A model generated the notes under the pieces. The model was not told the origin of the DNA. It ran no database searches and worked only from the letters and a program-made list of their open reading frames with translations. This document shows, one piece after another, positions 1-32,403 of a stretch of 32,403 bases of DNA. The position numbers were made by a program, and so were the translations under genes. Source of the DNA: Bacteroidales bacterium (lineage in GTDB: Bacteria > Bacteroidota > Bacteroidia > Bacteroidales > Bacteroidaceae). Numbering within the stretch: position 1 is the stretch's first letter; each line of letters starts with the position of its first letter. Location: positions 1 to 32,403 of the forward strand of contig JAUMYJ010000015.1 in the NCBI GenBank assembly GCA_030528715.1. The letters run 5' to 3'.

Positions 1-65
1 ATGATACCTTTATGGCCGATGAGTTTGATAGCGAGGGATATGAAGTAAGCGATGAGGCGTATTAA
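1..65 (+). CDS. C-terminal end of an unidentified upstream gene (partial)
   Basis: The reading frame that starts at base 3 is open from the window edge and stops at the TAA at 63-65, giving about 20 residues. The tail is strongly acidic, ending in SDEAY. It lies 50 bp upstream of miaA on the same strand and could be the first gene of that unit. The fragment is too short to identify, and an open frame of this length could arise by chance, so the call is tentative. Confidence 0.35.
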   Translation, partial: DTFMADEFDSEGYEVSDEAY

Positions 66-115
66 GCATCATCACTCGCATTATTTTGTAAAAAGAACTC
101 ACACACCAGCAACGT

Positions 116-1045
116 ATGCCCAAGCACACGAACACTTTGTTTGTACTGACAGGACCTACTGGGGTGGGAAAAACAGAACTCAGCCTTGTCTTGGCTGAGT
201 TTTTGTGTTGTGACATAGTCAATGCCGATTCGCGTCAGATCTATGCAGGTATTCCTATCTCAACGGCAGCACCAACGAAGGAGCAGCGCGCACGCGTACC
301 ACATCACCTTGTAGAATGTTTGCCACTTGATGCTTATTATAGCGCAGCACAATTTGAGCAAGATGCTTTACGCATAGTTGAAGAGCAATTTGCACGCAGT
401 GGTGCAGCCTTGGTGTGTGGAGGAGCAATGCTTTATATTGATGCGTTGTGTAAGGGTATTGACAATATGCCCAATATAGATGAAGCTACACGCACGCTGC
501 TCGCAGAGCGTTATGCATACGAGGGGCTTGCACCTTTGCTGGACGAGCTTGGCCGCCTTGACCCCGAACATCGTGCCAAGGTAGACCCGCATAACGTACG
601 GCGTGTGTTGCATGCCTTAGAGGTATGTTACGTTTCGGGGCGTCCGTATAGTAGCTTTTTAGGTAAAGTTAAGGGAGAGCGTCCTTTTCGTATTGTTAAG
701 ATTGGTCTTAATCGTCCACGCGAAGTGCTTTTTGCACGCATTAACGAGCGTGTGACAGCGATGGCTGCTAGCGGCTTAATGGACGAAGCAGAGCGCGTCT
801 ATCCCTTGCGCCATCTCAATAGTCTTAATACGGTGGGTATGAAAGAGGCTTTTAAGGTTATTGAAGGTGAGTGGTCACTAGATTTTGCACTTGATCGTTT
901 GCGAAAAAATACGCGTGTCTATGCTAAGAAACAGCTTACATGGCTGGCGAAGGATACAGATGTGCACTGGCACTCTCCTGATGACCCTACGGCAGTGCTA
1001 CGTTTCGTAGCTAGCCAACTCAATATACCCGACCATACACACTAA
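116..1045 (+). CDS. miaA: tRNA dimethylallyltransferase, copy 1
   Basis: MiaA transfers the dimethylallyl group of DMAPP to N6 of A37 in tRNAs reading UNN codons, in the cytoplasm. The 309-residue protein has the usual family length. It opens with the P-loop GPTGVGKT at residues 13-20, followed by the DSRQIY motif at 38-43 that contacts tRNA and substrate. The GGAMLY segment near residue 102 and the C-terminal YAKKQLTWL segment are also typical. The ATG at 116 sits directly before the first beta strand, so the start is secure. PBP1A begins 11 bp downstream, suggesting co-transcription. A second miaA lies at 9134-10087. Carrying two copies is a known feature of Bacteroides and Porphyromonas; this copy looks the more canonical. 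Confidence 0.95.
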   Translation: MPKHTNTLFVLTGPTGVGKTELSLVLAEFLCCDIVNADSRQIYAGIPISTAAPTKEQRARVPHHLVECLPLDAYYSAAQFEQDALRIVEEQFARSGAALVCGGAMLYIDALCKGIDNMPNIDEATRTLLAERYAYEGLAPLLDELGRLDPEHRAKVDPHNVRRVLHALEVCYVSGRPYSSFLGKVKGERPFRIVKIGLNRPREVLFARINERVTAMAASGLMDEAERVYPLRHLNSLNTVGMKEAFKVIEGEWSLDFALDRLRKNTRVYAKKQLTWLAKDTDVHWHSPDDPTAVLRFVASQLNIPDHTH

Positions 1046-1056
1046 AAAATAACAGT

Positions 1057-3504
1057 ATGTCTATAACCTCGACTTCTTCGTGGCATACACGCTTAGCGTG
1101 GCCTTTTAGACTATTAGCTCGTGGCTGGCGGTGGTATCGCGGCTTATATCATGATGCACGATGGTATAAGAAGCTGTCGGTTCTATTCGTTAGCTTTGTC
1201 TTTGCGATAGTATGTTATTTTGTAGCACTCTATCTCAATCTGTTTTGGCTCTTTGGTAAGTCGCCCACGATGAGCGATATTATGGAGGCACGTAACAATG
1301 AGGCCTCTCTCATATATAGTGCAGATAGTGTGCTGTTAGGTAAATATTTCAATGAAAATCGCTCTCCAGTTGCTTATGATGAGGTCAATCCAATGTTTTA
1401 TCAAACGCTCATTGACACCGAAGATGCGCGCTTTTATGAGCATCATGGTATAGATTTTCAAGGGTTAGTGGCCGCTGTTAAAGACATGGTGCAAGGCAAT
1501 GCCCGTGGGGCATCTACGATTACACAGCAGTTGGTCAAAAATATGTTTCGTGTACGTACGAAATATTCTACGGGCTTGCTAGGTAAAATCCCTGGTGTGA
1601 AAATCCTTGTCATGAAGAGCAAGGAGTGGTTGCTGGCTGTGCAGATTGAGCTTTTTTATAGTAAGCAAGATATCTTGCAGATGTATGTTAATACGGTAGA
1701 CTTTGGTAGCAATGCCTATGGCATCAAGACAGCAGCTAAAACCTACTTTGACACCACGCCAGATGCTCTGACCATAGAGCAGGGAGCTACTCTTGTTGGT
1801 TTGCTTAAAGCTACGACCTCTTATAACCCTAAACTTAACCCCAAGCGTAGCCTTGTACGTCGTAATGTCGTGATTGATTGCTTGGCTGAATATGGTCATT
1901 TGTCACGCCGCGATGCTGATAGTATTAAGGCCTTACCATTACAGCTCAATTTTAATGTAGAGAAGGCTTACGATGGCCAAGCCCTTTACTTTCGCGATGC
2001 TGTCGCAGCACACCTAGAACAATGGTGTCAAGAAGCAGGTTACGACCTGTATACGGACGGACTGCAAATTTACACGACGCTTGATAGTCGTATGCAGGCA
2101 CACGCTGAGGCGGCAGTGCGCAAGCATATGCGCCAAGTACAGCAAAACTTCAAAGTACACTGGGGTAATCAAGACCCTTGGACACCTGAGTTTTTAGCCG
2201 ATTTAGTACGTCGTACGCCAGCTTTTGTTCGTTTGCGTACTCAATACCCAGAGGCTATTGAGGCTACGCTGATTGATTCGTTAAGGCACGATGTACACTC
2301 CGTACGTGTGTTTGACTACGATAGCCCTACGGGCGAAATAGAGTTGCAGCTCTCTACCGTAGACTCTATACGCTACATGACGCGTTTTATGCACAGTAGT
2401 CTTGTAGCTATGGAAACACAGACTTCACACGTAAAAGCTTATGTTGGAGACATCGACTTTGCACACTGGAAGTATGATAAAGCAGCCGCTACGCATCAAC
2501 CTGGCTCTACGTTTAAGCTGTTTGTCTACACCGAGGCTATGAACCAAGGCATGACAGCGTGTACTACTGAGCGAGACGAATACATTCAGATGACCGTAAA
2601 AACACGTGATGGGCGTGATACCATTTGGCGTCCGCGCAATGCTAATGGCCGTTACTCGGGTACGGATATGCCACTTCGTGCAGCCTTTGCACGGAGTGTC
2701 AATACTGTGGCTGTACGTCTTGGCAATAAGGTGGGTATCCCTAACATCATTACTACGGCACAGCGCATGGGTATTCGTAGCCGTCTAGATAATATACCTT
2801 CGCTAGCACTCGGTGCTAGTGATGTTAATGTCGTAGAGCTTACCAACGCTTATGCCACTGTGGCTAATCAAGGAATATATACTGCTCCTGTTCTTGTCAC
2901 GCGCATTCTTGATCGTGATGGCAATGAGGTTTATACTGCTCCTAATAATCATGTGCAAGCCATTCCTGAGCGTTCAGCTTTTTTAATGCAGCAGTTGCTT
3001 ATGGCTGGCATGCGCGATGGAGGTGGAACGTCCATGAGCCTTTGGGGTTATGTGGGTAATCATGCTTCTAGCACTGATTTTGGTGGTAAAACGGGTACTA
3101 CGAATGGCAATGCTGATGGATGGTTCGTAGGCGTATCTCCACACCTCGTAGCGGCAGCGTGGGTCGGTGGTGAATACCGCAATATCCATTTTCGTACAGG
3201 TGCATTAGGGCAGGGGAGTCGTACGGCTTTGCCCATCGTAGGCTATTTTATGGGTAGCGTTTTTGACGATGCTACGCTTGCCCCTCGCTACCGTGGCCAT
3301 TGGCCTAAGAGAGTTGATGGGGTAAGCCCTTCCGATTACCAATGTACTTATACACCTCCTCCTGCTGATACACTCTCGCTAGATTCTCTTGCCTTGCTTA
3401 TTGATGCTATCGGTAATGCTGAAATAGAGGAGCGTACGCAAGAAGGGAGTGGCGAAGTAGAGCCACTTTTTGAAACTCTCCCTGATGTTTTAGCGCCACA
3501 ATAA
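1057..3504 (+). CDS. Class A penicillin-binding protein (PBP1A-like transglycosylase/transpeptidase)
   Basis: This bifunctional peptidoglycan synthase polymerises glycan strands and cross-links them on the outer face of the inner membrane. A basic cytoplasmic N-terminus precedes one membrane span at about residues 41-66. The GT51 glycosyltransferase domain follows, with EDARFYEHHG at 122-131 carrying the catalytic Glu and GASTITQQLVKNMF at 151-164. The transpeptidase domain has the nucleophile motif STFK (Ser484), SVN at about 547-549 and KTGTT from Lys678, so all three penicillin-binding motifs are intact. The length of 815 residues is normal. The acidic tail after about residue 745 is probably disordered. 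The gene sits 11 bp after miaA and 46 bp before the TonB-dependent receptor. Calling it PBP1A rather than another class A enzyme rests on overall resemblance. Confidence 0.94.
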   Translation: MSITSTSSWHTRLAWPFRLLARGWRWYRGLYHDARWYKKLSVLFVSFVFAIVCYFVALYLNLFWLFGKSPTMSDIMEARNNEASLIYSADSVLLGKYFNENRSPVAYDEVNPMFYQTLIDTEDARFYEHHGIDFQGLVAAVKDMVQGNARGASTITQQLVKNMFRVRTKYSTGLLGKIPGVKILVMKSKEWLLAVQIELFYSKQDILQMYVNTVDFGSNAYGIKTAAKTYFDTTPDALTIEQGATLVGLLKATTSYNPKLNPKRSLVRRNVVIDCLAEYGHLSRRDADSIKALPLQLNFNVEKAYDGQALYFRDAVAAHLEQWCQEAGYDLYTDGLQIYTTLDSRMQAHAEAAVRKHMRQVQQNFKVHWGNQDPWTPEFLADLVRRTPAFVRLRTQYPEAIEATLIDSLRHDVHSVRVFDYDSPTGEIELQLSTVDSIRYMTRFMHSSLVAMETQTSHVKAYVGDIDFAHWKYDKAAATHQPGSTFKLFVYTEAMNQGMTACTTERDEYIQMTVKTRDGRDTIWRPRNANGRYSGTDMPLRAAFARSVNTVAVRLGNKVGIPNIITTAQRMGIRSRLDNIPSLALGASDVNVVELTNAYATVANQGIYTAPVLVTRILDRDGNEVYTAPNNHVQAIPERSAFLMQQLLMAGMRDGGGTSMSLWGYVGNHASSTDFGGKTGTTNGNADGWFVGVSPHLVAAAWVGGEYRNIHFRTGALGQGSRTALPIVGYFMGSVFDDATLAPRYRGHWPKRVDGVSPSDYQCTYTPPPADTLSLDSLALLIDAIGNAEIEERTQEGSGEVEPLFETLPDVLAPQ

Positions 3505-3550
3505 CATATATGAACAATAATTCCTTCGTCTCGTGCGTTGGATATATGAT

Positions 3551-5935
3551 ATGATTTACCATTTTTTCTTATGTCTATTCCTCGTAGCCTACGCCATTCC
3601 TATGGTAGCGCAGCGAGCGCATGTGCGTGGGCATGTGCGCAATGCTGAGGGCGAAGATTTGGGATTGTGTTTGGTGCGTGTTGCAGGCCAACCTTCGGCA
3701 ACTACACTATCCAAGTTTGATGGCCGCTATGCGCTTGATATAGCCACGCAAGATACCGTTACACTTGTCTTTTCGATCATTGGCTATAATACACAGCGCA
3801 AACGCCTTTTTGCGCCTACCGACACTATGACACTTAACATCACGCTCTCTTCAAGTGACAACGTGTTAGACGAAGCCCTTGTCACGGGGCAGCGTATCCA
3901 AACAGGTCAGGTGCAAACACTTAATCCAACCACACTTCGCCTCACTGCCTCTACCACGGGCAATGCTGTTGAAGAGCTGGTCAAGGCACAAGCTGGCGTA
4001 AGCTCACACAATGAGCTGAGTGCGCAATACAACGTACGTGGTGGCTCGTTTGACGAAAATAGTGTGTACCTTAATGGTATAGAACTATTTCGTCCTCAGC
4101 TTATTAACTCTGGGCAACAAGAGGGATTAAGTGTGATCAATTCTGATATGGTCGAGAAAATAGGCTTCTCTACCGGAGGCTTTGAGGCGCAATATGGCGA
4201 GCGTATGTCGTCTGTATTAGATATTACTTATAAGCGTGTTCAAGGTTTTGAGGGTAGCTTGCAAGCAAGTCTTTTGGGTGCTGGTGCTTATGTCGGACTA
4301 GGAAATAAAACAGTAAGTTTGCTGAGCAGTGTGCGCTATAAAACGAACGCTTACCTCCTTGCCTCATTGGATACCAAGGGTGAGTATACCCCATCATTTA
4401 TTGACTATCAAACCTATCTTAGTTGGAGGCCTACAACGCGCTGGACGCTTGATGTGATAGGCAACGTTTCTGACAACACCTACGACTTTACACCACAAGA
4501 TCGCGAAACTACTTTTGGTACGCTTGATGATGCTAAGCGCTTCAAAGTCTATTTCGATGGTCGCGAGCACGACTATTTTCGTACTTATTTCGCTGCTGGC
4601 ATGGCGCAATATGCTTTTACACCTAAACTGCGCTGGTCGCTTATGGCTTCTCACTTCTTGACCAAAGAGGCTGTCACCTACGATATTCAGGGTCAATACT
4701 GGCTTACTCCTTCGCAAAGTACCGAAACGCTTGGGGTAGGGACTTATCAAGAGCATGCGCGTAACTATCTTCAAGCCCATGTGTTCAACCTTGGCACGCG
4801 ACTCGCTGCCGAGTGGGGCTCCCACAAATCGCTTTTGGGGCTCAATGTTAAGCACGAAAAAATGCGTGAGCGTGCTGCTGAGTGGGAGATGCGTGATAGC
4901 GTAGGCTATGCTCTGCCTCATATACCCGATGTGCTGCGTCTTATTTACAGCATGCGCTCTCGCCACGAAATGACCTCTCGGCGTACCGAGCTGTTCGTTC
5001 AAGATACCTATCGTTTACCTACAAATATGGGGACGTTTACCTTCAACTATGGTCTGCGTTATACACATTGGGATTGGAATAAGGAGTCACTCTTTAGCCC
5101 ACGCTTTGCGGTAGCTTATCTTCCTGCGATTAATCGTCGTCTTACGCTTCGCTTTGCTACGGGAGTCTACTATCAAGCCCCTTTCTACAAAGAGCTTCGT
5201 GACACTACGATAGCCCAAGGGCATACGAGCGTCACACTCAATCGTAATATACGCTCGCCACGTTCGCTTCATTTTGTCGTAGGTGGAGATTATACGTTTG
5301 AGTTATATGGTCGTCCTTTCCGTTTCACGGCAGAAGCTTATTATAAATACCTTACACGCATCATTCCTTATACGGTGGATAATATGCGCATTGTCTATGC
5401 TGGCCAAAACCTTACCGATGGCTATGCCGCTGGTATTGACTTTAAGCTCTATGGCGAGTTTGTGCCAGGCACCAACTCGTGGCTTACGTTCTCGCTCATG
5501 AGCACCAAGCATAAATACCAAGGCCGCTGGCTACCACTTCCTACAGATCAGGGTTATAATTTCTCTGTACATTTCTCGGACTACTTCCCACATACCGACC
5601 GCTGGCTACTCACGCTGCGTGGTGCGCTGGCTGGCGGCTTACCCTTTACTGTGCCTCATCAAGGCCTAGCTAGTACCAACTTTCGTGCTCCTGCTTATCG
5701 CCGTGTAGACATAGGCCTAAGCTATCGTTTGCTCAATAACGAAGACCGCCATCACCGCCGAGGCTTTTCTAGCCTTTTGCGTAATGCTTGGCTTGGTCTA
5801 GATGCTTTTAATGTCTTTGGTATCAACAACACCAGTAGCTACTACTGGGTTACCGATATTACGAGCAATCAACATGCCGTGCCAAACTACCTTACAGGCA
5901 GACAGCTCAACCTTCGCTTTTTGTTGGAGTTTTAG
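3551..5935 (+). CDS. TonB-dependent receptor with carboxypeptidase-regulatory-like domain
   Basis: This is an outer-membrane, TonB-gated transporter of the Bacteroidota type. From the ATG at 3551 the protein has a signal peptide ending near PMVAQ. A carboxypeptidase-D-regulatory-like beta-sandwich follows at about residues 20-105 (HVRGHVRNAEGEDLG, then a SKFDGRYAL-type turn). The plug domain lies at about 110-215 and includes YNVRGGSFDENSVYLNG and GFEAQYGERMSS. The rest, about 570 residues, has the alternating aromatic pattern of a 22-strand barrel and ends in a terminal Phe (RFLLEF). The same frame also has a GTG at 3533, which would add six residues; the ATG was preferred because it gives a standard signal peptide. 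No SusD partner is adjacent, so the substrate cannot be inferred. A hairpin terminator follows at 6093. Confidence 0.92.
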   Translation: MIYHFFLCLFLVAYAIPMVAQRAHVRGHVRNAEGEDLGLCLVRVAGQPSATTLSKFDGRYALDIATQDTVTLVFSIIGYNTQRKRLFAPTDTMTLNITLSSSDNVLDEALVTGQRIQTGQVQTLNPTTLRLTASTTGNAVEELVKAQAGVSSHNELSAQYNVRGGSFDENSVYLNGIELFRPQLINSGQQEGLSVINSDMVEKIGFSTGGFEAQYGERMSSVLDITYKRVQGFEGSLQASLLGAGAYVGLGNKTVSLLSSVRYKTNAYLLASLDTKGEYTPSFIDYQTYLSWRPTTRWTLDVIGNVSDNTYDFTPQDRETTFGTLDDAKRFKVYFDGREHDYFRTYFAAGMAQYAFTPKLRWSLMASHFLTKEAVTYDIQGQYWLTPSQSTETLGVGTYQEHARNYLQAHVFNLGTRLAAEWGSHKSLLGLNVKHEKMRERAAEWEMRDSVGYALPHIPDVLRLIYSMRSRHEMTSRRTELFVQDTYRLPTNMGTFTFNYGLRYTHWDWNKESLFSPRFAVAYLPAINRRLTLRFATGVYYQAPFYKELRDTTIAQGHTSVTLNRNIRSPRSLHFVVGGDYTFELYGRPFRFTAEAYYKYLTRIIPYTVDNMRIVYAGQNLTDGYAAGIDFKLYGEFVPGTNSWLTFSLMSTKHKYQGRWLPLPTDQGYNFSVHFSDYFPHTDRWLLTLRGALAGGLPFTVPHQGLASTNFRAPAYRRVDIGLSYRLLNNEDRHHRRGFSSLLRNAWLGLDAFNVFGINNTSSYYWVTDITSNQHAVPNYLTGRQLNLRFLLEF

Positions 5936-6092
5936 GGCAAGTGTAGCGTGTAGAGTATAGCAAACGGATTGCATCATATCAATGCCATGTGTAGCTAAAA
6001 GGCGTTGGAACAGCTTGTATGATAGCTGACTTACCCTCTCATACGAGTCGTTACTTGCTCGCTTTGTGCCTTGTAAATATAGTTATAAACAT

Positions 6093-6128
6093 AGTTACCC
6101 CAAACGCTTATTAAGTTTCGGGGTAGCT
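6093..6128 (+). terminator. Hairpin terminator after the TonB receptor
   Basis: AGTTACCCC pairs with GGGGTAGCT (one G-T wobble), and inside it AAAC pairs with GTTT across one mismatch, leaving a 9-nt loop. A T-rich stretch (ATTTTGTTATTT) follows. It is the first strong hairpin after the receptor stop codon. Confidence 0.65.
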
Positions 6129-6130
6129 AT

Positions 6131-6161
6131 TTTGTTATTTCACATTAAATAACTACCTTTG
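6131..6161 (+). promoter_or_regulatory. Bacteroidota-type promoter for fbp
   Basis: TTTG at 6131-6134 and TACCTTTG at 6154-6161 are separated by exactly 19 bp, an exact match to the TTTG-N19-TAnnTTTG consensus of the Bacteroidota primary sigma factor. Transcription would begin near 6168. The -33 element overlaps the T-rich tract of the preceding terminator. Confidence 0.75.
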
Positions 6162-6264
6162 CTATAACAAAACCTTACGCACCACTTGTCTGTGCTAGGA
6201 TAGCCTTAACAATGGCTATTCGCCTATTAACACTAACCAACCAAATTACAAAATAGACGAAGTT

Positions 6265-8259
6265 ATGAACGTATCCGAAGAACCCATCAAGCCTGTATTG
6301 CAAGACTTGCGATACTTAGAGCTACTCTCACGCTCGTTTCCTACGGTGTCTAGTGTAACGACAGAGATTATCAATCTCGAAGCTATACTCAATCTGCCCA
6401 AAGGCACAGAGCATTTCTTGGCCGATGTACATGGTGAGTACGAAGCCTTCCAGCATGTGATTCGCAACGCCTCGGGTAACATCAAGCGCAAGGTCAATGA
6501 AATCTTTGCCAACTCGCTGCGTGAGCAAGAAAAAAAGGAGCTTTGCACTCTTATCTATTATCCAGAAGAAAAGCTCTCTCTCGTCAAATCTACCGACCCA
6601 AACCTCACCGATTACTATCACACCACGCTCAACTTGTTGGTAGAGGTTTGTCGTGTCGTGTCGAGCAAATATACGCGCTCTAAGGTGCGCAAGGCACTTC
6701 CTGCCGAGTACGCCTATATCATCGAAGAGTTGCTCCACGAGGCCAATGCCGACAAAAACAAGCAAGGCTATTTCAACGTCATCGTAGATACGATTATCTC
6801 TACTGGCCGCGCCGATAGCTTCATCACGGCCATCTGCCACCTTATTCAGGGTTTAGCCATCGACCACCTGCACATCTTGGGCGATGTTTACGACCGTGGC
6901 TCAGGGCCTCACCTCATTATGGAAATGCTCCGTCGCTTGCGCGATTGGGATCTCACTTGGGGCAACCACGATATCGTGTGGATGGGAGCCGCTGTGGGCA
7001 ACTTGGTTTGTATGGCCGATGTTATCCGTATAGCCCTACGTTATGGTAATACGACGACGCTCGAAGAAGGCTATGGCATTAACATGGTGCCACTGGCCAC
7101 ATTTGCACTCGAAACCTACGGAGACGACCCCTGCGAACTCTTCCAGCCGCGCTTCCTCAAGAGCGAAACTGTGCCTAGCGAAAAAACGGTGAGTCTCATT
7201 GCTAAAATGCATAAGGCCATCTCAGTCATTCGCTTCAAGCTCGAACAACAGCTTGTAGACCGACACCCTGAGTGGAAAATGCAAGACCGCAATATTTTAT
7301 CGACCGTAAACCTTAAAAAGGGTACGTGCGTTGTTGAGGGTAAAACTTATCCCATGCTCGATACGCTCTTGCCTACGGTAGACCCCAAGAACCCCTCTGC
7401 CCTTACCCTAGAAGAGCAAGAGTTGGTAGAGGCACTTGCGCGCTCATTTACTGCTTGTGGTCGCTTGCGCAAGCACATGATGTGTCAGCTCAAACATGGT
7501 GCGATGTACAATGTCGTCAATGGCAACTTACTTTTCCACGCTTCGGTGCCACTCAATGCCGACGGCACACTCAAAGAAATTGAGGTGGAGGGCGAAAAGG
7601 TCAAAGGCCGCGCCTTGATGGATCGCATTGAGCAAATCATCGCCACAGCCTTCGATACTGATAGCCAACACGAAGAGCGTAGCGCATCAATAGACTATTT
7701 CTGGTATTTGTGGAGCGGCGCCGATAGCCCACTCTTCGATAAGAGCAAAATGGCTACTTTCGAACGCTATTTCATAGCCGATAAAGCCACACACCACGAA
7801 GAGAAAGGCGCATACTATACGCTGCGCAACGAAGCCAAAATCTGCAACATGCTCCTTGACGAGTTTGGCGTGCAGGGCAAGCACCGCCACATCATCAATG
7901 GGCACGTACCTGTTAAGGTAGGCAAGGGTGAAAAGCCTGTCAAGGCCGATGGTTTGCTTATGGTCATTGACGGTGGCTTTGCTAAGGCCTACCACTCTAC
8001 GACAGGCATTGCAGGCTACACGCTTGTATATCACAGCCGTGGTTTCCAGCTCGTGCAGCACGAACCTTTCACCAGCACCGAAGAGGCCATTCGCACCGGA
8101 GCTGACATTCGCAGTACCACGCAGCTCGTAGAAATGAGTGGCAAACGCCTACTCGTAGACGACACCGACAAGGGTCACGAGCTACGCATACAGATTGAAG
8201 ACCTCAAAAAACTCCTCCTCGCTTACCGCCGAGGCATCATCAAGGAAAACGACCGCTAA
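6265..8259 (+). CDS. fbp: Fructose-1,6-bisphosphatase, class III
   Basis: The enzyme hydrolyses fructose 1,6-bisphosphate to fructose 6-phosphate in gluconeogenesis. The 664-residue length is typical of the class III family found in Bacillota and Bacteroidota, which is unrelated to the classical enzyme. The calcineurin-like metallophosphatase signature is complete: ADVHGE with Asp54 and His56, GDVYDRG with Asp207, GNHD at 233-236 and INGHVPVK near residue 547. It is a single-gene unit with its own promoter at 6131 and a leader of about 95 nt. The downstream neighbour is a decayed restriction fragment, so there is no operon partner. The aldolase that makes its substrate lies 6.5 kb away at 14793. 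Confidence 0.95.
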   Translation: MNVSEEPIKPVLQDLRYLELLSRSFPTVSSVTTEIINLEAILNLPKGTEHFLADVHGEYEAFQHVIRNASGNIKRKVNEIFANSLREQEKKELCTLIYYPEEKLSLVKSTDPNLTDYYHTTLNLLVEVCRVVSSKYTRSKVRKALPAEYAYIIEELLHEANADKNKQGYFNVIVDTIISTGRADSFITAICHLIQGLAIDHLHILGDVYDRGSGPHLIMEMLRRLRDWDLTWGNHDIVWMGAAVGNLVCMADVIRIALRYGNTTTLEEGYGINMVPLATFALETYGDDPCELFQPRFLKSETVPSEKTVSLIAKMHKAISVIRFKLEQQLVDRHPEWKMQDRNILSTVNLKKGTCVVEGKTYPMLDTLLPTVDPKNPSALTLEEQELVEALARSFTACGRLRKHMMCQLKHGAMYNVVNGNLLFHASVPLNADGTLKEIEVEGEKVKGRALMDRIEQIIATAFDTDSQHEERSASIDYFWYLWSGADSPLFDKSKMATFERYFIADKATHHEEKGAYYTLRNEAKICNMLLDEFGVQGKHRHIINGHVPVKVGKGEKPVKADGLLMVIDGGFAKAYHSTTGIAGYTLVYHSRGFQLVQHEPFTSTEEAIRTGADIRSTTQLVEMSGKRLLVDDTDKGHELRIQIEDLKKLLLAYRRGIIKENDR

Positions 8260-8277
8260 AAAGTCCCTATACATCAT

Positions 8278-8350
8278 TAGCCTGCAAAGGTACCTAATTC
8301 ACTCAATAGAGTTAAGAATAGCTCGTGATAATGTGTACCTTTGCAGGCTA
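8278..8350. repeat. 16-bp perfect inverted repeat with outward-facing -7-like boxes
   Basis: TAGCCTGCAAAGGTAC at 8278-8293 is the exact reverse complement of 8335-8350, separated by 41 bp. Each arm contains TACCTTTGCA, the commonest form of the Bacteroidota -7 element: one on the plus strand (8336-8343) reading right, and one on the minus strand (8292-8285) reading left into the end of fbp. No good TTTG -33 element is spaced correctly for either, so promoter activity is uncertain. It could instead be a terminator with a large loop, or the ends of a very small mobile remnant. Confidence 0.6.
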
Positions 8351-8493
8351 TCTAATACTCATTTGAAGTTTATTTTACTTGGCCGTGAGCAATAAAATAG
8401 CATTAAACATGAAGCTAATCATTTCTATCTTGTATTGTTCGTAAAAAAGAGATCAAGCTCACGCCCGAAGAAATTGTTCGACAGCTATATCTA

Positions 8494-8859
8494 TTGGTGC
8501 TTACGGAAGACTTAGGCTACCCCACTACGCGCATAGAGGTCGAATATGAGGTAACCTTTGGACGAGAAAAGAGGCGAGCCGACATTGTCATCTTCGATAA
8601 GCAGCAAACTACAAGCCCCTATATCATTGTTGAGCTGAAGAAACCCAAGCTCAAAGATGGCAAGGAGCAGCTCAAGAGCTATTGCAATGCGACAGGTGCG
8701 CCTATTGGTGTGTGGAGTAATGGTACGAGCATCTCTTACTACCACCGCAAAGACCCTAATTATTTTGAGGACATTAGCAATATCCCTAGAGCCGACCAAA
8801 AACTCTCGGATATCACGGCAAAGGCGATGGTAGAGCGAGCTATCGAGGTTATTGCCTAA
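8494..8859 (+). CDS. Type I restriction HsdR N-terminal-like domain fragment (possible pseudogene)
   Basis: The 121-residue product resembles the N-terminal HSDR_N-like nuclease-fold domain fused to N6-adenine methylases or type I restriction subunits in Bacteroidota. RRADIVIFD near residue 27 followed by IIVELKKPK near 48 gives a PD-(D/E)xK-like D...ExK arrangement, then LKSYCNATGAPIGVWSNG and YFEDISNIP. Family members normally continue into a methylase or helicase; this one stops at once. The only available start here is TTG at 8494. The frame is open back to 8419 and upstream codons still look family-like (LTPEEIVRQ), yet no ATG exists there. An ATG at 8409 is in another frame, which would fit a frameshift. 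A decayed remnant is the favoured reading; a small standalone protein is possible. Confidence 0.5.
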   Translation: MVLTEDLGYPTTRIEVEYEVTFGREKRRADIVIFDKQQTTSPYIIVELKKPKLKDGKEQLKSYCNATGAPIGVWSNGTSISYYHRKDPNYFEDISNIPRADQKLSDITAKAMVERAIEVIA

Positions 8860-8961
8860 TAGCATGCAACTTCTTGCTAAGCATTAAGCCTTTCTACACC
8901 TAGCTTTTGCCCAAAGCATTGTGCCGTGTCGGGGTACGCTTATGCCTTGGCGCGGCACGTG

Positions 8962-9001
8962 TGTTTCACGCCAGGGAACACTCGTTCCCTGACGTGAAAC
9001 A
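8962..9001. repeat. Long near-perfect hairpin, 18-bp stem with a 4-nt loop
   Basis: TGTTTCACGCCAGGGAAC at 8962-8979 pairs with 8984-9001 with one mismatch (C8971/A8992), leaving the loop ACTC. No poly-T tract follows on the plus strand. The compact palindrome between a broken gene and miaA resembles a dispersed REP-like element, but a bidirectional terminator is also possible. Only one copy was seen in this window. Confidence 0.6.
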
Positions 9002-9053
9002 ACTATTTGCGTAAAGCAAAGGGTAGGGTAGTCGAAGCGAAAAATAGACCATA

Positions 9054-9087
9054 AGCAATAAACTTTGAGCGTTTATTGCTATCTTTG
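9054..9087 (+). promoter_or_regulatory. Inverted repeat joined to the -7 box upstream of miaA copy 2
   Basis: AGCAATAAAC (9054-9063) and GTTTATTGCT (9071-9080) form a perfect 10-bp inverted repeat with a 7-bp centre. The last T of the right arm is also the first base of TATCTTTG (9080-9087), a match to the -7 consensus. No TTTG lies at the expected -33 position (9057-9060 reads AATA), so the promoter may need an activator, or the repeat may be an operator. The miaA start is 46 bp downstream. Confidence 0.45.
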
Positions 9088-9133
9088 CACGAGTTATCCC
9101 TCTGTGGCTAACATCAACACATAACTGCACGAG

Positions 9134-10087
9134 ATGGCTACCCCTGACAAAACACACTACGACCTTGTGAGTATCCTAGGGCCTACGGCTTCGGGCAAGA
9201 CTACTTTTGCTGCTCAACTAGCGCATCGCTGGCAGAGCGAAGTGGTGAGTGCCGATAGTCGGCAGGTATATCGCCGCATGGATATCGGTACGGGTAAAGA
9301 TTTGGCTGACTATGTGGTGGAGGGTGAGGTTGTGCCTTACCACTTGATAGATATAGCAGAGCCTGGTGAGCATTATAATATATATAGGTATCAGCACGAT
9401 TTCTTACGTGTGTATCGCGAGCGAGCTTCACAGCTCGCGTCTCCCTTAGTGCTGTGTGGTGGCTCGGGGCTTTATGCCGAGAGTGTGCTGCGTGGCTATC
9501 GCCTCTATGACGTGCCTGAAAATGCTGCGCTACGTGCCGAATTGGCTGGTCGCTCGCTGCCCGAACTCACAGCACTTTTAGCTAACTATAAAGCACTGCA
9601 CAACACTACTGATGTAGATACGGTACAACGTGCCATTCGAGCCATTGAGATCGCTGCTTACTATGCTGACCTACCTGCCGAGGCACGTGATTTTCCTACG
9701 CTACGCTCGCTCAATGTGTGTTTTGAACTTCCGCGTGAGCTGCGGCGTGAGCGCATCAGTATGCGCTTGGCAGCACGGCTAGACGAAGGTATGCTAGACG
9801 AAGTGCAGCAATTACTAGATGAAGGGCTTACGCCAGAGCAATTGATTTATTATGGGCTGGAATATAAATTTGTGACGCAGCATCTTGTCGGTGAGTTAAG
9901 CCGTGAGCAATTGCTAAAACAGCTCGAAATAGCCATTCACCAATTTGCCAAGCGGCAAATGACGTGGTTTCGTGGCATGGAGCGTCGTGGTGTGCAGCTA
10001 TATTGGCTAGATGCCACATTGCCTACGGACGACAAAATAGCACAAATCGAAGCCTGGCTTACTAGTACAAAGAAGAGACCATCATGA
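9134..10087 (+). CDS. miaA: tRNA dimethylallyltransferase, copy 2 (divergent)
   Basis: This is the second MiaA family member, 317 residues. The P-loop GPTASGKT is at 16-23 and DSRQVY at 41-46, so the nucleotide and substrate motifs are kept. The central part differs from copy 1, for example GTGKDLADY at about 52-60, and the GGSGLY motif is near residue 113. In Bacteroides and Porphyromonas genomes a second, divergent miaA is common, and which copy does the bulk of A37 modification is not evident from sequence. The stop codon overlaps the start of the lipid-kinase-like gene by 4 bp (ATGA), so the two are translationally coupled. Confidence 0.9.
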   Translation: MATPDKTHYDLVSILGPTASGKTTFAAQLAHRWQSEVVSADSRQVYRRMDIGTGKDLADYVVEGEVVPYHLIDIAEPGEHYNIYRYQHDFLRVYRERASQLASPLVLCGGSGLYAESVLRGYRLYDVPENAALRAELAGRSLPELTALLANYKALHNTTDVDTVQRAIRAIEIAAYYADLPAEARDFPTLRSLNVCFELPRELRRERISMRLAARLDEGMLDEVQQLLDEGLTPEQLIYYGLEYKFVTQHLVGELSREQLLKQLEIAIHQFAKRQMTWFRGMERRGVQLYWLDATLPTDDKIAQIEAWLTSTKKRPS

Positions 10088-11022
10088 GTGACATCAAAGA
10101 TACTTGGGGCATTATCGTGTGCCGTAGAGACGTGATAGGTATATCACTGGCTCAGTGGCATCGCGTGCGTCATTACCTTGATAAGCGCGGTGTGTGCTAT
10201 GATGCTCGTGTGTGTCGTCGTATGGCTGAGATAGAGCCAGCTGTGTGCGACTGTTTAGCAGCTGGCTATCGTACACTAGTGGTTGTAGGAGGAGATGCTG
10301 ACCTTAACCGCGTAATCAACGCTGTGGTATATAATACTCCCTCGGCTAATGAGTATCCTACGCTAGGCATTATCCCAAGTGGGCTACTCAATGACTTTGC
10401 ACGCTTTTGGGGAATAGAGCGCAGACAATATAAAGCGGCAGTGGAGGCTATCCTCGCAGGGCGCACACGAAAGGTAGACCTCGGTGTGGTTAGCTTTGTG
10501 CCACATGGGGAAACGCAAACATATACGCGCTATTTTGTGAATTGTGCCAATGTAGGGTTAGTGGCCTTGATTGCAAGTTTGCAAGTCAAAACGTATCGTT
10601 TCTTTGGGTTATCGCTGCTGTCATTGCTTAGTTCGGCCTTGCTATTGCTTTTTCAAAAGCTAGAATATGTGATGCGTTTTCATATCAATTGGGAAAACGT
10701 AGAGCGGAAAGCTATGACACTATGCATAGGTAATTGTCACGGCTATGGGCAAACGCCGAGTGCTGTGCCTTATAATGGCTTGCTTGATGTAATGCTGATG
10801 GCACCACCTAAGGCTAATAGCAGTTTGCTGCAAGGTTTGTGGCTACTCTTAACGAATCGCATCATGAGTCACAAATTGGTTAATGCATGGCGTACGAAGT
10901 GCATTGCGTTTGTAGATATGGCGGGCCTTAGTGTAAGCACTGATGGTAGGCCTATTCCAGAGAAACTGCAACGTATGGAAGTGACTATCGAACCAGAAAT
11001 ATTGACTTTTTATATCCCTTAA
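10084..11022 (+). CDS. Diacylglycerol/sphingosine kinase-like protein with degenerate GGDGT motif
   Basis: The 312-residue protein has the DAGK/YegS/LCB5 fold pattern: an N-terminal Rossmann-like half with VVVGGDADLNRVIN at about 66-79, GIIPSGLLNDFARFWGI at 95-111, and a C-terminal beta-rich half ending in VSTDGRPIPEKLQ. Functional members phosphorylate lipids such as diacylglycerol with ATP. Here GGDGT, which binds ATP phosphates, reads GGDAD, and the usual S/TxND motif carries LL between Gly and Asn. Either the substrate is different or catalysis has been lost. A hydrophobic patch at about 165-195 suggests membrane association. It overlaps miaA by 4 bp. Family assignment is good; activity is uncertain. 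Confidence 0.75.
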   Translation: MSDIKDTWGIIVCRRDVIGISLAQWHRVRHYLDKRGVCYDARVCRRMAEIEPAVCDCLAAGYRTLVVVGGDADLNRVINAVVYNTPSANEYPTLGIIPSGLLNDFARFWGIERRQYKAAVEAILAGRTRKVDLGVVSFVPHGETQTYTRYFVNCANVGLVALIASLQVKTYRFFGLSLLSLLSSALLLLFQKLEYVMRFHINWENVERKAMTLCIGNCHGYGQTPSAVPYNGLLDVMLMAPPKANSSLLQGLWLLLTNRIMSHKLVNAWRTKCIAFVDMAGLSVSTDGRPIPEKLQRMEVTIEPEILTFYIP

Positions 11023-11047
11023 AAAGAAGTGTACTGCCTTCTAAATT

Positions 11048-11100
11048 TACAACCCCTTTTACATAGCGTGTGAAAGTGGTTGGTTGTATAAAATAGGGGT
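11048..11100 (+). terminator. Hairpin region after the lipid-kinase-like gene, two alternative pairings
   Basis: ACCCCTTTTACATA (11052-11065) pairs imperfectly with TATAAAATAGGGGT (11087-11100). Alternatively TACAACC (11048-11054) pairs with GGTTGTA (11082-11088). The two pairings share bases and exclude each other. The region lies downstream of the kinase stop and before the next promoter, so transcription termination is the likely role, though no clean T-tract follows. Confidence 0.35.
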
Positions 11101-11115
11101 ATAGAGGTTGAATTG

Positions 11116-11147
11116 TTTGTTTATGTGCTATAAAAAGACTATATTTG
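11116..11147 (+). promoter_or_regulatory. Promoter for the first DUF4488-like gene
   Basis: TTTG at 11116-11119 and TATATTTG at 11140-11147 are separated by 20 bp, a near-consensus Bacteroidota promoter. An AAGGAG at 11173-11178 precedes the ATG at 11190, a Shine-Dalgarno-like element that is uncommon in this phylum. Confidence 0.65.
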
Positions 11148-11189
11148 TGACATGTTTGTTTAACTGTTCCCTAAGGAGAACTTAAAAGT

Positions 11190-11741
11190 ATGAAAACAAT
11201 GAGAAATCGTTTAAGTACATGGGGGCTAACCATTGCTATGGCTATGCTAGCTACTTTGCCTCAAACCACTTTGGCAGCCACCTCTCACATTGCTGTGCAG
11301 ACTAAGAAAAAGAAGCCTAAAAAGAGCAAACACGCTATGATGGCTAAGCTGGCTGGTTTGTATCAGCAGTTTACACGTAGCGGTAGTCCGATGCCAATAT
11401 TCAAGCAGCTATCCATTGATGGGGCGTACACTAACTTTATAACGATAGAGGGCGTGCTGTTGATTACTGGTGAAGGCCGTTATACGCTAGTTGATGGTAG
11501 TGATGAGCATACGTTTCAATACACGGAACATTTGGAGTTTGAGCCCTTTGGTGCTCAATCTATCGGTACGAGCAATCCGATGATGATGAAGCTGGAGAAT
11601 AATGAAACCTTTATGATTACTTTTCAAATGGCGAATATGCTAGAGCCTATGAGTGAAGTATGGTCGCGTGTGCTCCGTATTACCCCAGAGAAGCTACAAG
11701 AGCTCCAAGAAAGTGCTTCTCGTCATGCTAAAACGCTCTAA
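11190..11741 (+). CDS. Small exported protein, probable DUF4488 family (tandem copy 1)
   Basis: This 183-residue protein begins with a signal peptide of about 29 residues (hydrophobic core then TTLAA). The mature N-terminus has a lysine-rich stretch (KKKKPKKSKH at about 38-47). The remainder resembles the lipocalin-like DUF4488 pattern: a predicted beta-rich body with PIFKQLSIDGAYTNF, GEGRYTL and a closing EVWSRVLRI. No function is known for this family. It is clearly paralogous to the next gene at 11980 in order of motifs, signal peptide and lysine tract. It has its own promoter at 11116 and a strong terminator at 11806, so it is monocistronic. The DUF number is assigned from memory of the motif pattern and is less certain than the paralogy. 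Confidence 0.7.
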   Translation: MKTMRNRLSTWGLTIAMAMLATLPQTTLAATSHIAVQTKKKKPKKSKHAMMAKLAGLYQQFTRSGSPMPIFKQLSIDGAYTNFITIEGVLLITGEGRYTLVDGSDEHTFQYTEHLEFEPFGAQSIGTSNPMMMKLENNETFMITFQMANMLEPMSEVWSRVLRITPEKLQELQESASRHAKTL

Positions 11742-11805
11742 AATACATGCAATGAAGTATGTATTATGGCGTTTGTGATAGCCTCAATTTTGTCACAGAT
11801 TGACT

Positions 11806-11847
11806 AAGCTAGGCCGTTTTTAACTAACTTTGAAAACGGCCTAGCTT
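11806..11847 (+). terminator. Strong terminator between the two DUF4488-like genes
   Basis: AAGCTAGGCCGTTTT at 11806-11820 is perfectly complementary to 11833-11847 (15 bp), with a 12-nt loop, and is followed by a T-rich stretch (ATTTTGCTTGTT). Confidence 0.75.
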
Positions 11848-11883
11848 ATTTTGCTTGTTAAGGTGCATTTTTTTGTGTTTTTG

Positions 11884-11915
11884 TTTGGTGGAATGCTACA
11901 ATCTTATTACATTTG
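11884..11915 (+). promoter_or_regulatory. Promoter for the second DUF4488-like gene
   Basis: TTTG at 11884-11887 and TACATTTG at 11908-11915 are 20 bp apart, the same spacing as the promoter of the upstream paralogue. The leader to the ATG at 11980 is about 58 nt. Confidence 0.65.
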
Positions 11916-11979
11916 TGGTGTAGCTCTTCGAAGCTGCACATCTATATCATTGCCCTTAGTGGCTTAAACAAAAAATGTT

Positions 11980-12495
11980 ATGAGAACGCGTGTATTCTCT
12001 TGGGCATTAGCCATTGGTATGGCTGCCCTATTTGCCTTGCCTGCTGCTGCCATAACGCCTGAAGTGACCATGGTGGCTGTGAAAAAGAAAAAGCTCAAAA
12101 AACTGAAACACCCCGTGGCGCAGAAACTTGAAGGTATGTTTCAAATGTGCATCAAGTACAATGGTGAGTTGCGTCCAATGCCCGTGTTGAAGCATTACGA
12201 CCTTTTTGGTCGCTACACGACCTATACTTCAATCAATGGTCGCATGGGTATTTCCGGGAAAGGCACTTATAGCCTAGCTGATTTGAGCATGCCTAAACAT
12301 AATAAGTATACAGAAACGCTAGCTTATCTGTCTAGTGCGAAAGAGCTCGCTGACCAAGACAATACCATGGAAATGGCTTGGGTGAATGATGATATCTTTG
12401 TTATAACCTATCAGCTACCCAATATGAGCGAGCCATCTAGTGAAATATGGGTGCGTGTGGTGGAATACGACCAAAAGGTTAAGGGCGAATACTAG
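11980..12495 (+). CDS. Small exported protein, probable DUF4488 family (tandem copy 2)
   Basis: The 171-residue protein has a signal peptide (core ALAIGMAALFALPAAA) and then the lysine tract KKKKLKKLKH at about 32-41. The motif order matches the upstream copy: MPVLKHYDLFGRYT, a GKGTYSL turn, a YTETL segment and the closing EIWVRVVEYD. The two paralogues keep the lysine tract and the final EVW/EIW-R-V signature but differ across most of the middle, so the duplication is not recent. The role is unknown; location is probably periplasmic or surface. A hairpin follows at 12530. Confidence 0.7.
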   Translation: MRTRVFSWALAIGMAALFALPAAAITPEVTMVAVKKKKLKKLKHPVAQKLEGMFQMCIKYNGELRPMPVLKHYDLFGRYTTYTSINGRMGISGKGTYSLADLSMPKHNKYTETLAYLSSAKELADQDNTMEMAWVNDDIFVITYQLPNMSEPSSEIWVRVVEYDQKVKGEY

Positions 12496-12529
12496 CCTCA
12501 GATGTAGGCGAAATACCCAAGTAAAAATG

Positions 12530-12561
12530 CTAGCTACCTTCAAGCTGATGAGGGTAGCTAG
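12530..12561 (+). terminator. Hairpin after the second DUF4488-like gene
   Basis: CTAGCTACC at 12530-12538 pairs with GGTAGCTAG at 12553-12561, and one extra wobble extends the stem. The loop is about 12 nt. A short T-containing stretch (TACTTTATG) follows, a weak tract. Confidence 0.55.
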
Positions 12562-12637
12562 TACTTTATGCCAAGGGCTTTGGGAGCACAAATGAGGGCT
12601 TGATATAGCTGATTGGGTAGCGAAAAAAGTACAAAGC

Positions 12638-12669
12638 CTTGGCTATGTTGCGCAAAATTGTTACTTTTG
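12638..12669 (+). promoter_or_regulatory. Promoter for the acyl-CoA synthetase gene
   Basis: TACTTTTG at 12662-12669 matches the -7 consensus. The -33 region reads CTTG at 12638-12641, one base from TTTG, at 20-bp spacing. The leader to the ATG at 12726 is about 50 nt. Confidence 0.5.
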
Positions 12670-12725
12670 TGTAGCAATCGCCCTTGATAAAGGGTGTGAC
12701 GGAATAAATAAACGACAAACAAACC

Positions 12726-14405
12726 ATGACACAACCTGCTGAAATTGGTAATTTTATCGCCTTGTTTGAGCGTAGTATTCGCGAAAACTGGGATCTTAAC
12801 GCACTGACCGATTATGAAGGAGCTACCTTGCAATACAAGGATTTAGCACGTAAGATAGAAAAAGTACACATCTTATTAGAACATGCTGGTGTGAAAGCAG
12901 GGGACCGTATTGCTATCTGTGGGCGTAATTGCTCGCATTGGGGTGTGGCTTTTTTAGCCACTTTGACCTATGGTGCTGTGGCTGTGCCTGTGCTGCATGA
13001 GTTTACGCCAGAGCAAGTGCACAACATTGTGAACCATTCGGAGAGTCGCTTGCTCTTTGCAGGCGACCAAACGTGGCCAGCACTCTCGCCCGATGCTATG
13101 CCAGTGTTAGAGGGTGTGGTAAATTTGGCTGACTTCTCGCTCTATGTAAGCCGTAGTGAGGCACTTACTGAGGCACGTGCAAAACTCAACGCCCTATTTG
13201 GTGCGAAATATCCCATGAATTTTCGCAAAGAGCATGTGAGCTATAAGCGTCCTGAACATGAAGATTTAGCTTTGATAAACTACACCTCTGGTACCACAAG
13301 TTTTTCTAAGGGTGTGATGATACCTTATCGTGCCGTATGGAGCAACGTGGCTTTTGGGATTGAGGTACTTGGCGCCCAAATGGAGCGTGGCAGTCGTGTC
13401 GTGAGTATTTTGCCCATGGCACACATGTATGGTATGGCGTTTGAATTTTTGTTTGAGGTGTGTCGTGGGTGTCATATCCACTTTTTAACGCGCATGCCTA
13501 CGCCACAAGTTATATTCAAGGCTTTTCAAGATATTCGTCCCAATATCGTCATTACTGTGCCACTCATTATAGAGAAGGTTGTGCGTAAGGTGGTAATGCC
13601 CAAGTTGGAGCAGCCTAGTGTGAAGATGATGCTCAAACTTCCCTTTGTAAATCAGAAAGTACGCGATAAGGTGCGTACCAGTCTCATAGAAGCCTTTGGT
13701 GGTCAGTTTGCCGAATTGATAATCGGTGGAGCAGCCCTAAATAGTGATGTAGAGCAGCTGCTCAAATCTATTGACTTCCCCTTTACCGTAGGCTATGGGG
13801 CTACGGAATGCGCACCTATCATAAGCTATATCAATCACCAAGCATTTCGTTTAGGCTGTTGTGGTAAGGCTGCGCCACGTATGGAAATTAAAATTGATAG
13901 TCCTGACCCACAGCATGTGGTAGGTCAAATCTTGACGCGTGGCACTAACGTGATGTTGGGCTATTATAAAAATCCCGAAGCTACGGCCGAAGTGCTAGAT
14001 GCTGAGGGGTGGTATTATACAGGTGATTTGGGGCTGTTAGATGCAGATGGTTACCTCTATATTAAGGGGCGCTCAAAGAATATGCTGCTGGGGCCTTCGG
14101 GGCAAAATATTTATCCCGAAGAAATAGAATCTGCACTATCGTCACTCGAACTCGTAGCCGAGAGTGTCGTTATACAGCGTAACGATAAGCTAATAGCCCT
14201 CGTCTATGTAGACCCCGAAGAGGTAAAGGTGCGACAGCTTACGCCCGAGCAAGTGACCGAAGTGCTCGAACGCAACCGCAAAGAACTCAATGCTTCGCAA
14301 CCCAACTATGCTCAGGTGACACGTGTAGTGCAGTGGCCTACCGAGTTTGAAAAAACACCAAAGAAGAGTATTAAGCGTTTCTTGTATCAAGATGCTAAAG
14401 TATAA
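12726..14405 (+). CDS. Long-chain fatty-acid--CoA ligase (AMP-binding enzyme)
   Basis: The 559-residue enzyme activates a carboxylic acid, probably a long-chain fatty acid, to an acyl-adenylate and then an acyl-CoA. The P-loop-like A3 motif YTSGTTSFSKGV is at about 186-197. The adenine-binding YGATE motif lies near residue 357 and YTGDLG near 431. GRSKNMLLGPSGQNIYPEEIE, near residue 450, contains the hinge region, and the C-terminal Lys of the KTPKKSIKR segment (near 545) is in the position of the catalytic lysine. A3 has SFSK where GxPK is usual, a mild variation. It is a monocistronic gene with its own promoter. Substrate chain length cannot be read from sequence. Confidence 0.88.
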   Translation: MTQPAEIGNFIALFERSIRENWDLNALTDYEGATLQYKDLARKIEKVHILLEHAGVKAGDRIAICGRNCSHWGVAFLATLTYGAVAVPVLHEFTPEQVHNIVNHSESRLLFAGDQTWPALSPDAMPVLEGVVNLADFSLYVSRSEALTEARAKLNALFGAKYPMNFRKEHVSYKRPEHEDLALINYTSGTTSFSKGVMIPYRAVWSNVAFGIEVLGAQMERGSRVVSILPMAHMYGMAFEFLFEVCRGCHIHFLTRMPTPQVIFKAFQDIRPNIVITVPLIIEKVVRKVVMPKLEQPSVKMMLKLPFVNQKVRDKVRTSLIEAFGGQFAELIIGGAALNSDVEQLLKSIDFPFTVGYGATECAPIISYINHQAFRLGCCGKAAPRMEIKIDSPDPQHVVGQILTRGTNVMLGYYKNPEATAEVLDAEGWYYTGDLGLLDADGYLYIKGRSKNMLLGPSGQNIYPEEIESALSSLELVAESVVIQRNDKLIALVYVDPEEVKVRQLTPEQVTEVLERNRKELNASQPNYAQVTRVVQWPTEFEKTPKKSIKRFLYQDAKV

Positions 14406-14792
14406 AACCGCAGAAATGCTGTGTGACAACATTGATTGCTAGGTGTCGTAGATTAGGGCTTTGAGAAGCTGAGGGCGTGGTGTATTTAGAGCGCTTGATA
14501 CGCTTTCTCGTGCGACTAAAATTTGTGTTGTCTAGATGAGCTACATATGTCATGCCGATGGTGTAGCTTTAGATCGGAGCTAAAAGAGCTTTTTGTGTGT
14601 ATTGCTGTCTACTTGGTAGTATAGCTCTGTAAATACGCCACGCCCTAGTTTACTAGAATAAAATAAGCTATAAAAAGTCGCTATGCTAATATAATTTTGT
14701 ATATTTGCAGATGCAAAGTGAGTACACTCATATGAGTTGCATTTGCAATGCTAAGTGTCTAGATAAAATTCAGTATTATAATAATAGATTTT
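14406..14792. other. Intergenic region upstream of the aldolase gene
   Basis: These 387 bp contain no credible gene. AGCTACA (14539-14545) pairs with TGTAGCT (14562-14568). About 10 bp further on a short AGCT...AGCT repeat leads into a T-run near 14590, which together may end the acyl-CoA synthetase transcript. A -7 box for the aldolase gene is at 14700. The leader between it and the aldolase ATG is about 80 nt. Confidence 0.55.
14700..14717 (+). promoter_or_regulatory. -7 box and overlapping palindrome upstream of fba
   Basis: TATATTTG at 14700-14707 matches the -7 consensus. It overlaps the palindrome TTTGCA-GA-TGCAAA at 14704-14717, a plausible operator covering the start of transcription. 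No TTTG is found at the expected -33 position. Confidence 0.45.
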
Positions 14793-15803
14793 ATGATTAG
14801 CTACAAAGAATTGGGCTTGGTGAATACCAAGGAAATGTTCCAACGTGCTGTAGATGGTGGCTACGCTATCCCTGCGTTTAACTTTAACAATATGGAGCAG
14901 CTGCAAGCCATCATTATGGCTGCTGCCGAAACGAAGAGCCCTGTAATCCTTCAAGTGTCTAAGGGTGCTCGTGCTTATGCTAATGCTACCTTGCTACGCT
15001 ACATGGCACAAGGTGCTGTGGAGTTTGCTAAGGAACAAGGCTGCAACCATCCTGAAATCGTGTTGCACCTAGACCATGGCGATACGTTTGAAACGTGTAA
15101 GTCTTGTATCGACTCTGGTTTTAGCTCGGTAATGATTGATGCTTCGCACCTACCATTCGAAGAAAACGTAGCACTAACGAAGCAAGTAGTAGACTACGCT
15201 CACCAATTTGGTGTGACAGTAGAGGGTGAGCTCGGTGTGCTTGCTGGTGTAGAAGACGAAGTGTCTCACGCTGAATCGCACTACACGCAGCCTGAGGAGG
15301 TGATAGAGTTTGTAGAGCGTACAGGCGTAGATAGCTTGGCTATTTCTATCGGTACGTCGCATGGTGCTTATAAGTTTACAGCAGCTCAGTGTACACGTGA
15401 CCCAGAAACTGGCAAGCTCATTCCTCCTCCATTGGCCTTTGACGTGTTGAAGGCTATTGAAGAGAAGTTGCCTAACTTCCCCATCGTACTCCATGGCTCT
15501 TCTTCAGTACCTGAGGAAGAGGTCGCTACCATTAACAAGTATGGTGGTAAGATGCCCGATGCTATCGGTATTCCAGAAGAATGGTTGCGTGAAGCCTCAC
15601 GTAGTGCCGTTTGCAAGATTAATATCGACTCTGACTCACGCTTGGCTATGACTGCTGCCGTGCGCAAGGTGTTTGCTGAGCAGCCAGGTGAGTTCGACCC
15701 ACGTAAGTACCTGGGTCCTGCTCGTGAGTCGATGAAGAAGCTCTATGCACACAAGATTGTGAATGTGCTTGGCTCTAATGGTAAGCTTGCCAACCTTGAC
15801 TAA
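14793..15803 (+). CDS. fba: Class II fructose-bisphosphate aldolase
   Basis: This zinc-dependent enzyme reversibly cleaves fructose 1,6-bisphosphate to dihydroxyacetone phosphate and glyceraldehyde 3-phosphate in glycolysis and gluconeogenesis. The 336-residue length fits class II. AIPAFNFNNMEQ near residues 25-36 is typical. HLDHG at 92-96 gives the catalytic Asp94 and zinc-binding His95, and VEGELG near 143 provides a further metal ligand. SHGAYK near 190 and LHGSSS near 233 bind metal and phosphate. All expected ligands are present. It stands alone between a promoter and a strong terminator, consistent with a highly expressed housekeeping gene, and its partner phosphatase fbp is also in the window. 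Confidence 0.96.
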   Translation: MISYKELGLVNTKEMFQRAVDGGYAIPAFNFNNMEQLQAIIMAAAETKSPVILQVSKGARAYANATLLRYMAQGAVEFAKEQGCNHPEIVLHLDHGDTFETCKSCIDSGFSSVMIDASHLPFEENVALTKQVVDYAHQFGVTVEGELGVLAGVEDEVSHAESHYTQPEEVIEFVERTGVDSLAISIGTSHGAYKFTAAQCTRDPETGKLIPPPLAFDVLKAIEEKLPNFPIVLHGSSSVPEEEVATINKYGGKMPDAIGIPEEWLREASRSAVCKINIDSDSRLAMTAAVRKVFAEQPGEFDPRKYLGPARESMKKLYAHKIVNVLGSNGKLANLD

Positions 15804-15858
15804 GCAAACGCATGCCAGGCCTAATAGTTTATAATTTAGGTGTGGCTTAGTAATACTA

Positions 15859-15899
15859 AAAGCCTCTGTTCTGCGTTGTATATGTAGAACAGAGGCTTT
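15859..15899 (+). terminator. Strong terminator after fba
   Basis: AAAGCCTCTGTTCT at 15859-15872 is perfectly complementary to 15886-15899, a 14-bp stem with a 13-nt loop, followed by GCTTATATTTTGG. Confidence 0.75.
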
Positions 15900-16003
15900 G
15901 CTTATATTTTGGCTAAGCAGTAACAATGGCTTGCTTGAAGATATTTCTCAACGAAGAGCTAATCGATGTGTAATGTGTCAATACGCACAAAATGTATTTT
16001 GAT

Positions 16004-16034
16004 TTTGCTGCTCGGTAGAAAATTAGTATATTTG
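16004..16034 (+). promoter_or_regulatory. Consensus promoter predicting a leaderless mRNA
   Basis: TTTG at 16004-16007 and TATATTTG at 16027-16034 are 19 bp apart, an exact consensus match. The -7 box ends only 5 bp before the ATG at 16040, so transcription is expected to begin at or next to the start codon. Confidence 0.7.
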
Positions 16035-16039
16035 CAGCT

Positions 16040-16663
16040 ATGATTAGGATTGTACTCTTATCATTGCTTCTAGCTAGTGTGAGTTGTATGTGGGCACAAA
16101 GGCCAGATAGCAGTGTTGTGACTTTCAAGGCTATACCCACGATGCCTGTATTGTGGGTAGAAATGCCTGATAGCTTGATGCCATTACTTGCTCAACGTGA
16201 GCGTATGGATGCTCGTGACTATGTTCAAAGTAGTATGCGTGCTGAACTTACCAATACACTCGGTGGCAAAAGTGTGCTTGAAACGCTAACCGATGAGTGG
16301 ATACAAGTAAAGCTCACTCCTAGCTCTACGTGGGAAGCTAGATTGCTGCCCCTTGCTGATGGTAATCGTATTATCTGTGTGATACACACGATTGCGGCTA
16401 AGCAACCTCATAGTGCCATTACTTGCTATACTACGGCTTGGCAGTCGCTATCTGCGGAGCACTACTTACCTGCTGCATTGTGTATGCAAGACGATCATAT
16501 GTGGAATCGTTTGCAATTTTCTGCTGATAGCCTTACACTCATACATCACAGCACATATTTACAGCCTACTGCCCCTGGCGAGGCTAGCTACGCAACAACA
16601 ACTCAACGCTACACTTGGCAAAACGAACGCTTTGTACCCATGGAAGGTAACCTCATGCCTTAA
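16040..16663 (+). CDS. Exported protein, probable DUF3256 family
   Basis: The 207-residue protein has a short signal peptide (MIRIVLLSLLLASVSC then MWAQ); the Cys at 16 could be a lipidation site, but the preceding residues are a poor lipobox. The mature part follows the pattern remembered for the Bacteroidota DUF3256 family: a MPDSLMPLLAQRERMD segment near residue 42, YVQSSMRAELTNTLGGKS, then a beta-rich half with repeated short strands. No function is known for that family. The promoter lies directly against the start codon. The sugar-transferase operon starts 88 bp downstream and read-through is possible. The exported location is well supported and the DUF name moderately so. Confidence 0.68.
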   Translation: MIRIVLLSLLLASVSCMWAQRPDSSVVTFKAIPTMPVLWVEMPDSLMPLLAQRERMDARDYVQSSMRAELTNTLGGKSVLETLTDEWIQVKLTPSSTWEARLLPLADGNRIICVIHTIAAKQPHSAITCYTTAWQSLSAEHYLPAALCMQDDHMWNRLQFSADSLTLIHHSTYLQPTAPGEASYATTTQRYTWQNERFVPMEGNLMP

Positions 16664-16751
16664 TACTAGGCTTTTCTTCCTGCGCTTAAAGATTTAGCTT
16701 CTCTTAAACCATGCTACGCCGCACCTCGCTGGCCGTGCGACTATCATAGCC

Positions 16752-17324
16752 ATGAAACGTCTTTTTGACCTTATCCTATCCATTCTATTACTGTTTTTAT
16801 TTGCCCCTATACTCGCTGTGTGCTATATTGCTATCAAGTGTGAGGATGGTGGTAACCCGATTTTTAAGCAGGAACGTATTGGTCTTGGAGGGCATCCTTT
16901 TTATATTTACAAATTTCGCTCCATGCGTATAGATGCTGAGGCAGATGGGCCACAATTATGTAATACAAAAGGTGACGCTCGCTTGACTCATGTGGGGAAT
17001 TTTTTGCGCCGCTTACACTTAGATGAATTACCACAATTATTTAATGTGTTGATAGGGGACATGAGCTTCGTTGGTCCTCGTCCTGAGCGCAAGCATTTTA
17101 TAGATCAGATTATGAAGCACGACCCACGTTACGTAGAGCTTTATCGTATACGTCCAGGAGTGACCTCTTATGCTACCATCTATAATGGTTATACCGACAG
17201 TATGGAGAAAATGTTAAAGCGCTTAGAGTATGATCTTGAATATGTTGAGAGACATAGCCTATGGCTTGATATTAAACTGATGTGTACCACGGTATATAAG
17301 ATAATTCGTGGAAGTCGTATCTAA
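16752..17324 (+). CDS. Undecaprenyl-phosphate phosphoglycosyl transferase (bacterial sugar transferase, PglC-like)
   Basis: The 190-residue protein is a minimal monotopic phosphoglycosyl transferase, which moves a sugar phosphate from a nucleotide sugar to undecaprenyl phosphate and starts glycan assembly at the inner membrane. A hydrophobic N-terminal re-entrant helix (about 4-29) starts with KRLFDL. KQERIGLGG near 39-47 and YKFRSMR near 53-59 follow, then LRRLHLDELPQLFNVL near 85-100 with the catalytic Asp-Glu pair, and MSFVGPRPE near 104-112. All core motifs are present. It lacks the extra membrane spans of the WbaP type. It is the first gene of a compact operon with PqqD and kinase genes, 12 bp from the next, so a link to surface glycan is possible. 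Confidence 0.88.
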   Translation: MKRLFDLILSILLLFLFAPILAVCYIAIKCEDGGNPIFKQERIGLGGHPFYIYKFRSMRIDAEADGPQLCNTKGDARLTHVGNFLRRLHLDELPQLFNVLIGDMSFVGPRPERKHFIDQIMKHDPRYVELYRIRPGVTSYATIYNGYTDSMEKMLKRLEYDLEYVERHSLWLDIKLMCTTVYKIIRGSRI

Positions 17325-17336
17325 TAGAAGAATGGC

Positions 17337-18470
17337 ATGGCTTTGCAGCAGCAGTTTTTGGCATTGCTCCGCGCAGGTTTATATCGCGATAGTATAGGCG
17401 GTATTCCCGAGATTGCGACTGATGTATCGCTACCTTGGGCTGAGCTCTTTCGCTTAGCACAGCAGCAGGCTGTTACTCCACTCGTGTATGAGGGTATCAT
17501 GTGTTTACCCGAGGCACAACGGCCACAAGGAGCTGATAAGCAACCGTGGTTTGCTGCGACCTTGCAAGCTGAGATGCTCAATAAACGTATGCTTCAACGC
17601 ATGCAGACGCTTTGGCATGAATATACCACAGCCGATGTGCGTGCTGTCTTGCTCAAAGGTGCTAGTGTGGGACAATATTATGCTAATCCCTATCGTCGTA
17701 TGTGTGGCGATATTGACGTGTTGTTTCCCCATGAGGGAGATGCACTTGTTGCTGATGCTCACATGCAGAAACTGGGTATTACGCCTGAGTTTGATGTGAT
17801 GTATTATAAACATTCTGAATTTCATTGGCATGAGTTTCCCGTAGAGCACCACTATTATTTACAAGAGTTTCAGTACGCGGGCTATCGTGCATTTGTTGAT
17901 CGTTTGGCTAGGCAAGAATTAGCTAAAACGCCACGTACCTGGGCTACGCTGTCAGAGGGCTTTGTGGTGGAGGTACTACCTGTGAACTTCAACTTGTTTT
18001 TTCAACTACTTCATATCACTTCTCATCTCGTGCAATCGGGCATTGGTTTACGCCAGTTTTGCGACTTAGCACGTTTTATACAAGCTCATCGTGGCGCGTT
18101 TGATAGTGAGACGATTGATAGCTGGATAACACATCTTGGTATGCGTCCTGCTGTGAGTGCTATTGGTAGTATTTTGATAGAATGGCTAGGTGTGCCAGCA
18201 GGTATATTGCCCTTTAAAATCAATACTCAAGAGGCACTCATTCCTTACGTCAAGTACGATGTGTGGCATGGTGGTAATTTTGGACACACGTATATGCAAC
18301 AATATAAGCGTCAAGGTGGATTGCGTGGTTATATAGCATGGCTTTGGGCTAACAATAAACGCATCTGGCTCTATCGTCGCATCTTTCCTTGTGAACTATT
18401 GGCCAGCTACCTCTATCGTTTGCGTCGTGTGTTTACACGCTTACTTCGCACAGGTAGGCCTACCAAATAA
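17337..18470 (+). CDS. Nucleotidyltransferase family protein (NTP_transf_5-like)
   Basis: The 377-residue protein carries the nucleotidyltransferase signature LLKGAS near residue 102 followed by GDIDVLF, with metal-binding Asp125 and Asp127. An all-helical N-terminal segment (about 1-95) and a helical C-terminal half rich in aromatic residues match the family known from polysaccharide loci, from lasso-peptide clusters and from HPr-kinase-like/PqqD gene sets. It presumably transfers a nucleotide or phosphate group; the acceptor is unknown. It lies 12 bp after the sugar transferase and 28 bp before the small secreted protein. The C-terminus is strongly basic. The family call is firm, the reaction is not. 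Confidence 0.8.
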   Translation: MALQQQFLALLRAGLYRDSIGGIPEIATDVSLPWAELFRLAQQQAVTPLVYEGIMCLPEAQRPQGADKQPWFAATLQAEMLNKRMLQRMQTLWHEYTTADVRAVLLKGASVGQYYANPYRRMCGDIDVLFPHEGDALVADAHMQKLGITPEFDVMYYKHSEFHWHEFPVEHHYYLQEFQYAGYRAFVDRLARQELAKTPRTWATLSEGFVVEVLPVNFNLFFQLLHITSHLVQSGIGLRQFCDLARFIQAHRGAFDSETIDSWITHLGMRPAVSAIGSILIEWLGVPAGILPFKINTQEALIPYVKYDVWHGGNFGHTYMQQYKRQGGLRGYIAWLWANNKRIWLYRRIFPCELLASYLYRLRRVFTRLLRTGRPTK

Positions 18471-18498
18471 TCTATTTGAAGCAATAATGTGATAGCTT

Positions 18499-18927
18499 AT
18501 GCAAATATTTTCTTTCTTTAAGCGTATGTTGGCTGTGTTGGCATTAAGTCTATTGGCACATGTAGCCTTGGCGCAGCAGACTAACTCATCTACTGAACCT
18601 AAAACGCTCTATGTCTTTGGAGTAGTATATCATTTTGCTGATTCTACTGCGTATATCTCTGAACTCCAAATGCTCACGCTACCAACCTACAAAAATGGCC
18701 AAGTTGCTGTACAAGATGTGCTGAGTGAACGCTTCAAACGCTATGTGAAGCAGACTTACGATGTGACGCATTCTGTGTCAGCACTTTTTGTGGAAACGAC
18801 TAAGGCAAAGGCAGAAAAGCAGCTGGTGAAGGTGCGCAAGCAATATATTAAAAAAAATGGTGAGCACAAGTGGCTCCCCGTAACGCTTGAACGCTTCCGC
18901 TTTATAAATACTACACTTGAGAATTGA
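18499..18927 (+). CDS. Small secreted protein of unknown function in the PqqD/kinase operon
   Basis: This 142-residue protein has a clear signal peptide (basic FFKRM, hydrophobic core, cleavage near ALAQ at about 26). The mature 116 residues start with a Ser/Thr/Gln-rich stretch and then YVFGVVYHFADSTAYISEL near 38-56. The second half is basic, with a KAKAEKQLVKVRKQYIKKNG segment. It was not recognised as a named family, although similar proteins from Bacteroides are faintly familiar (not verified). It sits 28 bp after the nucleotidyltransferase and 9 bp before the kinase, so it is fully embedded in the operon. It is the only secreted product among these genes and therefore a candidate target for the modifying enzymes. 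Confidence 0.7.
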   Translation: MQIFSFFKRMLAVLALSLLAHVALAQQTNSSTEPKTLYVFGVVYHFADSTAYISELQMLTLPTYKNGQVAVQDVLSERFKRYVKQTYDVTHSVSALFVETTKAKAEKQLVKVRKQYIKKNGEHKWLPVTLERFRFINTTLEN

Positions 18928-18936
18928 CGTCTAGAT

Positions 18937-19821
18937 ATGCTTTTTTCGATAGCTGACTTTATTGTTGAGGTGCTCTTCTCTGGTACCGATACGCGTGACG
19001 TGCTCTCTCCTCGCAGCTACAAACCTTTTTGGTTGGCAGACGAGAGTAGTGCATCTACTGACCGCCTCTTTGTGTGTGAGCTCGTAGACGATGGTCTTGG
19101 TAAAGATATTGCAAAGGAATTGGGGCAGTTTGAGAGTGCTGGTGTTACTAATGGTGTATTTACGCGTCATGCGGGAGGGTATTTTTTGCAGGTGCGCAAT
19201 GTTGAAGGTCAACTCGCAGCTTTGGTTGAGACAACAGCAGACTTTGCTCGTCTGCGTGTCCAGCTTTTTGGCGACCTCAATAATCGTCGCTATGGCTTGA
19301 ATAACGCTATGATGATTGGCTTTGCTTTTTCCTCTGCCTTACATCATACGCTGCTCATTCATGCATCTGTTACGATGAAGGAAGGGCGTGGCTATCTCTT
19401 TTTAGGGCGTAGTGGTACAGGAAAAAGTACCCATTCACGCCAATGGCTTGAAAATATTTCGGGCACAGAGCTACTCAATGATGATAACCCTGCGGTGCGC
19501 TTGCATTCTGATGGTATAGCGCGAGTCTATGGTACACCATGGAGTGGTAAAACGCCTTGCTACAAGCAACAATCTGCGACTGTAGGTGCTTTTGTACGGA
19601 TAGTGCAGCACCCCGAAAATCTTATTTCAAGAGACCCTGCTCCATTGGCACTTTCATCGATATTATCTTCAAGCTCTACGATGATTTGGGATAAGCAGAC
19701 TTATAGTGCAACTTGTAATACCATAGCTAAGATTTTAGCTTCTACACCGGCCTATACACTCCGTTGTCGCCCAGAGCCTGCTGCTGCATACCTTTGTCAT
19801 GATACGGTTTATTCTGCCTAA
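18937..19821 (+). CDS. HPr-kinase-like P-loop serine kinase
   Basis: The 294-residue protein has the P-loop GRSGTGKST with Lys163 and a following LLNDDNPAVR segment (near 185-194) in the place of the HprK second acidic motif. GTPWSGK near 204-210 is seen in HPr-kinase-related proteins but not in genuine HPr kinase. The N-terminal 120 residues do not match the HprK N-terminal domain and the HprK signature motif is missing, so it is not expected to act on HPr. Related kinases phosphorylate peptides in some lasso-peptide clusters and accompany PqqD-like proteins in HPr-rel-A gene sets. It starts 9 bp after the secreted protein and 32 bp before the peptidase gene. Confidence 0.78.
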   Translation: MLFSIADFIVEVLFSGTDTRDVLSPRSYKPFWLADESSASTDRLFVCELVDDGLGKDIAKELGQFESAGVTNGVFTRHAGGYFLQVRNVEGQLAALVETTADFARLRVQLFGDLNNRRYGLNNAMMIGFAFSSALHHTLLIHASVTMKEGRGYLFLGRSGTGKSTHSRQWLENISGTELLNDDNPAVRLHSDGIARVYGTPWSGKTPCYKQQSATVGAFVRIVQHPENLISRDPAPLALSSILSSSSTMIWDKQTYSATCNTIAKILASTPAYTLRCRPEPAAAYLCHDTVYSA

Positions 19822-19853
19822 CGCATTCATTCTAAGATAGCTATTTTTTTGGT

Positions 19854-20339
19854 GTGTCATTGATACAAACTAGGCTTATCCCTACTGAGATACTTGTACC
19901 GATGTGGCAAGATATCCTTGCTAGTGGCCGCACGGTAACTCTTCGTGTGCGTGGTCGTAGCATGCGCCCTTTATGGCATCACAATCGTGATAGTGTGCGT
20001 TTGTCATCGCTTACTGGGGAGTTGCGCGTAGGGCTAATTGTTTTGGCCGAAGTGGAACCCGAGCACTATGTTATTCATCGTATCGTGGCTTTGCAGCCTG
20101 AGCGTGTGGTGCTGCGTGGTGATGGTAATCCTTATGCACGCGAATATTGTTCTCCTCACCAAGTGTTGGGCGTCATAACATCTTTTACGCTATGCCGCTG
20201 TGGTCGTTGCTATGTGTTTAGTACTAGTGGCTGGTTTTGGAAACTTTACTCTGCTCTTTGGCCAAGCAGTGCTCTGTTGCGCCGTTGTTTACTCAAACTT
20301 GATCGCTGTCTTTTTGGGGCAGACGACTTAACACAATAA
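19854..20339 (+). CDS. S24/S26-like signal peptidase family protein with Ser/His pair
   Basis: The 161-residue product has VRGRSMRPL with candidate nucleophile Ser36, and YVIHRIVAL with His75 where bacterial signal peptidase I has its Lys. Ser/His is the arrangement of SipW-type, archaeal and eukaryotic signal peptidases. RGDGN near 93-97 matches the conserved GDxN box. There is no N-terminal membrane anchor; a hydrophobic, aromatic segment at about 123-140 could bind the membrane. The start is a GTG at 19854, since the frame has no upstream ATG, and TTG at 19860 is an alternative. It may process a substrate of the neighbouring kinase and PqqD genes. Confidence 0.72.
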   Translation: MSLIQTRLIPTEILVPMWQDILASGRTVTLRVRGRSMRPLWHHNRDSVRLSSLTGELRVGLIVLAEVEPEHYVIHRIVALQPERVVLRGDGNPYAREYCSPHQVLGVITSFTLCRCGRCYVFSTSGWFWKLYSALWPSSALLRRCLLKLDRCLFGADDLTQ

Positions 20340-20357
20340 CATCAATTCTTTTTCTAT

Positions 20358-20633
20358 ATGAAACACGTAAAACCAGGCTTCGAGCTTATGGATGTCTGTG
20401 GTGATAAGGTCATCGTAGCTCATGGCATCGACAATATTGATTTTAACACACTCATACAGCTCAACGACTCTGCTGCTTACCTATGGGAGCAGCTGAGTGA
20501 CGGACGAGCGTTTGATAAGCATATTATGGCCGAGCTTTTGCTAGAAGCTTATGATGGTGTTACACGTGAGCAAGCAGAGGCTGATGCAGAAGCACTCATC
20601 TGTCAATGGGAAGAACTAAAAATTATAGGCTAG
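20358..20633 (+). CDS. PqqD family protein (RiPP recognition element-like)
   Basis: The 91-residue protein has the compact beta-then-helix pattern of PqqD: KVIVAHGIDNIDFNTLIQLNDSAAYLWEQL (short hydrophobic strands, then a helix starting at about 37), an acidic middle and a terminal helix with EALICQWEELKII. In pyrroloquinoline quinone and other peptide pathways, PqqD-like domains bind the leader of a precursor peptide and present it to a modifying enzyme. No radical-SAM gene or precursor gene is adjacent. It is the last gene of the operon, 18 bp after the peptidase, and is followed by a terminator hairpin. Confidence 0.78.
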   Translation: MKHVKPGFELMDVCGDKVIVAHGIDNIDFNTLIQLNDSAAYLWEQLSDGRAFDKHIMAELLLEAYDGVTREQAEADAEALICQWEELKIIG

Positions 20634-20822
20634 CTTTATCTCGTTTTGTTAGCCTTAAAGGCTAGCGTCTAGCCCCATTAGAGAGCAGAACGTTAATAAC
20701 GTTTTATAAACGCACTCTCTCTATATTCCCTTGATAAATCTTTGCCTATTTTGAGGGGCTTTATTATGGGGCTATGCTATAGTGTCTAGTATCATTGTGA
20801 GGTGATATATATGTATGCAATT

Positions 20823-20849
20823 ACTACGGAGTTCGGCTAACTTCGTAGT
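20823..20849 (+). terminator. Hairpin terminator after the PqqD operon
   Basis: ACTACGGAGTT (20823-20833) pairs with AACTTCGTAGT (20839-20849) with one G-T wobble, leaving a 5-nt loop (CGGCT), and is followed by TTTATC. It lies about 190 bp after the PqqD stop. Confidence 0.55.
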
Positions 20850-20939
20850 TTTATCTACGAGTAGCGACCCTTTACTTTATTTCACTTTCCGATTTGACAT
20901 TCTTAATGTATTTAATGTTTCCACTTAGAAATAAAGTTG

Positions 20940-20947
20940 TATCTTTG
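20940..20947 (+). promoter_or_regulatory. -7 box for ino1
   Basis: TATCTTTG at 20940-20947 matches the consensus. Upstream, GTTTC at 20917-20921 is a weak candidate -33 element. The leader to the ATG at 20982 is about 28 nt. Confidence 0.5.
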
Positions 20948-20981
20948 CATCATTAGACTATAACGAAGAAATTATCATACC

Positions 20982-22298
20982 ATGATGGAAATAACAAGCG
21001 TACAGCCTGCTACGGGTAAGCTAGGTATATTGTCTGTCGGCATTGGTGCCGTTACTACTACTTTTATTGCAGGTACTATTTTGAGCCGCAAGGGTATTAG
21101 TATTCCTAGTGGTTCTGTTACTCAGATGGCTACGATGCGTGTAGGTCAGGGTGCTGACAAACGCTATCTTAAAGTACATGAGGTGGCTCCCATAGCTAAG
21201 CTTGATGACCTCGTTTTTGGTGGTTGGGATATTTTTGAAGACAATGCTTACGAAGCTACACTCAACGCTGATGTGCTCAAATATCGCGATGTAAAGCAAG
21301 CGCGTGAGGAGCTCGAAACCATTGTGCCGATGAAAGCTGTATTCGACCCCACTTTCGTGTCACGCCTTAGTGGCAACAATGTTAAGCAAGGTGGCACACG
21401 TTGGGAGCAGATGGAGCAGCTCCGTGAAGATATTCAACGCTTTAAGGTTGAGAACGGATGCGAGCGTATTGTTGTTATTTGGTCAGCTTCTACTGAAAAG
21501 TACATTGAGTACAATGAGGCTGTACATGGCTCATTGGCTAAACTCGAAGCTGCGATGAAGGCTGATGATTGTGAGAATATTGCGCCTTCTATGTGCTACG
21601 CCTATGCAGCCTTGGCAGAGGGAGCACCATTTATTATGGGTGCACCTAACCTTTGCGTAGATATTCCAGCCATGTGGGAACTGGCCGAGAAGTGTCAAGT
21701 ACCTATTGCTGGTAAAGACTTTAAGACGGGGCAAACACTGATGAAAACAGTTCTAGCCCCGATGCTCCGTACACGTGCTTTGGGTTTGTCAGGTTGGTTC
21801 TCTACCAATATCCTTGGCAATCGTGATGGCGAGGTGCTTGATGCTCCCGAAAACTTTAAGACCAAGGAGGTCAGCAAGCTCTCTGTTATCCACAATATTC
21901 TAGATGCTGATACCAATCCAGAGCTTTATGGGGAAATACATCACAAGGTACGTATCAACTACTACCCACCCCGTGGCGACAATAAAGAAGGTTGGGATAA
22001 TATTGATATTTTTGGCTGGATGGGTAAGGACTATGGCATGCAGATTAAGGTAGACTTCCTCTGCCGTGACTCTATTCTTGCTGCTCCGTTAGTGCTGGAC
22101 CTAGTGCTCTGTGCTGACCTCGCTAAGCGTGCTGGCCAGTGGGGTAATCAAGACTGGCTCTCGTTCTTTTTGAAAAGTCCTATGCACGACTATACTAAGG
22201 GTGAAGAGCCCCTACACGACCTCTTTCAGCAATACATCGTTTTTAAGAATGCCATTCGCCTTATGGGTGGCTATGAAGCCGATGAAACTATCGATTAA
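20982..22298 (+). CDS. ino1: Inositol-3-phosphate synthase (myo-inositol-1-phosphate synthase)
   Basis: The enzyme converts glucose 6-phosphate to inositol 3-phosphate using NAD as a transient oxidant. The 438-residue protein starts with a Rossmann segment (LGILSVGIGAVTTTFIAG) and keeps the family motifs GWDIFEDNAYEA near 80, VVIWSASTEKY near 164, GKDFKTGQT near 246, and SGWFSTNILGNRDG. The catalytic-region lysines typical of the family are present in the GKDFK and KTV segments. It has its own promoter at 20940. In Bacteroides this enzyme is the entry point to inositol phospholipids and inositol sphingolipids; no adjacent inositol-lipid synthase genes are visible here. ATG at 20985 is an equally possible start. 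Confidence 0.93.
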   Translation: MMEITSVQPATGKLGILSVGIGAVTTTFIAGTILSRKGISIPSGSVTQMATMRVGQGADKRYLKVHEVAPIAKLDDLVFGGWDIFEDNAYEATLNADVLKYRDVKQAREELETIVPMKAVFDPTFVSRLSGNNVKQGGTRWEQMEQLREDIQRFKVENGCERIVVIWSASTEKYIEYNEAVHGSLAKLEAAMKADDCENIAPSMCYAYAALAEGAPFIMGAPNLCVDIPAMWELAEKCQVPIAGKDFKTGQTLMKTVLAPMLRTRALGLSGWFSTNILGNRDGEVLDAPENFKTKEVSKLSVIHNILDADTNPELYGEIHHKVRINYYPPRGDNKEGWDNIDIFGWMGKDYGMQIKVDFLCRDSILAAPLVLDLVLCADLAKRAGQWGNQDWLSFFLKSPMHDYTKGEEPLHDLFQQYIVFKNAIRLMGGYEADETID

Positions 22299-22368
22299 AC
22301 CTACGATATTTGTAGCGCATTCTAGCTAGAGGAAATCCTCATGCTTATACGTATTAATAATATCTCTT

Positions 22369-22401
22369 GTAAGGCTTTGCAATACGATAGCAAAGCCTTA
22401 C
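22369..22401 (+). terminator. 12-bp perfect hairpin before the DUF5686 gene
   Basis: GTAAGGCTTTGC (22369-22380) is perfectly complementary to 22390-22401 with a 9-nt loop. No T-tract follows, and the next start codon is only 15 bp downstream. It may be an inefficient terminator for ino1 or a structured leader controlling the next gene. Confidence 0.5.
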
Positions 22402-22416
22402 GTGCTACTTATAGTT

Positions 22417-25029
22417 ATGATAAAGCATTTTTTAGTTCTAGTTTTAGCAACTTTACTATTTCCGACTCTTTGCAATAGAGTTTGGGCACAGCTCTTACAG
22501 GGGTATGTGACCGATGCTCGCACTGGTGAGCCGATTGAATTTGCTACAGTGATGTATACTGACAAGTCACGTGGTACTTCTGCCGACGAATTAGGTCATT
22601 TTACCCTGCCTTATCAAGCTAATGCTTCGCTTATGGTGTCGGCCATAGGCTATGCGCGTACTACCATGGTGGTTCAGCCAGGTGTTTACACGCTCAACAT
22701 AAAGCTTGAGTCTAATGGCGACTTGACCTTGGGCGAAGCAGTGGTTCGCAGTGGTCGTCCTAAATATTCGCGTAAAAACAACCCTGCTGTTGAACTCATG
22801 CGTAAGGTCATTGCTGCCAAAAAAGATTATGATCTCAATACTAATCCGTTTTATAGTTTTCGAGAATATCAAAAGCTCACCTTTGCAGTGAGTAATATTA
22901 GTGACGACTCTATTAAGCGGTCTAGTGGTAAGGGATCTTTGGCTTTCTTACGTGATCATGTTGAGATAGACCCTACTACGGGTAAGCGTATCTTGCCGAT
23001 TTCGGTCGAAGAGAACGTTACACGACACATCTATCGTAGAGATCCTCGAAGCCAAAAGGCGATCGTTGAGGGACAGCGTACAGAGGGACTCAATGAGTTT
23101 CTTAACACAGGGGAGATACTCAATGTGATGCTTAAAGACTACTTCCGAAATATTAATATTCTTGACGATCGTATTGAGTTCTTGCGCACCAACTTTGTGA
23201 GTCCACTCTCCCGCACTTCGGCTATTGACTATTACCGCTATTTTATCGAAGACACCCTTGACGTCGATGGTACACGTTGCATCGCACTCTATTTCTCGCC
23301 CAACAATACGATGGATTTTGCTTTCTCTGGCATGCTCTACATTCACGACGATAGCACCTATCGTGTACATAGTGCAGACATCACTTTCCCGCGTCGCTCC
23401 TCGGTCAATTTTGTAGAAAACCTTACACTTCGACAGACTTTTCGCACAGAGCCAGGCGGGCAGCAGGTGTTGGCTTCTGATGAGCTCGTCACACAGCTTG
23501 TTCCAGCGAAGTTTTTGCAGCGCTTTCAAGTGAGGCGCACCACGATATATAGCGACTATGCGTTTACCGAAATCCCTGCGCGAGATTTCAAGTTTACAGG
23601 CCCTACATACACCGACCCTGATGCTCAGTTGCGTGATAATCAGTTTTGGAATGAGTTCCGTCCTACTCCACTTACAGCTAGTGAGGGCAATCTCTCACAG
23701 ATGATGAGCCGCATCTCTAAGCTCAAAGGCTTCAAATATGTGATTTTTGCAGCGCAGGCACTTATCGAAAACTTTGTTGAGACAGGGAGCGATAGCGTGC
23801 CCAGTAAGGTGGATTTTGGCCCTATTAACACGATGATTACAAGCAATCACATAGATGGCCTACGCTTGCGCCTTAGTGCACAGACTACTGCCAACCTCAG
23901 TCCTCATCTCTTTGCACGTGGTTACGTAGCCTATGGCCTCCGAGACCATCGCTGGAAAGGGCAAGGTGAGCTCATCTATGCTTTCAACAAGAAGGGATAC
24001 CTCCCTCGCGAGTTTCCTACCAACAATCTTACCCTAGGTTATCAAAATGATGTCATATCGCCCTCAGACATCTATCTCCCTACCGATAAAGACAACGTCT
24101 TTACTTCCTTCAAGTGGAGTAAAGTAGACCATATGCAATACTTTCGTAAGGCCTATGTAAAATACGATCGTGAATGGATGAATGGGATAAGTTTGCGCTT
24201 GCAAGCCAAGTACGAAGAGCTTGAACCAACAGGGGCGTTGATGTATCAGCGTCTCAATGGTGGCTTACCTTCGCCCGATCGCACACAATGGGTCAAAAAG
24301 ATACAGACAGCCGAGTTCACTGCTGGCTTTGATCTTCAGCCAGGTGCACTCTATTATAACACTAAGCAACGCCGTCGTGCTGCCAATAATGGAGCTCCTC
24401 GTTTTTCTCTCAGCCATACCATTGGCGTAAGTGGACTTATGGGGAGTGATTATACTTATCACATCAGCGAGGCTGGCTTTTATCGTCGCTGGCCACTAGT
24501 GCAGTGGGGAGAGCTTACCACGACTTTCAAAGCTGGTGCGCAATGGAGTAAAGTGCCATACCCCTTGCTCAATATGCCTGCGGCCAACCTTTCTTATATT
24601 GTTGAGGACGATATGTTTAGCCTTATTGATAATATGGAGTTTCTCAACGACCGCTATGCCTCGGCCATGCTTTCATGGGATCTTAAAGGGCGTCTGTTTA
24701 ATCGCATTCCACTCTTAAACCGTCTAAAATGGCGTGAACTTATCGGTGTCAATGTCCTATGGGGTACATTGACCGATCGTAATAATCCCTTCCTAGCTCA
24801 AAATGCAGCAGATCAGCAGCTATTTTATTTCCCCGGGAATTTTGATGCTATGGGGAATTATGCGTATCAATCGCATGTTATGGACAAGGGAAAACCCTAT
24901 GTAGAGGGTATTATAGGCATTCATAATATCTTTAAATTACTCCAAGTGCAATACGTACACCGCTTTACTTACCTTTATCCAGGCACACAGCGTTGGGGCA
25001 TACGTGTCATGCTACGTATGCGTTTCTAG
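22417..25029 (+). CDS. Outer-membrane DUF5686 protein with carboxypeptidase-regulatory-like domain
   Basis: From the ATG at 22417 the protein has about 870 residues. A signal peptide ends near RVWAQ (residue 25). A carboxypeptidase-regulatory-like beta domain follows at about 27-100 (LQGYVTDARTGEPIEFATV, DELGHFTLP). The DUF5686 body begins near residue 112 with the marker NPAVELMRKVIAAK and NPFYSFREYQKL. The rest has the alternating hydrophobic/aromatic pattern of a beta barrel, ending in a terminal Phe (MLRMRF). It has no TonB plug, so it is not a classical receptor. The role of DUF5686 proteins is not established. A GTG at 22402 in the same frame would add five residues but abuts the hairpin; the ATG gives a normal signal peptide. 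Confidence 0.85.
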   Translation: MIKHFLVLVLATLLFPTLCNRVWAQLLQGYVTDARTGEPIEFATVMYTDKSRGTSADELGHFTLPYQANASLMVSAIGYARTTMVVQPGVYTLNIKLESNGDLTLGEAVVRSGRPKYSRKNNPAVELMRKVIAAKKDYDLNTNPFYSFREYQKLTFAVSNISDDSIKRSSGKGSLAFLRDHVEIDPTTGKRILPISVEENVTRHIYRRDPRSQKAIVEGQRTEGLNEFLNTGEILNVMLKDYFRNINILDDRIEFLRTNFVSPLSRTSAIDYYRYFIEDTLDVDGTRCIALYFSPNNTMDFAFSGMLYIHDDSTYRVHSADITFPRRSSVNFVENLTLRQTFRTEPGGQQVLASDELVTQLVPAKFLQRFQVRRTTIYSDYAFTEIPARDFKFTGPTYTDPDAQLRDNQFWNEFRPTPLTASEGNLSQMMSRISKLKGFKYVIFAAQALIENFVETGSDSVPSKVDFGPINTMITSNHIDGLRLRLSAQTTANLSPHLFARGYVAYGLRDHRWKGQGELIYAFNKKGYLPREFPTNNLTLGYQNDVISPSDIYLPTDKDNVFTSFKWSKVDHMQYFRKAYVKYDREWMNGISLRLQAKYEELEPTGALMYQRLNGGLPSPDRTQWVKKIQTAEFTAGFDLQPGALYYNTKQRRRAANNGAPRFSLSHTIGVSGLMGSDYTYHISEAGFYRRWPLVQWGELTTTFKAGAQWSKVPYPLLNMPAANLSYIVEDDMFSLIDNMEFLNDRYASAMLSWDLKGRLFNRIPLLNRLKWRELIGVNVLWGTLTDRNNPFLAQNAADQQLFYFPGNFDAMGNYAYQSHVMDKGKPYVEGIIGIHNIFKLLQVQYVHRFTYLYPGTQRWGIRVMLRMRF

Positions 25030-25039
25030 TGTTTCTGTT

Positions 25040-25717
25040 TTACCCCGTTTGTGTCCCCAGCCACACGGCCATGCAGTGTGTACCTTGCCCTGCTGTCCCG
25101 ATGTGAGTTTGTGCTGTTCGCTCACGCCAATAGCGTAGGTCTTCGGAGGCCATACGATGGCTGATGCCGAGTAGGGAAGCACATTGTCGCACACTAATAA
25201 CACGGTGTTCGCGCAGATAGTTTTGTACGGTAAGAAGTCGTATGGTACGCGAGGAGCTACTTCGTTGTATAGGACGTATGTGACGTGGCTTAACCACGCT
25301 ACGTTGTAAGGCTTCGTTAGTTTTGTCGCGTAGTACACGATTTGCACGAAAGGTAATACGACGAATGTGTACCTCTTTGACGCAGAGTGCTGTTGTGTCA
25401 GTAGCAACGTCGCCTGTATTTATAGATACCGCTGATGTGGTGGTTTTAGCCTTTATTGTCTCTGAGGTCAATGTTGCTCCAAATGTGCCCAAGTCTCCCA
25501 AAGACACGCTACACCCGCATGCTACATAGTGAGCTATGATGTCGGTAAGTGCTGCTAAGCAACCTAGTACATCAGCGCGTGTTAGCGTACATTGTTGTAC
25601 AATGTCAGCTGTGACTTGCTCTAAGGAAATATGCTGATGTTGTGCAAAATGGGTGGTAAGGCGTGCGTTCGAGCCATGCATGCCTTGCGCCATGTGGCGT
25701 AATACGATGTGTGTCAT
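25040..25717 (-). CDS. HU-like DNA-binding protein with C-terminal HTH-like segment
   Basis: This is the only gene on the minus strand. The 225-residue protein has an HU/IHF-like N-terminal part (about 18-135) of the Bacteroidota type: FAQHQHISLEQVTADIVQQ, GCSVSLGDLGTFGATL and HIRRITFRANRVL near 115-130. A basic linker leads to a C-terminal segment at about 165-197 (VQNYLREHRVISVRQCASLLG, then a SHRMASEDLRYW recognition-helix-like stretch) resembling a helix-turn-helix. The HU part alone is usual in this phylum, while the added HTH-like segment is not part of standard HU. The stop codon is 10 bp from the convergent DUF5686 stop. The promoter is at 25822-25854. The role is probably in DNA architecture or regulation; targets are unknown. 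Confidence 0.72.
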   Translation of the reverse strand: MTHIVLRHMAQGMHGSNARLTTHFAQHQHISLEQVTADIVQQCTLTRADVLGCLAALTDIIAHYVACGCSVSLGDLGTFGATLTSETIKAKTTTSAVSINTGDVATDTTALCVKEVHIRRITFRANRVLRDKTNEALQRSVVKPRHIRPIQRSSSSRTIRLLTVQNYLREHRVISVRQCASLLGISHRMASEDLRYWRERTAQTHIGTAGQGTHCMAVWLGTQTG

Positions 25718-25821
25718 TGGTGTGTATTATGTGTTAAGGTTAATTGTAGCCTTTGTACCTTTCTAGTTAAGGTGTCTACCTTGTGGCGTGTTGAATTGGT
25801 CGTACGAAGGCTTAGGAAGTA

Positions 25822-25854
25822 CAAAGATACAATACAAAGGGAGCGAAATCCAAA
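25822..25854 (-). promoter_or_regulatory. Promoter of the HU-like gene
   Basis: On the minus strand TATCTTTG (25829-25822) matches the -7 consensus and TTTG (25854-25851) lies 21 bp upstream of it. A leader of about 100 nt would precede the start codon at 25717. Confidence 0.5.
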
Positions 25855-25920
25855 TTTTTAGCCATTTTTTTTGTGGTAGTTGGGCTTAAAAAGGCAGTAA
25901 ACTTTGTGCCGTGTCTAGAA

Positions 25921-25983
25921 ACATACGTATCTGTGCATGTTACATGTGTATCATGACAAGGCACATGTGTATCCTGGCCTGCT
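25921..25983. repeat. Three direct repeats with exact 21-bp period
   Basis: ACATGTGTATC occurs at 25942-25952 and again at 25963-25973, and a variant with two differences (ACATACGTATC) is at 25921-25931. The start-to-start distance is exactly 21 bp each time, two helical turns, which places the copies on the same DNA face. The sequences between the 11-bp cores are not conserved. The array lies 67 bp upstream of the HU-like gene's -33 box. Confidence 0.55.
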
Positions 25984-26226
25984 ACAATGGCTTAGAGTAA
26001 GCGGCTACTTGCTCGCAGGCCGAGTTATATTCCTAAAACGATGATGAGAGCGTGTCAATGTGAGCTGCTAGTAGTGTGTCGGCAAGAGTATGGTGTATAG
26101 TGAATTGTACGGCCTATTGCGTGTGTCTTGATGCAGAGGGTGTCTATGCAATAGCTTCGTGGTTAGTCTTCGTTAGCCTTTGGGGGTAAGGTGGGTTTTG
26201 GCGTGGGTGGTTTGCGTTTTTTTTTG

Positions 26227-26234
26227 TACCTTTG
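26227..26234 (+). promoter_or_regulatory. -7 box for the long rightward unit
   Basis: TACCTTTG at 26227-26234, followed by CAG, matches the -7 consensus. The expected -33 position (26204-26207) is not TTTG; TTTG occurs at 26197 and 26211 at non-ideal distances. It is the only promoter-like element before the gene set that runs to the window end. Confidence 0.5.
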
Positions 26235-26280
26235 CAGTAGCCATTGTGGCCTGCTTTGTCGTGCCTTAATTTAAAAGGGT

Positions 26281-26958
26281 ATGTCGCAGATTAGAGTGGC
26301 TGTGAAATATGCTATGTATCAAGCCAAAAATATGGGACTATTAGATATATTTAGACGCCATAAAAAGACCGAGAAGCGAGTAGGGGGTATGGAGGACTTC
26401 ATGACGCTCATTCGCGTGTATTATCAAGCTGCGCTAGCAGCTAACTTAGGTATTTCTAACCTTGCCATGCTGCCCGACTTGCGTACTTTCAAACAAACGC
26501 TACATGTGCAGACCGTAAACAACCGCTTAGGCCAAGGCGAGAAAGCGAAATGTAAGAAAATGCTTTCGGAAATGTATGGACTCAAAGAGAGTTTTTTTAA
26601 GGAAATAGACGCAAGCATTAAGGCAAATTGCCGCACGTTACAACACTTGCAGCCTTATTTCATTCGTTTTCAGGGATTTAGTCAAGATCTCTTGACGCAT
26701 GTGACGAGTGAACAGCAGTGGAAACTTCGCTTGCCACGTCTCTTTAAGGGTACGCTGCGCCAAGTGGTAGCACAATCGGTGCATGGCATTTTTAGCAAGC
26801 CTTTTTATAAAGATGCCGCCTTGCAAAAATCGGCCGTAGGTATTCGTAAGTACAATCAGCAGCTCGGTTATTCGCCTGAGTGGATGACTGAGTACGTCTA
26901 TCAAGTAGTGTTACTGGCCAAAAAAGAACCGCGTAATAAAGTTGCCGACAATGCATAA
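26281..26958 (+). CDS. Conserved hypothetical protein, function unknown
   Basis: The 225-residue protein was not recognised. It is helical and basic, without signal peptide or membrane span, and so probably cytoplasmic. Visible features are a GLLDIFRRHKK segment at about 19-29, MEDFMTLIRVYYQAALAANLG near 37-57, and a basic middle with LGQGEKAKCKKMLSEMYGLKESF. The first ATG is at 26281, but the in-frame ATG at 26332 (residue 18) begins MGLLDIF, a common style of start for small cytoplasmic proteins, and may be the real one. It is the first gene of the unit containing zapA and rny, 36 bp upstream of the next gene, which hints at a housekeeping role. Confidence 0.65.
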   Translation: MSQIRVAVKYAMYQAKNMGLLDIFRRHKKTEKRVGGMEDFMTLIRVYYQAALAANLGISNLAMLPDLRTFKQTLHVQTVNNRLGQGEKAKCKKMLSEMYGLKESFFKEIDASIKANCRTLQHLQPYFIRFQGFSQDLLTHVTSEQQWKLRLPRLFKGTLRQVVAQSVHGIFSKPFYKDAALQKSAVGIRKYNQQLGYSPEWMTEYVYQVVLLAKKEPRNKVADNA

Positions 26959-26994
26959 GGCTAGGCAGCGCTAACCTTAACGCCTCGAAAGCCT

Positions 26995-27294
26995 ATGAGT
27001 GAGAAGAAAAATCAGATGTGGCGTGACCTAGACACTCGTGTACGCGAACTTGTACTAACGTTTAAGGAGCTACAAGCTGATAAAGCGCAGCTCAAAGCAC
27101 AGCTTGCCGAAGCGCATGCCAATGTACGCCAACTAGAAGCACAGCTTGCCGAGAGTAAAGCCGATTATCGTCGTCTCATGACAGCACGTATGCTAGAAAT
27201 AGGTGATGTAGATCATCGCGATGCTAAGCGTGAACTCAATCGCCTCATACGCGAAGTAGACCAGTGTATAGCACTGCTTGCTACGAGTAAGTAA
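26995..27294 (+). CDS. Small coiled-coil protein upstream of zapA
   Basis: The 99-residue protein is almost entirely predicted coiled coil: heptad-like spacing of Leu/Val/Ala from about 14 to 60 with many Glu, Lys and Gln (QADKAQLKAQLAEAHANVRQ). A charged C-terminal helix with RELNRLIREVDQCIALL follows. No enzyme motif is visible. It lies 36 bp after the unknown gene and 29 bp before the zapA-like gene. The position next to a ZapA-like protein and the ZapB-like architecture suggest a divisome accessory role, which is inference from context only. Confidence 0.65.
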   Translation: MSEKKNQMWRDLDTRVRELVLTFKELQADKAQLKAQLAEAHANVRQLEAQLAESKADYRRLMTARMLEIGDVDHRDAKRELNRLIREVDQCIALLATSK

Positions 27295-27323
27295 TTTGTA
27301 CCCAATGCTAGAGGAAAGAAACG

Positions 27324-27635
27324 ATGTCGGAGGTAAAAGAAAAATTTGAGTTTAGCATTCGTCAAAATATGACGCAGAGCGGCTTGCCGAGTAATATTAA
27401 GCTGGCCGTAAATATCAAAGCTAGCGACCGTCCCATCTATGCCGCAGCTCAACAGCTGATAGATGATGTGATAAATCGCTATGCAACTAACTTTGCAGGA
27501 CGTCCTAGTGGGCAATACTTGCAGTTGAGCTTGGTAGACCTAGCTGTAAAACTGGTACAGGCCGATGCAGAGCGCACCCAATTGCACGAAAATAGTGCAG
27601 CTCTGCTGGCCGAAATCAATAGCGTGCTGAAATAA
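27324..27635 (+). CDS. zapA: ZapA-like cell division protein
   Basis: ZapA binds and bundles FtsZ filaments at the division site. The 103-residue protein has the ZapA layout: an N-terminal strand region with KLAVNIKASDRPI near 26-38, a helix with AAQQLIDDVINRYATNF near 41-57, then a long C-terminal helix (LQLSLVDLAVKLVQADAERTQLHENSAALLAEINSVL) suited to antiparallel coiled-coil assembly. Sequence similarity to well-known ZapA is low, and context supports the call: a coiled-coil protein upstream and rny 30 bp downstream, an arrangement remembered from other Bacteroidales. Confidence 0.65.
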   Translation: MSEVKEKFEFSIRQNMTQSGLPSNIKLAVNIKASDRPIYAAAQQLIDDVINRYATNFAGRPSGQYLQLSLVDLAVKLVQADAERTQLHENSAALLAEINSVLK

Positions 27636-27665
27636 CTCTCCTCCCACTTAATATAGAACGATAGA

Positions 27666-29201
27666 ATGACAATACTCATTATAAGCATCACCGTGGCTCT
27701 TGTCGTAGGAGCTACACTAGGCTATATACTTTTTCGCTATGTAGTCAATGGACAAGCCCAAAAACTCATCAGTGAGGCCGAGAAAGCGGCCGAAGTAATC
27801 AAAGAAAAGAAACTTCTTGAAGTCAAAGAGAAGTTTCTAAATAAAAAAGCTGAGCTTGAAAAAGAAGTGCAGCAGCGCAATCAATTGCTGGCTCAAAACG
27901 AGAATAAACTCAAACAGCGTAACATCAGTCTAAACCAGCAACAAGAAAAGCTAAACCAAGGTAAAAACGAGCTCGAAATAGCACGCAAACAGCTTGATGC
28001 GCAGAAGCAACAACTCGAACGCCGTAGCGAAGAGGTTACGCGTAGCGAAGCCCGTCAGCGCGAAGAGCTCGAACGTCTAAGTGGCCTCAGTGCAGAAGAA
28101 GCTAAACAAAGCCTCATTGAGGCACTCAAAGACGAAGCACGCACAGATGCTCAAAGTTACATTAACGATATTATGGACGATGCTAAACTTACAGCTAATA
28201 AAGAAGCGAAACGCATCGTTATTCAAAGTATTCAGCGTGTAGCTACCGAAACTACGATTGAAAATAGTGTCACCGTATTCCATATTGACAATGATGAGGT
28301 GAAGGGTCGTATCATAGGTCGAGAAGGGCGTAACATTCGTGCCCTTGAAGCTGCCACGGGGGTAGAAATTGTAGTAGACGATACACCCGAGGCTATCGTA
28401 ATCTCAGCTTTTGACCCCGTACGTCGTGAAATTTGTCGCTTGGCTCTACATCAGCTTATCTCCGATGGTCGCATTCATCCTGCACGTATTGAAGAGGTGG
28501 TGGCTAAGGTAAAGAAGCAAATAGATGAAGAAATTATAGAAACGGGTAAGCGTACGACTATTGACCTTGGTATTCATGGCTTACACCCTGAGCTTGTGCG
28601 TATCGTAGGTAAGATGAAATATCGCTCATCATATGGCCAAAACCTCTTGCAGCATTCGCGTGAAACGGCTAATCTTTGTGCTGTAATGGCTGCTGAGCTT
28701 GGGCTCAACCCTAAAAAAGCTAAACGTGCTGGGCTACTGCATGATATAGGTAAAGTGCCCGATGAAGAGCCTGAAATGCCGCATGCACTTTATGGCGCAA
28801 AATTAGCTGAAAAATATAAAGAAAAGGCAGATGTCGTTAATGCCATTGGTGCGCATCACGATGAGATGGAAATGACGTCGCTTATTGCTCCCATCGTGCA
28901 AGTATGTGATGCCATCAGTGGCGCACGTCCTGGCGCACGTCGTGAAATAGTAGAAGCCTATATCAAACGCTTGAAAGACCTAGAAAGTATAGCTATGAGC
29001 TATCCAGGGGTGCTTAAAACCTATGCCATACAGGCCGGACGTGAACTGCGTGTTATCGTAGGAGCTGATAAAATAGATGATGCACAAACAGAACGACTCA
29101 GTAGTGATATTGCTAGGCGAATTCAAGACGAAATGACCTATCCTGGTCAAGTGAAAATTACCGTTATTCGCGAAACGCGCTCGGTAAGTTATGCCAAGTA
29201 A
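27666..29201 (+). CDS. rny: Ribonuclease Y
   Basis: RNase Y is a membrane-anchored endoribonuclease that starts mRNA decay. The 511-residue protein has all four expected parts. There is one N-terminal membrane span (about 2-22), then a long charged coiled coil (about 30-190). A KH domain around [21 protein letters not shown] (212-232) precedes an HD domain with the metal-binding pair His359-Asp360 in GLLHDIGK and a further HHDE near 396. The C-terminal ITVIRETR segment is typical. Length and motif order match the family exactly. It lies 30 bp after zapA and 25 bp before the Wzi-like gene. Confidence 0.96.
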
Positions 29202-29226
29202 TTGTCGATAAACTCAACGTGTGACC

Positions 29227-30741
29227 ATGTATCGCCGACTTTGCCTTTTGACCTTGGCTATGCTTGCCACAGGACTGCCTATGCCTATGTGTGTCGTGGC
29301 GCAAGACCTTCTGCGTGGCGGACTATTGAAAGAAGATGTGCGCTATCATGTGGAGGCACATGGCCAAACGGGAGAGTCTACACCTGCTCTTTATACACAC
29401 GCTAATCGCTATGGCATAAATAGTGTGAATGGCCATGCGAGCTATCTGCGTGCTGGTATTACGCGTGACGTGCTGACAGACTCAGCGCGTCATTGGCGTA
29501 TGGGGTATGGCGTAGATGTTGCAGGCTTTATAAGGCATACAAGTACATGGGCTATACAGCAGGCTTATGTAGAAGTTGAGTATGACTGGGCACGCCTAAC
29601 GCTTGGTGCCAAAGAACACCCGCTACACTTGAAACATCAACGCCTGAGTACGGGAAGCTTTACATTAGGGAAAAATAGCCGTCCTATCCCCGAAATTCGC
29701 TTAGCTATTCCCAACTATCTCTCGCTAGATAAAAATAATTGGGTGGCTGTTAAAGGGCATGTCGCTTTTGGAGTGACTACCGATGGTGGCTTTCAAAAAA
29801 ACTATGTAGCTGTGGGGCAGCATTATGTAGATAAGACTTGTATGCATACCAAATCAGGCTTTTTACGTTTGGGTAATGCTACAAAGTTTCCACTGACGCT
29901 AGAAGGGGGCTTAGAGATGGCTGCGCAGTATGGTGGTACAATCTACAACCTTAACCAGCAAGGCATCAAGGAACTCAATATGTCTCATGGCTTAAAAGCT
30001 ATGTGGCATGCGCTAATACCAGGGGGGAGTGATGTGACAGATGAAGGTTATGATAATGCTCTGGGTAACACTTTGGGAAGCTGGCTCTTGGCACTTAACT
30101 ATCATGGCAAAGGCTGGAAAGCACGTGTATATTACGACCACTTCTTTGAAGACCATAGCCAGTTATTTATGGAGTATAATTGGAAAGATGGTTTGTGGGG
30201 AGTAGAGATAGAGCTACCACGTAATCCAATGGTAAATACGATGGTGTATGAGCACTTGAATACGAAGCATCAATCGGGTGCCGTGTATCACGACCATACA
30301 ACGGCCTTACCCGATCAAATCAGTGGGCGAGATAATTACTATCATCATGCGCTCTATGGCAGTTGGTCGCACTGGGGACAATATGTGGGTAATCCGCTGT
30401 TTATCACACCGCTGTATCGTAAAGATGGTAGACTACGTGTTACTAACAATCGTTTTGTAGCTCATCACTTTGGGGTCTCTGGACAGCCATTCGCAACGCT
30501 TACTTATCGGGTGTTAGCCACATGGACTACTAATTGGGGAACATATGACAATCTTTACGAACACAAGAAAAGTGGTCAGCACTACTTGTTTGAGCTAGAC
30601 TATAAGCCTAAGTTCTTGGGGCGTAAAGATGTAGAGGGGTGGAGTGCACGCCTGGGCGTAGCACTTGACCGAGGTGCGCATTTAGGTAATAACACTACGG
30701 TGATGCTTACTGTCGGTCGTAGTGGTAACTTGTTTCATTAA
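29227..30741 (+). CDS. Capsule assembly Wzi family outer-membrane protein
   Basis: From the ATG at 29227 the protein has 504 residues with a signal peptide ending near CVVAQ (residue 26). The rest shows the alternating pattern of an 18-strand barrel like Wzi: YHVEAHGQTGE, an early YGINSVNGHASYLRAG stretch, WAIQQAYVEVEYDWARLTLG near 95-115, and repeated Trp/Tyr/His-rich strands such as WSHWGQYVGNPL. In E. coli, Wzi anchors capsule to the cell surface. A GTG at 29221 in frame would add two residues. The lipoprotein gene follows after 2 bp. Whether it binds capsule here is inferred from family membership. Confidence 0.78.
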   Translation: MYRRLCLLTLAMLATGLPMPMCVVAQDLLRGGLLKEDVRYHVEAHGQTGESTPALYTHANRYGINSVNGHASYLRAGITRDVLTDSARHWRMGYGVDVAGFIRHTSTWAIQQAYVEVEYDWARLTLGAKEHPLHLKHQRLSTGSFTLGKNSRPIPEIRLAIPNYLSLDKNNWVAVKGHVAFGVTTDGGFQKNYVAVGQHYVDKTCMHTKSGFLRLGNATKFPLTLEGGLEMAAQYGGTIYNLNQQGIKELNMSHGLKAMWHALIPGGSDVTDEGYDNALGNTLGSWLLALNYHGKGWKARVYYDHFFEDHSQLFMEYNWKDGLWGVEIELPRNPMVNTMVYEHLNTKHQSGAVYHDHTTALPDQISGRDNYYHHALYGSWSHWGQYVGNPLFITPLYRKDGRLRVTNNRFVAHHFGVSGQPFATLTYRVLATWTTNWGTYDNLYEHKKSGQHYLFELDYKPKFLGRKDVEGWSARLGVALDRGAHLGNNTTVMLTVGRSGNLFH

Positions 30742-30743
30742 CA

Positions 30744-31214
30744 ATGTGCAAAGTGATGAGGTATCTTGTAATTGCTGCTTGGAGTATGCTCTTGTCCGTT
30801 GTGTCTTGTACGAATAAGTGGGACGAAAATGGCTCGCTTGATGGGCTCTGGCGTTACGACAGTATCGCTTATCACACAGCTATGGGCGACTCTATGGTTT
30901 ACTTAGTAGGTGGACAGCGTTATTTGGCTATCCAGTTGGGCTTGGTATCGTTTCGTGACAATGCCTTGCCTGTAGTCAATGGGCATACAAATGAAACGTT
31001 GAGCCGATTTGTCTATCGTGGTGATTCGCTGATCTTTGCTCCTATGTATATTCACTTTCGTGCCAAGGATAGCTTGCTTACCGAGTCAAGTACGATGGCC
31101 AATATGCACTTTGGCATACAGGGGCATGAGGGACACTTCAAAATAGAGCACTTGACGGCCAAACGCTTAGTGTTGCGATCGGAGTATGCGCGCCTTTATC
31201 TAGTTAAATTTTAG
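30744..31214 (+). CDS. Lipocalin-like lipoprotein
   Basis: The 156-residue protein has a lipoprotein signal peptide with a lipobox-like LSVVSC (Cys at 22), so it is probably lipid-anchored. The mature part begins with acidic spacer residues and then GSLDGLWRYDSI, the motif that opens small lipocalin-like domains in Bacteroidota. It is beta-rich and closes with RLVLRSEYARLYLVKF. No ligand is known. It starts 2 bp after the Wzi-like gene, so the two are almost certainly co-translated and may work together at the outer membrane. Confidence 0.68.
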   Translation: MCKVMRYLVIAAWSMLLSVVSCTNKWDENGSLDGLWRYDSIAYHTAMGDSMVYLVGGQRYLAIQLGLVSFRDNALPVVNGHTNETLSRFVYRGDSLIFAPMYIHFRAKDSLLTESSTMANMHFGIQGHEGHFKIEHLTAKRLVLRSEYARLYLVKF

Positions 31215-31237
31215 CATAGCCGTTGCATTTATAAATA

Positions 31238-31972
31238 ATGTACGAACAGGAGAAAATAAAACCCTACGGAAGCCATGAGCGAAAGGGGGTACAAGTGGCC
31301 AAGATGTTTGATAACATAGCCCACTCTTATGACAAGCTTAATCATTTACTTTCTTTTGGCATTGATCGTAGCTGGCGTAGAGAGGCTTTGCTTACACTCG
31401 CACCTTATGCACCTCAGTCGCTGCTAGATGTGGCTACGGGTACGGGTGACTTTGCTCTACTTGCTGCACAGCTGTTGAAGCCACAGCATATTTTGGGGGT
31501 TGATATTTCGGCAGGTATGCTTGAAGTCGGTCAGCAAAAGATAGAGGCTGTAGGTTTGCAAGATATTATCCGCTTGCAGGTAGAAGATTGTATGCAGCTC
31601 TCGCTCGCAGACGAGTGTTTTGATGCTGCTACCGTTGCTTATGGTGTACGCAATTTTGAGGATTTAGAGAAGGGGTTACGCGAACTCTATCGTGTGCTCA
31701 AACCTGGTGGCCACTTGGTCATCATAGAGCTAACAACCCCTCAGAGCTTTCCGATGAAACAACTGTTTACACTCTACTCATCGGTTGTAATGCCACTCGT
31801 TGGCCGTCTTATTTCAAAAGATAAGTCAGCGTATAGCTATCTACCAGCCACGATGAAAGCTTTTCCCCAAGGAGAGGTTATGAGTGAAATACTGCTCAAA
31901 GTAGGCTTCAAAAGGGCTCAATTTAGACGCTTTACCTTTGGTATCAGTACGCTTTATGTTGCCACAAAATAA
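31238..31972 (+). CDS. ubiE: Demethylmenaquinone methyltransferase (UbiE/MenG)
   Basis: This SAM-dependent enzyme methylates demethylmenaquinone in the last step of menaquinone synthesis. The 244-residue protein has the class I methyltransferase motif [16 protein letters not shown] near 68-82, GVDISAGML near 93-101 and [15 protein letters not shown] near 136-150, a family hallmark. [14 protein letters not shown] lies near 164-177. [20 protein letters not shown] near the N-terminus is also characteristic. The length is normal. It lies 23 bp after the lipoprotein gene and 10 bp before aroE. Confidence 0.94.
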
Positions 31973-31982
31973 AAATAAAGTC

Positions 31983-32403
31983 ATGCCAACAGTACGACGC
32001 TATGGTCTCATTGGCTATCCTTTGGGGCACTCATTCTCGGCAAAGTATTTTACAGAAAAGTTTGATCGTGAGCAGATTGCAGCTCAGTATCACAATTATG
32101 CTATTGGTGCTATCCAAGACCTACCACAACTTATTGTTAGAGAGGGAGAGCAGCTGCTAGGTTTTAATGTAACGATACCCTACAAGGAGGCCATTTTACC
32201 TTATCTGCATGAGGTTAGTGTGGTAGCGCAAGAAATAGGTGCTGTTAATTGTGTGGCTGTGGAGTGGCATGCAGGACGCTACCGTCTAAAAGGCTATAAC
32301 ACGGATGCCATCGGTTTTGGCGAACATATCACTCCGCAGTTAGCTAACCATCGTCAAGCCCTTGTTTTAGGTACGGGGGGAGCTGCAAAGGCAGTAACAG
32401 TGG
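31983..32403 (+). CDS. aroE: Shikimate dehydrogenase, 5' part only
   Basis: AroE reduces 3-dehydroshikimate to shikimate with NADPH in aromatic amino acid synthesis. The frame opens with ATG at 31983 and is open to the window end (140 codons), so the 3' half is missing. Visible motifs are GYPLGHSFSAKYF near 10-22 (substrate Ser pair), NVTIPYKEAI near 61-70 with the catalytic Lys, GAVNCV near 87-92, GYNTDAIGF near 104-112 and the NADPH-binding LGTGGAAKAV near 130-139. All expected residues up to this point are intact. It follows ubiE by 10 bp. The order ubiE-aroE is also remembered from other Bacteroidales. Confidence 0.93.
   Translation, partial: MPTVRRYGLIGYPLGHSFSAKYFTEKFDREQIAAQYHNYAIGAIQDLPQLIVREGEQLLGFNVTIPYKEAILPYLHEVSVVAQEIGAVNCVAVEWHAGRYRLKGYNTDAIGFGEHITPQLANHRQALVLGTGGAAKAVTV

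What the first reader, a model, noticed from the sequence alone, without database searches (positions are those of the whole stretch)
16752..20633. Compact operon joining a sugar-phosphate transferase, nucleotidyltransferase, secreted protein, HPr-kinase-like kinase, Ser/His peptidase and PqqD-like protein
Six genes lie on one strand with gaps of 9-32 bp and a terminator after them. Established knowledge: HPr-kinase-related, PqqD-like and nucleotidyltransferase genes co-occur (HPr-rel-A sets), and kinases plus nucleotidyltransferases decorate lasso peptides. Here no radical-SAM enzyme, lasso cyclase, precursor or transporter is visible, but a phosphoglycosyl transferase, a signal-peptidase-like protein and a secreted protein are. 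Inference: a peptide- or protein-modifying pathway at the envelope, possibly coupling phosphorylation or nucleotidylation and processing to glycan assembly. The combination and its substrate appear uncharacterised.
Basis: partly seen in the sequence, partly recalled or inferred. Interest (0 to 1): 0.78.

Follow-up and report, generated by a model that had tools for sequence, protein, structure and literature searches.

The report
Trans-acting phosphopeptide-type maturation operon
A Bacteroidales bacterium carries a small enzyme kit like one recently shown to phosphorylate and trim peptides in other bacteria, and its likely substrates are short, unannotated peptides scattered around the genome, mostly beside large surface-type proteins.

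Summary
The six genes are real but are not one conserved unit. In 32 same-genus loci the conserved set is secreted protein-kinase-peptidase-PqqD (28 of 32); none has the sugar-phosphate transferase or nucleotidyltransferase there.

HprK-like kinase, Ser/His/Asp signal-peptidase-like protease, discrete PqqD-type RRE and PF14907 protein are the enzyme set of LPP (linear polyphosphorylated peptide) RiPPs, described in 2026 from Bacillota (PMC13381572). Catalytic and leader-binding residues are conserved.

No precursor or exporter lies in the operon. I found a peptide family with a YxxP leader, without Pfam or NCBIfam model, dispersed through these genomes (up to 22 hits in one). It follows the kinase: 162 of 187 kinase-positive against 4 of 62 kinase-negative genomes of the family, and within genera (8 of 10 vs 0 of 37; 23 of 27 vs 1 of 11). 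The window's own genome has five candidates, each directly downstream of a larger gene.

Best reading: a trans-acting, LPP-like maturation module. Chemistry, export and biological role are inferred. New variant of a known kind.

The parts
16752..17324 (+). PGT: phosphoglycosyl transferase (PF02397), accessory in this species
   Evidence: Pfam E 5.2e-63; within 4 kb and on the strand of the kinase in 0 of 32 same-genus, 2 of 39 same-family, 1 of 21 other-family loci
17337..18470 (+). NTP5: NTP_transf_5 nucleotidyltransferase-like protein (PF14907), counterpart of LppN/PsmN
   Evidence: Pfam E 3.2e-36; beside the kinase in 0 of 32 same-genus, 7 of 39 same-family, 10 of 21 other-family loci, 2 of 6 named contigs and the 1 second copy; found somewhere in the genome of 18 of 22 other same-genus genomes searched
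18499..18927 (+). SEC: small secreted protein of unknown family, conserved partner of the module in this genus and some genera of the family
   Evidence: hydrophobic N-terminus; no Pfam family; in 30 of 32 same-genus, 17 of 39 same-family, 0 of 21 other-family loci, 1 of 6 named contigs; alignment A2
18937..19821 (+). KIN: HprK-like kinase, counterpart of LppK; H142, K163, D182, D183 invariant in 26 sequences
   Evidence: alignment A1; TIGR04352 2.2e-5 below cut-off; profile E <= 1e-10 in 187 of 249 family genomes
19854..20339 (+). S24: signal-peptidase-like Ser/His/Asp protease, counterpart of LppS; S36, H75, D90 invariant in 23 sequences
   Evidence: alignment A4; profile hits SEC11C 7p2q E 1.2e-4 with Ser, His and Asp aligned; beside the kinase in 32 of 32 same-genus loci
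20358..20633 (+). PqqD-like discrete RRE, counterpart of LppB; N36 invariant and D76 nearly invariant in 21 sequences
   Evidence: PF05402 E 4.1e-12; alignment A3; profile hits LppB structure 9x8z E 0.0016; single match in its own genome

Best explanation
The operon is a trans-acting RiPP-type maturation module that works like the LPP system of Bacillota. The PqqD-like RRE captures the N-terminal YxxP leader of short peptides encoded elsewhere in the genome. The HprK-like kinase phosphorylates a Ser about 20 residues from the leader Tyr, the Ser/His/Asp peptidase removes the leader, and the NTP_transf_5 protein may add a sugar or nucleotide to the phosphorylated Ser. The phosphoglycosyl transferase is an accessory in this species, and the secreted protein a lineage-specific partner. 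Shown: gene content, conserved catalytic and leader-binding residues, the peptide family, its co-occurrence with the kinase, its position beside larger genes. Inferred: binding, phosphorylation, cleavage, NTP5 chemistry, export and biological role.
For: Same enzyme set as lppKBSN. Residues: kinase H/K/D/D, protease S/H/D, RRE N and D that in LppB bind the YxxP leader. Peptide family found, Ser at position 20 from Tyr in 76% of 89 (partly circular) against 19 in the published LPP consensus. Co-occurrence with the kinase: 162/187 vs 4/62 in the family sample, 151/176 vs 4/62 without training genomes; 15/41 vs 5/254 in the order sample, 11/37 vs 5/254 without training genomes; within six genera, 0 of 100000 permutations. 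20 of 25 peptides lie within 150 bp of a same-strand ORF of 300 aa or more, against 95 of 652 other short ORFs. Five candidates in the window's own genome.
Against: No exporter and no precursor in the operon; the peptides lack the full LPP consensus. The regex that seeded the family showed almost no excess by itself (30 of 909 vs 24 of 910 on the other strand). Four genomes have peptides but no kinase and no PqqD match (G380, G390, G411, G543), and 25 of 187 kinase genomes have no peptide at the threshold, the window's own among them. Two incomplete same-genus genomes, G010 and G014, lack kinase and PqqD but have weak to moderate peptide hits. Ser is not at position 20 in about a quarter of the peptides. 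In the published system deleting lppN had no visible effect. No structure could be predicted.
Confidence: 0.72

Rival explanations
1. The module acts on its own operon partner: SEC is phosphorylated or processed by kinase and peptidase, and the YxxP peptides are an unrelated family that follows the same lineages.
For: SEC lies beside the kinase in 30 of 32 same-genus loci.
Against: SEC is absent from 51 of 99 kinase loci, including all 21 of other families, while peptide and kinase co-occur even within genera. SEC has a hydrophobic, signal-like N-terminus and no conserved YxxP in its consensus.
Confidence: 0.1
2. The module modifies an envelope polysaccharide or its lipid carrier, with kinase and NTP5 working on glycans rather than on peptides.
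For: PGT and NTP5 in this operon; PGT-PqqD-NTP5-kinase sets in L112 and L176; NTP5 among glycosyltransferase-like genes in several of 8 contexts.
Against: PGT is beside the kinase in only 3 of 99 loci. An RRE that keeps the leader-binding Asn and Asp and a leader-peptidase-like protease point to a peptide. The peptide co-occurrence is unexplained.
Confidence: 0.08
3. A relic of a lasso-peptide cluster: tailoring kinase, nucleotidyltransferase and B1-type RRE left after loss of cyclase and B2.
For: These three are lasso tailoring parts in Bacillota (passages of PMC9266682 and PMC7533575).
Against: Kinase in 187 of 249 genomes and 19 of 22 genera of the family with invariant active-site residues: not a decaying relic. 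The protease type is that of LPP, not of lasso B2. The rest of the genome was not searched for a cyclase.
Confidence: 0.04

Closest known systems
LPP (linear polyphosphorylated peptide) RiPP system, Paenibacillus alginolyticus lppA-K-B-S-D-N (PMC13381572)
   Same: HprK-like kinase, discrete RRE, SpI-like Ser/His/Asp leader peptidase, NTP transferase; YxxP leader with a Ser at similar spacing; association with polysaccharide loci in part of the relatives.
   Different: Here no exporter and no precursor in the operon; precursors dispersed and beside larger genes; different leader consensus; SEC partner; Bacteroidales; near-universal in a family rather than patchy.
Paeninodin-type and pseudomycoidin lasso peptides (PadeK, ThcoK, PsmK, PsmN)
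   Same: HprK-like tailoring kinase with a His-Lys-Asp-Asp motif, nucleotidyltransferase homologue, PqqD-like B1 (passages).
   Different: No cyclase or B2 among the six proteins; protease of another type.
HPr-rel-A sets
   Same: Kinase shows weak similarity to TIGR04352.
   Different: 23.7 bits against a cut-off of 200; other set members not tested.
Prochlorosins (ProcM) and PEP-CTERM/exosortase systems (recalled, no call)
   Same: One maturation locus serving many substrates scattered in the genome.
   Different: Unrelated enzymes and motifs.

Membership tests
LPP RiPP system | HprK-like kinase with H-K-D-D residues | tested here: met
   H142, K163, D182, D183 invariant in 26 sequences; assigning them to the motif named in PMC9266682 is my inference; activity not tested
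LPP RiPP system | SpI-like leader peptidase with Ser, His, Asp | tested here: met
   S36, H75, D90 invariant in 23 sequences, aligned with SEC11C; LppS residues; LppS itself not aligned
LPP RiPP system | Discrete RRE with N33 and D70 for the YxxP leader | tested here: met
   N36 invariant, D76 in 90% or more of 21 sequences; alignment to 9x8z; 9x8z is LppB-LppA leader
LPP RiPP system | NTP transferase in the cluster | tested here: met
   PF14907 in the window; beside the kinase in 20 of 99 related loci
LPP RiPP system | MsbA-like exporter in the cluster | tested here: not met
   none in the window operon; beside the kinase in 30 of 99 related loci, 0 of 32 same-genus
LPP RiPP system | Precursor in the cluster with YxxPxVLxHQxIxFETxxS | tested here: not met
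   no conserved small ORF at the modules, none in the window; dispersed YxxP peptides with another consensus
LPP RiPP system | Poly-phosphorylation of core Ser and RRE-dependent leader cleavage | not testable with these tools
   needs mass spectrometry
LPP RiPP system | RRE falls in the LPP clade | not tested
   no tree was built
Lasso peptide cluster | Macrolactam synthetase (C) and B2 protease | tested here: not met
   not among the six proteins by Pfam; the rest of the genome was not searched
HPr-rel-A | TIGR04352 score at or above 200 | tested here: not met
   23.7 bits

The most novel reading that the evidence does not exclude
A large family of Bacteroidales carries a near-universal phosphopeptide-type RiPP system in which one conserved maturation locus serves up to about 20 dispersed precursors, most co-encoded with a BspA-like or other large surface-type protein, so that the modified peptides act with the cell surface (as ligands, anchors or caps of surface proteins) rather than as free bacteriocins.
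Probability: 0.5. Interest if true: 0.9.

Novelty: new variant of a known kind. Interest (0 to 1): 0.78.

Why it matters
LPPs were described as restricted to Bacillota, with an extremely patchy distribution there (PMC13381572). Here the same enzyme types occur in 19 of 22 sampled genera of one Bacteroidales family (kinase), together with a substrate-like peptide family for which the Pfam and NCBIfam copies searched have no model. If true, it gives a testable role to many short hypothetical proteins beside large surface-type genes and to the stand-alone PqqD-like, HprK-like and signal-peptidase-like genes of these bacteria.

Tried and rejected
Clustering of small ORFs around the modules found no conserved local precursor: the only clusters of 3 or more loci were one basic protein at a distance and its antisense frame, 3 loci. 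The [YW]xxP regex near modules had almost no excess over the other strand (30 of 909 vs 24 of 910); a few similar ORFs were picked from it and by eye as seeds, so the support comes from the later tests, not from the regex. PHROGs and Rfam gave nothing useful. The scan of genome contigs with the kinase found 6 loci. PDB chains found with the kinase profile are mainly PEP carboxykinases and ABC-type P-loops, best E 0.0025. Pfam gave no family for 4 large genes next to peptides that look fimbrillin-like to me (L162, L285, L286, L293) nor for 4 of 7 large neighbours in other genera (L289, L292, L296, L282), so 'fimbrillin-like' is only my reading. No paper on this system in Bacteroidales was found in ten searches of the open-licence PMC library; most subscription papers and all preprints are outside it.
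Full report
OBSERVATION. The six ORFs exist on one strand with gaps of 12, 28, 9, 32 and 18 bp. A terminator right after the last gene is not supported beyond chance. Pfam identifies the phosphoglycosyl transferase PGT (PF02397), NTP5 (PF14907) and PqqD (PF05402). Kinase and peptidase are seen only below curated cut-offs, and the secreted protein SEC by nothing convincing.

WHAT IS CONSERVED. I fetched 99 neighbourhoods of the kinase: 32 same-genus, 39 same-family, 21 other-family, 6 named contigs, 1 second copy. Within 4 kb and on the kinase strand: same genus S24 32, PqqD 30, SEC 30, the three together 28, NTP5, PGT and ABC exporter 0. Same family PqqD 38, S24 35, SEC 17, exporter 11, NTP5 7, C11 peptidase 5, PGT 2. 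Other families S24 19, PqqD 17, exporter 16, NTP5 10, PGT 1. Named contigs PqqD 3, S24 3, exporter 3, NTP5 2, SEC 1, with two of six having no partner. The second copy has PqqD and NTP5. SEC (48 of 99) and exporter (30 of 99) never share a locus. Some loci are cut by contig ends, so absences are upper bounds. NTP5 is found somewhere in 18 of 22 other same-genus genomes searched; of 8 such contexts viewed, several lie among glycosyltransferase-like genes and others do not (read by eye).

SPREAD. Kinase profile A1 at E <= 1e-10: 187 of 249 family genomes, 19 of 22 genera. In the order sample of 295, 41 genomes reach 1e-10 and 20 reach 1e-60. One search counts 133 at E <= 0.001, but many of the weaker ones lie in frames of about 540-600 aa, look like PEP carboxykinase, and were left out of the later tables.

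THE KNOWN MATCH. PMC13381572 (abstract, sections 6, 7, 8, 11, 12, 35 and passages seen) describes LPP RiPPs: LppK, an HprK-like kinase putting several phosphates on core Ser3; LppB, a discrete RRE; LppS, an SpI-like leader peptidase (S29, H68, D93) that needs LppB; LppN, an NTP transferase whose deletion had no visible effect in the heterologous host; LppD, an MsbA-like pump; in capsule loci. The authors say LPPs are restricted to Bacillota, although their protease cluster is 'predominantly' from Bacillota; the terms Bacteroid and Prevotella do not occur in the main text. In the Bacteroidales families kinase H142, K163, D182, D183, protease S36, H75, D90 and RRE N36 are invariant and RRE D76 is nearly so. 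The RRE profile hits the LppB structure 9x8z (E 0.0016) with the Asn and Asp aligned; I identified them as N33 and D70 from their 37-residue spacing. The protease profile hits SEC11C (E 1.2e-4) with the three residues aligned. The His-Lys-Asp-Asp motif of lasso kinases and the hexose role of PsmN are from passages of PMC9266682.

THE MISSING PRECURSOR. No conserved small ORF sits at the modules and none with the motif in the window (read by eye). The YxxP regex near modules was not enriched (30 of 909 vs 24 of 910). A few hits looked alike, however: YxxPxhEVxxVxxExGhAAS. Five large lipoprotein-like genes beside modules (L107, L112, L162, L175, L186) each have such an ORF just upstream. A profile of eight (A6) at E <= 1 matched 25 of 41 genomes: 23 of 25 same-genus (window genome included), up to 11 hits each, and 2 of 16 others, G044 (kinase-positive, 5 hits) and G052 (one marginal hit). 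Same-genus genomes without a kinase (6 of 37): G002 and G021, 58% and 56% complete, have no peptide; G010 (one weak hit) and G014 (6 hits, best 5.6e-4) have peptides although neither kinase nor PqqD was found, both incomplete (82%, 89%); G025 and G027 were not.

CO-OCCURRENCE. Profile A7 (35 sequences) at E <= 0.01 on the samples used for the kinase (tables). Family: 162 of 187 kinase-positive and 4 of 62 kinase-negative genomes have peptides (p 1.2e-31); without genomes that gave training sequences 151 of 176 vs 4 of 62 (p 2e-30). Order: 15 of 41 vs 5 of 254 (p 1e-10); without training genomes 11 of 37 vs 5 of 254 (p 9e-8); with peptide E <= 1e-3, 7 of 37 vs 0 of 254 (p 3e-7). Genera with both states (genus labels): g26 8/10 vs 0/37; g27 23/27 vs 1/11; g28 37/43 vs 1/3 (p 0.07); g186 3/4 vs 0/2, g190 3/4 vs 1/2, g193 9/10 vs 1/2 (not significant alone); the sum is reached in 0 of 100000 within-genus permutations. 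Fisher tests across the whole sample ignore relatedness. Exceptions: G380, G390, G411, G543 have peptides but neither kinase nor PqqD. Of the 25 kinase-positive genomes without peptides, 17 were tested for PqqD and all 17 have it. The window genome itself counts as peptide-negative here.

PEPTIDE ANATOMY. 92 profile hits in loci at hand gave 89 distinct YxxP pieces: Glu at 7 in 57%, Val at 8 in 58%, Glu at 14 in 68%, Ser at 20 in 76% (Tyr = 1); Trp in the last ten residues in 64 of 89. Selection by profile makes this partly circular. The published LPP consensus has Ser at 19 (my count). No Pfam or NCBIfam model covers the 27 full-length members (best chance-level match 0.041, a lasso model, in one member). 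In 20 contexts that I chose among the hits, 17 gave 25 countable peptides (E <= 0.1, YxxP present); 20 of 25 lie within 150 bp of a same-strand ORF of 300 aa or more, against 95 of 652 other short ORFs (p 2e-12). Peptides come before large lipoprotein-like genes in the g26 and g27 contexts and after large secreted-type genes in several other genera. In the window's genome five candidates were found with one of them as query (E 3e-38 self, 3e-17, 0.002, 0.005, 0.14), each 16-30 bp (upstream stop codon included) after a larger ORF on the same strand. Two of those larger proteins match DUF285 and BspA-type LRR_5; two others look alike by eye; the fifth does not.

MECHANISM. By analogy with LPP: RRE binds YxxP; kinase phosphorylates the Ser; peptidase cleaves N-terminal to it; NTP5 may extend the phosphate. 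How the product leaves a cell whose module has no exporter is open; that SEC has a part in it is a guess from the SEC/exporter exclusion. The role of PGT is unknown.

VERDICT. A real and widespread system that works like LPP but fails two of its defining features in this operon (exporter; in-cluster precursor with the LPP consensus), hence a new variant and not filed as a member. All chemistry is inferred.

Noticed in passing
L152, L154, L156, L157, L185 (between SEC and kinase): A C11 (clostripain) peptidase-like lipoprotein gene of about 410-430 aa is inserted between SEC and the kinase in 5 of 39 same-family loci (Pfam run on the L152 protein only).
   Followed up: partly
99 kinase loci: SEC (48 loci) and the ABC exporter (30 loci) never occur in the same locus, as if one replaced the other; lineage effects were not removed.
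   Followed up: partly
L191-L220 peptides (alignment A8): Many peptides end in a Trp-containing acidic tail (often WxS-x-x-W-like); Trp lies in the last ten residues of 64 of 89.
   Followed up: partly
L286 and L287: Order peptide, 943-aa lipoprotein-like gene, then an ORF that looks like NTP5 by its start, away from a kinase module (by eye).
   Followed up: no
L069 (second kinase of G031) and L184-L186: Some genomes have a second, divergent kinase locus of other make-up beside the SEC-type one.
   Followed up: no
window 20982-22298: A myo-inositol-1-phosphate synthase gene (Pfam) lies directly downstream of the operon, separated by about 350 bp.
   Followed up: no
window 11190-11741 and 11980-12495: Two similar small secreted-type proteins in tandem with a Lys-rich stretch after the signal-like start (by eye).
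   Followed up: no
window 116-1045 and 9134-10087: Two proteins that both look like tRNA dimethylallyltransferase (MiaA), read by eye, no family search.
   Followed up: no
G380, G390, G411, G543: Genomes with peptide hits but no kinase or PqqD at the thresholds used; G411 and G543 are 99% complete.
   Followed up: partly
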